A DNA stretch of 64,000 bases from assembly GCF_019656215.1 (NCBI RefSeq), contig NZ_BPLK01000002.1:186001-250000 (forward strand), read 5' to 3'. The notes under the pieces are model-generated. The model did not search any database. It saw only the letters and a program-made list of their open reading frames with translations, and had not been told where the DNA came from. Of the stretch, positions 1 to 64,000 are shown piece by piece. Made by a program: the position numbers and the translations under genes. The first letter of the stretch is position 1, and the number at the start of each line of letters is the position of its first letter. This DNA is from Apilactobacillus zhangqiuensis (GTDB lineage Bacteria; Bacillota; Bacilli; Lactobacillales; Lactobacillaceae).

Positions 1-432
<432 letters not shown>

Positions 433-449
433 TTGAATAGTTATAAGTA

Positions 450-480
450 AAGCGATAATCGAAAGATTGTCGCTTTTTTA
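450..480 (+). terminator. Rho-independent terminator after serS
   Basis: A 10-bp stem (451-460 with 465-474, one G-T pair) closes a GAAA loop and is followed by a run of T. Confidence 0.9.
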
Positions 481-594
481 TTTTTTTAAAAAAAGGGGTA
501 GACAGATAGCAAAAATTTAGATATAATATTTTTTGTTGAGTTAAAGAGAACGGCTCAGAAGCAAGTCATATCAACAATTAAGTAAAATTTCTTG

Positions 595-623
595 TTGACA
601 TCACTTGAAAGAAATGATACTAT
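595..623 (+). promoter_or_regulatory. Sigma-A promoter of the tRNA operon
   Basis: A perfect -35 TTGACA (595-600) is followed by exactly 17 bases and TACTAT (618-623). The first tRNA gene begins 42 bases downstream. No 5S rRNA sequence is seen between serS and the tRNAs, so this promoter should drive the cluster on its own. Confidence 0.85.
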
Positions 624-664
624 TAAATAGTTGTCTTGTTAAGAGATAACTTGAAAGACCTCAT

Positions 665-737
665 GGAGGATTAGCTCAGTTGGGAGAGCATCTGCCTTAC
701 AAGCAGGAGGTCACAGGTTCGAGCCCTGTATCCTCCA
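665..737 (+). tRNA. tRNA-Val(TAC)
   Basis: A 73-nt cloverleaf with a GGAGGAT/ATCCTCC acceptor stem, anticodon TAC at 698-700 and a T-arm containing GGTTCGAGCCC. It is the first gene of an eight-tRNA operon. The 3' CCA is not encoded. Confidence 0.97.
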
Positions 738-740
738 TAT

Positions 741-813
741 GAGCCGTTAGCTCAGCCGGTAGAGCATCTGACTTTTAATCAGAGGGTCGGCAGTTCGAAC
801 CTGCCACGGCTCA
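741..813 (+). tRNA. tRNA-Lys(TTT)
   Basis: A 73-nt cloverleaf with a GAGCCGT/ACGGCTC acceptor stem and anticodon TTT at 774-776. It lies only 3 bases after tRNA-Val. The CCA end is not encoded. Confidence 0.97.
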
Positions 814-848
814 TTGGCTCTATGCCATATACATTTTAATACAATCAT

Positions 849-932
849 GCGGGCGTGGCGGAACTGGCAGACGCGCTAGATTTAGGTTCTAGTTTCCTTA
901 TGGAAGTGGGGGTTCGAATCCCTTCGCCCGCA
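849..932 (+). tRNA. tRNA-Leu(TAG)
   Basis: An 84-nt class II tRNA with a long variable arm. The acceptor stem is GCGGGCG/CGCCCGC and the anticodon TAG is at 883-885. The CCA end is not encoded. Confidence 0.96.
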
Positions 933-953
933 TTTGCAATTTGCATAATTGCT

Positions 954-1027
954 GCCGACTTAGCTCAGTTGGCTAGAGCGCTTCACTAGTAATGAAGAGG
1001 TCGGGTGTTCGAATCATCTAGTCGGCA
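954..1027 (+). tRNA. tRNA-Thr(AGT)
   Basis: A 74-nt cloverleaf with a GCCGACT/AGTCGGC acceptor stem. The anticodon loop CTAGTAA (986-992) between CTTCA and TGAAG gives anticodon AGT at 988-990. A34 implies deamination to inosine by TadA so that the tRNA can read ACT, ACC and ACA. The CCA end is not encoded. Confidence 0.95.
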
Positions 1028-1031
1028 TTAT

Positions 1032-1103
1032 GCGGAAGTAGTTCAGTGGTAGAACATCACCTTGCCATGGTGGGGGTCGCGGGTTCGAATCCCGTCTTCC
1101 GCT
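1032..1103 (+). tRNA. tRNA-Gly(GCC)
   Basis: A 72-nt cloverleaf with a GCGGAAG/CTTCCGC acceptor stem and anticodon GCC at 1064-1066. The discriminator base is T, as is usual for bacterial tRNA-Gly. The CCA end is not encoded. Confidence 0.96.
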
Positions 1104-1116
1104 TTTGCATAGTTCT

Positions 1117-1202
1117 GCCGGGGTGGCGGAATTGGCAGACGCACAGGACTTAAAATCCTGCGGTTAGTGATAACCGTACCGGTTCGATCCCGGTCCTCGG
1201 CA
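1117..1202 (+). tRNA. tRNA-Leu(TAA)
   Basis: An 86-nt class II tRNA. Its variable arm folds as CGGTTA/TAACCG, and the anticodon TAA is at 1151-1153. The CCA end is not encoded. Confidence 0.96.
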
Positions 1203-1225
1203 TTTCAATAATTTAATACTATTAT

Positions 1226-1299
1226 GCACCCATAGCGCAACTGGATAGAGTGTCTGACTACGAATCAGAAGGTTGTAGGTTCGACTCCTACTGGGTGCA
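1226..1299 (+). tRNA. tRNA-Arg(ACG)
   Basis: A 74-nt cloverleaf with a GCACCCA/TGGGTGC acceptor stem and anticodon ACG at 1260-1262, the standard bacterial inosine-modified tRNA. The CCA end is not encoded. Confidence 0.96.
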
Positions 1300-1311
1300 T
1301 TTTTTTATTTT

Positions 1312-1385
1312 CGGGAAGTAGCTCAGCTTGGTAGAGCACCTGGTTTGGGACCAGGGGGTCGCAGGTTCGAATCCTGTCTTCCCGA
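1312..1385 (+). tRNA. tRNA-Pro(TGG)
   Basis: A 74-nt cloverleaf with a CGGGAAG/CTTCCCG acceptor stem and anticodon TGG at 1346-1348. It is the last gene of the cluster. The CCA end is not encoded. Confidence 0.96.
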
Positions 1386-1395
1386 TAATATAACC

Positions 1396-1430
1396 AAAAG
1401 AGAAAACATTAATTTGTTTTCTCTTTTTTT
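1396..1430 (+). terminator. Terminator of the tRNA operon
   Basis: AAAAGAGAAAAC (1396-1407) pairs with its complement beginning at 1416, followed by a long T run. Confidence 0.9.
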
Positions 1431-1449
1431 TGTTTTTCGTTAAAAATCT

Positions 1450-1497
1450 TTGCATTTTAAATATAAGTCCGTATAATTATAGTCAGAATTAGTCAAA
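1450..1497 (+). promoter_or_regulatory. ctsR-clpC promoter with CtsR operator
   Basis: The promoter is TTGCAT (1450-1455), a 16-base spacer and TATAAT (1472-1477). Four bases later comes the direct heptad repeat AGTCAGA-ATT-AGTCAAA (1481-1497), which fits the known CtsR operator (RGTCAAA, 3-base spacer, RGTCAAA) with one mismatch. The operator covers the expected start point, so autorepression of the operon is inferred. Confidence 0.88.
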
Positions 1498-1512
1498 GAA
1501 CGAGGTGGTATT

Positions 1513-1980
1513 ATGCAGGGTAAGAATATTTCAGATATTATTGAGAAGTATTTAAAAGAAATGATTGCTGAAGACGAGAGAGTCGAAATAAGTAGATCTG
1601 ATATTGCTAGCCATTTCGATGTTGTTCCATCGCAAATTAACTACGTTATTAAGACTAGGTTTACCATTCAGAATGGATACGTAGTCGAAAGTAAACGTGG
1701 TGGCGGTGGTTACATCCGCATTGAAAAGGTGAAGCTGCTTGATAATATAGATATTTTAGATACACTGATTAATGCCATTGGCGACGGTTTAACCCAACGT
1801 GAAGGTAAGGCAATTATCAACACATTGGTGTTAAATGATCTAATTACTGACAATGAAGCCGATTTAGTGTTAGCATCTATTAACAAGCAGACGCTAGCCG
1901 TTGGCAACAAACTACTTGAAAATGAGATTAGAGCGAATATAATGATTGCAATACTTGATCATTTAAGATACAAAAGCTAG
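1513..1980 (+). CDS. ctsR: Class III heat-shock repressor CtsR
   Basis: This 155-residue protein is the DNA-binding repressor of clp and other class III stress genes in Gram-positive bacteria. The N-terminal half is a winged helix-turn-helix. Arg62 followed by the tetraglycine loop Gly63-Gly66 is the known thermosensing wing that inserts into DNA when cool. The C-terminal half is the dimerisation domain. GAGGTGG at 1502-1508 places the ATG at 1513. clpC follows with a start 16 bases beyond the stop. The mcsA and mcsB adaptor/kinase genes that sit between ctsR and clpC in Bacillus are absent, as is usual in lactobacilli. The operator just upstream indicates autoregulation. Confidence 0.97.
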   Translation: MQGKNISDIIEKYLKEMIAEDERVEISRSDIASHFDVVPSQINYVIKTRFTIQNGYVVESKRGGGGYIRIEKVKLLDNIDILDTLINAIGDGLTQREGKAIINTLVLNDLITDNEADLVLASINKQTLAVGNKLLENEIRANIMIAILDHLRYKS

Positions 1981-1995
1981 AAAGTGAGGCACGAT

Positions 1996-4500
1996 ATGGA
2001 TAACATTTTTACTCCAAGCGCAAAGAACGTATTGATTTTGGCACAAGAACAAGCCAAAGTGTTTGGCCACCAAGGAATTGGGACAGAACACTTATTACTA
2101 GCTTTATCAATGGAAGATAACGGCATCGCAAAGTCAGCTTTAAAGCAATGCGATGTTCACGAAGATGATATTAAAGGTGAAATGGAAATCTTGGTTGGAT
2201 ATGGTAATTTAACCGATTCAGACAAGGACACCTACCTACCATACTCACCAAAGGCTGAAGCAATATTGACCTTATCTGGCCAAATTGCTAAGAAATATGG
2301 TGCTATTAAGATAGGAACGGAACACTTATTACTTGCTATCCTGGATACCCCAGATACCTTAGCTGCTAGAATTTTAGTGGCTCTAAACGTTGTCGAAGTA
2401 AACGACGTAAAGAAGGTACTACTACGTAAGATGGGATTCCCAGGTGACTCAAATTCAAATTCAAACTCAAAGAACATTCCACTACCAGGAACGAGAGCAG
2501 CTCGTAACAATGGAACTACTCCTACATTAGATTCTCTTGCAACTGACCTAACTAAGTCAGCCAAGGATGGTCTAATTGATCCTACTATTGGTAGAGATGA
2601 TGTTATCAAGCGTGTAATTCAAATTCTTAGTCGTCGTACTAAGAACAACCCAGTGCTAATCGGGGAAGCGGGGGTAGGTAAGACTGCCGTTGTAGAAGGC
2701 CTGGCACTAAAGGTTGCTCATAGACAAGTTCCAGAAGACATGCAAAACAAGCGTATCATGATGCTTGAAATGGGAACTCTAGTCGCTGGTACTAAGTACC
2801 GTGGTGAGTTTGAAAAACGTCTAATGAAGATTATCAGTGAAATCAAGTCAGTAGGGAACGTAATCCTATTCATTGATGAACTACACACTCTAATGGGTGC
2901 TGGTGGTGCTGAAGGAGCAATCGATGCTTCTAACATCTTAAAACCAGCACTTGCTAGAGGAGATCTTCAAACAATCGGTGCTACTACTTTGGATGAATAC
3001 CAAAAGTACATCGAAAAAGATGGTGCATTAGCTAGAAGATTCGCAACTGTTTCAGTTGATGAACCAACTAGAGATGAAGCTGTCGAAATCCTAAAAGGAA
3101 TTCGTCCTAAGTACGAAAGTCATCACCAAGTTAAGATTACTGACGATGCGATTGAAAAGGCCGTTGATTTATCAAGTAGATACATCAGCAATCGTTTCCT
3201 ACCTGATAAGGCAATTGACTTGATGGATGAAGCTGCCGCAATGGTTAGAATTAACAACCTAGACGAAAACAATCCGTTAGAAGAACTAGAAAACAAGATT
3301 AACGAATACAGTACTCAAATGGAAAGTGCCATCGAAGAACAACGTTTCGAAGATGCCGTTTCACTTCGTCAAAAGGAACAAGAACTACAAGAAGAACTAA
3401 AGATTAAGCGTCAAGAAACCGCTGATATCAGAAAGCAACGTCAAGAAGACCACAACTTTGATATCGAAGAAACTGGTGAAGACGTCGCTAAGGTTGTCTC
3501 AGAATGGACTGGTGTTCCAGTAACTAAGATGACTAAGGCTGACAGCAAGCGTTTAGTTAACCTAGAATCAATCCTACACAAGAAGATTATTGGTCAAAAC
3601 GAAGCCGTTTCTGCTGTATCACGTGCAATCAGACGTGCTAGAAGTGGAATCAAGGATCCAAACAGACCAATTGGATCATTCATCTTCTTAGGCCCTACCG
3701 GTGTTGGTAAGACTGAATTGGCTAAGGACTTAGCTGAAGAAATGTTTGGTTCAAAGGACGACATTATCAGAATTGATATGTCTGAATACATGCAAAAGGA
3801 ATCAGCTTCTCGAATGGTTGGTTCAGCTCCAGGATACGTTGGATACGATGAAGGTGGTCAATTGACTGAAAAGGTAAGACAACATCCTTATTCAGTTGTC
3901 CTATTCGATGAAGTAGAAAAGGCTCATCCAGATGTCTTCAACTTGTTACTACAAGTATTAGACGATGGATACCTAACTGATTCTAAGGGTAGACATGTCG
4001 ACTTTAGAAACACCGTCCTAATCATGACTTCTAACCTAGGTGCTAGAACACTACGTGATAAGAAGACCGTTGGTTTTGGTGCTGAACTAGATCATGAGGA
4101 TGAGAACTACAAGCAAATGAGAAAGACAGTCGAAGAACAAATGAAGAGATTCTTCAGACCTGAATTTTTAAATCGTATCGATGAAACAATCATCTTCCAC
4201 GAACTAAACGAAAAACAAGTTCAAGAAATTGTTAAGCTAATGTCTAACGATTTATTGAAACGAGTTCATGACTTAGGTATCAACGTGAAAATGACTCCAG
4301 CAGCAATTGAATTAATTGCTAAGAATGGTTTCAATCCTGAATACGGTGCTCGTCCAATTCGTCGTGCATTGCAAAATGATGTCGAAGATAAAGTTTCTGA
4401 AGAAATTCTTTCTGGTGAAATTAAACCAGGGGATGACGTTTCAATCGGAGCATCTAAAGGCAAGATTACGATCACTAAAAAAGAAGCCGTTAAGGCATAA
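1996..4500 (+). CDS. clpC: AAA+ unfoldase ClpC, partner of ClpP
   Basis: This HSP100 ATPase of 834 residues unfolds proteins for the ClpP protease and carries out quality control in the cytoplasm. The order is a double Clp N-domain (about residues 5-145), a Ser/Asn-rich linker, AAA module 1 with Walker A GEAGVGKT near residue 223, a UVR/coiled-coil middle segment near 446-470, and AAA module 2 with GPTGVGKT near 566. A GTG at 1984 would add four residues, but it lies inside the GTGAGG ribosome binding site, so ATG 1996 is chosen. The gene is cotranscribed with ctsR and closed by a strong terminator. The linker contains a run of alternating Ser and Asn encoded by tandem hexamers. Confidence 0.97.
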
Positions 4501-4501
4501 T

Positions 4502-4530
4502 AAAAAAGAGGGAATTATCCCTCTTTTTTA
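4502..4530 (+). terminator. Terminator after clpC
   Basis: A 12-bp A-rich/GAGGGA stem with an ATTA loop and a T run directly follows the stop codon. Confidence 0.92.
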
Positions 4531-4541
4531 TTGTCTAAATC

Positions 4542-4570
4542 TTGACTTTATATACCTTCGAGAGTATCAT
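4542..4570 (+). promoter_or_regulatory. Promoter of the rpoBC transcript
   Basis: TTGACT (4542-4547), 17 bases, then TATCAT (4565-4570). Transcription would start near 4577, leaving a leader of about 200 nt before rpoB. Confidence 0.75.
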
Positions 4571-4576
4571 ACTAAA

Positions 4577-4637
4577 TATATAACTACGAAGTGAAATGTG
4601 TGTCGGCGATCTATTGTCCGTCAGACACGCCTATATT
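4577..4637 (+). ncRNA. Structured rpoB leader (Lacto-rpoB-type motif)
   Basis: The leader contains a hairpin in which GTGTC (about 4599-4604) pairs with GACAC (4624-4628), followed directly by a strong terminator hairpin and then 90 bases to rpoB. A conserved RNA called Lacto-rpoB is known in the 5' UTR of rpoB in lactic acid bacteria. Position and lineage fit that family. I could not run a covariance model, so the family name is inferred. Confidence 0.6.
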
Positions 4638-4684
4638 AACCAAAAATAAGCTTCATTTTGAATTGCTTATTTTGGTTTTTTTTT
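4638..4684 (+). terminator. Terminator/attenuator inside the rpoB leader
   Basis: AACCAAAAATAAGC (4638-4651) pairs with GCTTATTTTGGTT (4665-4677) with one bulge, followed by T residues. It lies about 90 bases before the rpoB start with no obvious strong promoter between, which suggests conditional termination. Confidence 0.8.
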
Positions 4685-4775
4685 GCCCATTTTTAGATAA
4701 AAAGGGTAAAAAAATGCAATTGTAACATAATTGTAATATTTCACTTGCGTAGAAATTTTTGGAGGGGTGAAGAAC

Positions 4776-7700
4776 TTGGCAGGACATTTAGTTAAATATG
4801 GTAAACACCGTATTCGTAGAAGTTACTCTCAAATCAAGGAAGTTCTTGATTTACCTAATTTAATTGAAATTCAAACCGATTCATACAAGTGGTTCTTAGA
4901 TGAAGGTTTGCGTGAAATGTTTAACAGCATTATGCCAATTGATGATTTCCAAGGAAAATTATCCTTAGAATTCGTTGATTACCAATTATTAGAACCTAAG
5001 TACACTGTTAATGAAGCAAGAGATCATGAGGCTAACTACTCAGCTCCACTTCATATCACATTGAAATTGACCAATCATGAAACTGGTGAAATTAAGACCC
5101 AAGATGTATTCTTTGGCGATTTCCCATTGATGACTGATCAAGGTACTTTCATTATTAACGGGGCAGAACGTGTAATTGTTTCTCAATTAGTTCGTTCTCC
5201 TGGTGTATTCTTCCACAAAGAAGAAGACAAAAATGGACGTATCAGCTATGGTACTACTGTAATTCCTAACCGTGGTGCCTGGATGGAATTCGAAACTGAC
5301 GCAAAGAACTTATCATACGTTCGTATTGATAGAACTAGAAAGCTTCCAATTACTGAACTAGTTCGTGCATTAGGTTTCGGTTCAGATGACGAAATTACTC
5401 AAATTTTGGGTAGCAATGATAGTCTTTCATTGACTCTTGAAAAAGATGTCCACAAAGACACAGAAGATTCACGTGTTGAAGAAGCATTAAAGGACATTTA
5501 CGAACGTCTACGTCCGGGTGAACCTAAGACTGCTGATTCATCTCGTAGCCTATTGACTACTCGTTTCTTCGATCCAAAACGTTACGACATGGCTCCTGTT
5601 GGTAGATACAAGACTAACAACAAGTTAAGCCTAAAGACTCGTTTACTAGGATTAACCCTTGCTGAAACTTTAGCTGATCCAGATACTGGTGAAATCATTG
5701 CTAAGAAGGGTACTGTAATTGACAAGAATGTTATGAAGGAATTAGCTCCATACTTGGACCGCGAAGACTTCAAGGCATACACTTTCAACCCTTCAGAACA
5801 ATCAGTTGTTCCAGAACCAATGACTGTACAAATCATCAAAGTACAATCAGAAAAAGACCCAGATCATGTTGTTAACATGATTGGAAACGACAATATCTCA
5901 TTGGATTACCATCACATCACTCCAGCAGATATTATTTCTGCTATCAACTACTTCTTCAACTTGCAAGAAGGAATTGGTGAACCTGATGATATTGACCATT
6001 TAGGTAACCGTCGTATCCGTTCTGTTGGTGAATTACTACAAAACCAATTCAGAATTGGTCTAGCAAGAATGGAACGTGTAGTAAGAGAACGTATGTCAAT
6101 TCAAGACACTACTACTGTTACTCCACAACAATTAATCAACATTCGTCCTGTAGTAGCTTCAATTAAGGAATTCTTTGGTTCATCACAATTGTCACAATTC
6201 ATGGACCAAACTAACCCATTGGGTGAATTAACTCATAAACGTCGTCTATCTGCATTGGGACCTGGTGGTTTGACCAGAGACCGTGCCGGATACGAAGTTC
6301 GTGACGTTCACTACACTCACTATGGTCGTATTTGTCCTATTGAAACTCCTGAAGGTCCTAACATTGGTTTGATTAACTCACTTTCAAGTTATTCTAAAGT
6401 TAACAAGTACGGTTTCGTGGAAACACCTTACCGTCGTGTATCATGGGATACTCACAAAGTAACTGATAAGATTGATTACTTATCAGCTGACGAAGAAGAT
6501 AACTTCGTTGTTGCTCAAGCTAACTCTCCATTAAATGAAGACGGATCATTCAAGAACGATGTTGTTATGGCTAGATACAAGTCAAACAATATTGAAACTA
6601 AGATTGAAAACGTTGACTACATGGACGTTTCTCCTAAACAAGTAGTTTCAGTTGCCACTGCATGTATTCCTTTCTTGGAAAACGATGACTCCAACCGTGC
6701 CTTGATGGGTGCTAACATGCAACGTCAAGCTGTTCCTTTGGTTAACCCACATGCACCACTAGTTGGTACTGGTATCGAATACAAGGCAGCTCATGACTCT
6801 GGTGTTGCTTTAATCTGTAAACACCCAGGTACTGTTGAATACGTTGACGCTGACGAAGTACGTGTTAGAAGAGAAGACGGTTCATTAGATACTTACAAAC
6901 TAATGAAATTCCAACGTTCAAACGGTGGTAAGAACTACAACCAACGTCCAATCGTTCGTGTAAACGACAAGGTTGACGCTGATGAAATCCTAGCTGACGG
7001 TCCTTCAATGGAAAACGGAGAACTTGCTTTAGGTCAAAACCCTGTTGTTGCGTTCATGACTTGGCAAGGTTACAACTTCGAAGATGCCATTGGTATTTCA
7101 GAAAGATTAGTTCGAGAAGATGTATACACTTCAATCCATATTGAAGAATACGAATCAGAAACTAGAGATACCAAACTTGGACCTGAAGAAATGACTAGAG
7201 AAATTCCTAACGTTGGGGAAGACGCTTTAAGAAACCTTGACGAAGAAGGAACTATCAGAATTGGTGCTGAAGTACATGATGGTGACATCTTAGTTGGTAA
7301 GGTTACTCCTAAGGGTGTAACAGAATTATCAGCTGAAGAACGTTTACTACATGCTATCTTCGGTGAAAAGTCTAGAGAAGTCCGTGATACTTCACTACGT
7401 GTACCTCATGGTGGTGGCGGTATCGTTCAAGACGTTAAGGTCTTCACTAGAGCAAATGGTGATGAATTAGCACCGGGTGTAAACAAGATGGTTCGAGTTT
7501 ACATTGCTCAAAAACGTAAGATTCAAGTAGGGGACAAGATGTCTGGTCGTCACGGTAACAAGGGTACTGTTTCCATTGTTATTCCTGAAGAAGATATGCC
7601 TTACTTACCAGATGGTACTCCAATTGATATCCTATTGAGTCCCATGGGTGTGCCTTCACGTATGAACATTGGACAAGTTCTTGAATTACACTTAGGTATG

Positions 7701-8375
7701 GCTGCTAGAAAACTAGGTATCCACGTAAGTACTCCGGTATTCGATGGTGCTCGTGATTCAGATATCTGGGACGCTGTTAAGGAAGCTGGTATGGCTTCAG
7801 ACGGTAAGTCAATTGTTTACGATGGTAGAACCGGTGAACCATTCGATAAACGTGTTGCAGTTGGTGTAATGCACTACTTGAAACTTGCTCACATGGTTGA
7901 CGATAAGATCCATGCTCGTTCAATTGGACCTTACTCACTAGTTACTCAACAACCACTTGGTGGTAAAGCACAATTTGGTGGACAACGTTTTGGTGAAATG
8001 GAAGTTTGGGCCCTAGAAGCTTATGGTGCCGCATACACATTACAAGAAATCTTGACTTACAAGTCAGATGATGTTGTTGGTCGTGTTAAGACATACGAAG
8101 CTATTGTTAAGGGTGAACCAATTCCTAAGCCAGGTGTTCCTGAATCATTCCGTGTTCTTGTAAAAGAACTTCAAGCTCTAGGATTAGACATGAAGGTTCT
8201 TAACGAAGACAACCAAGAAATCGAACTTCGTGACTTAGATAGCGAAGAAGACGACGGTGTTGTTAACGTTGATGCTTTAAGCAAACTAGCCGAAAAGCAA
8301 AAGAAAGAAAAAGAACAAGAAGATGAAGAAAAGTCTGAACAAGACGATAAAGCAAACACCAACTTTAAGGAATAA
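4776..8375 (+). CDS. rpoB: RNA polymerase beta subunit
   Basis: This is the 1199-residue beta subunit of RNA polymerase, forming one side of the active-site cleft. Family hallmarks include the rifampicin region (about 469-497, with [20 protein letters not shown], wild-type looking), the [12 protein letters not shown] motif and the [12 protein letters not shown] motif. The C terminus ends in an acidic/lysine-rich tail common in Bacillota. GGAGGGG at 4761-4767 is the ribosome binding site. An in-frame GTG at 4767 overlaps it, so the TTG at 4776 (protein starting Met-Ala-Gly-His-Leu) is the likely start. rpoC follows 17 bases later, and the two form one operon. Confidence 0.98.
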
Positions 8376-8392
8376 AGAAAGGGGACTATCCA

Positions 8393-11300
8393 TTGGTCGA
8401 TGTAAACAAATTTTCAAGCATGCAAATTGGATTAGCTTCTTCTGATAAAATTCGTAGTTGGTCATTTGGTGAAGTTAAAAAGCCAGAAACTATCAACTAC
8501 AGAACTTTAAAACCAGAAAAAGATGGTCTATTCGACGAAAGAATTTTCGGTCCTACAAAGGATTGGGAATGTGCTTGTGGTAAATATAAACGTATTAGAT
8601 ACAAGGGTATCGTCTGTGATCGTTGTGGGGTAGAAGTTACACGTGCTAAAGTACGTCGTGAACGTATGGGTCACATTGAATTAGCTGCTCCAGTAACTCA
8701 CATTTGGTACTTCAAAGGAATTCCAAGTCGTATGGGTCTTGTGTTAGACATGAGCCCACGTGCTTTGGAAGAAATTATCTACTTTGCTTCATACGTTGTT
8801 ACAGATCCTGGTGATACTCCACTAGAAAACAAGCAACTAATCTCAGAACAAGATTACCGTGAAAAGAAACTTGAATACGGTAACCGTTTCGAAGCTAAGA
8901 TTGGTGCTGAAGCAATTAGAACTTTATTGAACAATGTTGATATCAATAAAGAAGTTGCTGAATTAAAAGATGAACTAAAGAAGGCTACTGGTCAAAAGCG
9001 TGTTAGAGCGGTTAGACGTCTAGATATTCTAGAAGCCTTCCTACAATCAGGTAATGACTTGTCATGGATGGTAATGGAAGCAATTCCAGTTATTCCACCT
9101 GACTTAAGACCAATGGTACAACTAGAAGGTGGCCGTTTCGCCACTTCTGACTTAAATGACTTGTACCGTCGTGTTATTAACAGAAATAACCGTCTAAAGA
9201 GATTATTAGATCTACATGCTCCTGGTATCATCGTTCAAAACGAAAAACGTATGCTACAAGAAGCTGTTGATGCTTTAATCGATAACGGTCGTCGTGGTCG
9301 TCCTGTTGCCGGTCCTGGTAACCGTCCACTTAAGTCACTATCACACATGCTTAAAGGTAAGCAAGGTCGTTTCAGACAAAACTTACTTGGTAAGCGTGTT
9401 GACTACTCTGGTCGTTCTGTTATTGATGTTGGACCATTCTTGAAGTTCAACCAAATGGGACTTCCAGTACCAATGGCCATGGAACTATTCAAGCCTTTCA
9501 TTATGAAAGAACTTGTAAAACGTGGTAGTGCTTCAAACATTAAGTCTGCTAAACGTCAAATCGAACGTAAGGATGAAGAAGTATTCGATGTATTGGATGA
9601 CGTAATTAAGGAACATCCAGTATTACTTAACCGTGCACCTACATTGCATAGATTAGGTATTCAAGCATTCGAACCAGTATTGGTTTCAGGTAAATCAATG
9701 CGTCTTCACCCATTAGCTTGTGAAGCTTACAACGCCGATTTTGATGGTGACCAAATGGCCATCCACGTTCCTTTATCAGACGAAGCACAAGCTGAATCAA
9801 GACTATTGATGCTAGCTGCTACTCATATTCTTGCCCCTCGTGATGGAAACCCAATCGTTGCTCCTTCTCAAGATATGGTTATCGGTAACTACTACCTAAC
9901 TATGGAAGAAGAAGGTCGTGAAGGTGAAGGTATGATCTTCAACACACCTGAAGAAGCAAAACTTTCATACCAAAGTGGTTTAACTCACTGGCACACTCGT
10001 GTTGGTATCGCCGCTTCATCAATGAGCGAAAAGCCATTCACTGACGAACAAAAGGACAAGATTTTGGTAACAACTATTGGTAAGATTATCTTCAATGGTA
10101 TTCTTCCAAAGACGTTCCAATACTTGAACGAACCAACTGATACTAACCTACATGGTCACTTATCTGATAGTTTCTTCCTAGAACCTGGTGAAGATATCCA
10201 TGAACACTTGAAGAATGCTCCTCTAAATGGTTCCTTCAAGAAAGGTTTCTTATCAGACATCATTGCTGAAGTTTACAAGCAATACAAGGTAACTGAAACT
10301 TCACAACTACTAGATAGAATGAAGGACTTAGGTTACAACGAATCAACTAAGTCAGGTTTAACTGTTGGTATCACTGATGTTACTGACCTTAAGTCAAAAC
10401 CTCAAATTATTGCTGATTCACACAAAAAAGTTGAAAACGTTACAAAACAATTCCGTCGTGGTTTAATTACTGACCAAGAACGTTACGAAAGAGTTATCGG
10501 TATCTGGAGTGATGCTAAGGATGAAATTCAAAATGACTTGTTGAAGAGCTTCGATCCTCAAAACCCTATCTTTATGATGAGTGACTCTGGTGCCCGTGGT
10601 AACATCTCTAACTTTACTCAATTAGCTGGTATGCGTGGTTTGATGGCCGCACCTAATGGTGAAATCATGGAACTACCTATCACTGCTAACTTCCGTGAAG
10701 GTCTATCAGTTCTTGAAATGTTCATTTCTACCCACGGTGCCCGTAAGGGTATGACTGATACTGCCTTGAAGACTGCCAACTCAGGTTACTTAACTCGTCG
10801 TCTAGTTGATGTGGCTCAAGACGTTATTATCAGAGAAGAAGATTGTAACACTGACCGTGGAGTTATCGTTGCTGCATTGAAGCAAGGTAACGAAATGATC
10901 GAACCTCTATACGACAGAATCATTGGTAGATATGCTATGAAGACAGTTAAGAACCCAGAAACTGGTGAAGTAATTGTTAAGCATAACCAAATGATTAATG
11001 AACCTGAAGCTGAAGCAATTGAAGCTGCTGGAATTAAGGAAGTTGAAATTCGTTCAGCATTCACTTGTAACACAGTTCACGGAGTTTGTGAAAAATGTTA
11101 CGGTCGTAACTTAGCTACTGGTTCACCTGTAGAAGTTGGTGAAGCAGTGGGTACTGTTGCTGCTCAATCAATTGGTGAACCTGGTACTCAATTAACTATG
11201 CGTAACTTCCATACCGGTGGGGTTGCTGGTAACGCCGATATCACACAAGGTCTTCCTCGTGTTCAAGAAATCTTCGAAGCTAGAAACCCTAAAGGTAAAG

Positions 11301-12055
11301 CAGAAATTACTGAAGTTACAGGTACTGTATCTCTAATTGAAGAAAACCCTGCTGAAAGAGTGAAGGAAGTTACTGTTAAAGGTGACGCCGACACTAGAAC
11401 TTACAAGGTTCCAATTAATGCTCGTATGAACGTGGCTGAAGGTGACTTCATCCGTCGTGGACAAGCTATTAACGAAGGTTCAATTGATCCTAAGGAATTA
11501 ATCAAGGTTCGTGACTCACTATCAACTGAAGTATACTTGCTAAGTGAAGTTCAAAAGACTTACCGTATGCAAGGGGTAGAAGTTAGTGATAAGCATGCTG
11601 AAATCATGGTTCGTCAAATGCTACGTAAGGTAAGAATCATGGACTCAGGTGACACTGACGTTCTTCCAGGTACTTTAATGGATATTAACGACTTTAAGGA
11701 AGCTAACGCTGACGCAGTTATTTCCGGTAAGATTCCAGCAACTGCACGTCCAGTTATCTTAGGTATTACTAAGGCTGCCCTAGAAACTAACAGTTTCTTA
11801 TCAGCTGCATCATTCCAAGAAACTACTCGTGTTCTAACAGACGCTGCTATCCGTGGAAAGAACGATCCATTAGTTGGTCTTAAGGAAAATGTTATTATTG
11901 GTAAGCTAATTCCAGCTGGTACTGGAATGAAGACTTACGGTGAAATCAACGCTAAAGTTGAAGAACAAGAATCACCAAAAGTTGATTCAAACGACGTTTA
12001 CTCAATTAGCCAAATTGAAAAACGTATGAATGAAGAAGACGTAAATAACCAATAA
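8393..12055 (+). CDS. rpoC: RNA polymerase beta' subunit
   Basis: This is the 1220-residue beta' subunit. The N-terminal zinc site has the CACGKY and CDRCGVEV cysteine pairs. The catalytic magnesium-binding loop NADFDGDQM is at about residues 447-455. The trigger-loop region ([22 protein letters not shown]) and the second zinc site ([15 protein letters not shown]) are both present. The TTG start at 8393 follows GAAAGGGG at the correct distance and gives the conserved beginning Met-Val-Asp-Val-Asn-Lys. A perfect 16-bp terminator follows, shared with the convergent gene downstream. Confidence 0.98.
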
Positions 12056-12065
12056 TTTACAACAT

Positions 12066-12103
12066 AAAAATAGCAACCGCTGAATAGCGGTTGCTATTTT
12101 TTT
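12066..12103. terminator. Bidirectional terminator between rpoC and comC
   Basis: A perfect 16-bp stem (12066-12081 with 12086-12101), a GAAT loop, and A and T runs on both sides. The stop codon of the minus-strand gene lies inside the stem. Confidence 0.93.
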
Positions 12104-12753
12104 ATACATAGAAACATCAAATATGATAGATAAATAAATGGGATAAACGGAATTTTTTCACCAAGCCTTTTGATAAACGGATATGCTATTAAAGCAAAAA
12201 GACTAGCTGTGAAAAGGATTAATAGAATATGGTTACCGATTAATAGAAACAAAATTGCAAATAGATCAATATCTGCTTCACCGATAAAACGATAGTTGTA
12301 GTTTAAAAGATAGAAGAAAAAATAAATTGGCGTTAATACTAATATTCTAGAAAAGGGGAGAGCAAAAATAAAAACAATCAACAGTAGTGAGTGTAGAATA
12401 ATAGTTGAGACCATTTGATTGTGCATATCTTCTAGACTTAGGTAGAAAAGATAGACAATGATAAGCAATGGCACCATGCTTCTGGTTTCAATAAATATTA
12501 ATGGAAAGATTGTGCCTAAGAACACTTCATTTATAAACGAAAAACACGAGTATGTCTTATGACAGAACCTGCATCTACCGTGATTGAATAGATAAGAGAA
12601 GATAGGGATTAAATCGATTACTTTTAGTTGATGTTTGCAGACATCACAATGGGAAAATCCAAGTAGACTTTCTTGATGATCGAATCGATAGAATAAGGCA
12701 GTGAGAAAGGATCCAAATGAAGAACCCAAGATAAATAAAATGAATAAAAACAT
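12094..12753 (-). CDS. comC: Prepilin peptidase (A24 family, competence)
   Basis: This 219-residue, highly hydrophobic protein matches type IV prepilin peptidases, membrane aspartyl proteases that cleave and N-methylate the pseudopilins of the DNA-uptake machinery. It begins with the GSSFGSFL motif. A cytoplasmic loop has two CxxC-type pairs (CDVC and CRFC). One catalytic aspartate is in LEDMHNQMV and the second in GEADIDLF. About seven further membrane segments follow. GGAGG precedes the ATG on the minus strand. It is a lone gene between two housekeeping operons, transcribed against them. Whether the host is competent cannot be judged from this window. Confidence 0.9.
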   Translation of the reverse strand: MFLFILFILGSSFGSFLTALFYRFDHQESLLGFSHCDVCKHQLKVIDLIPIFSYLFNHGRCRFCHKTYSCFSFINEVFLGTIFPLIFIETRSMVPLLIIVYLFYLSLEDMHNQMVSTIILHSLLLIVFIFALPFSRILVLTPIYFFFYLLNYNYRFIGEADIDLFAILFLLIGNHILLILFTASLFALIAYPFIKRLGEKIPFIPFIYLSYLMFLCIKK

Positions 12754-12798
12754 ATTTAAAACCTCCGATAATATTTACGAAAGAATTACTAAGTTTCA

Positions 12799-12827
12799 TT
12801 GACACAAATAGGACGTCGTGATAATAT
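12799..12827 (+). promoter_or_regulatory. Promoter of the str operon
   Basis: Perfect TTGACA (12799-12804), 17 bases, TAATAT (12822-12827). The transcript start would be near 12834, about 92 bases before rpsL. Confidence 0.88.
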
Positions 12828-12833
12828 TATTAA

Positions 12834-12910
12834 GTGCTTATTCATCCGGTGAACTTTTACATAAAAAAGAACCACCTGGATGTGTGGACTTAAAAATAAA
12901 TTTTATTGGA
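12834..12910 (+). promoter_or_regulatory. str operon leader with alternative hairpins
   Basis: ATCCGGTG (12844-12851) can pair with CACCTGGAT (12873-12881) with one bulged T. An alternative short stem CCAC (12872-12875) with GTGG (12885-12888) uses overlapping bases. This suggests a leader that could switch, but no known motif is recognised. Confidence 0.4.
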
Positions 12911-12925
12911 AGGAGGAATTTTTAG

Positions 12926-13339
12926 ATGCCTACTATTAACCAATTAGTACGTAAAGGTCGTCATTCTAGAAGTTCTAAATCAAAAGCCCCAGCTTTAAAC
13001 CATGGGTACAACAGTTACAAGAAGAAGCAAACTAACAACCCTGCTCCTCAAAAACGTGGAGTAGCTACCCGTGTTGGTACTATGACTCCAAAGAAGCCTA
13101 ACTCAGCTCTACGTAAGTACGCCCGTGTTAGACTATCAAACTTGATTGAAGTTACTGCATACATTCCTGGTATTGGTCACAACCTTCAAGAACATAGTGT
13201 TGTTTTAATTCGTGGTGGTCGTGTTAAGGATTTACCTGGGGTACGTTACCACATCGTTCGTGGTGCTCTAGATACTGCCGGTGTTGCTGACCGTCGTCAA
13301 GGTCGTTCAAAATACGGTACTAAGAAGCCTAAAGACTAA
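12926..13339 (+). CDS. rpsL: 30S ribosomal protein S12
   Basis: S12 monitors codon-anticodon pairing in the decoding centre. The 137-residue length is normal for Bacillota, which carry an insertion around residues 27-40 compared with Escherichia coli. The [11 protein letters not shown] motif has lysines at 56-57, the positions at which streptomycin-resistance substitutions occur, so the sequence looks drug-sensitive. GGAAGGAGG precedes ATG 12926. It is the first gene of rpsL-rpsG-fusA. No tuf gene follows fusA here. Confidence 0.98.
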
Positions 13340-13379
13340 AACATTTATTCCGCTATAAGAAAACAAGGAGGATTTTTAA

Positions 13380-13850
13380 ATGCCAAGAAAAGGAAATGTT
13401 CAAAAACGTGAAGTTCTTCCTGATCCAATCTACAACTCAAAATTGGTTTCAAGCTTAATTAACCGTTTGATGTTAGATGGTAAGAGAGGAACTGCATCAG
13501 AAATTTTATATGGTGCATTTGATCTTATTAAGAAAGAAACTGGAAATGACCCAGTTGACGTATTCGAAGAAGCTATGAACAACGTTATGCCAGTACTAGA
13601 AGTTAAGGCTCGTCGTGTTGGTGGTTCAAACTACCAAGTTCCTATCGAAGTACGTCCTGACCGTCGTGTTACTCTAGGTTTACGTTGGATCGTAAACTAC
13701 GCACGTCTACGTGGTGAACACACAATGGTTGAACGCCTAGGTCGTGAACTTATGGATGCTGCTAACAACACAGGTGCTTCAGTTAAGAAACGTGAAGACA
13801 CTCATAAGATGGCAGAAGCTAACCGTGCATTTGCTCACTACCGTTGGTAA
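13380..13850 (+). CDS. rpsG: 30S ribosomal protein S7
   Basis: S7 (156 residues, the usual length) nucleates assembly of the 30S head and contacts E-site tRNA. Conserved segments such as [17 protein letters not shown] and [10 protein letters not shown] are present. AAGGAGG precedes the ATG. A terminator-like hairpin lies between this gene and fusA, which may lower fusA readthrough or respond to free S7. Confidence 0.98.
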
Positions 13851-13885
13851 AATAAACGTACAAACTTATTTGTACATTTAATTGA

Positions 13886-13918
13886 GTGGCTAATGTGTTA
13901 TTATATTAGCCACTTTTT
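13886..13918 (+). terminator. Intra-operon terminator/attenuator between rpsG and fusA
   Basis: GTGGCTAAT (13886-13894) pairs with ATTAGCCAC (13905-13913), followed by six or more T residues. A second small hairpin, GTACAAA/TTTGTAC, lies at about 13859-13875. Only 40 bases separate the T run from the fusA start. Confidence 0.8.
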
Positions 13919-13958
13919 TACAAAAGAGATTTATTTTTGAGAGGAGAAACTTTTTATA

Positions 13959-16049
13959 ATGGCTAACAAACGTGAATTCCCATTAGAAAAAACTCGTAAT
14001 ATCGGTATCACTGCTCATATTGATGCCGGTAAGACTACTGCTACTGAACGTATCTTGTACTACACTGGTAGAATCCACAAAATTGGTGAAACTCATGATG
14101 GTGCTTCACAAATGGACTGGATGGTACAAGAACAAGAACGTGGTATCACTATCACTTCAGCTGCTACTACTGCACGTTGGAAAGATACTCGTATCAACAT
14201 CATCGATACACCAGGACACGTGGACTTCACTGCCGAAGTTGAACGTTCACTACGTGTTCTAGATGGTTCAATTACTATCTTGGATGCTGCTGCTGGGGTT
14301 GAACCTCAAACAGAAACTGTTTGGCGTCAAGCTTCAGAATACGAAGTTCCTCGTATCGTGTTCGCTAACAAGATGGATAAGCTAGGTGCTGACTTCGAAG
14401 CTTCTGTAGAATCTCTACACGAACGTCTAGATGCTAACGCACACGCTATCCAAATTCCTATCGGTAAGGAAGACACTTTCCAAGGTGTTATCGACTTAGT
14501 AGAAATGAAAGCATACATCTACGATCTTGATGCAAATGGTTCAAACTACGATATCGTTGATATTCCTGACGAATACAAAGAAAAGGCTGATGAAGCACGT
14601 GCTAACTTAATCGAATCACTTGCTGACATCAACGACGGAATCATGGAAAAATACCTTGAAGGTGAAGAAATTTCAGTTGATGAAATTAAAGCTGCCATTC
14701 GTCAAGGTACTCTTAACTTAGAATACTACCCAGTATTAGCTGGTTCAGCATTTAAGAACAAGGGTATTCAAATGTTAATGGACGCCGTATTGGACTTCTT
14801 ACCATCACCACTTGATGTTCGTCCATACAAGGCTACTGATCCTGAAACAGGTGAAGATGTTGAACTTAAAGCTGATGACAACAAGCCATTTGCTGCCCTA
14901 GCATTTAAGGTTGCAACTGACCCATTCGTTGGTCGTTTAACTTTCATTCGTGTATACCAAGGTACTCTAGAATCAGGTTCATACGTTCTTAACGCAACTA
15001 AGGACAAACGTGAACGTGTTGGTCGTTTACTACAAATGCACTCAAATGATAGAACTGAAATCCCAGAAGTTTTCTCTGGTGATATCGCTGCTGCTATCGG
15101 TTTGAAGAACACCACTACTGGTGACTCACTAACTGATCAAAAGCACCCACTACACCTAGAATCAATGGTATTCCCAGATCCAGTTATCTCTGTGTCTGTT
15201 GAACCTAAGACTAAGGCTGACCAAGACAAGATGAACCTTGCCCTACAAAAGCTATCAGAAGAAGATCCTACATTTAAGGCTGAAACTGATAACGAAACTG
15301 GTGAAACTATTATCGCCGGAATGGGTGAACTTCACTTGAACATCATCGTTGACCGTATGAAACGTGAATTCAAGGTTGAAGCTACTATTGGTCAACCACA
15401 AGTTGCCTACAGAGAAGCATTTACTAAGCCAACTAAGGCTCAAGGTAAATTCGTTCGTCAATCTGGTGGTAAAGGTCAATATGGTGACGTTTGGATTGAA
15501 TTTACTCCAAATGAAACTGGTAAAGGTTTCGAATTCGAAAATGCTATCGTTGGTGGGGTTGTTCCTCGTGAATACATTCCTTCAGTTGAACAAGGTCTAA
15601 AAGAATCAATGGCAAACGGTGTTCTTGCTGGTTACCCATTGATTGACGTTAAGGCTAAGTTATATGATGGTAGTTACCATGATGTCGATTCATCAGAAGC
15701 TGCATTTAAGGTTGCTGCATCATTAGCATTAAAAAATGCTGCTAAGTCAGCTGGCCCAGTTATCCTAGAACCAATCATGAAAGTTGATATCGTGGTTCCA
15801 GAAGAATACATGGGTGATGTTATGGGACAAGTTACTGCACGTCGTGGTAACGTTGACGGTATGGAAGTTAGAAACAAAGCTCAACTAATCCATGCTATGG
15901 TTCCACTATCAGAAATGTTCGGTTACGCAACTACATTGCGTTCAGCATCTCAAGGTAGAGGTACTTTCTCAATGACATTCGATCACTACTCACCAGTTCC
16001 AGCCGCAGTTCAAGAAGAAATTATTGAAAAGAACGGTGGAAACAAGTAA
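13959..16049 (+). CDS. fusA: Elongation factor G
   Basis: EF-G is the GTPase that drives ribosomal translocation. At 696 residues it has the normal length. The P-loop AHIDAGKT is at residues 19-26, DTPGHVD at 83-89 and NKMD at 137-140. Domains II-V follow, ending in the conserved region with [26 protein letters not shown] precedes the ATG. It ends the str operon and is followed by a strong terminator. I see no features of the tetracycline-resistance paralogues. Confidence 0.98.
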
Positions 16050-16067
16050 TTAGTGTTTCTAAAATTA

Positions 16068-16101
16068 AGAAGTGTTGATTAATTTCAACGCTTCTTTTTT
16101 T
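16068..16101 (+). terminator. Terminator after fusA
   Basis: AGAAGTGTTGA (16068-16078) pairs with TCAACGCTTCT (16085-16095, one G-T pair), then seven T residues and ATACATA. Confidence 0.92.
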
Positions 16102-16108
16102 ATACATA

Positions 16109-16310
16109 AAAATAACTAATAATTTTTCTTGAATAGAATTATTTTTAATGGATTTATGCAAAATTATTTATTTTTGTACGTAGGGAAATAAATTCAATCA
16201 GTTATCAATTAAATATAATATGGAAGAAAAAAATAAAAAATTTCAATTTTTTTGTAAAAAGTTGAAATGAAAATAATTAAAAATAATTTCAATAAAATGA
16301 GTGAAAGCCC
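16109..16310. other. AT-rich spacer before the S10 operon
   Basis: About 200 bases of very AT-rich sequence with A and T tracts. I see no open reading frame with a ribosome binding site, no RNA gene and no repeat here. The A/T tracts may act as an UP-element or curved DNA upstream of the strong promoter that follows. Confidence 0.5.
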
Positions 16311-16339
16311 TTGAAACACCGCGAAAAATCTAGTATTAT
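16311..16339 (+). promoter_or_regulatory. Promoter of the S10-spc-alpha superoperon
   Basis: TTGAAA (16311-16316), 17 bases, TATTAT (16334-16339). It is the only clear promoter before rpsJ. Confidence 0.82.
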
Positions 16340-16345
16340 ATACAA

Positions 16346-16490
16346 GTACCTGTTCGAGGGGTTAGTATGCTCTCAAGCAGATATGAGAAAAGCGTTGATG
16401 TGGGAGGTTGCGACACACCCGGCCACTTTGTCATGAAGGGTGCGCCGGTAATTTCCACGGAGTTAGTCGTATTTAAAATACAGACGAGGA
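16346..16490 (+). ncRNA. S10 operon leader RNA
   Basis: About 150 nt of GC-richer, structured sequence separates the promoter from rpsJ. It contains GGAGGTTGCGACACACCCGG and the complementary-looking AAGGGTGCGCCGG further on, so ACACCCGGC and the later GGGTGCGCCGG can form a stem. Similar leaders are conserved before rpsJ in lactic acid bacteria and probably serve autogenous control by a ribosomal protein such as L4. The regulator is inferred, not shown. Confidence 0.65.
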
Positions 16491-16499
16491 GGGAAAATA

Positions 16500-16808
16500 A
16501 TGGCAAAGCAAAAGATTCGTATCCGTTTAAAGGCATATGAACACCGTACTTTAGATCAATCAGCTGAAAAGATTGTGGCTACTGCGCAAAGAACTGGTGC
16601 CAGTGTTTCTGGTCCAATTCCATTGCCAACAGATAGAACTGTTTACACTGTTCTAGCTTCACCACATAAGTTTAAGAAGTCACGTGAACAATTTGAAATG
16701 TTGACTCACAAACGTCTTATCGACATCTTAAACCCAACACCAAAAACAGTTGATTCACTAATGAAGCTTGATTTACCAAGCGGTGTTGATATCGAAATTA
16801 AACTATAA
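16500..16808 (+). CDS. rpsJ: 30S ribosomal protein S10 (NusE)
   Basis: S10 is a head protein of the 30S subunit and, as NusE, a partner of NusB and NusG in antitermination. The 102-residue length is exact for the family. [18 protein letters not shown] and the GPIPLPT loop are diagnostic. GAGGAGGG precedes the ATG. It is the first gene of the long ribosomal superoperon. Confidence 0.98.
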
Positions 16809-16842
16809 TTAATCAAAATTACAATATATCGGAGGTGTACTC

Positions 16843-17478
16843 ATGACCAGAAAAGGAATCTTAGGTAGAAAAGTCGGAATGACTCAAGTTTTCACTGAAA
16901 ACGGTGAATTAGTACCAGTTACTGTTGTAGATGTAACTCCAAACGTTGTTCTACAAACTAAATCAACTGAAACTGATGGATACAACGCTATCCAACTTGG
17001 TTACGAAGACAAACGTGATGTTTTAAGTAACAAACCAGAAAAAGGTCATGTAGCAAAAGCAAATACAAATCCTAAGCGCTTCATTAAAGAAATCAGAGAT
17101 GTTGAGCTTAGCGATTACAATGTAGCAGACGAAATCAAGGCAGACATTTTTGAAGCCGGTGACATCGTAGATGTAACAGGTATCACAAAGGGTCATGGTT
17201 ACCAAGGTAACATTCATAAGGATGGTCAAGGTAGAGGTCCTGAAACTCACGGTTCTAGATACCACCGTCGTCCTGGTTCACTTGGTGTAATTATCAACCG
17301 TGTTACTAAGGGTATGAAATTACCAGGTAGAATGGGTAACAAGCAAGTTACTATTCAAAATCTTGAAGTAGTTAAGGCTGACGTTGACAACAACGTAATC
17401 CTAATTAAGGGTAACGTTCCTGGTGCCAACAAGTCATTCCTAACTGTTAAATCTGCAGCTCGCGGATCACAAAAATAA
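16843..17478 (+). CDS. rplC: 50S ribosomal protein L3
   Basis: L3 (211 residues) binds 23S rRNA domains and reaches the peptidyl transferase centre with a long loop. The [10 protein letters not shown] start and the [13 protein letters not shown] segment, which is the glutamine-methylated loop region in other bacteria, are present. CGGAGGTG precedes ATG 16843. Gene order with rpsJ and rplD is standard. Confidence 0.98.
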
Positions 17479-17495
17479 GAAAGGAGGAACCATAA

Positions 17496-18119
17496 ATGAC
17501 AAGCGTAGCATTATACAAACAAGATGGTAGCAAGAACGGAAACGTTGAATTAAACGATGAAATCTTTGCTATCGAACAAAACGACAGTGTTGTATTTGAC
17601 GTTGTTTTGATGCAAAGAGCATCAATGCGCCAAGGTACACACGCTGTAAAGAACAGAAGCGCTGTTAGAGGTGGTGGTAAGAAGCCATGGCGTCAAAAGG
17701 GTACTGGACGTGCTCGTCAAGGTTCAATCCGTTCACCACAATGGCGTGGGGGTGGAATTGTCTTCGGACCAACTCCTCGTTCATACAGCTACCACTTACC
17801 AAAGAAGGTTAGCCGTCTAGCTATCAAGTCTGTTCTATCAGAAAAGGTTGCTAACGATAACTTCGTAGTTGTTGACTCATTAAGCTTCGATGCTCCTAAG
17901 ACTAAAGACTTCTCAGAAGCACTAAACAAGCTAAATGCTTCAACTAAGACATTAGTAGTCTTGGAAGAAGACAACAAGAACGCTGTATTATCAGCTCGTA
18001 ACCTAAAGAACGTTGAAATCGTTTCAGCTAAAGGTTTAAACACATTGAGCGTTGTAAACAGTGACAAGATTGTCATCACAAAGGCTGCTCTTTCTCAAGT
18101 AGAGGAGGTGCTCGCATAA
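17496..18119 (+). CDS. rplD: 50S ribosomal protein L4
   Basis: L4 (207 residues) lines the nascent-peptide exit tunnel through its central loop, seen here around [20 protein letters not shown], the site where macrolide-resistance changes occur. It is also the usual autogenous regulator of S10 operons in Gammaproteobacteria. GAAAGGAGG precedes the ATG. The stop overlaps the rplW start by one base (TAATG), implying translational coupling. Confidence 0.98.
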
Positions 18120-18406
18120 TGGAATCACGTGATATTATCCTACGTCCCGTTATTACAGAACAATCAACTGCTATGATGGACGAAAAGAAATACACTTTTG
18201 ATGTTGACTTACGAGCAACTAAAACACAAGTGAAGAACGCAATTCAAGACATCTTTGATGTTAAAGTTGCAAATGTAAATATTATGAATCTTAAAGGTAA
18301 GCTAAAGCGCCAAGGTCGTTTCTCAGGTTACACTAAGAAGCGTCGTAAAGCGATCGTTACTTTATCAAACGATTCAAAAGAAATTAACTTATTTAGCAAT
18401 AAATAA
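18119..18406 (+). CDS. rplW: 50S ribosomal protein L23
   Basis: L23 (95 residues) sits at the tunnel exit and is the docking site for trigger factor and SRP. The [13 protein letters not shown] start and the [17 protein letters not shown] end are typical. Its ribosome binding site GAGGAGG lies inside the end of rplD, and the start codon overlaps the rplD stop. Confidence 0.97.
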
Positions 18407-18431
18407 AATATCAATTTAGGAGGAAAACACC

Positions 18432-19271
18432 GTGGCTATTAAAAAATACAAGGCAACCAGTAATGGTCGTCGTAACATGACTAGCATTGACTACAGTGTT
18501 TTGACTACTTCAAAACCTGAAAAGTCATTATTGGCTCCTAAGTCACACACTGCTGGTCGTAACAACTATGGTCATATGACTGTTCGTCACCGTGGTGGTG
18601 GTAACAAGAATCAATACCGTATTATTGATTTCAAGCGTAACCATGACGACGTTGATGGTATCGTTAAGACTATCGAATACGATCCAAACCGTACTGCTAA
18701 CATTGCGTTAGTTGTTTACACTGACGGTATCAAGTCATACATTCTAGCACCTAAGGGTCTAAAAGTTGGCGACAAGGTTCAATCAGGACCAAACGCTGAT
18801 ATCAAACCAGGTAATGCATTAGCATTGAAGGATATCCCTGTAGGTACAGTTATTCACAATATCGAATTAAAACCAGGTAAGGGTGGACAATTAGTTCGTT
18901 CTGCTGGTACTTCAGCTCAACTATTGGGTAAGGAAGGAAAATACGCACTAGTTCGTCTAGCATCAGGTGAAGTTCGTATGATTCTTTCAGTTAACCGTGC
19001 AACTATTGGTAGCATTGGTAATGAAGAACACTCATTAGTTAACATTGGTAAAGCTGGTCGTAACCGTTACAAGGGCCAACGTCCACACGTTCGTGGTTCT
19101 GTAATGAACCCTAACGATCACCCTCATGGTGGTGGTGAAGGTAAAGCTCCAGTTGGTTACCCATCACCATTATCACCATGGCACAAGAAGACTGTTGGTA
19201 AGAAGACTCGTAGTAAGAAGGCTCGTTCCAACAAGTTCATTGTTCGCCGTCGTAAGGGATCAAAGATGTAA
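18432..19271 (+). CDS. rplB: 50S ribosomal protein L2
   Basis: L2 (279 residues) is a primary 23S rRNA binder needed for subunit association and peptidyl transfer. The conserved [17 protein letters not shown] segment, with the catalytically important histidine region, and the basic C terminus are intact. The start is GTG at 18432 behind AGGAGG. The spacer to rpsS contains a short inverted repeat, TATACC/GGGTATA. Confidence 0.98.
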
Positions 19272-19334
19272 TAAACTAAGTTATACCTTTGGGTATACAC
19301 TTCCCTATACTGATTTTGAAGAGGAGGTTTCATA

Positions 19335-19610
19335 ATGTCTCGTAGTTTAAAAAAGGGACCTTTTGCCGATAAGCATCTTTTAAAGAAAATCGATGCTCAA
19401 AAAGACCAAGACAAGAAAGACGTAATCAAGACATGGTCACGTCGTTCAACAATCTTCCCTAGTTTTATTGGCTACACTATCGCTGTTTATGATGGAAGAA
19501 AGAACGTTCCAGTTTATATTCAAGAAGATATGGTAGGTCACAAACTAGGTGAATTCGTACCAACTCGTACTTTCCATGGACATGGAAACGACGATAAGAA
19601 AACTGTTTAA
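19335..19610 (+). CDS. rpsS: 30S ribosomal protein S19
   Basis: S19 (91 residues) forms a complex with S13 in the 30S head near the A and P sites. The start SRSLKKGPF and the [16 protein letters not shown] segment are diagnostic. GAGGAGG precedes the ATG. Confidence 0.98.
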
Positions 19611-19626
19611 GCAAGGAGGATAACAA

Positions 19627-19974
19627 ATGGCTGAACAAGTTACATCAGCAAAAGCTACTGCTAGAACTGTTCGCATTGCCGCACGTAAGGTCCGCCTTGT
19701 AGTTGATCTTATTAGAGGTAAAAGCGTTTCAGAAGCAGCTGCAATCTTGAAGTTCACTCCAAGAGGAGCTTCACCAGTTGTTTCAAAAGTTTTAATGTCA
19801 GCTGTAGCAAATGCAGAAAATAATTTTGATTTAGATCGTGAAGACTTGGTAGTAAGCGAAGTTTTTGTTAACGAAGGACCAACTTTAAAACGTTTCCGTC
19901 CAAGAGCAAAAGGTTCTGCTTCTCCAATCAACAAACGTACTAGTCATATCACAGTTGTAGTATCAGAAAAATAG
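19627..19974 (+). CDS. rplV: 50S ribosomal protein L22
   Basis: L22 (115 residues) contacts all 23S rRNA domains, and its beta-hairpin lines the exit tunnel (region [13 protein letters not shown], the macrolide-related loop). AAGGAGG precedes the ATG. It is followed closely by rpsC. Confidence 0.98.
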
Positions 19975-19986
19975 GAGGGATTAGCC

Positions 19987-20658
19987 GTGGGTCAAAAAGT
20001 AAATCCTACTGGATTACGTGTCGGAGTTATTCGCGATTGGGACGCAAAATGGTACGCTGAAAAAGCTGACTTTGCTAACGATCTTAACGAAGACCTAAAA
20101 ATCCGTGAATACATTAGTAAGAGACTCGCTGACGCTTCCGTATCAAGAGTTGTTATCGAACGTGCTGCAAAGCGTGTTAACGTATCAATTCACACTGCTA
20201 AACCAGGTATGGTTATCGGTAAAGGCGGATCAGAAGTCGAAAATCTTCGTAAAGAATTAAACAATTTAACAGGTAAGAGAGTTCACATTAACATCATCGA
20301 AATCAAGAAACCTGATTTAGATGCAAAACTTGTTAGTGAAAACATTGCTCGTCAATTGGAAGGCCGTGTAGCATTCCGTCGTGCAATGCGTCAATCAATG
20401 CAACGTTGTCGTCGTGCCGGTGCTAAGGGTATCAAAACTCAAGTTTCTGGTCGTCTAAATGGTGCAGATATGTCACGTGTGGAAGCATACGCTGAAGGAA
20501 CTGTTCCATTGCATACACTAAGAGCAGACATCGATTATGCTTGGGAAGAAGCTCACACTACTTACGGATCAATTGGTGTAAAAACTTGGATCTACCGTGG
20601 TGAAGTTTTACCACAAGCAGCTAAAGATGTTCAAGAAAACGATAAAGGAGGGAAATAA
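19987..20658 (+). CDS. rpsC: 30S ribosomal protein S3
   Basis: S3 (223 residues) lies at the mRNA entry channel. The KH RNA-binding domain has the IGKGGSEV loop, and the C-terminal domain carries [18 protein letters not shown] 19987 is chosen because AGGAGG sits 8 bases upstream and the protein then begins with the universal MGQKVNP. Confidence 0.98.
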
Positions 20659-20660
20659 AC

Positions 20661-21095
20661 ATGCTAGTACCAAAACGTGTTAAGTTCCGTCGTGAACACC
20701 GTGGTAAGTTACGTGGTCATTCAAAGGGTGGAAACACTGTTTCATTCGGTGAATTTGGTTTACAATCAATCGATTCACATTGGATCACTAACCGTCAAAT
20801 CGAAGCTTGTCGTATTGCTATGACAAGATATATGAAGCGTGGTGGGAAAGTTTGGATTAAGATTTTCCCTCACAAGTCTTACACTGAAAAAGGTGTAGGG
20901 GTTCGTATGGGTAATGGTAAAGGTTCTCCAGCAGGATGGGTTGCTCCAGTTAAACGTGGAAAAGTCCTATTCGAAGTTGGTGGAGTTTCTGAAGAAGTTG
21001 CTCTAGAAGCTTTACGTTTAGCTTCAGCTAAACTTCCTGTTCGAACAAAGATTATTAAACGTGAGGAAGTAGGTGGCGAATCAAATGAAGGCTAA
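20661..21095 (+). CDS. rplP: 50S ribosomal protein L16
   Basis: L16 (144 residues) helps position A-site tRNA and joins late in 50S assembly. [14 protein letters not shown] and the [15 protein letters not shown] loop are characteristic. AAAGGAGGG is its ribosome binding site. The last 11 bases overlap the start of rpmC. Confidence 0.98.
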
Positions 21096-21279
21096 AGAAA
21101 TTAATGAACTAACCACTGCTCAAATGCATGAAAAAGAACAAAGCTATAAAGAAGAACTATTCAACCTTCGTTTTCAATTAGCTACTGGTCAATTGGAAAA
21201 CACTGCAAGATTGAAGCAAGTTCGTAAGAACATTGCACGTATCAAAACTGCTTTGCGTCAACAAGAACTAAACAAATAG
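21085..21279 (+). CDS. rpmC: 50S ribosomal protein L29
   Basis: L29 is a small two-helix protein at the tunnel exit. The frame is open from a GTG at 21073, but ATG 21085 gives the family start Met-Lys-Ala-Lys-Glu and 64 residues, and GAGG/GGTGG lies at the right distance, so it is preferred. The start overlaps the rplP stop by 11 bases, implying translational coupling. Confidence 0.96.
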
Positions 21280-21303
21280 AATACGATAGGAGGTCAATGT
21301 AAT

Positions 21304-21564
21304 ATGGAACGTAATATGCGTAAGGTCTACAGAGGCCGTGTTGTTTCAGACAAGATGGACAAAACCATTACTGTTGTTGTTGAAACTTACAAAACACATC
21401 CTACTTACGGAAAACGTGTTAAGTACTCAAAGAAGTACAAAGCTCATGATGAAAACAATGAAGCTAAGTTAGGCGATGTTGTAGAAATTATGGAAACACG
21501 TAAGCTATCAGCTACTAAGAATTTCCGTCTAGTTAATATCGTTAAAAAAGCTGTTATTATCTAA
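21304..21564 (+). CDS. rpsQ: 30S ribosomal protein S17
   Basis: S17 (86 residues) is an OB-fold protein that binds 16S rRNA early in assembly. [17 protein letters not shown] is the family signature. AGGAGGT precedes ATG 21304. Confidence 0.98.
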
Positions 21565-21616
21565 CATAAGAATTTTATCGTATTCTGAGTAAATACCGGA
21601 AGGAGGGTATTAGCTA

Positions 21617-21985
21617 ATGATTCAACAAGAAAGTCGTTTGAAAGTTGCTGATAACTCAGGTGCTCGTGAACTTTTAACTATTAAAGTTTTAGGTGGATCA
21701 AGCAGAAGATATGCAGGTATCGGTGATATCGTTGTTGCTACTGTTAAACAAGCAACACCAGGTGGCGTTGTCAAAAAGGGTGACGTTGTTAAGGCTGTAA
21801 TCGTAAGAACTAAGTCAGTATCACGTCGTGCAGATGGTTCATACATCCGTTTCGATGAAAATGCTGCCGTACTTGTTCAAGATGATAAAAGTCCAAAGGG
21901 AACTCGTATTTTCGGACCAGTTGCACGTGAACTACGTGACAACGAATTCATGAAAATCGTTTCTCTAGCCCCTGAAGTACTTTAA
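21617..21985 (+). CDS. rplN: 50S ribosomal protein L14
   Basis: L14 (122 residues) forms an intersubunit bridge and is the binding site of the silencing factor RsfS. It starts with the typical [27 protein letters not shown] precedes the ATG. It heads the spc-type part of the superoperon, but I see no separate promoter. Confidence 0.98.
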
Positions 21986-22017
21986 TTAATCAATGTCAAC
22001 CAAGGAGGTGCCAAGAA

Positions 22018-22326
22018 ATGTTTATTAAAACCGGTGACAAAGTTCGCGTTATTAGTGGTAAGGATAAAGGTAAAGAAGGTACTGTTACCAAGACTATCGC
22101 TTCAAAAGATCGCGTAATCGTTGAAGGCATTAACATTGTTAAGAAACATCAAAAAGCTTCACAAGCTAACCCACAAGGTGGCATTAATGAAGTTGAAGCT
22201 CCAATTCATGTTTCAAACGTTATGTTAATTGACCCATCAACTAACGAACCAACTAAGGTTGGATTCAAAATTGAAAATGGTAAGAAAGTTCGTATTTCTA
22301 AAAAATCAAACAAATCAATCGATTAA
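22018..22326 (+). CDS. rplX: 50S ribosomal protein L24
   Basis: L24 (102 residues) initiates 50S assembly. Its N-terminal KOW motif ([17 protein letters not shown]) is intact. AAGGAGGTG precedes ATG 22018. Confidence 0.98.
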
Positions 22327-22354
22327 AATTTAATTGAAAGGAGGATACCTTTCC

Positions 22355-22897
22355 ATGTCAAACCGTTTACAAGATAAGTACAAAAATGAAATTACAAAAG
22401 CATTAGTTGAAAAGTTTAACTACTCTTCAGTTATGCAAGCTCCAAAAATTGAAAAGATCGTTCTAAACATGGGTGTTGGTGACGCTGTTACTAACGCTAA
22501 GAACTTAGACGAAGCTGTTTCAGAATTAACTCTAATTTCTGGTCAAAAACCTCTAGTAACTAAGGCTAAGAAATCAATCGCCGGCTTCCGTTTACGTGAA
22601 GGTATGTCAATTGGTGCCAAAGTTACTCTACGTGGTGAACGTATGTATGACTTCTTAGACAAGTTAGTTAACGTTTCATTACCACGTGTTCGTGATTTCC
22701 ATGGTGTTAACAACCGTTCATTCGACGGTCGTGGTAACTACACTCTAGGTATTCGTGAACAATTAATTTTCCCAGAAATTAACTACGATAACGTTAACCG
22801 TGTACGTGGATTAGACATCGTTATTGTTACAACTGCTAACACTGACGAAGAATCCAAAGAATTGTTAACTCAATTCGGTATGCCATTTGCAAAATAA
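22355..22897 (+). CDS. rplE: 50S ribosomal protein L5
   Basis: L5 (180 residues) binds 5S rRNA with L18 and contacts P-site tRNA. An upstream in-frame TTG at 22334 lies before the AAAGGAGG ribosome binding site, so ATG 22355 is the start and gives the normal length. Conserved segments [11 protein letters not shown] and [10 protein letters not shown] are visible. Confidence 0.97.
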
Positions 22898-22915
22898 TAG
22901 GAGGGTATAAATAAT

Positions 22916-23101
22916 ATGGCTAGAAAAGCATTAGTTGTAAAAAGTGAACGTCCTGCTAAATTCTCAACAAGAAATTACACTCGTTGCGAACGCTGTGGTA
23001 GACCTCATTCAGTTTACAAGAAGTTTCATTTATGCCGTCTATGCATCAGAGATCTTGCGCACAAAGGCCAAATCCCTGGTATGAAGAAGGCAAGTTGGTA
23101 A
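22916..23101 (+). CDS. rpsN: 30S ribosomal protein S14, zinc-binding type
   Basis: The 61-residue short form of S14 carries four cysteines (C24, C27, C40, C43) that bind zinc, the so-called C+ or type Z form. No zinc-independent paralogue is in this window. AGGAGGG precedes ATG 22916. Confidence 0.97.
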
Positions 23102-23134
23102 AATTAACTATAATTAGATAGGAGGTCTACGTTA

Positions 23135-23533
23135 ATGTCCATGACAGATCCAATCGCTGACTTATTAACTAGAATTCGTAACGCCAACATGGCTCGTCAC
23201 GATTCAGTTGAAGTTCCAGCTTCAAAAATCAAAAACAACATTGCTGAAATCTTAAAACGTGAAGGTTTCGTACGTGATGTTGAATACGTTGAAGACGACA
23301 AACAAGGCGTTATCCGCGTATTCCTAAAATATGGTAAGAACAATGAACGTGTTATCACTGGTTTGAAACGTATTTCAAAACCAGGTCTACGTTCATACGT
23401 AAAATCTGATTCAATTCCTAAGGTATTAAATGGTTTAGGTATTGCAATTATCTCAACTTCTGAAGGTGTTATCACTGATAAAGAAGCTCGTGCTAAAAAA
23501 ATTGGTGGAGAAGTATTAGCATACATTTGGTAA
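23135..23533 (+). CDS. rpsH: 30S ribosomal protein S8
   Basis: S8 (132 residues) binds helix 21 of 16S rRNA and organises the platform; in Escherichia coli it also represses the spc operon. It begins [17 protein letters not shown] and ends near GGEVLAYIW, both typical. AGGAGGT precedes the ATG. Confidence 0.98.
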
Positions 23534-23564
23534 TACTTTTTGCTTGAATTGGAGGTGTAATGAA

Positions 23565-24104
23565 ATGAGTCGTATTGGTTACAGAAAGATTGTTTTACCT
23601 GAAGATGTTGAATTATCAACTGAAGGTAACAACGTAACTGTTAAAGGTGCTATGGGTTCACTAACTCGTGAATTCTCACCAATTATCAAGATGAACGTTA
23701 ATGATAACGTTGTAACTTTTGAACCAGCAGTTAGATACGATAACAAGACCCGTGCAATGCACGGTACTATGCGTGCTAACTTAAATAACATGGTTGAAGG
23801 TGTATCAAATGGTTTTACTAAGACACTTAAGCTAGTCGGTGTTGGTTACCGTGCTCAAGCTAAGGGTTCTGTCTTAGAATTAAACGTTGGTTACTCCAAC
23901 CCTGTTGAAATTGAAATCAATGATGATCTTAAGGTTGAAACTCCAGATAGTTTAACTATTACTGTCAGCGGTATCAACAAAGAACACGTTGGTGACTTTG
24001 CAGCTCGTGTTCGTGCTGTTCGTTCACCTGAACCTTACAAGGGTAAAGGTATTCGTTACGAAAACGAAGTTGTACGTCGTAAGGAAGGTAAGACAGGTAA
24101 GTAA
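23565..24104 (+). CDS. rplF: 50S ribosomal protein L6
   Basis: L6 (179 residues) is a two-domain protein near the factor-binding site of the 50S subunit. The frame extends upstream to 23544, but GGAGGTG (23551-23557) places the start at ATG 23565, giving MSRIGYRKI. The C-terminal [14 protein letters not shown] motif is intact. Confidence 0.97.
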
Positions 24105-24158
24105 TGAGGTAGATCTCATTGCTTAACTATTTTAATTAATATTTAAGAGGTGACTATT

Positions 24159-24515
24159 TTGATTAATAAACCAGATAAAAACAAGACACGTCAACGTCGT
24201 CACTTGCGTGTCCGTAACAAAATCTCTGGTACTGCTGTGTGCCCACGTTTGAACGTTTACCGTTCTAACAAAAACATCTACGCTCAAGTTATTGATGACG
24301 TAGCGGGTGTTACGCTTGCTAGTGCCTCAACTCTAGACAAAGAAGTTAACGGTTCAAACAAGACTGAACAAGCATCATCTGTTGGTGCTTTAGTTGCCAA
24401 ACGTGCCGTTGAAAAAAATGTTAAAAATGTTGTTTTCGACCGTGGTGGTTACTTATACCATGGACGTGTACAAGCTCTTGCTGAAGCTGCGCGTGAAAAC
24501 GGACTAGAATTTTAA
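24159..24515 (+). CDS. rplR: 50S ribosomal protein L18
   Basis: L18 (118 residues) binds 5S rRNA. An in-frame GTG at 24150 lies within the AAGAGGTGA ribosome binding site, so TTG 24159 is the likely start and gives the family beginning Met-Ile-Asn-Lys-Pro-Asp-Lys-Asn-Lys. The [19 protein letters not shown] and [19 protein letters not shown] segments are diagnostic. Confidence 0.96.
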
Positions 24516-24535
24516 TAAAAGGAGGAATAACCGCA

Positions 24536-25039
24536 ATGGCTGAATTTATTGATCCAAATAAATTAGAACTTGAAGATACTGTCGTATCAATCAACCGTAT
24601 TACTAAGGTTGTTAAAGGTGGACGTCGTCTACGTTTTGCTGCTTTAGTTGTTGTTGGTGATAGAAATGGTCACGTCGGATTCGGTACTGGTAAAGCTCAA
24701 GAAGTTCCAGATGCTATCCGTAAGGCTGTTGAAGATGGTCGTAAGAACTTAATTAGTGTTCCTAAGGTTGGTACTACTATTCCTCATGAAATTATCGGTA
24801 CTTATGGTGGTGGTAAGATCATGTTAAAACCTGCTGAAGAAGGTTCTGGTGTTGCCGCTGGTGGTGCCGTTCGTTCAGTTATGGAATTAGCTGGTATTGA
24901 CGATGTTACAAGTAAGCGTTTAGGTTCAGATACTCCAATCAATGCTATTCGTGCTACTTTTGAAGGACTAAAAGCATTGAAGAGTGCAGAAAAAGTTGCT
25001 ACTTTACGTGGCGTTTCTGCTCAACATTTAGCAGAATAA
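24536..25039 (+). CDS. rpsE: 30S ribosomal protein S5
   Basis: S5 (167 residues) affects decoding fidelity and mRNA unwinding at the entry site. The double-stranded-RNA-like N-terminal domain ([20 protein letters not shown]) is followed by the [11 protein letters not shown] segment. AAAGGAGG precedes the ATG. Confidence 0.98.
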
Positions 25040-25053
25040 GGAGGGGTTAGAAG

Positions 25054-25236
25054 ATGGCTCAATTAAAGATTACTTTAACTCACAGTGCAGAACACCGTCT
25101 CCCCAAACAACGTAAAATTGTTAAGGCGCTAGGTTTAGGTCGTATTAACAGTACTGTTGTTAAACCTGACAACGAAGCAACTCGTGGAGCATTGTTCCAT
25201 ATCGCACACTTAGTTAAAGTTGAACAAGTTAAGTAA
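25054..25236 (+). CDS. rpmD: 50S ribosomal protein L30
   Basis: L30 (60 residues) is a small 50S protein. The [12 protein letters not shown] motif followed by [10 protein letters not shown] is typical. AAGGAGGGG precedes ATG 25054. Confidence 0.97.
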
Positions 25237-25261
25237 TAAATAACAAGGAGGTGCACTTCAA

Positions 25262-25693
25262 ATGAAATTACATGAATTAAAAGCTTCCGAAGGTTCACGT
25301 TCATCAAGACAACGTCTAGGTCGTGGATTAGGAAGTAAAGGTAAGACTTCTGGTCGTGGACAAAAGGGTCAAAAGGCTCGTAGTAAGACACGTGTTGGAT
25401 TCGAAGGGGGCCAAATGCCTTTCTACCGTAGAATTCCTAAGCGTGGTTTCACTAACATTAACCGTAAGGAATACGCTATCGTTAACTTATCTACTTTAGA
25501 TCAATTTGACGACGGTGTTGAAGTTACACCAGAAACTTTAATGGAAGCTGGTATCGTTAAGAGTGCCAAGGACGGAATTAAGATTCTAGGTAACGGTGAA
25601 CTTAACAAGAAGCTAACTGTTAAGGCTAACAAATTTTCTGATGCTGCTAAATCAGCTATCGAAAATGCTGGCGGTAAGATCGAGGTGATCTAA
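25262..25693 (+). CDS. rplO: 50S ribosomal protein L15
   Basis: L15 (143 residues) is a late-assembly 50S protein with a glycine- and arginine-rich N-terminal extension ([20 protein letters not shown]). AAGGAGGTG precedes the ATG. Its stop is immediately followed by the secY ATG, with the secY ribosome binding site (GAGGTGATC) inside the rplO end. Confidence 0.98.
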
Positions 25694-27010
25694 ATGCTAT
25701 CAGCCTTGAAAAACGCTTTTAAGGTAAAAGATATTAGAAATAAAATCATGTTTACTTTGGGAGTATTGATTGTTTTTAGATTAGGTGCTTATATTACAGT
25801 TCCTGGTATAAATGCTAAAGCACTCCAAAGCGTTGCTTCATCTGGCTTGGTTAGCATTTTAAACACCTTTAGTGGTGGTGGATTAACTAACTATTCACTA
25901 TTTGCTATGGGTGTTTCACCATATATTACTGCGCAAATCATAGTTCAACTATTACAAATGGACATCGTTCCTCGTTTTGTTGAATGGAGCAAACAAGGTG
26001 ACGTGGGTAGACGTAAGTTGAACCAAGTTACTAGAATACTTACAGTATTTCTTGCTTTCGTGCAGTCTATTGGAATTACAGCCGGATTTAACACTTTAAG
26101 CAGTTTGAACCTTGTTCAAAATCCTGGTCCTGCTACTTATTTGAGTATCGGTTTGATTTTAACCGGTGGTTCAATGTTAACAACTTGGATGGGTGACATG
26201 ATTACTGATCGTGGTATTGGTCAAGGTGTTTCAATGATCATCTTCGCCGGTATCATCGCAAGAATTCCAACAGGAGTTCAACAATTATATAAGGAATACA
26301 TCGTTGGAGATACTTCTTCACAATTATGGCCTTCTATCTTATTCTTAGTTGCGCTATTCGTTGTAGTTCTAATAATTGTTACTTTTGTTACCTGGTTCCA
26401 ACAAGCTGAACGTAGGATTCCAATTCAATATACTAGAAGAGAAACAGGCGCGGGTGACAATAGTTACCTACCTTTAAAGGTTAACGTTGCCGGTGTTATC
26501 CCTGTTATCTTCGCCAGTTCGTTTATCTCAACACCACAAGCAATCTTGCTTTTCTTTGCAGGTAAACATTCTGGAGATGGTTGGTACCAAGTATTGAGTA
26601 ACGTATTTAATATGCAAACTCTTTCAGGTGCTACCTTATACACTGTATTAATTGTTGTCTTTACATTCTTTTATGCTTTTGTTCAAGTTAACCCTGAAAA
26701 ACTTTCAGAAAACTTACAAAAACAAGGAAGCTATATTCCAGGTGTTTGGCCAGGAAATGGAACTCAAACTTACGTATCAAAAGTCTTAATGAGACTTAGC
26801 GTAGTTGGAGCCCTATTCCTAGGAATTGTTGCTTTAATTCCTTTAATTGCACAAAACGTTTGGAGCCTAGACGAATCCATCGGTTTAGGTGGTACTAGTT
26901 TACTAATTGTTGTTGGTGTTGCCATCGAAACAATTAGACAAATTCGTGGTTTAATGATGAAACAAGAATATGTAGGATTCATTCAATCACCTCGTCCAAA
27001 TGATTTATAA
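25694..27010 (+). CDS. secY: Protein translocase subunit SecY
   Basis: SecY (438 residues) is the channel of the Sec translocon in the cytoplasmic membrane. Ten membrane segments can be traced. The plug and pore region follows the first segment (LGAYITVPGINA), and the QAERRIPIQYTRR loop, which binds SecA and the ribosome, is intact. The start codon directly abuts the rplO stop. adk follows after 24 bases. I see no sign of an accessory SecY2. Confidence 0.98.
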   Translation: MLSALKNAFKVKDIRNKIMFTLGVLIVFRLGAYITVPGINAKALQSVASSGLVSILNTFSGGGLTNYSLFAMGVSPYITAQIIVQLLQMDIVPRFVEWSKQGDVGRRKLNQVTRILTVFLAFVQSIGITAGFNTLSSLNLVQNPGPATYLSIGLILTGGSMLTTWMGDMITDRGIGQGVSMIIFAGIIARIPTGVQQLYKEYIVGDTSSQLWPSILFLVALFVVVLIIVTFVTWFQQAERRIPIQYTRRETGAGDNSYLPLKVNVAGVIPVIFASSFISTPQAILLFFAGKHSGDGWYQVLSNVFNMQTLSGATLYTVLIVVFTFFYAFVQVNPEKLSENLQKQGSYIPGVWPGNGTQTYVSKVLMRLSVVGALFLGIVALIPLIAQNVWSLDESIGLGGTSLLIVVGVAIETIRQIRGLMMKQEYVGFIQSPRPNDL

Positions 27011-27034
27011 AAGTGTGAATGGAGGTAATTAAAT

Positions 27035-27691
27035 ATGTCAATGAACTTAATCTTAATGGGGCTTCCTGGAGCTGGTAAAGGTACACAAGCTGAATCCATT
27101 ATTGAAAATTATGGTATTCCACATATCTCTACTGGAGATATCTTTCGTGCCGCTATAAAAGACCAAACTGAAATGGGATTAAAGGCAAAACAATATATTG
27201 ACAAAGGGAACTTGGTTCCTGATGATGTAACATGTGGAATTGTTAAAGATCGTCTTGCACAAGATGATACTAAAAAAGGATATATGTTAGACGGCTTTCC
27301 TAGAACTATCGATCAAGCAAATGCTTTGCAAGAAATTTGTAAAGAACTTGATCGTCCATTGGATGCTGTTATAAATATTGACGTTGACCCTAAAGTTCTT
27401 GTTGATCGACTTTCTGGTAGATTTATTTGTAAGAACTGTGGTGCCACTTACCACAAGCTATACAAAATGCCAAAAGTTGAAAATACTTGTGATATTTGTG
27501 GTGGCCATGAATTTTATCAACGTAGTGATGACAAGCCTGAAACAGTTAAGAACCGTTTAGACGTAAACATCAAGATGAATACACCATTAATTGATTTTTA
27601 CAAAGAACGTAACTTATTATTCACTGTTGATGGTGGTCAAGATATTGATGATGTTACTAAAGACATTGACAAAATACTTAAGCAATTCTAG
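27035..27691 (+). CDS. adk: Adenylate kinase
   Basis: Adenylate kinase (218 residues) interconverts ATP + AMP and 2 ADP in the cytoplasm. The P-loop GLPGAGKGT is near residues 9-17. The long LID domain carries a zinc site of four cysteines (CKNC and CDIC pairs), the usual form in Gram-positives. AGGAGGT-type spacing (GGAGGTAATTAAAT) supports ATG 27035. The methionine aminopeptidase gene that often follows adk in Bacillota is absent. A 158-base spacer leads to infA. Confidence 0.97.
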
Positions 27692-27715
27692 TAATTGCTT
27701 CTGCGGCTAGCATTG

Positions 27716-27849
27716 TTGCTGGAAGTATGTTTGTGTGATAAACTAACCCATGTGTATTTGCGATTAGCTACATGGCGGTCTTTGTCGATAATATCTTGGC
27801 ATTTGGCTAACTTTATGTAGTAATCGTATTTTTCGAGGAGGAAAATTCT
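27716..27849 (+). promoter_or_regulatory. Possible infA promoter and structured leader
   Basis: TTGCTG (27716-27721), 17 bases and TAAACT (27739-27744) form a weak candidate promoter. Downstream, CCATGT (27748-27753) can pair with ACATGG (27770-27775). The spacer contains no reading frame. Function is unknown. Confidence 0.4.
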
Positions 27850-28068
27850 TTGTCTAAAGATAATGTTATTGAAATTGAAGGTAAGGTTAGTGAAACCTTA
27901 CCAAATGCTATGTTTCGTGTTGAACTAGAAAATGGTCACGAAATTTTAGCTCACGTTTCCGGTAAGATTAGAATGCACTACATTCGTATCTTACCTGGTG
28001 ATCGTGTCACAGTTGAAATGTCACCATATGATTTAAGCAAGGGACGTATTACTTACCGTTATAAGTAA
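27850..28068 (+). CDS. infA: Translation initiation factor IF-1
   Basis: IF-1 (72 residues, exact family length) is an S1-like OB-fold protein that occupies the ribosomal A site during initiation. It starts with TTG at 27850 behind GAGGAGG. The conserved [20 protein letters not shown] and [11 protein letters not shown] segments are present. Confidence 0.97.
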
Positions 28069-28101
28069 GGATACTGTCTTGAAGTATAGGAGGGTTATAT
28101 A

Positions 28102-28218
28102 ATGAAGGTTCGTCCATCAGTAAAACCAATGTGTGAAAATTGTAAAGTAATTAAGAGAAAAGGCCGTGTTATGGTCATTTGCTCAAATCCAAAACATAAA
28201 CAAAGACAAGGTAAGTAA
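28102..28218 (+). CDS. rpmJ: 50S ribosomal protein L36, zinc-binding type
   Basis: A 38-residue frame starts at ATG 28102 behind AGGAGGG. It reads [14 protein letters not shown] and continues to a KHKQRQGK end. C11, C14, C27 and H32 form the zinc knuckle of the C+ form of L36. Gene order infA-rpmJ-rpsM is universal in this operon. Confidence 0.97.
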
Positions 28219-28245
28219 TTTTATATAAACAGGAGGTGTGTTTGA

Positions 28246-28611
28246 ATGGCTCGTATCGCCGGAATTGATTTACCACGTGATAAGCGTATCGTTATTGGTC
28301 TAACTAGCATCTTTGGAATTGGTCAAAGCAGAGCTGCTGAAATCCTTTCAAAGGCTGGCGTTTCAGAAGATGTTCGTGTTCGTGATCTAACTCCAGACCA
28401 AGAAGATAAAATCCGTGAAGTTGTTGACAATTACAAAATTGAAGGTGACTTACGTCGTGAAGTAAGAATGAATATCAAGAAGCTTCAAGAAATTGGTTCT
28501 TACCGTGGAATGCGTCACCGTCGTGGTTTACCTGTTAGAGGTCAACACACAAAGAACAACGCCCGTACTCGTAAGGGTAAAAAAGTAACTATTGCTGGTA
28601 AGAAAAAATAA
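28246..28611 (+). CDS. rpsM: 30S ribosomal protein S13
   Basis: S13 (121 residues) contacts the 50S subunit and P-site tRNA through its basic C-terminal tail, here [28 protein letters not shown] and [16 protein letters not shown] are signatures. AGGAGGTG precedes the ATG. Confidence 0.98.
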
Positions 28612-28634
28612 TAAATAAAGGAGGTTAGTAAATC

Positions 28635-29024
28635 ATGGTTCAAAAGAAAGGTTCTCGTAAGCGTAGAGTAAAGAAGAACATCGAATCTGGTGTTGCTCAC
28701 ATTCACTCTACTTTTAATAACACATTAGTTATGATTACCGACATGCAAGGTAATGCAATTGCTTGGTCATCTGCTGGTGCTTTAGGATTCCGTGGAAGTC
28801 GTAAATCAACTCCATTTGCTGCACAAATGGCTTCAGAAGCCGCTGCTAAGACAGCTATGGAACATGGTATGAAGACTGTTGAAGTTGCTGTTAAAGGTCC
28901 TGGTTCAGGTCGTGAATCAGCTATCCGTGCACTTCAATCAACTGGTTTAGAAGTTGCTGCTATTCGTGATGTTACTCCAGTTCCACATAATGGATCTCGT
29001 CCTCCAAAGCGTCGTAGAGTTTAA
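28635..29024 (+). CDS. rpsK: 30S ribosomal protein S11
   Basis: S11 (129 residues) forms part of the platform near the Shine-Dalgarno helix. [18 protein letters not shown] and the C-terminal [18 protein letters not shown] are diagnostic. AAAGGAGGT precedes the ATG. Confidence 0.98.
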
Positions 29025-29097
29025 TTTATTCTCATCTCTGTATGATGGACTAATTAATATTTAACTCAGAGCGTTTTGAAAGGGGTAGAAGATAAGA

Positions 29098-30048
29098 ATG
29101 ATTGAATTTGAAAAACCTAATATTCATAAGATTGATGAAACTGATAATTATGGAGAAGTTGTTGTTGAACCACTAGAACGTGGATACGGAACAACTCTTG
29201 GAAACTCGTTGCGTAGAATTTTACTTTCATCTTTACCTGGTGCAGCCGTAACTAGCATTCAAATTGATGATGTTTTACATGAATTTTCTACAGTACCTGG
29301 TGTTGTAGAAGACGTAACTCAAATTATTTTAAATGTTAAGAAGATTTCATTGAAGTTGGATGCCGAAGATGGCGAAGACAAAGAAATGGAAATCAATGTT
29401 ACAGGTCCAGCTCAAGTAACTGCTGGAGACATTCAGGCTGATGGTGATGTAACTGTCTTAAATCCAGACCTACACATCGCTACAGTTGCTGAAGGTTCTA
29501 CATTCCATATGAGAATGACTGCAAACAAGGGTCGCGGATATGTTTCTGCTGATGAGAATAAGGCTCGTAATGATGGAATGCCAATCGGTGTCTTACCAGT
29601 TGATTCCATTTATACCCCAATCGAACGTGTTAATTATCAAGTTGAAAACGCACGTGTTGGTCAAAGATCTGACTTTGATAAGCTAACTCTTGACGTTTGG
29701 ACTGATGGTTCCATCACTCCTAGTGAAGCAATTAGTTTAGCAGCTAAGATTCTAAATGACCATCTTGCTATGTTTGTTGATCTTACCGATGAAGCCAAAA
29801 ACACTGAAGTTATGGTTGAAAAGGAAGAAACACACAAAGAAAAGATGCTTGAAATGACAATTGAAGAATTGGACTTATCAGTTCGTTCATACAACTGTTT
29901 GAAGCGTGCAGGAATCAACACTGTTCAAGAATTAACCAACAAAAGCGAAGCAGACATGATGAAGGTTCGTAACTTAGGACGTAAGTCACTTGTTGAAGTA
30001 AAGAATAAGTTAGAAGCCCTTGGATTGTCATTGCGTAAAGAAGATTAG
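29098..30048 (+). CDS. rpoA: RNA polymerase alpha subunit
   Basis: RpoA (316 residues) dimerises to start RNA polymerase assembly. The N-terminal domain has the [22 protein letters not shown] motif. A flexible acidic linker near residue 240 leads to the C-terminal domain (about 250-316) with the DNA- and activator-binding [15 protein letters not shown] helices. GAAAGGGG precedes the ATG. It lies between rpsK and rplQ, as usual. Confidence 0.98.
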
Positions 30049-30069
30049 TATAAAGGAGGATATCCATTT

Positions 30070-30453
30070 ATGAGTTACCGTAAATTACAACGTACTAGTG
30101 CACACCGTCGTTCATTACTACGTAACCTAACTACTGACTTGTTAGTAAACGGTGAAATTAAGACCACTGAAGCTCGTGCTAAAGAAGTACGCTCAACTGC
30201 TGAAAAGATGATTACTCTTGGTAAGCGTGGAGATCTTCATGCTCGTCGTCAAGCTGCAGCATTCCTACAAAACGTAGTTGCTGATGCTAAAGAAGATGGT
30301 GATGACGTAACTGTTACTACTGCATTACAAAAGCTATTTGATGAAATTGCTCCTAAGTATGCAGAACGTAACGGTGGTTACACTCGTATTCTAAAGACTA
30401 TGCCTCGTCGTGGTGACGGTGCATCAATGGTTATTTTACAATTAGTTGATTAA
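30070..30453 (+). CDS. rplQ: 50S ribosomal protein L17
   Basis: L17 (127 residues) is near the tunnel exit. It begins [20 protein letters not shown] and ends [15 protein letters not shown], both typical. It is the last gene of the superoperon. A very long hairpin with a T run follows. Confidence 0.98.
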
Positions 30454-30484
30454 TTAATCGTAAACTTAATTAAATAGTAACAAC

Positions 30485-30589
30485 AAATCACTAGGGCTAT
30501 TGATATAAAGCGTTATGATGATGGGCAAGCCCCAAGTCTAGCTTGAATGGAGCTTTGCTTCGCATCAATAGCCTATTAGTGATTTTTTT
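30485..30589 (+). terminator. Long-stem terminator element after rplQ
   Basis: AAATCACTA (30485-30493) pairs with TAGTGATTT (30577-30585) and GGCTATTGAT (30495-30504) pairs with ATCAATAGCC (30564-30573), giving 19 pairs with one G/TAT bulge. The 59-base apical region (30505-30563) contains smaller possible stems (AAAGC/GCTTT and CAAGC/GCTTG). Seven T residues and ATACATA follow. It is much larger than an ordinary terminator and may be an inserted repeat or a structured RNA. Confidence 0.75.
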
Positions 30590-30617
30590 ATACATATTTT
30601 TAAACGGGGTGAATGAA

Positions 30618-31457
30618 GTGTCTAGTAAGATTATCAATGTATCAAACCTAAAATTTAAATATACTGATTCAACCAACTTTGCTGTAAATGATTTATCCTT
30701 TGATATTAATGAAGGTGAATGGGTATCCATTATTGGAAAAAATGGTAGTGGTAAATCAACACTAATTAGCTTACTAGATGGTTTATTAAAAGCCCAAAGT
30801 GGCAGTATCAAAGTTGATGGAATGGAATTGAACGAAGATACTGTTAATGACATAAGAGATAGAATTGGAATCGTTTTCCAAGATCCTAACAACCAGTTTG
30901 TGGCATCGACTGTTGAAGACGATATCGCGTTTGGTTTGGAAAATAGAAACATGCCACAAGTGGAAATGAAAACTGCTGTTGAAAAAGCACTAACCGATGT
31001 TGATATGTTGGATTATGCTAAGAAGGACCCAACCAGATTATCTGGTGGGCAAAAGCAACGTGTTGCTATTGCAGGTATCTTAGCAATTAATCCAAAGATT
31101 ATTATTTTGGATGAAGCTACCAGTATGTTAGATCCAAAAGCAAAATACTTAATTACAAATTTGATTAATAAGGTTAGAACAAAGTATAATTTAACTGTAT
31201 TATCGATTTCACACGATATTAATGAAATTGAAAAATCAGATCGTACTGTTCTAATTCGTGATGGAAAGATGGTATTAGACACAACACCACAAAAACTATT
31301 TACGAAGTTAGACAATGTCGAGGAATATGGTTTGAAGCTACCTTTCTCAGAACAACTCCGTTTGAGATTAAAAGAAGAGGGCTTTGATATTTCTGATGAC
31401 TATTTGAATGACGAGGAGATTGTAGAATGGATAACGCAATACTATTCAAAAATGTAA
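30618..31457 (+). CDS. ecfA1: ECF transporter ATPase EcfA1
   Basis: This 279-residue ABC ATPase powers the shared energising module of ECF vitamin transporters. Walker A GKNGSGKST is at residues 40-48, the signature LSGGQKQRVAIAGIL follows, and the Walker B is IIILDEATSMLDP, where threonine after the alanine is an accepted variant. The open frame extends upstream to 30543, but that part covers the terminator hairpin; GTG 30618 behind GGGGTGA is the start. The 3' end overlaps ecfA2 by 31 bases. The pair forms the usual heterodimer. Confidence 0.95.
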   Translation: MSSKIINVSNLKFKYTDSTNFAVNDLSFDINEGEWVSIIGKNGSGKSTLISLLDGLLKAQSGSIKVDGMELNEDTVNDIRDRIGIVFQDPNNQFVASTVEDDIAFGLENRNMPQVEMKTAVEKALTDVDMLDYAKKDPTRLSGGQKQRVAIAGILAINPKIIILDEATSMLDPKAKYLITNLINKVRTKYNLTVLSISHDINEIEKSDRTVLIRDGKMVLDTTPQKLFTKLDNVEEYGLKLPFSEQLRLRLKEEGFDISDDYLNDEEIVEWITQYYSKM

Positions 31458-32302
31458 GCCACGTATATCAAGAAAACACGCCATTAGAATTTCATGCTCT
31501 AGAGGATGTCTCATTAAAAATTAAGAGTGGCTCTTTTGTTTCAATTATCGGTAAGACCGGTAGTGGAAAATCCACTCTGATTAAACATATTAACGCTTTA
31601 CTTAAACCAACTAGTGGTAGTGTCACAGTTGGTGATAAGGAAATTACAAATCGAACAAATAACAAACACTTAAAGCCATTACGTCAAAAGATTGGAATGG
31701 TTTTCCAGTTTCCAGAACAACAATTGTTTGCTGAAACGGTTGAAGAAGACATTGCATTCGGTCCAAGTAACTTTGGTGTTACCGGAGATAAACTAAACGA
31801 TACTGTGATGCACGCAGCCGACTTGGTTCAGTTAGATTACGACTTATTGAAAAAGTCACCATTTGATTTATCAGGTGGTCAAAAGAGAAGGGTAGCGATT
31901 GCTGGCGTGCTAGCAATGAAGCCGGAAATTTTAGTATTGGATGAACCAACTGCTGGCTTAGACTTAGAAGGTCAACAATACATTTTGGATTTAATCAGAA
32001 GACTTAACCGAGAAGAAAACATGACAATCGTTTTAGTCAGTCATCAAATGGATGACGTTGCTAAATATTCTGATCGAGTGGTTGTGATGAGTGGGGGCAA
32101 AGTTGTCAAAAAGTGTTACCCCGACGAACTATTCACGGATGTTGAGTTCTTGAATAAGTATGATTTACAAGTGCCTGAGACTGTTAAGATTACCAAGGAT
32201 TTGGCTGATAAAGGTGTAAAACTAGATAAATTATCTTTAGACGCGGACGAATTAATTAACGGCATCATTAATAAATTAAGGAATGAAGATAAGGATGAAT
32301 AA
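31427..32302 (+). CDS. ecfA2: ECF transporter ATPase EcfA2
   Basis: This 291-residue ABC ATPase is the second half of the EcfA heterodimer. Walker A GKTGSGKST is at residues 42-50, the Q-loop region contains VFQFPEQQLF, the signature is LSGGQKRRVAIAGVLA and the Walker B is LVLDEPTAGLD. The start ATG 31427 lies inside ecfA1, with GAGGAG as the ribosome binding site. The 3' end overlaps the ecfT start region, so the three genes are translationally coupled. Confidence 0.96.
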   Translation: MDNAILFKNVSHVYQENTPLEFHALEDVSLKIKSGSFVSIIGKTGSGKSTLIKHINALLKPTSGSVTVGDKEITNRTNNKHLKPLRQKIGMVFQFPEQQLFAETVEEDIAFGPSNFGVTGDKLNDTVMHAADLVQLDYDLLKKSPFDLSGGQKRRVAIAGVLAMKPEILVLDEPTAGLDLEGQQYILDLIRRLNREENMTIVLVSHQMDDVAKYSDRVVVMSGGKVVKKCYPDELFTDVEFLNKYDLQVPETVKITKDLADKGVKLDKLSLDADELINGIINKLRNEDKDE

Positions 32303-33089
32303 CTTTATATTTGGAAGATACCTTCCTGGTAACTCACTGATTCATAAATTAAATCCAGCTGCCAAGATGTTAATTGCATTTGCCTATATCATCGTGGTTT
32401 TCTTTGCCAACAACTTAATTACATACGCCGTGATGGCAGCGACAGTATTGTTATTCGTCTTGCTTTCAAGATGTTCTTTTGGATACTTTATCAAGGGATT
32501 AATGCCTATGCTATGGGTAATTATCTTTACTGTCATGATTCAGGTATTCTTTGGATCAGGTGGTCATGTGTACTTTTCATGGGGGATTGTAAGATTAACT
32601 AGTTACGGAATTTTAAACGCAATCGTATTAACAATTCGTTTCATGTTAATTATCGCAATGTCGACAGTGTTGACACTAACAACATCACCATTGGAAATAT
32701 CACATGGTATTAGTGCGTTATTGAAGCCACTAAAGAAGTTTAAGTTTCCAGTTGAAACTTTCTCTTTGATGATTTCAATTTCATTGAGATTTGTTCCAAC
32801 ATTAACGGATGAAACCAAACTAATCATGGATGCCCAACGTTCTCGTGGTGTCGACTTCGGTGATGGGGGGGTAATCAAACGGGTTAAAGCGTTTGTCCCA
32901 TTATTGATACCTTTGTTTGTGAGTGCATTTAAACATGCTGATGATTTAAGTATCGCGATGGAAGCAAGGGGATATCAGACTAACAAACAACGATCTCACT
33001 TCCATACATTTAAATGGAAAACAAATGATTTTGTATGCATGCTATTAATTTTAGTCATGGCGATAGTTATATTTATATATAGGAGTTAG
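32295..33089 (+). CDS. ecfT: ECF transporter scaffold protein EcfT
   Basis: EcfT (264 residues) is the membrane scaffold that joins the two ATPases to an exchangeable substrate-binding S protein. Five or more membrane segments are visible. The two conserved cytoplasmic coupling motifs appear as DAQRSRG and MEARGY, the ARG/ARS-type motifs that touch the ATPases. ATG 32295 gives the family start MNNFIFGRYLPGNS; an in-frame ATG at 32283 is possible, and neither has ideal spacing from AAGGA at 32278. It overlaps the ecfA2 end by 8 bases. truA follows in the same operon. Confidence 0.94.
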   Translation: MNNFIFGRYLPGNSLIHKLNPAAKMLIAFAYIIVVFFANNLITYAVMAATVLLFVLLSRCSFGYFIKGLMPMLWVIIFTVMIQVFFGSGGHVYFSWGIVRLTSYGILNAIVLTIRFMLIIAMSTVLTLTTSPLEISHGISALLKPLKKFKFPVETFSLMISISLRFVPTLTDETKLIMDAQRSRGVDFGDGGVIKRVKAFVPLLIPLFVSAFKHADDLSIAMEARGYQTNKQRSHFHTFKWKTNDFVCMLLILVMAIVIFIYRS

Positions 33090-33098
33090 ATAATAGAA

Positions 33099-33899
33099 AT
33101 GTCATATCGTTATAAAATCACGATGGCTTATGACGGGACCGACTTTTATGGTTTTCAACGTCAGCCAAAGAAAAGAACCATCGAAGGAATCTTGACCAAG
33201 ATTGTTAATAAGATGGCCAAAAATCCGGATCCAGCAATTACTGTTTATGGTTCAGGGAGAACAGATGCAGGGGTTCACGCATTAGGGCAGGTCGCTCATT
33301 TTGACTTTCCATACGACCTACCTGAAGAAAACATGCTAAAGGCGTTAAATAGCATGCTACCTTTGGATGTTCAAATCAAAAAGGTAGAAAAAGTTCCAAA
33401 TGACTTTCACGCTAGATACGATGTATCAGGGAAGAGATATATGTACCGAATGGATATGGGTGAATTCCGTAATCCGTTCAAACGTAGATATACAGCTCAA
33501 TGGCGTTTTCCTGTTGATATTGAAAAGATTAACATTGCACTAAAGGACCTAATTGGTGAACATGACTTCACAAGTTTTGTAGCATCAGGTTCTTCAGCTA
33601 GAACCAACGTTAGAACTATCTACGAAGCAAAATGTCGAATCGATGAAAAAGAAAATGAATTGATTTTCGAATTTTACGGTAATGGATTCCTATATAACAT
33701 GGTAAGAATCATGGTAGGGGTTTTAGTTGAAATTGGTTCAGGCTCAAGGGATGTACATGATATTTTAAGACTATACAAAGTTAAGGATCGAACTCAAGCA
33801 AGAAGAACGGTTCCCGCTAGCGGACTATACTTAAAACATGTATACTATGAAGGAGATGATCCTGCTCATCCTACAAAACTACCTCATCATCAAAGATGA
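33099..33899 (+). CDS. truA: tRNA pseudouridine(38-40) synthase
   Basis: TruA (266 residues) makes pseudouridine at positions 38-40 of tRNA anticodon arms. The catalytic aspartate is D56 in [14 protein letters not shown]. The C-terminal [14 protein letters not shown] segment is also conserved. It is the fourth gene of the ecf operon, an arrangement conserved in lactobacilli. Confidence 0.96.
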
Positions 33900-33906
33900 T
33901 TTTAGG

Positions 33907-33935
33907 TTGACTTTATAATTAAAAAATTGTAGTAT
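33907..33935 (+). promoter_or_regulatory. Promoter of rplM-rpsI
   Basis: TTGACT (33907-33912), 17 bases, TAGTAT (33930-33935). A TATAAA at 33933-33938 overlaps, with a longer spacer. Confidence 0.65.
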
Positions 33936-33939
33936 AAAG

Positions 33940-34010
33940 CATGGTATTGTTTGCCCCACAATAAGCCCCGGAAACTTATATTGGTGTCGAACAAACACAG
34001 AAACATGGAG
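33940..34010 (+). ncRNA. L13-type ribosomal protein leader
   Basis: The untranslated region contains TATTGTTTGCCCCACAATAA and GCCCCGGAAACTTAT followed by ATTGGTGTCGAACAAAC. These segments resemble the known Bacillota L13 leader, an autoregulatory RNA thought to bind L13. ATTGTTTG and CAATAAGCCC can form the first hairpin. The family assignment is from memory of the motif and was not modelled. Confidence 0.7.
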
Positions 34011-34020
34011 GAAGATTAAA

Positions 34021-34464
34021 GTGCGTACAACATATATGGCAAAACCAGGTGAAGTAGAACGCAAGTGGTACATCATTGACGCAACTGATATCAGTTTAGG
34101 TCGTCTATCAACTGTCGTTGCTTCTATTTTACGAGGAAAAAACAAGCCAACATTTACACCTCATGTAGATACTGGCGATAACGTTATTGTTATTAATGCT
34201 TCAAAAGTTGCATTAACAGGTCGTAAAGCTAGCGATAAGCTATACTCCCACCACACAGGTTATTTAGGTGGTCTAAAACAAAAAACTGCTGGTCAAATGT
34301 TAAATGATACTCCAGACAAGTTAGTAGAAACATCAGTTAAAGGTATGCTACCAAGTGGTACATTAGCTCACAAGCAATTACTACACTTACACGTATACGC
34401 TGATGCTAACCATGCTCACCAAGCACAAAACCCTGAAGTATTAGACATTAATAACCTAATTTAA
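34021..34464 (+). CDS. rplM: 50S ribosomal protein L13
   Basis: L13 (147 residues) is an early-assembly 50S protein. GTG 34021 behind TGGAGGAAG gives the typical [17 protein letters not shown] start. The [17 protein letters not shown] segment is intact. It is cotranscribed with rpsI. Confidence 0.98.
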
Positions 34465-34477
34465 GGAGGAAACTTAA

Positions 34478-34870
34478 TTGGCTCAAGTACAATATCGCGG
34501 CACAGGCCGTCGTAAAGACTCAGTAGCCCGAGTAATTTTAGTACCCGGTACTGGTAAAGTTGTTATGAACAAAAAGGATATTGAAGATTACATTCCATTC
34601 CCTAACTTAAGAGCAGTGGTAATGCAACCATTCAATGTTACTGAAACATCAGGTAACTACGATGCTTTAATCAATGTTAACGGTGGTGGTTTCTCAGGAC
34701 AAGCTGGTGCAGCTCGTCACGGAATCGCTCGTGCATTGCTAGAAGTAGATCCTGACTTCCGTGCTTCATTAAAGAGTGCCGGTTTATTAACTCGTGACGC
34801 TCGTATGAAAGAACGTAAGAAACCAGGTCTTAAGAAAGCTCGTAAAGCTGGTCAATTCTCAAAACGTTAA
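34478..34870 (+). CDS. rpsI: 30S ribosomal protein S9
   Basis: S9 (130 residues) touches P-site tRNA with its C-terminal tail, which here ends in the conserved QFSKR. TTG 34478 behind AAGGAGGAA is the start. [14 protein letters not shown] and [19 protein letters not shown] are signatures. Confidence 0.98.
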
Positions 34871-34893
34871 GATACACTTATCTTTCTGTTTTC

Positions 34894-34925
34894 AAAAGAA
34901 CTTCCCGTGTGGAAGTTCTTTTTTT
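34894..34925 (+). terminator. Terminator after rpsI
   Basis: AAAAGAACTTCC (34894-34905) pairs with GGAAGTTCTTTT (34911-34922), loop CGTGT, with seven T residues followed by ATACATA. Confidence 0.93.
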
Positions 34926-35005
34926 ATACATAAGTGGACTTATTAATTAAAATAGTGTTTAATATTCAATGTTGTTTTATATGAAAGTAAAATTTCAAAG
35001 AGGAG

Positions 35006-35605
35006 ATGATGATCATTAGAAATAAGGCTTATAGGATGAACATCTTATCCGTGTTTATCGCAATAATTATCGTACAAACCAGTATTCCTGGATTAGGAAA
35101 TATTCCAATCGGACCACTTAGCGTTACAATTATTCCAATCACTGTTGCATTAGCAGCGATTATCTTAGGAACTAAGGATGGGTCAATCATCGGTGGTATT
35201 TGGGGATTAATCACATTTGTTCGCGCTTTTTGGTGGCCAACCAGTCCATTGGCAATTTATGTATTTACAAACCCACTAGTATCAATCCTACCTAGAATTC
35301 TAGTTGGTTTAGTTGCTGGACTTATTTTTAAACGTCTATACAAACCCAATAAGCCATATCGTATGTATATGTCAATAACTGGCTTTGTTAGTTCGCTGGT
35401 GAATACCGTTGTGTTATTAGGTTTGGTTTATGCATTTTATCGTGGGGATGCATTTAACATTTACCACATTAACGTTGATCAACTACTACCATACTTATTA
35501 TTTGTAGCCGCAACTAACGGTTTAGTTGAAGCATTTCTATCAGCCACATTAGTACCAGTAATAGGTTCACCATTATTAAAGATAAGAAAAAGCACTGATG
35601 AATAA
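35006..35605 (+). CDS. ECF transporter S component (PF12822 type, possibly PanT)
   Basis: This 199-residue membrane protein has about six hydrophobic segments and matches the ECF S-component family represented by the pantothenate-binding PanT. The segment IPIGPLSVTIIPITVALAAI followed by LGTKDGSIIGGIWGLITFVR is characteristic. It would capture a vitamin and dock onto EcfA1-EcfA2-EcfT encoded 2-4 kb upstream. The substrate cannot be read from the sequence. The start is uncertain: AGAGGAG directly abuts ATG 35006 and ATG 35009, and ATG 35036 is an alternative with AAGG at better spacing. It is monocistronic, ending in a bidirectional terminator. Confidence 0.82.
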   Translation: MMIIRNKAYRMNILSVFIAIIIVQTSIPGLGNIPIGPLSVTIIPITVALAAIILGTKDGSIIGGIWGLITFVRAFWWPTSPLAIYVFTNPLVSILPRILVGLVAGLIFKRLYKPNKPYRMYMSITGFVSSLVNTVVLLGLVYAFYRGDAFNIYHINVDQLLPYLLFVAATNGLVEAFLSATLVPVIGSPLLKIRKSTDE

Positions 35606-35623
35606 TATCATCAGTGCTTTTTT
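35587..35623. terminator. Bidirectional terminator
   Basis: AAAAGCACTGATGA pairs with TCATCAGTGCTTTT around an ATAATA loop. It overlaps the S-component stop codon and serves the convergent gene at 35625-35909. Confidence 0.9.
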
Positions 35624-35624
35624 A

Positions 35625-35909
35625 TTATTTTTCTTCATCTTCAGTGGCTTCACTGTCTTGGTTTTTACCCTTTGAGTTGTGAGGTCCTTCTTTTACCATG
35701 GTAATGTTCTTGTTGTTAATAACAATCTTTCCGTGGTATTTATCCTCTAATGCAGGATCGGTAGTTTGAAAACCAATCATGTATGAGTTGTTGTATCCTT
35801 TTTCAATGATTCCTTGGAATTTCTTCTTTTCTAGCATGAATGAAACTTGGTCACCTACATCAAATGGTGACTTGTCATTGCTTGTTAATTTATCTTTTAC
35901 CAAAAGCAT
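35625..35909 (-). CDS. Small DUF2187-like (YkvS-type) protein
   Basis: A 94-residue soluble protein. Residues about 18-70 (GDQVSFMLEKKKFQGIIEK followed later by KIVINNKNITMV) resemble the DUF2187/YkvS family, small KOW-like proteins of unknown function. The C-terminal 20 residues are highly acidic and disordered-looking (ending ATEDEEK), an addition relative to Bacillus YkvS. AGGAG at good spacing supports the ATG at 35909. It is a single-gene unit, convergent with the S component. The family call is tentative. Confidence 0.6.
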   Translation of the reverse strand: MLLVKDKLTSNDKSPFDVGDQVSFMLEKKKFQGIIEKGYNNSYMIGFQTTDPALEDKYHGKIVINNKNITMVKEGPHNSKGKNQDSEATEDEEK

Positions 35910-36042
35910 ACATCTCCTAACTTATACCTTAAAATTACAGAAAAATGAGTCATTTGTCAATTAAACAATATTTACGTTAAAATTTGATTTTCTTTTTTTT
36001 AGCAAATAGTTTAGAATATTAAATAATATAAGGAGAGATTCT

Positions 36043-37267
<1,225 letters not shown>

Positions 37268-37298
37268 AAAGAGTCGGCATAATTTGCCGACTTTTTTA
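37268..37298 (+). terminator. Terminator after xpt
   Basis: AGTCGGCA (37272-37279) pairs with TGCCGACT (37285-37292), followed by T residues. Confidence 0.9.
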
Positions 37299-37328
37299 TT
37301 TGGTGCTAAATGAAAATATGCACAGCTA

Positions 37329-37337
37329 TGATATAAT
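37329..37337 (+). promoter_or_regulatory. Extended -10 promoter of the pcrA operon
   Basis: TGATATAAT (37329-37337) is an extended -10 element. No good -35 is seen at 17 bases, which is tolerated by extended -10 promoters. pcrA starts 37 bases downstream. Confidence 0.65.
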
Positions 37338-37373
37338 TAAACTATATATAAATTTGAGAGGATTGTGTTTTTT

Positions 37374-39635
37374 GTGCCAGTAAACGATTTAATTTCAGGA
37401 ATGAATGATAAACAAAAAGAAGCAGTATTATGTACCGAAGGTCCTCTATTGATAATGGCCGGTGCAGGTAGTGGTAAGACCCGTGTCTTAACCCATCGCA
37501 TTGCTTACTTAATTGAAGAAAAGAACGTATTGCCATGGAACATCCTAGCAATCACTTTTACTAACAAAGCAGCTCGTGAAATGAAGGAACGTGTTTCTAA
37601 CCTACTAGATTACGGTGGAAACGACGTATGGATTTCTACTTTCCATGCTCTATGTGTCAGAATTTTAAGAAGACATATTGATAAGATTGGATTTAACCGT
37701 GCATTTACCATTGCCGGTAGTAGTGAACAAAGAACTTTGGTAAAGAGAATTTTAAAGGACTTTGATATTGATCCTAAGAAGAACGACCCAAGAGCAATTC
37801 TTTCAGCTATTTCAAACGCTAAAAACGATTTATTAGACCCAATTCAATACAGCGAATCAATCGACCACAACAGTCCATTTGAAGAAACTGTATCAAAAGT
37901 TTATGACGAATACCAAAAGCGTCTTCACGGAAACCAAGCATTGGATTTTGATGACTTAATCATGTTAACTATCCAATTGTTTGAATCCGATAAAGAAACA
38001 TTGGAATACTACCAAAACAAATTCCAATACATCCACGTTGACGAATACCAAGATACCAACGAAGCCCAATACAAGCTAGTTACTATGCTTGCCAAGAAGT
38101 ATAGAAACATTTGTGTGGTTGGTGATTCAGATCAAAGTATTTACGGTTGGCGTGGTGCTAACATGAACAACATCTTGAACTTCCAAGATGACTACAACGA
38201 GGCTCACACAACATTACTTGAACAAAACTACCGTTCAACTAAGAATATCCTAAGTGCTGCTAACGACGTTATTCAAAACAACGTAGCTAGAAAAGCTAAG
38301 AATCTTTGGACTGAAAACAAAGAAGGGGACAAGGTTTCATACTACCGTGGCCAAAGCGAAATTGATGAAGCGCGTTTCGCAGTTACCCAAATTCAAAAGA
38401 TTATGGATGAAAAGCATTACTCATACAATGATTTTGCCATCCTATACCGTACCAACGCTCAATCACGTATCATTGAAGAAACACTTCTAAAGTCAAACAT
38501 TCCATACAACATTGTTGGTGGACACAAGTTCTACGACAGAAAAGAAATCCAAGACATCTTGGCTTATCTAACATTAGTCGCTAACCCAAGTGATTCAATG
38601 AGTTTAGAACGTATCATCAATGAACCAAAGCGTGGAATCGGTGCTTCAAGTGTTGATAAACTAAGAGTTTTCGCTGGCGAAAATGGTTGGTCAATGCTAG
38701 AAGCTGCCAAGAATGTTGAATTAAACAACACACTTTCAAGTCGTGCTAGAAACTCAATTGCCGACTTTGCCAATGTGATGACTAAGATTCAAAAGGTTGC
38801 CAAAGAAGGAAGCGTAACTGATGTTGCACAACACGTATTGGATGACACTGGTTACTTAGCTGAATTGAAAAAGACCAATTCTCTTGAAAACAAGGCACGA
38901 ATTGAAAATATTGAAGAATTTATTTCAGTAACTCAACAATTCGACACTAACAGAAGCGAAGAAGACAACGAAGATGGTAACGAACCATTAACTGACTTCT
39001 TAGCTGATTTAGCCCTAGTTTCCGCACAAGACGACGTTGAAGAAAACTCTCCACAAGTTACCCTAATGACACTTCATGCTGCCAAGGGTCTAGAATTCCC
39101 AGTCGTATTCTTAATGGGAATGGAAGAAGGAATCTTCCCACTAGGGCGTTCAATGGAAAATGAAAAGGAACTAGAAGAAGAACGTCGATTAGCTTACGTA
39201 GGAATCACTCGTGCGCAAGAAAAACTATTCTTAACCAACGCATTTTCAAGAATGTTATATGGTCGTCGTCAAACCAATCCTGAATCTCGTTTTGTAAACG
39301 AAATTTCACCAGAATTAATTGAATCTGAAAATAACTTTGCACAAAGCAGTACTGTAAAGACTCCATTTGATTCCAATAGAAGCCAACGTAATGCTCGCTT
39401 TGCTCAACAACGTGCTTACAAGCAACCAGCTAAGAGGGTACAAAAGCCTGAAGGTACTGGTGCTGACAAGAAGGCATGGACTGTTGGTGACAAGGTTGAA
39501 CACAAAGCCTGGGGTACAGGTACAGTTGTGAAAGTTAATGGTACTGGTGAAGATATGGAATTAGATATCGCATTCCCAGACAAGGGATTAAAGAGACTAT
39601 TAGCTGCATTCGCACCAATTCAAAAAGTTCAATAG
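37374..39635 (+). CDS. pcrA: ATP-dependent DNA helicase PcrA
   Basis: PcrA is a UvrD-like superfamily 1A 3'-5' helicase that acts in repair and removes RNA polymerase and RecA from DNA. Walker A AGAGSGKT is at residues 29-36, followed by ITFTNKAAREMKERV, the DEYQDTN Walker B, QNYRSTKNIL, LMTLHAAKGLEFPVVF and YVGITRAQEKL. The C-terminal part ends in a Tudor-like RNA polymerase-binding domain (WTVGDKVEHKAWGTGTVV). GTG 37374 (MPVNDLISGMNDKQKEAV) is preferred over GTG 37365, which is only two bases from the ribosome binding site. ligA follows after 11 bases. Confidence 0.97.
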   Translation: MPVNDLISGMNDKQKEAVLCTEGPLLIMAGAGSGKTRVLTHRIAYLIEEKNVLPWNILAITFTNKAAREMKERVSNLLDYGGNDVWISTFHALCVRILRRHIDKIGFNRAFTIAGSSEQRTLVKRILKDFDIDPKKNDPRAILSAISNAKNDLLDPIQYSESIDHNSPFEETVSKVYDEYQKRLHGNQALDFDDLIMLTIQLFESDKETLEYYQNKFQYIHVDEYQDTNEAQYKLVTMLAKKYRNICVVGDSDQSIYGWRGANMNNILNFQDDYNEAHTTLLEQNYRSTKNILSAANDVIQNNVARKAKNLWTENKEGDKVSYYRGQSEIDEARFAVTQIQKIMDEKHYSYNDFAILYRTNAQSRIIEETLLKSNIPYNIVGGHKFYDRKEIQDILAYLTLVANPSDSMSLERIINEPKRGIGASSVDKLRVFAGENGWSMLEAAKNVELNNTLSSRARNSIADFANVMTKIQKVAKEGSVTDVAQHVLDDTGYLAELKKTNSLENKARIENIEEFISVTQQFDTNRSEEDNEDGNEPLTDFLADLALVSAQDDVEENSPQVTLMTLHAAKGLEFPVVFLMGMEEGIFPLGRSMENEKELEEERRLAYVGITRAQEKLFLTNAFSRMLYGRRQTNPESRFVNEISPELIESENNFAQSSTVKTPFDSNRSQRNARFAQQRAYKQPAKRVQKPEGTGADKKAWTVGDKVEHKAWGTGTVVKVNGTGEDMELDIAFPDKGLKRLLAAFAPIQKVQ

Positions 39636-39646
39636 AGGTGAGCTAA

Positions 39647-41665
<2,019 letters not shown>

Positions 41666-41683
41666 TTTGTGGAGGAAAGCAAA

Positions 41684-42781
41684 TTGAAAAAATTAAATGT
41701 TTTATTTGTAGCACTACTAAGTGCATTAGTGTTAGCAGCTTGTGGAAGTAGCGATAATAGCAGTTCATCTGGTACTCAAGTTATTTCTCAAACTAATAGC
41801 AATTATTATCAAGGTGTAATTAAGAACGGTCACTACCTAACAAGTAAATCCAGAGGGGTTTCTGTTCAACAAAATGACAACCAATTAAACCTAAAGGGTT
41901 TTGAAAATGGATTACTAAGTATCTCAAAGGATCAATTCCCAACAGATACATATATCCTACAAGAAGGCCAATATATTGACACTAGTACTGCTGAAAATTG
42001 GTTAGATCGTAAGAGCAAAAAGAATCCGGAAGGATTAAACCCAGAAGGTAGTGACACCAAGGAGCCACTATACTTACAACAAATGGATGAACAAGATTTT
42101 ATGGAACAAAGTCATGGTTCTCTAAAAATTAAGGGAATGACTGTTGGTCTAGGAATCAACTCCGTTTACTACTACCGTAAGGAAGCTTATGGTGCCGTTT
42201 ACCAAAAGAAATTAAACGATAGTGACATTGAAAAACAAGGTAAAGAAATTGCTAACAAGGTATTACAACGTTTAAGACAAAAGAAGGACCTAAAGAATAT
42301 TCCAATCGTGATTGCTTTGTATAAACAAGCATCTAACGATAGTTTAGTTGGTGGTAACTTCTTCGCTTACTCAGTAAATGACTCTGGTTCAACCAGTGTT
42401 GATAACTGGAAATCACTAGACATTAAGAACTATGTTCTACCAGATAGTTCAACCAGTGAAGTCAATAGTAACGATGAAGATGCTTTTGAAAACTTCAAGA
42501 ACCAAGTACAAAAGTTCTTCCCTAACCTAAGTGGTGTTACAGCTCAAGCACATTATGTTGATGGTAGCCTACGTGGTTTACACGTTAACATCACCACTCA
42601 ATTCTATGGACAAAGTGAAATTATTAGTTTCACTCAATATGTAGCTGCAACAGCTAAGAAATACTTACCAAACAGTATTCCAATTGATATCCAAGTTAGT
42701 TCTTCAGAGGGGATTCAAAGTTTCTTATCAAGAAAAACTGGATCAAAGAATTTCTATACTCACGTTTTTACCAGTTACTAA
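41684..42781 (+). CDS. camS: CamS-family sex pheromone lipoprotein
   Basis: This 365-residue lipoprotein has a 17-residue basic/hydrophobic signal peptide ending in a lipobox (LVLAAC), so it is anchored outside the membrane. The body matches the CamS family, named for the precursor of the cAM373 pheromone of staphylococci and enterococci. The cellular role of CamS is not settled. The frame opens at 41669, but GGAGGAAAG places the start at TTG 41684. Its place between ligA and gatC is conserved in Bacillota. Confidence 0.92.
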   Translation: MKKLNVLFVALLSALVLAACGSSDNSSSSGTQVISQTNSNYYQGVIKNGHYLTSKSRGVSVQQNDNQLNLKGFENGLLSISKDQFPTDTYILQEGQYIDTSTAENWLDRKSKKNPEGLNPEGSDTKEPLYLQQMDEQDFMEQSHGSLKIKGMTVGLGINSVYYYRKEAYGAVYQKKLNDSDIEKQGKEIANKVLQRLRQKKDLKNIPIVIALYKQASNDSLVGGNFFAYSVNDSGSTSVDNWKSLDIKNYVLPDSSTSEVNSNDEDAFENFKNQVQKFFPNLSGVTAQAHYVDGSLRGLHVNITTQFYGQSEIISFTQYVAATAKKYLPNSIPIDIQVSSSEGIQSFLSRKTGSKNFYTHVFTSY

Positions 42782-42844
42782 TGTGAATGTGTTAAAATAT
42801 TGATAGCATTATTATCAAATATATATAAGAAAGAGGGAACAACG

Positions 42845-43150
42845 ATGTCTGAAAAAATTAGTAAAGAGACAGTAAGTCACGTTGCTTCATTGGCAAAGCT
42901 AGAACTAACCGATGAACAACTACCATACTTTACTGACCAATTAGGTAGTATCATGGGAATTTTTGATTCCTTAAATGATGTAGATACTAGCAATGTCGAA
43001 CCAACATTTAGTGTTACAGATCAAATTAACGTTATGAGAGAAGATGTTGCTGATAATTGGGGACAAAGGGATGCTTTATTAGATAATGCACCGGATGTTT
43101 CCGACGGATTAATTAGAACACCTACAATCATTGATGAAAGCGGGGACTAG
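42845..43150 (+). CDS. gatC: Glutamyl-tRNA(Gln) amidotransferase subunit C
   Basis: GatC (101 residues) wraps around and stabilises GatA in the GatCAB complex, which converts Glu-tRNA(Gln), and often Asp-tRNA(Asn), to the amide form. Conserved HVASLAKLELTDEQ and NVMREDV segments are present. AGAGGGAAC places the start at ATG 42845; the upstream ATG at 42800 has no ribosome binding site. Confidence 0.97.
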   Translation: MSEKISKETVSHVASLAKLELTDEQLPYFTDQLGSIMGIFDSLNDVDTSNVEPTFSVTDQINVMREDVADNWGQRDALLDNAPDVSDGLIRTPTIIDESGD

Positions 43151-43156
43151 TGAAAG

Positions 43157-44617
43157 ATGGACTATTTAGGAAAAGATATTTTTAGCATTCACGAAAGCCT
43201 AGTTAATGGTGATATTACCGCCGAAGAATTAACAAGACAAACTATTGAAAATGCTAAGAAGAACGATGAAGATATTAACGCTTTCGTCGTTTTTGATGAA
43301 GAAAATGCAATTAAGCAAGCCCAAGAAATTGATAAGGCTGGAATTGACCCAGATAACGTATTATCAGGTATTCCAGTTGCTATGAAGGATAACATGTTAA
43401 CTAAGGGTGTATTAACATCTGCAGGTTCAAAGATGTTATCAAACTTTAAACCAATTATTGATGGTACCGCCGTTACTAAGATGAAAGAAGCAGGCACTAT
43501 CAACATTGGTAAGACCAACATGGATGAATTTGCCATGGGTAGTTCAACAGAAACTTCATTCCACGGTAAGACTAAGAACCCATGGGACTTAGATAAGGTT
43601 CCTGGTGGATCATCAGGTGGTGCCGCTGCCGCAGTTGCTGCAGGGGATGTCTTAGTATCACTTGGTTCAGATACCGGTGGTTCAATCAGACAACCAGCAT
43701 CATTTAACGGTGTTGTTGGTATGAAACCAACATACGGTCGTGTATCTAGATGGGGATTAATCGCATTCTCATCAAGTTTAGACCAAATTGGTCCATTGAC
43801 TAGAACTGTTAAGGATAACGCCGTTGTTCTAAATGCCATTGCCGGTAAAGATGAACATGATATGACAAGTTCAAATAAGGAAGTTCCTGACTTTACAGCA
43901 AACATCGATAAGGGTGTTAAAGGTATGAAGATTGCTTTACCTAAGGAATACTTAGGTGAAGGTGTTGATAAGGATGTTCAAGATGCTATTTTAACCGCTG
44001 CTGACAAGTACCGTGAATTAGGTGCCACTGTTGAAGAAGTATCTCTTCCAAACAGTAAGTACGGTGTAGCAGCTTACTACATCATTGCTCCTTCAGAAGC
44101 ATCATCAAACTTACAACGTTTCGATGGTATTCGTTACGGTTACAGAGCTCAAGATGCTAAGAACCTAGAAGAACTATACGTTAAGAGTCGTTCACAAGGT
44201 TTTGGTGACGAAGTTAAACGTCGTATCATGGTTGGTACTTACTCACTATCAGCTGGTTTCTTTGATGCTTACTTCAAGAAGGCTGCTGAAGTTCGTACCT
44301 TAATAATTGACGACTTCAAGAAGGTTTTCCAAGATTACGATGTAATCCTAACTCCAACAGCTCCTACTCCAGCTTTCAGCTTGAAAGATGAAAAAGACCC
44401 AATCACTATGTACATGAATGATGTTTTAACCATTCCTATTAACATGGCAGGTCTTCCAGGAATGTCAGTTCCTGCAGGCTTCTCAAACGGACTACCAATT
44501 GGTATGCAATTAATTGGTAAGCCATTTGATGAATCAACTCTATACCAAGCTGCTTACGCTTTCGAACAAAACACTGATTTCCATAAGCAAGATCCAAAGA
44601 TGGGGGGAGCACAATAA
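43157..44617 (+). CDS. gatA: Glutamyl-tRNA(Gln) amidotransferase subunit A
   Basis: GatA (486 residues) is the glutaminase of GatCAB. The amidase-signature triad is K77 (VAMKDN), S152 (PGGSSGG) and the nucleophile S176 ([12 protein letters not shown]). The gene starts 6 bases after gatC and overlaps gatB by one base (TAATG). Confidence 0.98.
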
Positions 44618-46038
44618 TGAACTTTGAAACTACAATTGGACTAGAAGTCCACGTTGAATTAAAGACTAACTCTAAGATTTTCAGTCCATCTCCCGTACAA
44701 TACGGGGTTGACCCTAACTTAAATACCAACGTAATTGATTGGGGATACCCAGGGGTATTACCATCAACCAACAAAGGTGTTGTTAAGTCTGGTATTATGG
44801 CTGCTTTAGCACTACATGCTGAAGTTGAAAAACACCCTCACTTTGATCGTAAGAACTACTTCTACCCAGATAATCCAAAAGCTTACCAAATCACACAAAA
44901 GGATACTCCTGATGCGCATGATGGTTGGATTGAAATTGAAGTAGACGGTAAGAAGAAGAAAATCGGTATTGAAGAAATGCACATTGAAGAAGATGCCGGT
45001 AAGAATACCCACGGAAACAAGTTCTCTTACGTTGATTTGAACCGTCAAGGTACTCCACTTATCGAAATTGTTTCAAAACCAGATATCGCTTCACCTGATG
45101 AAGCATATGCTTACCTTGAAGCTTTACGTGAAAGAATCCTATTTACAGGAATTTCTGACGTTAAGATGGAAGAAGGTTCAATGCGTGTGGACGTTAACGT
45201 TTCAATCCGCCCATACGGTCAAAAAGAATTCGGTACTAAGGTCGAATTAAAGAACTTGAACTCATTTAACTACGTAAGAAAAGGTCTTGCATACGAAGAA
45301 AAACGTCAACAACGTGTAATCATGGCTGGTGGCGAAATTCAACAAGAAACTAGACGTTTCGATGAAACAACTGGTAAGACTGTTCTAATGCGTGTTAAGG
45401 AAGGTGCGGATGATTACAGATACTTCCCAGAACCTGACCTACCAGCACTAGACATCACAGATGCATGGATTAACGAAATTAACGATGATATGCCTGAAAT
45501 GCCAGCTAGTCGTCGTCAACGTTACGTTAACGACTTTGGTTTGAAGGACTACGATGCAATGGTTCTTACTCAAACTAAGGAAATGGCTGACTTCTTCGAC
45601 GCCATGATTAAGCTAGGTGCGGATCCTAAGATGGCATCAAACTACCTACAAGTTAACGTTAACGCTTACTTAAATGATGAACAAAAAGACTTATCAGAAA
45701 CAGAAATCACACCGGAATACTTAGCTACAATGATTAAGTTAATCGAAGATGGCACTATTTCATCTAAGATGGCTAAGAAGGTCTTCAAGGGTATTACTGA
45801 AGGTAAGGAACCTAAGAAGTTCGTTGAAGATAATGGAATGGTTCAACTATCAGACCCAGCACAATTACAACCAATTATTGATGAAGTTCTATCAAACAAC
45901 CCACAATCTGTGGAAGACTTCCATAATGGTAAAGATCGTGCTATCGGTTTCTTAGTTGGTCAAATTATGAAACAAACTCGTGGTAAAGCTAACCCACAAG
46001 TTGTTAACAAGTTATTAATGGCATCAATTAATAAATAA
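44617..46038 (+). CDS. gatB: Aspartyl/glutamyl-tRNA amidotransferase subunit B
   Basis: GatB (473 residues) is the kinase/transamidase subunit, which activates the misacylated tRNA with ATP and adds ammonia channelled from GatA. The [19 protein letters not shown] start and the [14 protein letters not shown] segment are signatures. The C-terminal YqeY-like tail binds tRNA. GGGGGAG precedes the ATG. Confidence 0.98.
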
Positions 46039-46056
46039 TTTTTAGGAGAATTGGAA

Positions 46057-47037
46057 ATGCAAAAAAGAGCACGTGTAATATACAATCCAACATCTGGCCG
46101 TGAGGCTTTGAAACGAAGTCTGATTGATATTCTCGCTGTTTTCGAAGAGGCTGGTTATGAAACTAGTGCATATGCAACTACTCCTAAACCTAATTCAGCA
46201 CGTGATGAAGCCAAACGCGCATCGTTAGATGGCTTTGATTTAATCGTTGCTGCAGGTGGGGATGGAACCATTAACGAAGTTGTTAACGGGATTGCACCAC
46301 TAGAAAAACGTCCTAAGCTGGCAATTATTCCAGCAGGGACTACCAATGACTTTGCCCGTGCATTGCATATTCCAAGAGAAGATCCAATTGAAGCGGCCAA
46401 AGTTGTGTTGAAGGGACAAACTTTCAACATGGATATTGGTAAAGCCGGAGAAAAATACTTCATGAATATCGCGGGTGGAGGTTTGTTAACCGAATTAACT
46501 TACGATGTTCCTTCTGATTTAAAGACTATTTTTGGTTACTTGGCTTATCTAGTTCGTGGAGCTGAATTGCTTCCAAGAATTAAGCCAATTGAAATGGATC
46601 TTGAATTTGATGATGGAGAATTTAAAGGTAAAGCTTCAATGTTTTTGCTTGCTATGACTAACTCAATCGGTGGTTTAGAACAAATTGTTCCGGATGCCAA
46701 GTTAGACGATGGCAAGTTTACAATGATTATTGTTAAGACTAGTAACATTATTGAAATTGTTCAATTACTTGCGAAAGTCTTAAGTGGTGGTCGCCATATC
46801 AATGACCCTCGAATCATTTACAAGAAGACCAGCAAGTTAGTTGCTAATCCTGTCGAAGACAAGATGCAGATTAACTTAGATGGTGAATATGGTGGCGACG
46901 CACCAATGACATTTATTGACTTAAAGCAACACATTGAAATGTTTGCGAATGTCGATGAAATGCCAGAGAAATCTATCAGTTTTGATGCTGAAAAGATTGA
47001 AAAAGAATTCGTCGATAAAGTTGATAAATTATCATAG
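46057..47037 (+). CDS. dagK: Diacylglycerol kinase (DgkB type)
   Basis: This 326-residue soluble lipid kinase phosphorylates diacylglycerol to phosphatidic acid, recycling the product of lipoteichoic acid synthesis. The DAGK catalytic domain shows YNPTSG near the N terminus and GGDGTINEVVNG at residues 67-78. ATG 46057 follows AGGAGAA at good distance; a TTG at 46051 is too close. The gene ends just before a 15-bp hairpin terminator. Confidence 0.95.
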   Translation: MQKRARVIYNPTSGREALKRSLIDILAVFEEAGYETSAYATTPKPNSARDEAKRASLDGFDLIVAAGGDGTINEVVNGIAPLEKRPKLAIIPAGTTNDFARALHIPREDPIEAAKVVLKGQTFNMDIGKAGEKYFMNIAGGGLLTELTYDVPSDLKTIFGYLAYLVRGAELLPRIKPIEMDLEFDDGEFKGKASMFLLAMTNSIGGLEQIVPDAKLDDGKFTMIIVKTSNIIEIVQLLAKVLSGGRHINDPRIIYKKTSKLVANPVEDKMQINLDGEYGGDAPMTFIDLKQHIEMFANVDEMPEKSISFDAEKIEKEFVDKVDKLS

Positions 47038-47052
47038 TGGAATTTAAAAACG

Positions 47053-47102
47053 AAAAGTTTTGTTGTATGATTATTTTAGAAGATTACAACAAAACTTTTT
47101 TG
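47053..47102 (+). terminator. Terminator between dagK and rlmD
   Basis: A perfect 15-bp stem (47053-47067 with 47085-47099) and a T run. The rlmD start codon lies only about 20 bases beyond the T run, leaving no room for a separate promoter downstream. Confidence 0.88.
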
Positions 47103-47121
47103 TTTAGAAAAAGGGGTAAAT

Positions 47122-48489
47122 ATGAAATTTAAAGCACCAGTTACAAAGAACGAAGAATATGAAGTCGATATTGTCGACTTAACATACCAAGGCTTAGGAG
47201 TAGCCAAGATTGAAGATTATCCTTTGTTTATTGAAGACACTCTTCCAGGCGAAAAAGCTTTGATTAAGGTAATCAAAGTTAACCAAAACTTTGGTTTCGC
47301 GAAGTTAGAAAAGTTACTAACTAAATCACCTGATCGTGTTGAAAACATCGACAAAAATTACACTCGTACAGGAATTGCTCCATTACAACATCTAAAATAT
47401 GATGCACAATTGGAATTCAAACAACACCAAATTCAAGAACTTTTCGACAAGTCCAAGATGGATGTTGAAATATTGCCAACTATTGGGATGGATGACCCAA
47501 CTCATTACAGAAACAAGGCCCAAATTCCAGTTCGTTCAATTAACGGTAAACTACAAACTGGTTTCTTCCGTAAGCATTCACACGACCTAGTACCCATTGA
47601 AGATTTCTACATTCAAGATCCAGAAATCGATAAGGCCATCGTGGTAGTTAGAGACATTCTACGTAAGTATCACATTGAACCATACAATGAAACTCAACAT
47701 AATGGTGTGATTAGAAACATCATGGTTAGAAGAGGTCACTACACTAATCAAATGATGATTGGATTGATTACTCGTACCAAGAAGATTCCAATGGTTGATA
47801 TCATCGTCCGTGAAATTAAGGAAGCTTTACCTGAAGTAACAAGTATCATGCAAAACATCAACTTGTCAGATGGTAACGGTTTGTTAGGTAAGAGTACTGT
47901 TTGCCTTTATGGTAAGAAGTACATCGAAGACAAGTTACTTGGTTTGAAGTTCGCTATTTCATTGAACTCATTCTACCAAGTTAACCCAGAACAAACTGAA
48001 AAACTTTACTCTCTAGCAATTGAAAAGGCGCAACTAGATGGTACTCAAACAGTAATCGATGCTTACTGTGGTATCGGTACTATCTCATTAGCTGTTGCCG
48101 AACATGCTAAGAAAGTTTACGGTGTGGAAATCGTTAAGGAAGCCATCGAAGATGCTAAGATTAACGCGCAAAAGAACCACATTAACAACACTACTTTCGT
48201 AACCGGTAGTGCAGAAGACCAAATGGAAAAATGGCAAGCACAAGGATTGAAACCAGATGTTATCATGGTTGATCCTCCACGTAAGGGACTTGCATCATCA
48301 TTCATCGACAGTGCTGCTCAAGTAGCACCTAAGAAGATTGTTTATGTATCATGTAACCCATCAACATTAGTACGTGATGCTCGTCGTTTAGCTGAATACG
48401 GTTATGAAATTACTCAACCAGTTCAACCGGTTGACCAATTCCCACAAACTGTTCACGTTGAATCAGTGACTGTATTTGAAAAGAAATAG
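47122..48489 (+). CDS. rlmD: 23S rRNA (uracil-C5)-methyltransferase, RumA/RlmCD type
   Basis: This 455-residue SAM-dependent enzyme methylates uracil C5 in 23S rRNA. An N-terminal TRAM RNA-binding domain (about 8-65) precedes the Rossmann methyltransferase domain. The nucleophilic cysteine is C411 in SCNPSTLVRD and the general base is E447 in HVESV. DPPRKGL is also present. The four-cysteine iron-sulfur site of E. coli RumA is not evident. In Bacillus the orthologue RlmCD methylates two sites, so specificity here is open. AAAAGGGG precedes the ATG. Confidence 0.93.
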   Translation: MKFKAPVTKNEEYEVDIVDLTYQGLGVAKIEDYPLFIEDTLPGEKALIKVIKVNQNFGFAKLEKLLTKSPDRVENIDKNYTRTGIAPLQHLKYDAQLEFKQHQIQELFDKSKMDVEILPTIGMDDPTHYRNKAQIPVRSINGKLQTGFFRKHSHDLVPIEDFYIQDPEIDKAIVVVRDILRKYHIEPYNETQHNGVIRNIMVRRGHYTNQMMIGLITRTKKIPMVDIIVREIKEALPEVTSIMQNINLSDGNGLLGKSTVCLYGKKYIEDKLLGLKFAISLNSFYQVNPEQTEKLYSLAIEKAQLDGTQTVIDAYCGIGTISLAVAEHAKKVYGVEIVKEAIEDAKINAQKNHINNTTFVTGSAEDQMEKWQAQGLKPDVIMVDPPRKGLASSFIDSAAQVAPKKIVYVSCNPSTLVRDARRLAEYGYEITQPVQPVDQFPQTVHVESVTVFEKK

Positions 48490-48496
48490 ATAAGAG

Positions 48497-48528
48497 AAAA
48501 GACACCCTGCGAGAGGGTGTCTTTTTTT
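48497..48528. terminator. Bidirectional terminator after rlmD
   Basis: GACACCCT (48501-48508) pairs with AGGGTGTC (48514-48521) with A and T runs on each side. It also ends the convergent mazG-like gene. Confidence 0.92.
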
Positions 48529-48835
48529 ATTTGTCGAATTTCCAATTTCGACCTTTATTAATGTTTATTTTATCTTGTATAATATCATTAGGTTCAACTT
48601 GTAGTTTTTCGCACATGTAGTAACAATATATTAATACATCTGCTAATTCTGACTTCAAGTTTTCCTTATCCGTGGATGATAAAGAACTATCATCTTTTTT
48701 CCAAAGAAATATTTTTTCGACCTCAGAAGCTTCAATACCTAAAGCTCTAGATAATGATATAAGAGTATGATATTCATTCCAGCCTCTGTCGTTTCTAAAT
48801 TCAATTAATTCTTGAATTATATCTTTATATTCCAT
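48527..48835 (-). CDS. MazG-like nucleotide pyrophosphohydrolase
   Basis: A 102-residue, all-helical protein of the MazG/RS21-C6 type, which hydrolyses non-canonical or deoxy-nucleoside triphosphates to monophosphates. Metal-binding acidic motifs are visible: EASEVEKIFLW in the first helix pair and ELADVLIYCYYMCEKL in the second, then NKGRNW at the end. The frame extends to 48883, but AAAGGAGA at 48837-48844 places the start at 48835. It lies head to head with the GIY-YIG helicase gene, 31 bases between start codons. Codon use is AT-rich, like its neighbour and unlike the flanking housekeeping genes. Confidence 0.85.
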   Translation of the reverse strand: MEYKDIIQELIEFRNDRGWNEYHTLISLSRALGIEASEVEKIFLWKKDDSSLSSTDKENLKSELADVLIYCYYMCEKLQVEPNDIIQDKININKGRNWKFDK

Positions 48836-48865
48836 AAAAATCTCCTTTAAGGTAGGTACTTTATA
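48812..48865. promoter_or_regulatory. Overlapping divergent promoter region
   Basis: Candidate rightward promoter: TTGAAT (48812-48817), 17 bases, TAAAAA (48835-48840). Candidate leftward -10: TATAAA read on the minus strand at 48865-48860. Both ribosome binding sites (AAAGGAGA leftward, AAGGTAGG rightward) sit in the same 31-base gap, so the two polymerase footprints must overlap. The promoter assignments are weak. Confidence 0.4.
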
Positions 48866-48866
48866 A

Positions 48867-50648
48867 ATGTCAGATAGCAACATAGCTAAACCAATTATTA
48901 AAAAATATGATTACACCATTAATAGTGACATAAAACAAGAAATTTTAAAACAAAATAATACTAAAGAAGAACATGAACTAATAACCAGATTTCCAACAGT
49001 ATACATAGTTATAGATAAAATTCGTGGTAAAAAAAAGAAATTTGGTCAATTCAAAGCGTACGTTGGTGAAACCAACAATATTGTACGTAGAACAGAAGAG
49101 CATTTAAATAGCGAATCAGAAGATAGAACGGATTGGACAGAACTAAATAATTCTAAGGATGCTAAGATTATTGTTATTGCCCATAAAGAATTTAACAAGT
49201 CGTTAACTTTAGATATTGAAAATCAATTAATGAAATATCTTCTTAGTGATGACGCAATTGGTGAACTAAATAATCGTAGATCTAATGATCAAGATTTATA
49301 CTTTACAAGAGATCATTTTAGAGATATTTTTCAAAATATTTGGGAAGAATTATCTAAGAAAAATAAAGATATCTTCCCGAGTGTTGATGACATTACCAAT
49401 TCTGCAATTTTTAAAGCATCTCCCTTTCATAAGTTAACTGATGAACAATTAGATGCCAGAGATGAAATAATTGATAAAATCAAAGATATTAAAAAAGGAA
49501 ATGGCACGGATAATTTAATTATTATCAAGGGTTCTGCAGGAACAGGTAAGACGGTTCTATTAAGCTCTTTATTTGCTGAGCTCAATAAACCTGATAATCA
49601 AGAAGCATATATGCTTGTAAATCACAATCAACAGGTTAAAGTATATGAAAATATAGCTCAAAAAATAGGTATTAAAACAAGACTTGGTGATTCAATAGTT
49701 AATAAACCAACAAAGTTTTTAAATAAACACCAAGTTGGAGATGAAAATTCAAAAATAGATATTGCTTTAATAGACGAAGCACACTTACTGCTTACTGAAG
49801 GTTATATGGTTTATCAAGGTTCAGGTCATTTGAAAGATATAAGAAGCATATCAAATGTTGTCGTAGCTGTATTGGATCCAATGCAGGTATTAAAGGGCAA
49901 TGGATATGTTGAAAAATCGTATTATGATAAATTAATTAGTAAGTCAAGAGAGAATAATCAATTAATAGAGTTGTCTGAACAAAATAGAATGGATGCTTCT
50001 ATAGAAACCATTGATTGGATTGAAGATATTGTTACTAAAAATGAAATTAATAAGATTCCTAGAGATGATAAGTATGATTTAAGAGTCTTTAATGATGTTA
50101 ATAATATGTATAAAGAAATTAAAAAGCATAATGATAGTATTCAATCATTAACAAAGGGTTTATCAAGAATGGTTGCTACTTATGATTGGGAATTTAGATC
50201 AAGTAGATATAATAAAATTATTCAAAATGATGGTACTGTGGTCGATGATTTATGGCGAGTTTCAATTGGTGATAAATTTAATCTTCCTTGGAATTATCAA
50301 TTACCGGTTGAGAAGAAATATAAAGACTTATCATGGGCAGAGCAACCTCAAACAATTAATGAAGTTGGTTCTACATTTACAATTCAAGGCTTTGATTTGA
50401 ATTATTGTGGTGTTATTCTTGGTCCTTCAATCAAGTTTAGGAACGGAAAAGTAGTTTATGATGGAACAGAAAGCTTTGACAGACAAGTTACAGACAAAAG
50501 AACAATGAAAAACGGAGAACAAAAGGATATATCATCTGAGTTAATTCGCAATCAACTAAACGTGCTACTAAAACGTGGGGTACATGGACTTTTCATCTAT
50601 GCTGTTGATGACGAACTAAGAAAAGAATTAATCAGACAAAGCAAATAG
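48867..50648 (+). CDS. GIY-YIG nuclease - Schlafen-group-3 (DUF2075) helicase fusion
   Basis: A 593-residue protein with two parts. Residues 42-138 form a GIY-YIG nuclease-like domain: VYIV (45-48), AYVGET (64-69), R74/R75, H79, the probable catalytic E118 in DIENQL, and N135/N136. From about 195 onward is a superfamily 1 helicase-like domain of the DUF2075 family (PF09848, related to the helicase part of Schlafen proteins): Walker A GSAGTGKT at 222-229, Walker B LIDEAH with D303/E304, then an SEQNRMD motif and a GSTFTIQGFDLNYCGVILG motif near the end. AAGGTAGG precedes ATG 48867. The gene is rich in ATA, AAT and AAA codons, unlike its neighbours, suggesting transfer. With the divergent MazG-like gene it probably forms a defence cassette; function is inferred. 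Confidence 0.86.
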   Translation: MSDSNIAKPIIKKYDYTINSDIKQEILKQNNTKEEHELITRFPTVYIVIDKIRGKKKKFGQFKAYVGETNNIVRRTEEHLNSESEDRTDWTELNNSKDAKIIVIAHKEFNKSLTLDIENQLMKYLLSDDAIGELNNRRSNDQDLYFTRDHFRDIFQNIWEELSKKNKDIFPSVDDITNSAIFKASPFHKLTDEQLDARDEIIDKIKDIKKGNGTDNLIIIKGSAGTGKTVLLSSLFAELNKPDNQEAYMLVNHNQQVKVYENIAQKIGIKTRLGDSIVNKPTKFLNKHQVGDENSKIDIALIDEAHLLLTEGYMVYQGSGHLKDIRSISNVVVAVLDPMQVLKGNGYVEKSYYDKLISKSRENNQLIELSEQNRMDASIETIDWIEDIVTKNEINKIPRDDKYDLRVFNDVNNMYKEIKKHNDSIQSLTKGLSRMVATYDWEFRSSRYNKIIQNDGTVVDDLWRVSIGDKFNLPWNYQLPVEKKYKDLSWAEQPQTINEVGSTFTIQGFDLNYCGVILGPSIKFRNGKVVYDGTESFDRQVTDKRTMKNGEQKDISSELIRNQLNVLLKRGVHGLFIYAVDDELRKELIRQSK

Positions 50649-50654
50649 ACAAAA

Positions 50655-50681
50655 GAGACACCCCTCACAGGTGTCTTTTTT
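50655..50681 (+). terminator. Terminator after the GIY-YIG helicase gene
   Basis: AGACACC (50656-50662) pairs with GGTGTCT (50670-50676) with a T run. Its core resembles the terminator on the other side of the gene pair at 48497. Confidence 0.88.
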
Positions 50682-50755
50682 GCACTTCCCAAGATTTGGG
50701 TATATATTACTTTCTATTGAAAACACAAAATTAAACATAAAAGTAGGCGAAATAT

Positions 50756-51427
50756 ATGCGTATTAATATTATTCAACATACTCCAAACGAACGACCAGGT
50801 TCGATTTTGGATTGGGCACATGACAGGGGACATGACGTTTACATCTACCATCCATACCAATTTGGTATCCTACCAAAGGTAGATGAAACTGATATGTTAG
50901 TTATCATGGGTGGTCCAATGAGTGTTAACGATGATATTGATTGGATTGAGTTCGAACGGGACATTATCAGAGAACTTGCTGAAAAAGATGTTCCAATCTA
51001 TGGTGCCTGTTTTGGTGCGCAACAAATTGCCAAAACATTTGGTGCCAAGATTACCACCTCAACAGAAAAGGAAGTTGGTTGGGCACCAGTATATTTAAGA
51101 TCCGAACGCATCCCTGGCATTTATAATAAGCTTACTGCAATGCACTGGCATGGTGAAATGTTTGAAATTCCTAAGAATGGGGAATTATTATTCTCCAGTG
51201 ATTTGGTGGAAAACCAAGGATTCATTATTGGCGACAGAATTGTTGGTTTACAATTCCACTTTGAATTAGGTACTGACGAAGTCAGAGAAATCGTTACCAA
51301 CGACAACAAGTACGTTGCTGGATCAGCATTGAATCAAACTAATGAAGATATCTTAGCTAGACCAGTACCAAAAGAAAACAAACAAGTGATGTATGCAATT
51401 TTGGATTACATCACACAAGGCAAATAA
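50756..51427 (+). CDS. Class I glutamine amidotransferase-like protein
   Basis: A 223-residue stand-alone class I glutamine amidotransferase domain of the GMP-synthase-like type. The catalytic triad is C85 (YGACFGAQQIA), H168 and E170 (LQFHFELG). The GGPMSVND oxyanion region precedes it. There is no synthetase domain and no partner gene nearby, so the acceptor substrate is unknown; relatives include gamma-glutamyl-peptide hydrolases. Only a weak ribosome binding site (AGGCGA) precedes ATG 50756. It is a monocistronic unit between two terminators. Confidence 0.85.
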   Translation: MRINIIQHTPNERPGSILDWAHDRGHDVYIYHPYQFGILPKVDETDMLVIMGGPMSVNDDIDWIEFERDIIRELAEKDVPIYGACFGAQQIAKTFGAKITTSTEKEVGWAPVYLRSERIPGIYNKLTAMHWHGEMFEIPKNGELLFSSDLVENQGFIIGDRIVGLQFHFELGTDEVREIVTNDNKYVAGSALNQTNEDILARPVPKENKQVMYAILDYITQGK

Positions 51428-51510
51428 TCGTCATTTTAGCCACTTTATTAATTATTAATATAAATAGACGCAGAGTCTACTAAGATTGATTTAAGCAATC
51501 ATTTAGCATT

Positions 51511-51545
51511 AAAAAAAGCATTCGAACTTAATCGAATGCTTTTTT
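51511..51545. terminator. Bidirectional terminator
   Basis: AAAAAAAGCATTCGA pairs with TCGAATGCTTTTTT around an ACTTAA loop. It serves the amidotransferase gene and the convergent permease gene. Confidence 0.93.
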
Positions 51546-51546
51546 A

Positions 51547-52875
51547 TTATTTACTGTTTTTCAAATGTCTTTGTTGTAGGTAGTAAACTGGAATACCGAT
51601 TAATGTTAATAGTAATCCGATTAATGCTAAAACAGTTTGAGTAATCAATGTTTCAGCAAGGATGAAGATACCACCAACTAAGGCGATTATTGGTACGATT
51701 GGGTACCATGGCACCTTGTATGGACGAATCATTTCAGGTTCCTTACGACGTAGTTTGAACACCGCAATGAATAGTAGACAGTTAAAGATCCACATAACGA
51801 ACACTAACATGTCAGTTAATAGGTCAAAACTACCAGCAAAAATCATTAGAATAGCGATTACAAATTGGAAGATTCCTGAAGTGTATGGCACACGAGTTTT
51901 CTTTGAAAGTTTAGTGAACCAATCACTAAATGGAAGTGACTTGCTTTGACCCATGGCATAAGGAATTCTCATACCTGATAGGGTGTATCCGTTCAATGAA
52001 CCGTAAACAGAAACTAGGATACCGATAGTAACTAACTTACCACCGAATTCACCAAATAACTTGATAGCAGTTTCTGAAGCGGTGTTTTGATTACCAGCGA
52101 TATGATCAATTGGTAGTGTCTTTAGGAAGGCAACGTTTACCAATGTGTAGATAACCATAATCAAACTTAGACCGATAATGATGGCCTTTGGTAAGTTCTT
52201 CTTAGGGTTCTTAATTTCACCGGCAACGTCACAAACACCAATCCAACCATCGTATGCAAACATAGTTGCTAGTAAACCTGACCCGAATGCAGTCCAGACA
52301 TTAGCGTGATTACTTGGACTAATTGGTAAGAATGAAACGTGAACAGCGCCAGGAATAAATAGACCAAAAATAGCAATTAAAATAATTGGAATTAGCTTAC
52401 AAATAAGGGCAATTGTTTGAACGTTTCCACTAATCTTTGATCCCAATAAGTTAATGAATAACACACTCAATGCCACGATGATTGCCATTGGGTTTAGGAT
52501 GTTTGGGTTTAAATGGAATAGGTTAATTAATTGTGTTGAGAAGATAATTGCTTCAGCAGCAATGTTAGCAGGGTAGTAGACCAGGATTTGGGCCCAACCC
52601 ATTGAGAAACCGGTAAGTGGTCCATAAGTATAATCAAGATACTTGATGGCTCCACCGGTCTTAGGAATGGCAGCTGCTAATTCAGATACAGTCAAACCGG
52701 CACAGATAGTTAGTAGACCACCAACAATCCATGCTAAAACGGTTAGTGTAAATGAATGAGTACTGTTAACAACACTCGCGGTCTTGAAGAACACACCAGC
52801 ACCAATAACAGTTCCCATAACTGTTGAAAGAGCAGCCATCATGCCAATTCCACGTTTTAATTCGTTTTCTTGCAT
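51547..52875 (-). CDS. APC-family amino acid permease (SteT/LAT-like)
   Basis: This 442-residue membrane protein has about twelve transmembrane segments and belongs to the APC superfamily. The GIGMMAALSTVMGTVIGAG first helix, with its unwound substrate-binding glycines, and the YDGWIGVCDVAGEIKNPKKNLPKAI loop are typical of the LAT/SteT serine-threonine exchanger group. The substrate is not certain. AGGAGG at good spacing precedes the ATG on the minus strand. It is downstream of the gluconokinase gene on the same strand, but a terminator-like hairpin lies between them. Confidence 0.88.
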   Translation of the reverse strand: MQENELKRGIGMMAALSTVMGTVIGAGVFFKTASVVNSTHSFTLTVLAWIVGGLLTICAGLTVSELAAAIPKTGGAIKYLDYTYGPLTGFSMGWAQILVYYPANIAAEAIIFSTQLINLFHLNPNILNPMAIIVALSVLFINLLGSKISGNVQTIALICKLIPIILIAIFGLFIPGAVHVSFLPISPSNHANVWTAFGSGLLATMFAYDGWIGVCDVAGEIKNPKKNLPKAIIIGLSLIMVIYTLVNVAFLKTLPIDHIAGNQNTASETAIKLFGEFGGKLVTIGILVSVYGSLNGYTLSGMRIPYAMGQSKSLPFSDWFTKLSKKTRVPYTSGIFQFVIAILMIFAGSFDLLTDMLVFVMWIFNCLLFIAVFKLRRKEPEMIRPYKVPWYPIVPIIALVGGIFILAETLITQTVLALIGLLLTLIGIPVYYLQQRHLKNSK

Positions 52876-52906
52876 GACGAATTTCCTCCTAGATAATTTT
52901 TATCTA

Positions 52907-52945
52907 AAAAAAGGAGGGGGTCTAAATAGACACCCAACCTTTTTC
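52907..52945 (-). terminator. Imperfect terminator after gntK
   Basis: On the minus strand, GGTTGGGTGTCT and AGACCCCCTCC pair with mismatches around an ATTT loop, followed by seven T residues. Partial readthrough into the permease gene is possible. Confidence 0.6.
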
Positions 52946-52962
52946 AAAAATAATATTAGTTA

Positions 52963-54513
52963 TTATTTGTCTTCGCTTTCAACATCGTGTTTACGTTGGA
53001 ATTCAGCAATGTTCTTGTATTCAGTTTGAAGTTGACGACTTAAACGAATGTAGATAGGTGCTAATTCACGGTAAACCTTGTAGTTGTCAGGATTTGGCTT
53101 GTGGGCGTTAGTTACTCCAACAAAGTCCTTAACCTTTTCAAGGTCATCGATGATACCTAATGAGTACATACCTAATGTGGCAGCACCTAAAGCAGTACCT
53201 TCAAAACTTTCTGGAATGTTAACATCTTGTTCGAAGATGTCAGCTAACATTTGACGCCATAGTTCTGAACGAGCAAAACCACCAGTAGCTTGGATACTTG
53301 TTGGCTTACCAATAACTTCTTCTAGGGCAAGACTAACAGTGTATAGGTTAAATACGATTCCTTCTAGAGCGGCTCTAATCATATGAGCACGAGTGTGGAT
53401 ACGAGTTAGACCGAAGAATGAACCACGAGCGTTAGCATCCCAGATAGGAGCACGTTCACCACCTAAGAATGGGTGGAATAGTAATCCATCAGAACCTGCT
53501 GGAATATTTGCGGCGATTTCAGTTAATAGGTCGTATGAATCCATGTGCATTTGTTCGGCAGTAACCTTTTCAGGTGCACATAGTTGATCTCTTACCCAAC
53601 GGAAGACGATACCACCGTTGTTAACAGGTCCCCCGACAACCCATTTGTCTTTTGATAAGTAGTAACAGAAAACACGACCCTTAGGATCAATAACAGGTTT
53701 GTCGGTAACGACACGAACGGCACCAGAAGTACCAATTGTAACGGCTAGAACACCTGGCTTAATAGCATTAACACCAAGGTTAGCTAAAGGACCATCTGAA
53801 GAACCGATAACGAATGGAGTATCTTCATCGATACCAATTACGTTAGCGTAAGCTTTGTTTAGTCCCTTGAATTGGTATGTAGTGTCAACTAGTTCAGGAA
53901 GTTGGTCACGTGATACACCTGTTAATTCAAGTGCTTCGTCGTCCCAATCCATCTTGAAGATGTTGAACATACCAGTAGCATTGGCAATTGAGTAATCTTC
54001 TTTTAATTCACCAAATAGTTTGTATAGGATGTATTCCTTGATACCTACGAAGTAGGCAGCCTTGTCGTATACATCTTTTCTTTCATTCTTCAACCACATT
54101 AACTTGGTTAGAGGAGTCATAGGGTGAACTGGAGTACCAGTCTTTTCGTATAATTCCTTAGCCTTACCGCTTTCCTTTAGTTGGTCAGCGTAGTTAACGG
54201 CACGGTTATCAGCCCATGTAATAGCACGAGTTAATGGTTTGTGGTTTTCATCAAGTAAAATCAAACTGTGCATAGCACATGAGAATGAGATACCCTTCAA
54301 TGTACCATGCTTAAGGTCAGCCTTACGTAAAACTTCAGTTAGACCTGCAAGCATGGCAGAGAAGATTTCTTCTGGATCTTCTTCGGCCATATCTGGAGTA
54401 TCTTGGTATAAAGGATAACCATCGTTTGAGTATCCCTTAACTTCTCCATCGGTATCGTACAAAACAGTTTTTACACTGGTTGTTCCAATATCAACACCAA
54501 TGATGTAGTTCAT
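52963..54513 (-). CDS. gntK: Gluconokinase (FGGY family)
   Basis: This 516-residue FGGY sugar kinase most resembles gluconokinases, which make 6-phosphogluconate for the pentose phosphate/phosphoketolase route. The N-terminal phosphate-1 motif is GVDIGTTSVKTVLYD, the catalytic aspartate region is TWADNRA, the adenosine motifs TIGTSGAVR and GGFARSELWRQMLADI follow, and LFHPFLGGERAPIWD is diagnostic. No gluconate permease (gntP) or GntR regulator is adjacent. AAAGGAAG precedes the ATG. A cre-like site and promoter lie upstream. Another FGGY specificity cannot be ruled out. Confidence 0.87.
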   Translation of the reverse strand: MNYIIGVDIGTTSVKTVLYDTDGEVKGYSNDGYPLYQDTPDMAEEDPEEIFSAMLAGLTEVLRKADLKHGTLKGISFSCAMHSLILLDENHKPLTRAITWADNRAVNYADQLKESGKAKELYEKTGTPVHPMTPLTKLMWLKNERKDVYDKAAYFVGIKEYILYKLFGELKEDYSIANATGMFNIFKMDWDDEALELTGVSRDQLPELVDTTYQFKGLNKAYANVIGIDEDTPFVIGSSDGPLANLGVNAIKPGVLAVTIGTSGAVRVVTDKPVIDPKGRVFCYYLSKDKWVVGGPVNNGGIVFRWVRDQLCAPEKVTAEQMHMDSYDLLTEIAANIPAGSDGLLFHPFLGGERAPIWDANARGSFFGLTRIHTRAHMIRAALEGIVFNLYTVSLALEEVIGKPTSIQATGGFARSELWRQMLADIFEQDVNIPESFEGTALGAATLGMYSLGIIDDLEKVKDFVGVTNAHKPNPDNYKVYRELAPIYIRLSRQLQTEYKNIAEFQRKHDVESEDK

Positions 54514-54573
54514 AACATAACTTCCTTTCGATCTAAAAAGAGAGACTTAATTTATTTTTTAATAATGTTAACT

Positions 54574-54602
54574 ATTATAATAAAATCCGCATAAAAAGTC
54601 AT
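54574..54602 (-). promoter_or_regulatory. Promoter of gntK
   Basis: Read on the minus strand, ATGACT (54602-54597), 17 bases and a perfect TATAAT (54579-54574). Transcription would start near 54567. Confidence 0.65.
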
Positions 54603-54615
54603 CACTAATTTATTT

Positions 54616-54629
54616 AGTTACCGCTTTCA
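54616..54629 (-). promoter_or_regulatory. Catabolite response element (cre) for CcpA
   Basis: The minus strand reads TGAAAGCGGTAACT, matching the cre consensus TGWAANCGNTNWCA at all but the last position. Its centre is about 56 bases upstream of the inferred gntK start point. Confidence 0.65.
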
Positions 54630-54733
54630 TTATATTGAAAACAAAAGGCCGATTCAAGTGTTTTAACGTGTTTTATAGTAATTTGCGGTCATTATGATTA
54701 TAATAAGGTTAATTGTATAAAAGAGGTGAGTGA

Positions 54734-55483
54734 ATGGATACCAGAATGTCTTTGTATCATCAGAAACCAAAGTCTACTAAAAACTACGGGCAGTTTTTTA
54801 AAAAATATGCATGGTTAATTGCAATTTTAATTGTTTTACTAGGTTCAATCTTTGGATATGTTGCATACCAAAGTTATGAAAATAATATGATTAATAAGTA
54901 TCAAGTTAAGGGAATCATGATTAGTCAATCAAATGGCTATATTGATTTTGTTACCTTAGCCAATACCGGCCAAAAGTTTGTCTATATTCGAGCTAGTCAG
55001 GGTGCTACATATACGGATGATGATTTTAGTGATAACTTCCAACGCAGCCAAGGATCTGGTTTACAGGTTGGTTCTTACCATGTTTTCAGTACGCAAACTG
55101 CAGTTAAGGATCAATTGAAGAACTTTACTAGAGAAGTTGGCGATGACTATGGAACACTACCACCATTGGTAGAGGTGACTTCGCCTTTATCTGATGATCA
55201 GGTCAACAGACTTTCCGAATTCATTTACATGGTCCACAAGTATTACGATACCAGCGTTGTTGTTAGAAGTAGCACGAGTGTGTTTAACCGTTTAGACAAA
55301 AAGATTAAACACGACGTGCAATTCTTTAGTGGCAATGTGGACAATAAACGCGCTAATTTTATTGAAGTCAGGAATGATCGCAAGATTAGTATTGATGGGT
55401 CAAATGTTTATGTTAACCAGATTGCCTTTAACGGTAATAAAAAAGGTTGGCAAGAATATTTATTGAAGAATCAAGACCGTTAA
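54734..55483 (+). CDS. Membrane-anchored GH25-like protein, catalytic residues missing
   Basis: A 249-residue protein with a short cytoplasmic basic part, one membrane segment (about 26-45) and an outside domain related to GH25 lysozymes (GYIDFVTLANTGQKFVYIRASQG, then GLQVGSYHVFS). The catalytic aspartate of the family motif G-I-D-x-S is replaced by methionine (GIMIS, M62), and the D-x-E pair appears as E147-V-T149 in LVEVTS. It is therefore probably not a lysozyme and may bind wall glycans. GAGGTGAG precedes ATG 54734. A TATAAT at 54699-54704 is a likely -10. Confidence 0.75.
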   Translation: MDTRMSLYHQKPKSTKNYGQFFKKYAWLIAILIVLLGSIFGYVAYQSYENNMINKYQVKGIMISQSNGYIDFVTLANTGQKFVYIRASQGATYTDDDFSDNFQRSQGSGLQVGSYHVFSTQTAVKDQLKNFTREVGDDYGTLPPLVEVTSPLSDDQVNRLSEFIYMVHKYYDTSVVVRSSTSVFNRLDKKIKHDVQFFSGNVDNKRANFIEVRNDRKISIDGSNVYVNQIAFNGNKKGWQEYLLKNQDR

Positions 55484-55558
55484 TATATATCGATATTAAT
55501 GAAGATATTTGCTAAAATAGAAGATATATTAATTCGAATTTAAGTAGGGGAACCCAGA

Positions 55559-56878
55559 ATGTTAGAACAATTTCAAATGTATTTTAACAAGCTTGGATAT
55601 GACAAACAGACGCTGATTCAAGAGCGTGTTTATCCAATCATCAAGAACCATGATAGTGTCTTAGGACTATCACCAACTGGATCAGGAAAGACAGTCGCAT
55701 TTTTAATTCCAAGTATCGAAATTCTAGAACCTGAAGGTGGTTCACAACTATTAATCATCGAACCATCTCAAGAACTAGCAATTCAAACCGCAAAGGTAGC
55801 TAGAAACTGGGCTAATTTGCGTGGGATGAAAGTGTTGGCGTTAACCGGTGGTGCTAACATCAAACGTCAAATGGAACGTTTGAAGAAGCATCCTGAAATA
55901 ATTGTCGGTACAGCAGGTAGAATCAAGAACTTAATTGACGATAAAAAATTAAAAACTCATCTTTTTTCTACTATTATAATTGATGAAGCTGACGACCTAT
56001 TACAAGGTGAAACTTTGACCACGGTTAGAGACATTGTTTCTTCCATGATGTCGGATGTTCAATTGGAATTCTTCTCAGCGACAGCGACACCAATTCTAGA
56101 CCAACTATCAGGTTGGTTTGGTAATCGTGAAATCGTAAAGGTTGATGTTAGAGCTGAAGATAAGACCCAAGGTCACGTTGAACATGGGATGATGAATGTT
56201 TTACGTAAGAATCGAAACAAGATGCTAGCACGTTTACAACACGTGGCAGGTTTTAAGGCATTGGTATTCTTCAATCAGACCGTTGATTTGAACAAGACCT
56301 ACAGTTTCTTTGTCCACAATCATTATCAAGGAGTTGCTAAGCTAACTTCTGATCAAAATCAAACTAAGCGTCAAAAGGCGATGGATGATTTCAGACTTGG
56401 ACGTATCAAATTGTTATTGACCACCGATGTGGCTGCGCGTGGTTTGGATATTGCTAAACTACCAGCGGTCGTTAACTACGATTTACCTGATGAAGCCATC
56501 GACTATGTACACCGTGTTGGTAGAACCGGTCGAATGGGTGAAGACGGAATGGTAATTAACTTCGGTGATGACCACGATTTGAGGGACTTAAAGAACCTAT
56601 TATCTGATTATGATTTTGACTTCCAACCAAGTTACTTCTATAAGAATAAGATTGTAAAATCCGTTCCAAAGACTGCTGAAAAGGTTGTCGAAATTGTTGA
56701 AAAACCAACTAAAAAGGATAAATCATCTAAGGATGAATCAAGTAAACCTCGTGTTAAGAAGGTTAAAAAACAAGTGGTTTCTAATCCAGCACCTAAAAAA
56801 CGCGTCAAGAAAAACAAGCATACCAAGAACAAGGGAATGCGTAACAAATGGCGAAAAAACAGCAATAAGCAGGGTTAA
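55559..56878 (+). CDS. DEAD-box ATP-dependent RNA helicase
   Basis: A 439-residue DEAD-box helicase with Q21 of the Q-motif, Walker A SPTGSGKT (38-45), DEAD at 142-145, SAT in FFSATATP, and HRVGRTGR in motif VI. The last 80 residues are lysine-rich and disordered, an RNA-binding tail seen in ribosome-assembly and cold-adaptation helicases. It most resembles the small YfmL-type subgroup, though orthology is unproven. AGGGGAACCC is a moderate ribosome binding site before ATG 55559. Confidence 0.9.
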   Translation: MLEQFQMYFNKLGYDKQTLIQERVYPIIKNHDSVLGLSPTGSGKTVAFLIPSIEILEPEGGSQLLIIEPSQELAIQTAKVARNWANLRGMKVLALTGGANIKRQMERLKKHPEIIVGTAGRIKNLIDDKKLKTHLFSTIIIDEADDLLQGETLTTVRDIVSSMMSDVQLEFFSATATPILDQLSGWFGNREIVKVDVRAEDKTQGHVEHGMMNVLRKNRNKMLARLQHVAGFKALVFFNQTVDLNKTYSFFVHNHYQGVAKLTSDQNQTKRQKAMDDFRLGRIKLLLTTDVAARGLDIAKLPAVVNYDLPDEAIDYVHRVGRTGRMGEDGMVINFGDDHDLRDLKNLLSDYDFDFQPSYFYKNKIVKSVPKTAEKVVEIVEKPTKKDKSSKDESSKPRVKKVKKQVVSNPAPKKRVKKNKHTKNKGMRNKWRKNSNKQG

Positions 56879-56929
56879 GGAACTTTACATTATTTTATTA
56901 AAATGCGACAATATTAATTGTCGTTTTAT

Positions 56930-57002
56930 GGCTCCATAGCACAACTGGATAGGGCGACCGCCTCCTAAGCGGCTGATCTCGGTTCGATTCCGAGTGGAGT
57001 CA
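56930..57002 (+). tRNA. tRNA-Arg(CCT)
   Basis: A 73-nt cloverleaf with acceptor GGCTCCA/TGGAGTC (one G-T pair), T-arm CTCGG-TTCGATT-CCGAG and anticodon CCT at 56964-56966, reading AGG. The D-stem (GCAC/GGGC) has an A-G mismatch and the anticodon stem (ACCGC/GCGGC) has an A-C pair at its base. CCA is not encoded. It stands alone, followed by a terminator. Confidence 0.93.
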
Positions 57003-57003
57003 T

Positions 57004-57040
57004 AAAAAAGAACTCACATTTTTCAGGTGAGTTCTTTTTT
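57004..57040 (+). terminator. Terminator after tRNA-Arg
   Basis: AGAACTCAC pairs with GTGAGTTCT around an ATTTTTCAG loop, followed by a T run. Confidence 0.92.
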
Positions 57041-57043
57041 ATA

Positions 57044-57097
57044 TTTACATAACTTTTACATTAAAATGACTTTAAATTTACAACCCGCCGATATACT
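57044..57097 (+). promoter_or_regulatory. PHO-box promoter of the first pstS
   Basis: TTTACA occurs at 57044, 57055 and 57077, that is at 0, +11 and +33, with a degenerate copy (ATGACT) at +22. TATACT (57092-57097) is the -10, at +48. Eleven-base-phased TTTACA-like repeats over the -35 region are the known PhoP binding mode in Bacillota. Confidence 0.85.
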
Positions 57098-57135
57098 AAG
57101 CTTGTAACATAAAATATTGGTTAGGAGATATTGAT

Positions 57136-58008
57136 ATGATTAAAATGAATAAGGTTCTATCAATTGCTTCAGTTGTTTTAGTTTCAGGTTCACTATTAGC
57201 TGCCTGTGGTAGCACAAGCGGTTTACAAGCTAGTGGGGATGTATCAGTAGTCGGTTCAACTGCTTTACAACCATTAGTTGAACAAGCTGCAAAGGATTAC
57301 CAAAAGGATAATTCAGGTGTTAACATTTCTGTTCAAGGTGGCGGATCTGGAACAGGATTAAGCCAAGTTCAATCCAAGAGTGTTTCAATTGGTAACTCAG
57401 ATGTGTTTGCCGAAAACCAAAGCGGAATTGATGCTAATAAGCTAACAGATAACAAGGTTGCCGTAGTTGGGATGGCACCAGTTGTTAACAAGGGTGTTGG
57501 CGTTAAGAACATTTCACTAGAAAACCTAAAGAAGATTTTCGAAGGTAAGATTACTAACTGGAAAGAACTTGGTGGTAAGAACCAAAAGATTGATGTTATT
57601 AATCGTGTAAAGGGAAGTGGAACTAGAGCGACCTTCGAAAGCAACGTATTGAAGGGTGCTTCAGCTATTCAAACTCAAGAGCAAGATTCTAATGGTGCAG
57701 TAAAGAAGATTGTTTCATCAACACCCGGAGCAATTAGTTACCTAGCATTCTCATTCATTGACAGTAGTCTTCAACCACTATCAATCGATAATGTTGCCCC
57801 AACAGACAAGAATGTTGAAACTAACGCTTGGAAGATTTGGTCATATGAACACATGTACACACCAAAGAAAGCCGACAAGAACGCTACTAAGTTCATCAAG
57901 TACATTGAATCTGGTAAAGTTCAAAAGACTTTAGTTAACAAGCTAGGTTACATCAGCATTTCAGACATGAAAGTAACCAAGGACAGTAACAATAAAATCG
58001 TAAAATAA
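57136..58008 (+). CDS. pstS: Phosphate ABC transporter, substrate-binding lipoprotein (first copy)
   Basis: A 290-residue lipoprotein with a signal peptide ending in the lipobox LLAAC. The mature part is a PstS phosphate-binding protein: VVGSTALQPLVE, VQGGGSGTGLSQ and NRVKGSGTRATFE contain the residues that hydrogen-bond phosphate. It delivers phosphate to PstCA in the membrane. TAGGAGA precedes ATG 57136. It has its own PHO-box promoter and terminator, so it is expressed apart from the pst operon. It is clearly paralogous to the next gene. Confidence 0.94.
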   Translation: MIKMNKVLSIASVVLVSGSLLAACGSTSGLQASGDVSVVGSTALQPLVEQAAKDYQKDNSGVNISVQGGGSGTGLSQVQSKSVSIGNSDVFAENQSGIDANKLTDNKVAVVGMAPVVNKGVGVKNISLENLKKIFEGKITNWKELGGKNQKIDVINRVKGSGTRATFESNVLKGASAIQTQEQDSNGAVKKIVSSTPGAISYLAFSFIDSSLQPLSIDNVAPTDKNVETNAWKIWSYEHMYTPKKADKNATKFIKYIESGKVQKTLVNKLGYISISDMKVTKDSNNKIVK

Positions 58009-58014
58009 ACCAAT

Positions 58015-58051
58015 TAAAAGAGATCAACTTAAGTAAGCTGGTCTCTTTTTT
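58015..58051 (+). terminator. Terminator after the first pstS
   Basis: AAAAGAGATCA pairs with TGGTCTCTTTT (one G-T pair), followed by T residues. Confidence 0.88.
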
Positions 58052-58068
58052 TGCACAAAATTCTAAAA

Positions 58069-58122
58069 TTTACATAAAATTTACAAAAAATCTAAATTAG
58101 ATTTACATTAAATCGTTATACT
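58069..58122 (+). promoter_or_regulatory. PHO-box promoter of the pst operon
   Basis: TTTACA at 58069, 58080 and 58102 (0, +11, +33) with a degenerate TCTAAA at +22, and TATACT (58117-58122) at +48. The architecture is identical, base for base in spacing, to that of the first pstS. Confidence 0.87.
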
Positions 58123-58155
58123 TAGTTTTGTAAATTGAAAAAGGATGATTGTATT

Positions 58156-59022
58156 ATGATAAAAATTAAGAAATTAGCGATTATGACATCGGCAGTCTTA
58201 TTCGCTGGGACAGTATTAACAGCGTGCGGAGTTAGCTCTGCGTCAAACGATAAAATTACAGCGGTTGGATCAACTGCTTTACAACCGTTAGTAGAAGAAG
58301 CAGCAAACGATTACCAAAAGGACCACAAAAACCTATCAATTACGGTCCAAGGTGGGGGTTCTGGTACTGGTTTGAGTCAATTACAAGCCAAAGCCGTTAC
58401 AATCGGTAACTCAGACGTGTTTGCTGAAAACCAAAAGGGAATCAAAGCCAAAGGCATCGTCGATCATCAAGTCGCGGTAGTCGGAATCACACCTGTAGTT
58501 AATAAGGGTGTCGGAATTAAAAACATCAGCATGAAGAATTTACAAAAGATTTTCGAAGGAAAGATTACCAACTGGAAACAAGTAGGTGGTAAAAATATTC
58601 CAATCGAAGTCATCAACCGTGTAAAAGGTAGTGGTACCAGGAATACATTTGAAGCAAATGTAATGGATGGCCACAGTACCGTTAAAGCACAGGAACAAGA
58701 TTCAAACGGAACTGTTAGAAGAATTATTGCTACCACACCTGGAGCAATCAGTTATCTGTCATTCTCGTTTGTCGACAAGACCATTCAATCACTATCAATT
58801 GATAACGTAAAACCAATCGATAAGAACGTTGAAACCAACGCTTGGAAAATCTGGTCTTATGAACACATGTACACAGCTAAGAAGATTAGTGATAACACCA
58901 AGAAGTTCTTGGCATACATGAATTCAGAAAAGGTACAAAAAGGTTTAGTAAAGAAATTAGGTTACATTAGTATCAGTGATATGAAAGTGAAAAGGGATGC
59001 TAACAACAAAGTAATTAACTAA
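58156..59022 (+). CDS. pstS: Phosphate ABC transporter, substrate-binding lipoprotein (second copy)
   Basis: A 288-residue PstS lipoprotein with the lipobox VLTAC and the same phosphate-binding segments as the first copy (VGSTALQPLVEEA, GGGSGTGLSQLQ, NRVKGSGTRNTFE). The frame is open from 58135, but AAGGATGA places the start at ATG 58156. It is the first gene of pstS-pstC-pstA-pstB-pstB-phoU-regulator. The two PstS proteins align along their full length and have diverged moderately, so the duplication is not recent. Confidence 0.94.
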   Translation: MIKIKKLAIMTSAVLFAGTVLTACGVSSASNDKITAVGSTALQPLVEEAANDYQKDHKNLSITVQGGGSGTGLSQLQAKAVTIGNSDVFAENQKGIKAKGIVDHQVAVVGITPVVNKGVGIKNISMKNLQKIFEGKITNWKQVGGKNIPIEVINRVKGSGTRNTFEANVMDGHSTVKAQEQDSNGTVRRIIATTPGAISYLSFSFVDKTIQSLSIDNVKPIDKNVETNAWKIWSYEHMYTAKKISDNTKKFLAYMNSEKVQKGLVKKLGYISISDMKVKRDANNKVIN

Positions 59023-59037
59023 TTGGGGGGAAGACTC

Positions 59038-59952
59038 ATGGAAATTAATAAGAAAATATTAATGCCATCCAAGGAAACGCGCCAAGAAAGATTTGGTCGT
59101 ACTTTAAGTTTTATCAGCATTTCAGCAATTGTCGTCTTGGTGGCGTTGATTTTATACTTCATTATCTCAAAAGGGATTTCTACATTTACTGAAAACCACG
59201 TTAACTTGTGGGACTTTATCAGTAAAACAGATTGGTCACCTTCAACCATCGGTAAAGATGGTAAACCAGAAGTAGGGGCGCTACCTATGATCGTGACATC
59301 ATTTAGTGTTACTTTCCTATCCGCACTACTTGCCACACCATTTGCAATTGCCGCTGGTATTTACATGACAGTAATCGGGCCTAAGAAGAGTCGTGGCTTT
59401 CTACAAACTGTTATCGAATTACTAGTTGGGATTCCTTCAGTTGTTTACGGTTTTATCGGATTAACCATTATTGTTCCAATCGTTAGAACTTTATTTGGAG
59501 GAACCGGATTTGGAATTCTATCAGCAACATTAGTATTGTTCGTCATGGTGCTACCAACCATCACGTCACTAACTGTTGATAGTCTAAACGCAGTGCCAAA
59601 GCATTTATCTGAAGCATCACTTGCACTAGGTGCCACACGTTGGCAAACAATCTACAAAGTTATTCTAAGATCAGCAACTCCAGGGATCTTAACAGCCATC
59701 ATCTTCGGAATGGCCAGAGCATTCGGTGAAGCCTTAGCCGTACAAATGGTAATCGGTAACGCTATCTTAATGCCTAAGAACTTGATTACACCGTCATCAA
59801 CATTAACCAGTCAATTAACTACCGGAATTGGTAACACTGTAATGGGAACTCTAGGCAACAATGCACTATGGTCATTAGCCTTGGTTCTACTTCTAATGTC
59901 ACTATTCTTTAACATCTTGGTTAAGTTAATTGGAAAGAGAGGTAAGTTCTAA
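59038..59952 (+). CDS. pstC: Phosphate ABC transporter permease PstC
   Basis: PstC (304 residues) is one half of the membrane channel for phosphate. Six membrane segments and the ABC-permease EAA-type loop (EASLALGATRWQTIYKVILRSA) are visible. The frame opens at TTG 59023, but GGGGGGAAG lies downstream of that, so ATG 59038 is chosen. pstA follows after 2 bases. Confidence 0.95.
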   Translation: MEINKKILMPSKETRQERFGRTLSFISISAIVVLVALILYFIISKGISTFTENHVNLWDFISKTDWSPSTIGKDGKPEVGALPMIVTSFSVTFLSALLATPFAIAAGIYMTVIGPKKSRGFLQTVIELLVGIPSVVYGFIGLTIIVPIVRTLFGGTGFGILSATLVLFVMVLPTITSLTVDSLNAVPKHLSEASLALGATRWQTIYKVILRSATPGILTAIIFGMARAFGEALAVQMVIGNAILMPKNLITPSSTLTSQLTTGIGNTVMGTLGNNALWSLALVLLLMSLFFNILVKLIGKRGKF

Positions 59953-59954
59953 TT

Positions 59955-60842
59955 ATGAATCCAAAAGTAGTTAATAAAATTGCAACCGGTGTGATTTACG
60001 GTTTAGTAATCCTAGTCGTTGCAATCCTAGCAGCCTTAATCGGTTACATCTTGGTAACCGGTGTGCCTCACATTTCATGGCACTTCTTAACCAGTCCGGC
60101 TCAATCATTCTTAGCTGGTGGGGGAATTAGAGATCAACTATTTAACTCAATCTACCTATTAGTGCTTACATTAATCATTTCATTTCCAATTGCTTTAGGA
60201 GCTGGAATTTACTTAGCTGAATACGCTCCTAGGAACTGGTTTACTGAAATCATTAAGACAACCATCGAAGTATTAAGTTCACTTCCATCAGTTGTTGTGG
60301 GACTATTTTGTTACCTATTATTTGTTGTTCAAATGAGAATGGGATTCTCAATCCTATCAGGTGCGATTGCACTTACATTCTTCAACTTACCTCTATTAAC
60401 AAGAAACATTGAAACATCACTAGAATCAGTTTCATCACTACAAAGAGAAGCAGGATTATCACTAGGTTTATCACAATGGAAGACAATCACTGGCATCATC
60501 CTACCAGCCGCAGTTCCTGGAATCATCACAGGGATTATCCTAAGTGCTGGTAGAGTATTCGGTGAAGCTGCCGCATTGATTTACACAGCAGGTCAAAGTG
60601 CTCCATTTGTTGATTACACTAACTGGAACATCTTCTCTGACACTAGTTTCTTGAATCCACTACGTCCGGCAGAAACACTATCCGTTCATATTTGGAAAGT
60701 TAACTCTGAAGGAATTACTCCTGATGCTAACGCCATCTCAAGTGGATCATCAGCCGTATTAATTATCGTAATTCTACTATTTAACATTTTCGCGCATTGG
60801 ATTGGAAACCGTTTGTACAAGAAAATGACTTCTAGTAAGTAA
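59955..60842 (+). CDS. pstA: Phosphate ABC transporter permease PstA
   Basis: PstA (295 residues) is the partner permease. Six membrane segments are present, with the EAA loop around REAGLSLGLSQWKTITGIILPAA and the family segment GGGIRDQLFNSIYL near the N terminus. The start is 2 bases after the pstC stop, implying coupling. Confidence 0.95.
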   Translation: MNPKVVNKIATGVIYGLVILVVAILAALIGYILVTGVPHISWHFLTSPAQSFLAGGGIRDQLFNSIYLLVLTLIISFPIALGAGIYLAEYAPRNWFTEIIKTTIEVLSSLPSVVVGLFCYLLFVVQMRMGFSILSGAIALTFFNLPLLTRNIETSLESVSSLQREAGLSLGLSQWKTITGIILPAAVPGIITGIILSAGRVFGEAAALIYTAGQSAPFVDYTNWNIFSDTSFLNPLRPAETLSVHIWKVNSEGITPDANAISSGSSAVLIIVILLFNIFAHWIGNRLYKKMTSSK

Positions 60843-60854
60843 GGAAGGTTTAAC

Positions 60855-61649
60855 ATGAAAAACTACAATTTAAATCAACAATATGTACGTGACTTCGCAG
60901 TCGAAAACGCAATTGAAGCTCACCATGTAAACGTTTCTTACGGTGAACACCAATCAATTTTTGACGTATCACTATCATTTCCTCGTTTCAAAGTAACTGC
61001 CATGATTGGTGCTTCAGGATCAGGTAAATCAACTTTTCTACGTTCAATTAATAGAATGAACGATAACGTTGCTACCGTCGACGGGGACATTATGTATCGA
61101 GACGTTAACATCAACGACAATAAGATTAACGTTTACGAATTAAGAAAACACATCGGAATGGTGTTCCAACGTCCCAACCCATTTGCTAAGTCCATTCGTG
61201 AAAACATCACGTTTGCACTTAAAAAGCACGGCATTAAGGACAAAAAGGAACTAGACCAACGTGTTGAAACCAGTCTAAAAGAAGCGGCTTTATGGGATGA
61301 AGTAAAGGACAAACTAGACGAAAGTGCTTTATCATTATCAGGTGGACAAGCTCAACGTTTATGTATCGCACGTGCGATTGCCATGAAACCAGATGTTTTA
61401 CTCCTTGATGAACCAGCATCAGCGCTAGATCCAATCTCAACTTCAAAGATTGAAGACACACTAAATCGTTTGAAAGAGAAATACACAATCATCATTGTTA
61501 CTCATAACATGCAACAGGCTTCTAGAATGAGTGATTACACTGCATTCTTCCACCAAGGCCATTTAATTGAGTTCAACAAGACTTCTCACATCTTTACCAG
61601 ACCAAAGATGCAAGCAACAGAAGACTACATTTCAGGAAACTTCGGGTAG
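60855..61649 (+). CDS. pstB: Phosphate ABC transporter ATPase PstB (first copy)
   Basis: A 264-residue ABC ATPase. Walker A GASGSGKST is at residues 52-60, followed by the Q-loop VFQRPNPFAKS, the signature LSGGQAQRLCIARA and the Walker B VLLLDEPASALDP. The N terminus is about 18 residues longer than in the second copy. Its role is to drive PstCA. AAGGAAGG precedes ATG 60855. Confidence 0.95.
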   Translation: MKNYNLNQQYVRDFAVENAIEAHHVNVSYGEHQSIFDVSLSFPRFKVTAMIGASGSGKSTFLRSINRMNDNVATVDGDIMYRDVNINDNKINVYELRKHIGMVFQRPNPFAKSIRENITFALKKHGIKDKKELDQRVETSLKEAALWDEVKDKLDESALSLSGGQAQRLCIARAIAMKPDVLLLDEPASALDPISTSKIEDTLNRLKEKYTIIIVTHNMQQASRMSDYTAFFHQGHLIEFNKTSHIFTRPKMQATEDYISGNFG

Positions 61650-61658
61650 GTGAATTAC

Positions 61659-62414
61659 ATGACTTCTATTTTAAAAACAGAAAACGTTCATTTGTACTAC
61701 GGTGAAAAGGAAGCCCTACATGGCTTTGACATCGAGTTTGAAAAAAATGAAATCACGGCTTTAATCGGACCATCTGGTTGTGGGAAATCCACATTTCTAA
61801 GATGTTTAAACCGTATGAATGACTTAAGAAACAACACAACTATCACTGGTAGTTTTAAGATTAACGATCAAGACATCTATGCACCAACTACCGACATGAC
61901 CGAATTAAGAAAAGAAATCGGAATGGTGTTCCAACAACCAAACCCATTTCCTTTCTCAGTCTACGACAACGTTGCATATGGTCTAAGGATTGCCGGTGTT
62001 AAGGATAAAAAAGTGCTAGATGAAGTAGTTGAAAAGAGCTTAAAGCAAGCTGCCGTTTGGGAAGAAGTAAAGGATGACTTAAACAAGAATGCGTTGTCAT
62101 TCTCAGGTGGTCAACAACAAAGAATTTGTATCGCTAGGGTATTGGCGGTAAAGCCTAAGATTATTTTGATGGACGAACCCACAAGTGCGCTAGACCCAAT
62201 CTCAAGTGCCAAGATTGAGGATACTCTGTTAGAATTAAAGAAAGATTTTACGATCATTATTGTTACTCACAACATGCAACAAGCTTCAAGAATTGCTGAC
62301 AAAACTGCATTCATGCTAAACGGGGATTTAATTGAATACAACAAGACTTCCAAGATGTTCTTAAATCCTGACAAGCAACAAACTAGTGACTACTTAAATG
62401 GAGAATTTGGATAG
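61659..62414 (+). CDS. pstB: Phosphate ABC transporter ATPase PstB (second copy)
   Basis: A 251-residue paralogue of the preceding ATPase. Walker [10 protein letters not shown] is at 37-45, the Q-loop is [11 protein letters not shown], the signature is [14 protein letters not shown] and the Walker B is [13 protein letters not shown]. An in-frame GTG at 61650 lies in the ribosome binding site (GGGTAGGTGA), so ATG 61659 is used. Two pstB genes in a row are also known in Bacillus; the ATPases may form a heterodimer or alternate. Confidence 0.95.
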
Positions 62415-62425
62415 GAGAGCTGATT

Positions 62426-63133
62426 ATGAGTCAAACATTTAACGATAAACTAAAATTATTACAACAAACCTACATGAAGATGGGGATTAATGTTTCTGAT
62501 CAAATTTATCAATCAATCAAAGCTTTCACAGAAAACAATCAAAAGTTAGCAAACGAGATCGTTAATCGTGATAGCAAGGTTAATGACGAAGAAGTTGATC
62601 TAGAAAAAGAAGCATTAAACTTAATTGCGTTAAGACAACCAGTTGCTTCTAACTTCCGTTCAATCATTACATTATTGAAAGCTAGTTCTGATTTGGAAAG
62701 AATTGGTGATCACGCATCATCAATTGCCAGAGAAACTCTTCGTATTAACACAGAAAGTCGTATTCCAGAAGTTAACGAAGCAATTAACCAAATGGCTTTA
62801 AAAATTAGGGGAATGCTAGAATCATCATTAGATGCCTACGTTCATTCCGATCAAGAAGCAGCAAAGCTGGTTGCACAAGAAGATATCCTAATTGATAAGA
62901 AGTTTGTTCTAGCTAAAAATCTAATCGTTTCTGAAATGGAAAAGAATAGTGATAAAATTGAACTTGCAACTATCTATCTAATGGTAGTTCGTTACTTAGA
63001 AAGAATTGGGGATCATATTGTTAACTTATCAGAATGGATTGTATATAATTCAACTGGTAAGATTGTCGAATTGAACCCTGGTAAGATTGAACCGGAATTG
63101 ATTGCAAAAGAACTAAAAAACAGTCCAAAATAG
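62426..63133 (+). CDS. phoU: Phosphate uptake regulator PhoU
   Basis: PhoU (235 residues) is a two-repeat, all-helical protein that signals transporter status and restrains phosphate uptake. The two metal-binding repeats show DLERIGDHASSIAR and YLERIGDHIVNLSEW. TAGGAGAG precedes ATG 62426. A response-regulator gene follows after 15 bases, consistent with a shared signalling role. Confidence 0.95.
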   Translation: MSQTFNDKLKLLQQTYMKMGINVSDQIYQSIKAFTENNQKLANEIVNRDSKVNDEEVDLEKEALNLIALRQPVASNFRSIITLLKASSDLERIGDHASSIARETLRINTESRIPEVNEAINQMALKIRGMLESSLDAYVHSDQEAAKLVAQEDILIDKKFVLAKNLIVSEMEKNSDKIELATIYLMVVRYLERIGDHIVNLSEWIVYNSTGKIVELNPGKIEPELIAKELKNSPK

Positions 63134-63148
63134 GGAGGTTTAGATGGG

Positions 63149-63856
63149 ATGAAAAGTCTGTTGTTAGTAACAAAACAATTAAGATTAGCCGCTGATGTGA
63201 GTCAATTGGCGTTGCAAGACGAATATTTTGTTAATAGCGTCAGTGATGACGAAGATATCGAAATTATGGCTAAAAAGAACAACGTCTTTGCCGTCATTAT
63301 CGATTTATCAATATTTGAAGACTTTAGTCACGTTAAAAGGCTGATTGAACAAGTTGCTAAGACATTCTCAGGCCCTATTATTACTTTTGATGACCAATAC
63401 GATGATTTAAAAGAAAGAGATTGTTTTGAATTAGGTGTTAACGATTACTTCAGTGATTTCGTTGGTGCCCAAAGAATCATGTTAAGAACATTAAAACATG
63501 TCAAAATATACGATGAGATGGTAGAGAATACTGATAAGACTAAACGCAAAGAGCATTTTAAGGACTTTGAGATTAGTTTGAAGCATTTTCAGGTAAAGTA
63601 TAAGGGTGAGGTTTTAAATTTCACACCGAAGGAATTTAACATCTTCTATTACCTAATCAGACATCATGACCAGGTATTGAGTCGTGAGCAAATTTTTAAT
63701 GGTGTCTGGCGTGAAGATCGAGACGATGGTGATGCATTTATATCATCTCGTATCGTTGATATGCACGTTAGTCACGTTAGGGATAAACTCAAAGACTTAC
63801 CTGGAAATGACGTTGAAATTAAAACGGTTCGTGGGTTCGGATACGTATTACAATAA
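63149..63856 (+). CDS. OmpR/PhoB-type response regulator with degenerate receiver
   Basis: This 235-residue protein has an N-terminal receiver-like domain and a C-terminal winged-helix DNA-binding domain (about 140-235: FTPKEFNIFYYLIRH, then VDMHVSHVRDKL and TVRGFGYVL). In the receiver the phosphoryl-accepting aspartate is present (D52 in VIIDLSIF) and T79 is present. The acidic pair after the first strand is absent (LLLVTKQ), and the conserved lysine after the fifth strand is replaced (DYFSDFV). No histidine kinase gene follows. GGGAGG precedes ATG 63149. It is the last gene of the pst operon and a candidate PHO-box regulator. Confidence 0.88.
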   Translation: MKSLLLVTKQLRLAADVSQLALQDEYFVNSVSDDEDIEIMAKKNNVFAVIIDLSIFEDFSHVKRLIEQVAKTFSGPIITFDDQYDDLKERDCFELGVNDYFSDFVGAQRIMLRTLKHVKIYDEMVENTDKTKRKEHFKDFEISLKHFQVKYKGEVLNFTPKEFNIFYYLIRHHDQVLSREQIFNGVWREDRDDGDAFISSRIVDMHVSHVRDKLKDLPGNDVEIKTVRGFGYVLQ

Positions 63857-63888
63857 AAAATCCCGCTTGGAATTTCCAAGCGGGATTT
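63855..63888. terminator. Bidirectional terminator at the end of the pst operon
   Basis: AAAAATCCCGCTTGGAA pairs with TTCCAAGCGGGATTTTT, giving a perfect long stem. Confidence 0.94.
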
Positions 63889-63902
63889 TTGTTTAGAATT
63901 TA

Positions 63903-64000
63903 TTAGTTTAAGAATGCAGTAACTGCAGCTGCTAAAATAATGATAATTAAACCGATTATTGTAACAACCATTTCTTTTTTAGTTTTGTTTTGATGTAGGA
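63903..64000 (-). CDS. C-terminal end of a small membrane protein (partial)
   Basis: On the minus strand a frame is open from the window edge to a stop at 63903-63905. The visible residues read KTKKEMVVTIIGLIIIILAA and end in VTAFLN. This is a lysine-rich stretch followed by one hydrophobic segment, as in a small single-pass membrane protein. I do not recognise the family, and the start lies outside the window. Confidence 0.5.
   Translation of the reverse strand, partial: LHQNKTKKEMVVTIIGLIIIILAAAVTAFLN

What the first reader, a model, noticed from the sequence alone, without database searches (positions are those of the whole stretch)
48527..50648. Candidate defence cassette: MazG-like pyrophosphohydrolase head to head with a GIY-YIG/Schlafen-helicase fusion
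Seen: a two-gene block between housekeeping units. One gene fuses a GIY-YIG nuclease domain (E118, N135/136) to a DUF2075 superfamily 1 helicase domain (GSAGTGKT 222-229, DEAH 303-306). The other is a 102-residue MazG-like enzyme. Codon use (ATA, AAT, AAA) differs from flanking genes. Known: PF09848 helicases are related to those of vertebrate antiviral Schlafen proteins; GIY-YIG domains cut nucleic acids; MazG-type enzymes change nucleotide pools. Inference: the pair senses or cuts foreign nucleic acid, while the MazG-like protein supplies immunity, signal removal or nucleotide depletion. I do not know a named system with exactly this composition.
Basis: partly seen in the sequence, partly recalled or inferred. 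Interest (0 to 1): 0.78.

Follow-up and report, generated by a model that had tools for sequence, protein, structure and literature searches.

The report
Nuclease-helicase with nucleotide-cleaning partner
A bee-associated lactic acid bacterium carries a mobile gene pair, found across many Gram-positive bacteria and often in virus-defence neighbourhoods, that joins a likely nucleic-acid-cutting motor protein to a small enzyme which probably destroys one kind of DNA building block; it looks like an undescribed antiviral module.

Summary
At 48867-50648 (+) lies a 593-aa GIY-YIG/PF09848 (Schlafen group 3) helicase fusion with its active-site residues. Head to head, start codons 31 bp apart, is a 102-aa MazG-like gene (48527-48835, -). 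The pair is conserved: MazG adjoins the fusion in 60 of 97 Lactobacillaceae rows, in three arrangements, and in 33 of 40 loci of other Bacilli. It is accessory (fusion in 10 of 16 Apilactobacillus genomes); its site is empty in one relative and holds an Mrr-type gene in two. Neighbours are rich in defence genes (69 PADLOC models from 131 proteins; controls 5 from 169). MazG's closest solved relatives are an archaeal pyrophosphatase and mammalian dCTP pyrophosphatases, which also take 5-methyl-dCTP. The same MazG accompanies some SauUSI-like enzymes, which often have a Nudix neighbour. I read it as a mobile two-gene defence module: nuclease-helicase effector plus dCTP-family pyrophosphohydrolase. 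MazG is no obligatory antitoxin: 43 fusions without it keep the core residues. Boldest open reading: MazG removes modified dCTP so that a modification-dependent nuclease spares its host; no anti-association with C5-methyltransferases was found, which counts against a broad 5mC target. Ten paper searches found no description of the pair.

The parts
48867..50648 (+). GIY-YIG nuclease / PF09848 (Schlafen group 3) SF1 helicase fusion, 593 aa
48996..49235 (+). GIY-YIG domain (aa 44-123; Y46, Y65, G67, R75, H79, E118; N136 just beyond)
   Evidence: Pfam; residues
49515..50609 (+). PF09848 helicase domain (aa 217-581; Walker A 222-229, DEAH 303-306)
   Evidence: Pfam; fold comparison
48527..48835 (-). 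MazG-like all-alpha NTP pyrophosphohydrolase, dCTPP1/RS21-C6-like, 102 aa (E35, E38, E63, D66, W19, W45, Y70)
48836..48866 (.). 31-bp gap between the two start codons; promoter matches of the region not above chance
48497..48527 (.). left terminator hairpin (GACACCC..GGGTGTC-T run) after the rlmD-like gene; one such hairpin at the empty site of G001, two flanking the occupied site
50656..50682 (.). right terminator hairpin of similar stem (GACACC..GGTGTC-T run) after the fusion

Best explanation
A mobile two-gene defence module against phages or other foreign DNA. [quoted passage not shown] The MazG-like protein is a dedicated pyrophosphohydrolase of the dCTP family (dCTP and/or 5-modified dCTP) that tunes the nucleotide pool for the effector, either by removing modified precursors or by lowering dCTP. 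Shown by computation: the domains and kept active-site residues, the conserved linkage in several arrangements, accessory and mobile distribution, defence-rich neighbourhoods, and the sequence and fold similarity of MazG to dCTP pyrophosphatases. Inferred: anti-phage activity, DNA as the substrate, the nucleotide specificity, and that the two act together.
Confidence: 0.6

Rival explanations
1. Toxin-antitoxin or poison-antidote pair: the fusion is toxic and MazG neutralises it.
For: Tight linkage and small partner size.
Against: All 43 rows without adjacent MazG, of 136, keep Y65, G67, R75, E118, K228, D303 and E304 (single solo rows differ at H79, N136, Q372 or lack R570); the solo label needs 12 changes on the tree; L177 keeps MazG beside a broken fusion. 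A MazG elsewhere in those genomes was not excluded for all of them.
Confidence: 0.1
2. Self-sparing restriction: the fusion attacks DNA with modified cytosine, and MazG destroys 5-modified dCTP (endogenous or recycled from cut phage DNA) so that it is not built into host DNA.
For: MazG of this profile is directly downstream of SauUSI-like genes in G164 and G157 and part of composite loci with both; SauUSI cuts m5C and hm5C DNA (PMC3874153, passages); PMC10742078 (passage of its discussion) names E. [quoted passage not shown] none over the cut-off).
Against: C5-methyltransferases (PF00145) are in 18 of 80 fusion genomes and 24 of 80 others (Fisher p 0.37), and 8 of the 23 in fusion genomes lie within 10 kb of the fusion, one 78 bp away; no known modification-reading domain was found in the fusion; one of the four Nudix proteins scores higher as MutT; MazG-family enzymes have other reported substrates.
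Confidence: 0.25
3. Nucleotide depletion: MazG lowers dCTP during infection, starving phage replication or releasing the nuclease from nucleotide inhibition, in the manner of Gabija.
For: dCTP pyrophosphatase likeness; for Gabija, GajB hydrolyses (d)ATP or (d)GTP to promote GajA (PMC10952713, passage).
Against: No sensor that would switch MazG on during infection was seen; MazG-like enzymes elsewhere are house-cleaning enzymes (recalled).
Confidence: 0.25
4. Ordinary DNA repair or recombination helicase with a house-cleaning neighbour, no defence role.
For: The helicase is UvrD/RecD2/Dda-like; some copies lie among housekeeping-like genes; a GIY-less PF09848 paralogue is in 16 of 16 Apilactobacillus genomes.
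Against: Patchy presence, site swapping with an Mrr-type gene, plasmid carriage and enriched defence neighbours.
Confidence: 0.15

Closest known systems
SauUSI (PLD nuclease-helicase-DUF3427, Type IV restriction enzyme) with its MutT/Nudix neighbour
   Same: N-terminal nuclease joined to a helicase, often next to a small (d)NTP pyrophosphohydrolase; MazG of the same profile also accompanies some SauUSI-like genes. MutT homologues beside SauUSI homologues are noted in a figure legend of PMC7641849 (passage).
   Different: Different nuclease (PLD vs GIY-YIG) and helicase type, no DUF3427; modification dependence of the fusion is untested.
CMoRE, a single-component GIY-YIG defence nuclease for 5hmC/5ghmC DNA (PMC12923530, abstract and section list seen)
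   [quoted passage not shown] antiviral in E. coli according to its abstract.
Human Schlafen group 3 (SLFN11, SLFN14)
   Different: No Schlafen RNase domain among the Pfam matches of the fusion; GIY-YIG in its place. The bacterial Schlafens discussed in PMC12839542 are RNases (passages).
Gabija (GajA nuclease + GajB helicase)
   Same: Nuclease plus helicase, with nucleotide hydrolysis tied to activity (PMC10952713, passages).
   Different: Two separate proteins with another nuclease type and no pyrophosphohydrolase (recalled).
MazG-containing predictions of DefensePredictor (PMC13092281, section 8 read)
   Same: MazG named as an uncharacterized predicted defence domain.
   Different: The section does not name a GIY-YIG/PF09848 partner; its figure and supplements were not available to me.

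Membership tests
GIY-YIG nuclease superfamily | Profile match over curated cut-off | tested here: met
   23.9 bits against 22.6, aa 44-123
GIY-YIG nuclease superfamily | Catalytic Tyr, Arg, Glu conserved | tested here: met
   Y65 and R75 in 135 of 136, E118 in 136 of 136 rows; the roles of the residues are recalled
GIY-YIG nuclease superfamily | Fold of the N-terminal domain | not tested
   The fold comparison covered mainly residues 138-593
PF09848 Schlafen group 3 helicase | Full-length profile match and Walker A/B | tested here: met
   274.5 bits, profile 3-354 of 354; K228, D303, E304 in 136 of 136
dCTPP1/RS21-C6-like MazG pyrophosphohydrolase | Metal-site acids and the Trp pair of dCTP pyrophosphatase | tested here: met
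   E35, E38, E63, D66, W19, W45, Y70 invariant in 46 of 46, aligned to the mouse protein; residue roles recalled
dCTPP1/RS21-C6-like MazG pyrophosphohydrolase | All-alpha fold like dCTP pyrophosphatases | tested here: met
dCTPP1/RS21-C6-like MazG pyrophosphohydrolase | Hydrolysis of dCTP / 5-methyl-dCTP | not testable with these tools
   needs an enzyme assay
[quoted passage not shown]
   no assay; association with SauUSI-like genes is only a lead
[quoted passage not shown]
   none among the 25 Pfam matches shown for the fusion at E up to 1
[quoted passage not shown]
   PF00145 in 18 of 80 with and 24 of 80 without the fusion; the own genome has one
Toxin-antitoxin pair | Partner obligatory beside an intact toxin | tested here: not met
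   43 of 136 rows lack adjacent MazG and keep the core residues
Known systems of PADLOC-DB 2.0.0 | Full-length model match | tested here: not met
   best 19.5 bits (fusion) and 17.3 bits (MazG), over fragments

The most novel reading that the evidence does not exclude
The pair belongs to a wider, unnamed class of 'self-cleaning' restriction systems: a nuclease-helicase that attacks DNA with modified pyrimidines, paired with a pyrophosphohydrolase (DCTPP1-like MazG, or a NudG-like Nudix enzyme beside SauUSI) that removes 5-modified dCTP so that modified bases, endogenous or salvaged from destroyed phage DNA, never enter the host chromosome and provoke self-attack. Two unrelated enzyme families with the same reported activity on 5-methyl-dCTP would then have been recruited independently by two unrelated nuclease-helicases, and they even swap partners.
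Probability: 0.22. Interest if true: 0.85.

Novelty: new variant of a known kind. Interest (0 to 1): 0.62.

Why it matters
If the module defends, it adds a widespread, ready-to-clone two-gene system of Gram-positive bacteria to the defence catalogue and gives a bacterial relative of the Schlafen helicase a nuclease and a nucleotide-pool partner. If the self-cleaning reading is right, it shows that immunity against modified phage DNA has to be paired with dNTP hygiene. That would also explain why MutT/Nudix genes sit beside SauUSI, and it suggests one function that mammalian dCTPP1-type enzymes could share with bacterial immunity.

Tried and rejected
Close relatives in viral contigs: none found (one scan). 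Phages: 4 distant records. In a phylum-wide sample 3 of 348 genomes matched at E<=1e-60: the own genome, one Bacilli genome already known and one genome outside the class. A promoter explanation of the 31-bp divergent gap gave nothing above chance (16 found in the region, 13.9 expected). The toxin-antitoxin reading was set back. The simple 5mC-targeting reading was weakened; for comparison, SauUSI-like genes showed a weak anti-association with C5-methyltransferases (9 of 53 genomes with them against 27 of 81 without, p 0.046; taken over handles up to G250, which approximates the sample; one of two such tests, not corrected). The 1293-aa neighbour in L069 was DEDDh-like, not Cas9.

Of 41 fusion-type hits outside the family, 40 were fetched (G695 left out). 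The residue count leaves out rows shorter than 520 aa (Lactobacillaceae) or 480 aa (others). The 20 loci of the PADLOC test were picked by hand for long contigs, after the neighbours of some of them (L139, L140 and MazG-less ones) had been seen; its control was completed after a first part, the mad3 model hits 2 proteins in both sets, and only the 25 commonest of the 69 models were shown. The SauUSI-like Nudix count uses the 30 loci that the search returned of 88 hits. One search counted SauUSI-like flanks over 148 loci, 13 of which (L152-L164) are not fusion loci; recounted as 9 of 135. For the methyltransferase test 80 of the 104 listed fusion genomes and 80 genomes without a listed fusion were chosen by hand, not matched by genus.

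Full report
What is there. The window lies in an Apilactobacillus genome (G000, 1.44 Mb); named relatives of the fusion at 91% and 90% identity are in A. nanyangensis and A. kunkeei. Between an rlmD-like gene (47122-48489) and a glutamine-amidotransferase-like gene (50756-51427; both names are mine, from the sequence) lie two genes. The + strand gene, 48867-50648, encodes 593 aa: GIY-YIG (aa 44-123) and PF09848 Schlafen group 3 helicase (aa 217-581). The - strand gene, 48527-48835, encodes 102 aa of the MazG-like family PF12643. Start codons are 31 bp apart. GC is 0.294 and 0.278 against 0.388 in nine flanking genes, and ATA makes up 28% and 55% of Ile codons against 2%. PADLOC and NCBIfam give no full-length match for either protein.

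Accessory and mobile. Over 16 Apilactobacillus genomes the full fusion is in 10 and this MazG in 9, each time beside the fusion; G015 has the fusion alone; six genomes have neither. A GIY-less PF09848 paralogue (37-43% identity) is in 16 of 16 and is a different gene. At the rlmD-amidotransferase site G001 has no cassette and one terminator hairpin, while the window has similar hairpins on both sides. G005 and G014 have an Mrr-type gene there (Mrr_cat 95.3 bits and Mrr_N 33.3 bits for the G005 protein). G001 carries the pair elsewhere, between a DUF262 protein (HEC-06, 288 bits) and a Cas9-like gene, and G003 beside a C5-methyltransferase and a Type II restriction enzyme. The fusion is also on Lactobacillaceae plasmids: in L272 in the order SauUSI-like, MazG, fusion; in L273 fusion then MazG beside Type I RM genes; in L271 without MazG beside type III-A CRISPR genes.

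Conserved linkage. From a search of 397 Lactobacillaceae genomes I examined 96 loci with the fusion, the window included (97 rows, one locus having two). MazG is adjacent in 60: 31 upstream on the same strand, 20 downstream on the same strand, 9 head to head, all nine in Apilactobacillus; 37 have none. On a tree of 96 fusions the labels need 15 changes (shuffled mean 48), and the solo label 12, of which well-supported branches force 9 (quick method, some long branches). On the MazG tree eight downstream MazGs are a separate lineage (100/100; few columns), so linkage has probably been built more than once. In other families of the class, 40 fusion loci were read and 33 have MazG beside the fusion: 29 downstream on the same strand, mostly with a few bases of gap or overlap, 3 upstream, and 1 (L189) head to head 378 bp away; L177 keeps MazG beside a broken fusion. 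In reverse, 53 MazG hits in 51 of 251 Lactobacillaceae genomes include 37 within 500 bp of a fusion.

Defence context, with a control. From 20 fusion loci picked by hand for long contigs, 131 neighbour proteins hit 69 PADLOC models at E<=1e-20. From 20 control stretches of the same contigs, 169 proteins hit 5: two MADS models and three single hits to SngC, BrxH and DpdF. Models are not genes: one protein can hit several, so the number of defence genes is far below 69, and they come from a part of the loci. Named examples are Cas9, DrmB, PDC-S06 and MTase_II, and HEC-06 and REase_II. MazG-less fusions lie next to SIR2-like proteins (L099, L104), Cas9 (L111, L114), a repeat array that looks like CRISPR (L112, by eye) or a C5-methyltransferase (L110), but several lie among housekeeping-like genes (Pfam for L104 and L111).

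The SauUSI link. MazG hits that are not beside a fusion include two, in G164 and G157, directly downstream of a Nudix gene and a PLD-helicase-DUF3427 gene (PLDc_2, helicase and DUF3427 confirmed for the G164 protein). That is the architecture of SauUSI, which cuts m5C and hm5C DNA with ATP (PMC3874153, passages). A third, in G044, adjoins another PF09848 protein. Of 88 SauUSI-like hits in 74 of 251 genomes, 5 lie within 1 kb of a fusion (25 genomes have both; rough expectation within 5 kb 0.23), some with MazG between or beside them. Nine of 135 fusion loci have a SauUSI-like stretch in the fetched flank, two of them weak (L193, L197), against 0 of 20 control loci. Nudix genes lie within 1.5 kb of 19 of the 30 SauUSI-like loci returned; MutT homologues beside SauUSI homologues are noted in a legend of PMC7641849. 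Three of four such Nudix proteins score higher against the pyrimidine-NTP model NF007834 than against MutT models, one lower, none over the cut-off. A passage in the discussion of PMC10742078 names E. coli Orf135 and mammalian RS21-C6/DCTPP1 as highly specific 5-methyl-dCTP hydrolases; that Orf135 is the Nudix protein NudG is recalled. The same paper gives other substrates for MutT and for MazG-family enzymes (8-oxo-dGTP, 2-oxo-dATP), so substrate cannot be read off the family.

Mechanism. I commit to a defence module with a nuclease-helicase effector and a dCTP-family pyrophosphohydrolase partner (0.6). For the partner's role I hold self-sparing pool cleaning and nucleotide depletion about equally likely, 0.25 each, with antidote 0.1. 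Against pool cleaning for 5mC: C5-methyltransferases are in 18 of 80 genomes with and 24 of 80 without the fusion (p 0.37), and 8 of the 23 in fusion genomes lie within 10 kb of it. A narrower target (hydroxymethylcytosine, or a sequence context) would escape this objection; nothing here shows it.

Literature. Ten searches were made. None lists a paper on the pair. DUF2075, the old name of PF09848, occurs in five papers, none on defence by title and start of abstract. DefensePredictor names MazG as an uncharacterized predicted defence domain without naming this partner in section 8. An E. coli paper lists PF09848 among 'Abi proteins' (PMC10121019, passage). Only open-access papers could be searched and most listings were capped, so absence is not proof.

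Noticed in passing
L116, L117 (3731-5671) and related rows L118, L146-L148: A ~646-aa version of the fusion seems to carry an extra N-terminal XRE-like helix-turn-helix (seen by eye in the L116 row of alignment A1), which would be a built-in regulator; these six rows have no adjacent MazG.
   Followed up: no
L121 (2258-5719) and L178 (3474-7072): Two GIY-YIG/PF09848 fusions in tandem; in L178 a MazG follows.
   Followed up: partly
L226 (4566-8311), L238 (301-3935): Three-gene units Nudix - SauUSI-like (PLD-helicase-DUF3427) - MazG: two different pyrophosphohydrolases around one nuclease-helicase.
   Followed up: partly
window 48489-50756 and L145, L153, L154, L158: The rlmD-amidotransferase gap is a swap site in Apilactobacillus: empty, Mrr-type gene, pair, or restriction-methylation enzyme plus pair, with similar terminator hairpins on both sides of the insert that could serve for exchange by recombination.
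   Followed up: partly
L239, L240: Truncated MazG genes beside transposase genes in two genomes (G157, G221) that hold a second MazG; in L239 a PF09848 fragment lies on the far side of the transposase genes.
   Followed up: no
L185, L186, L187, L188, L190 (family f8, genus g106): Five related MazG-less fusions have different, mostly unnamed downstream genes in each genome, as at a variable defence site.
   Followed up: no
G184:C23:55675-58929: C5-methyltransferase 78 bp from the fusion, with MazG on the other side; a possible restriction-modification-like trio.
   Followed up: no
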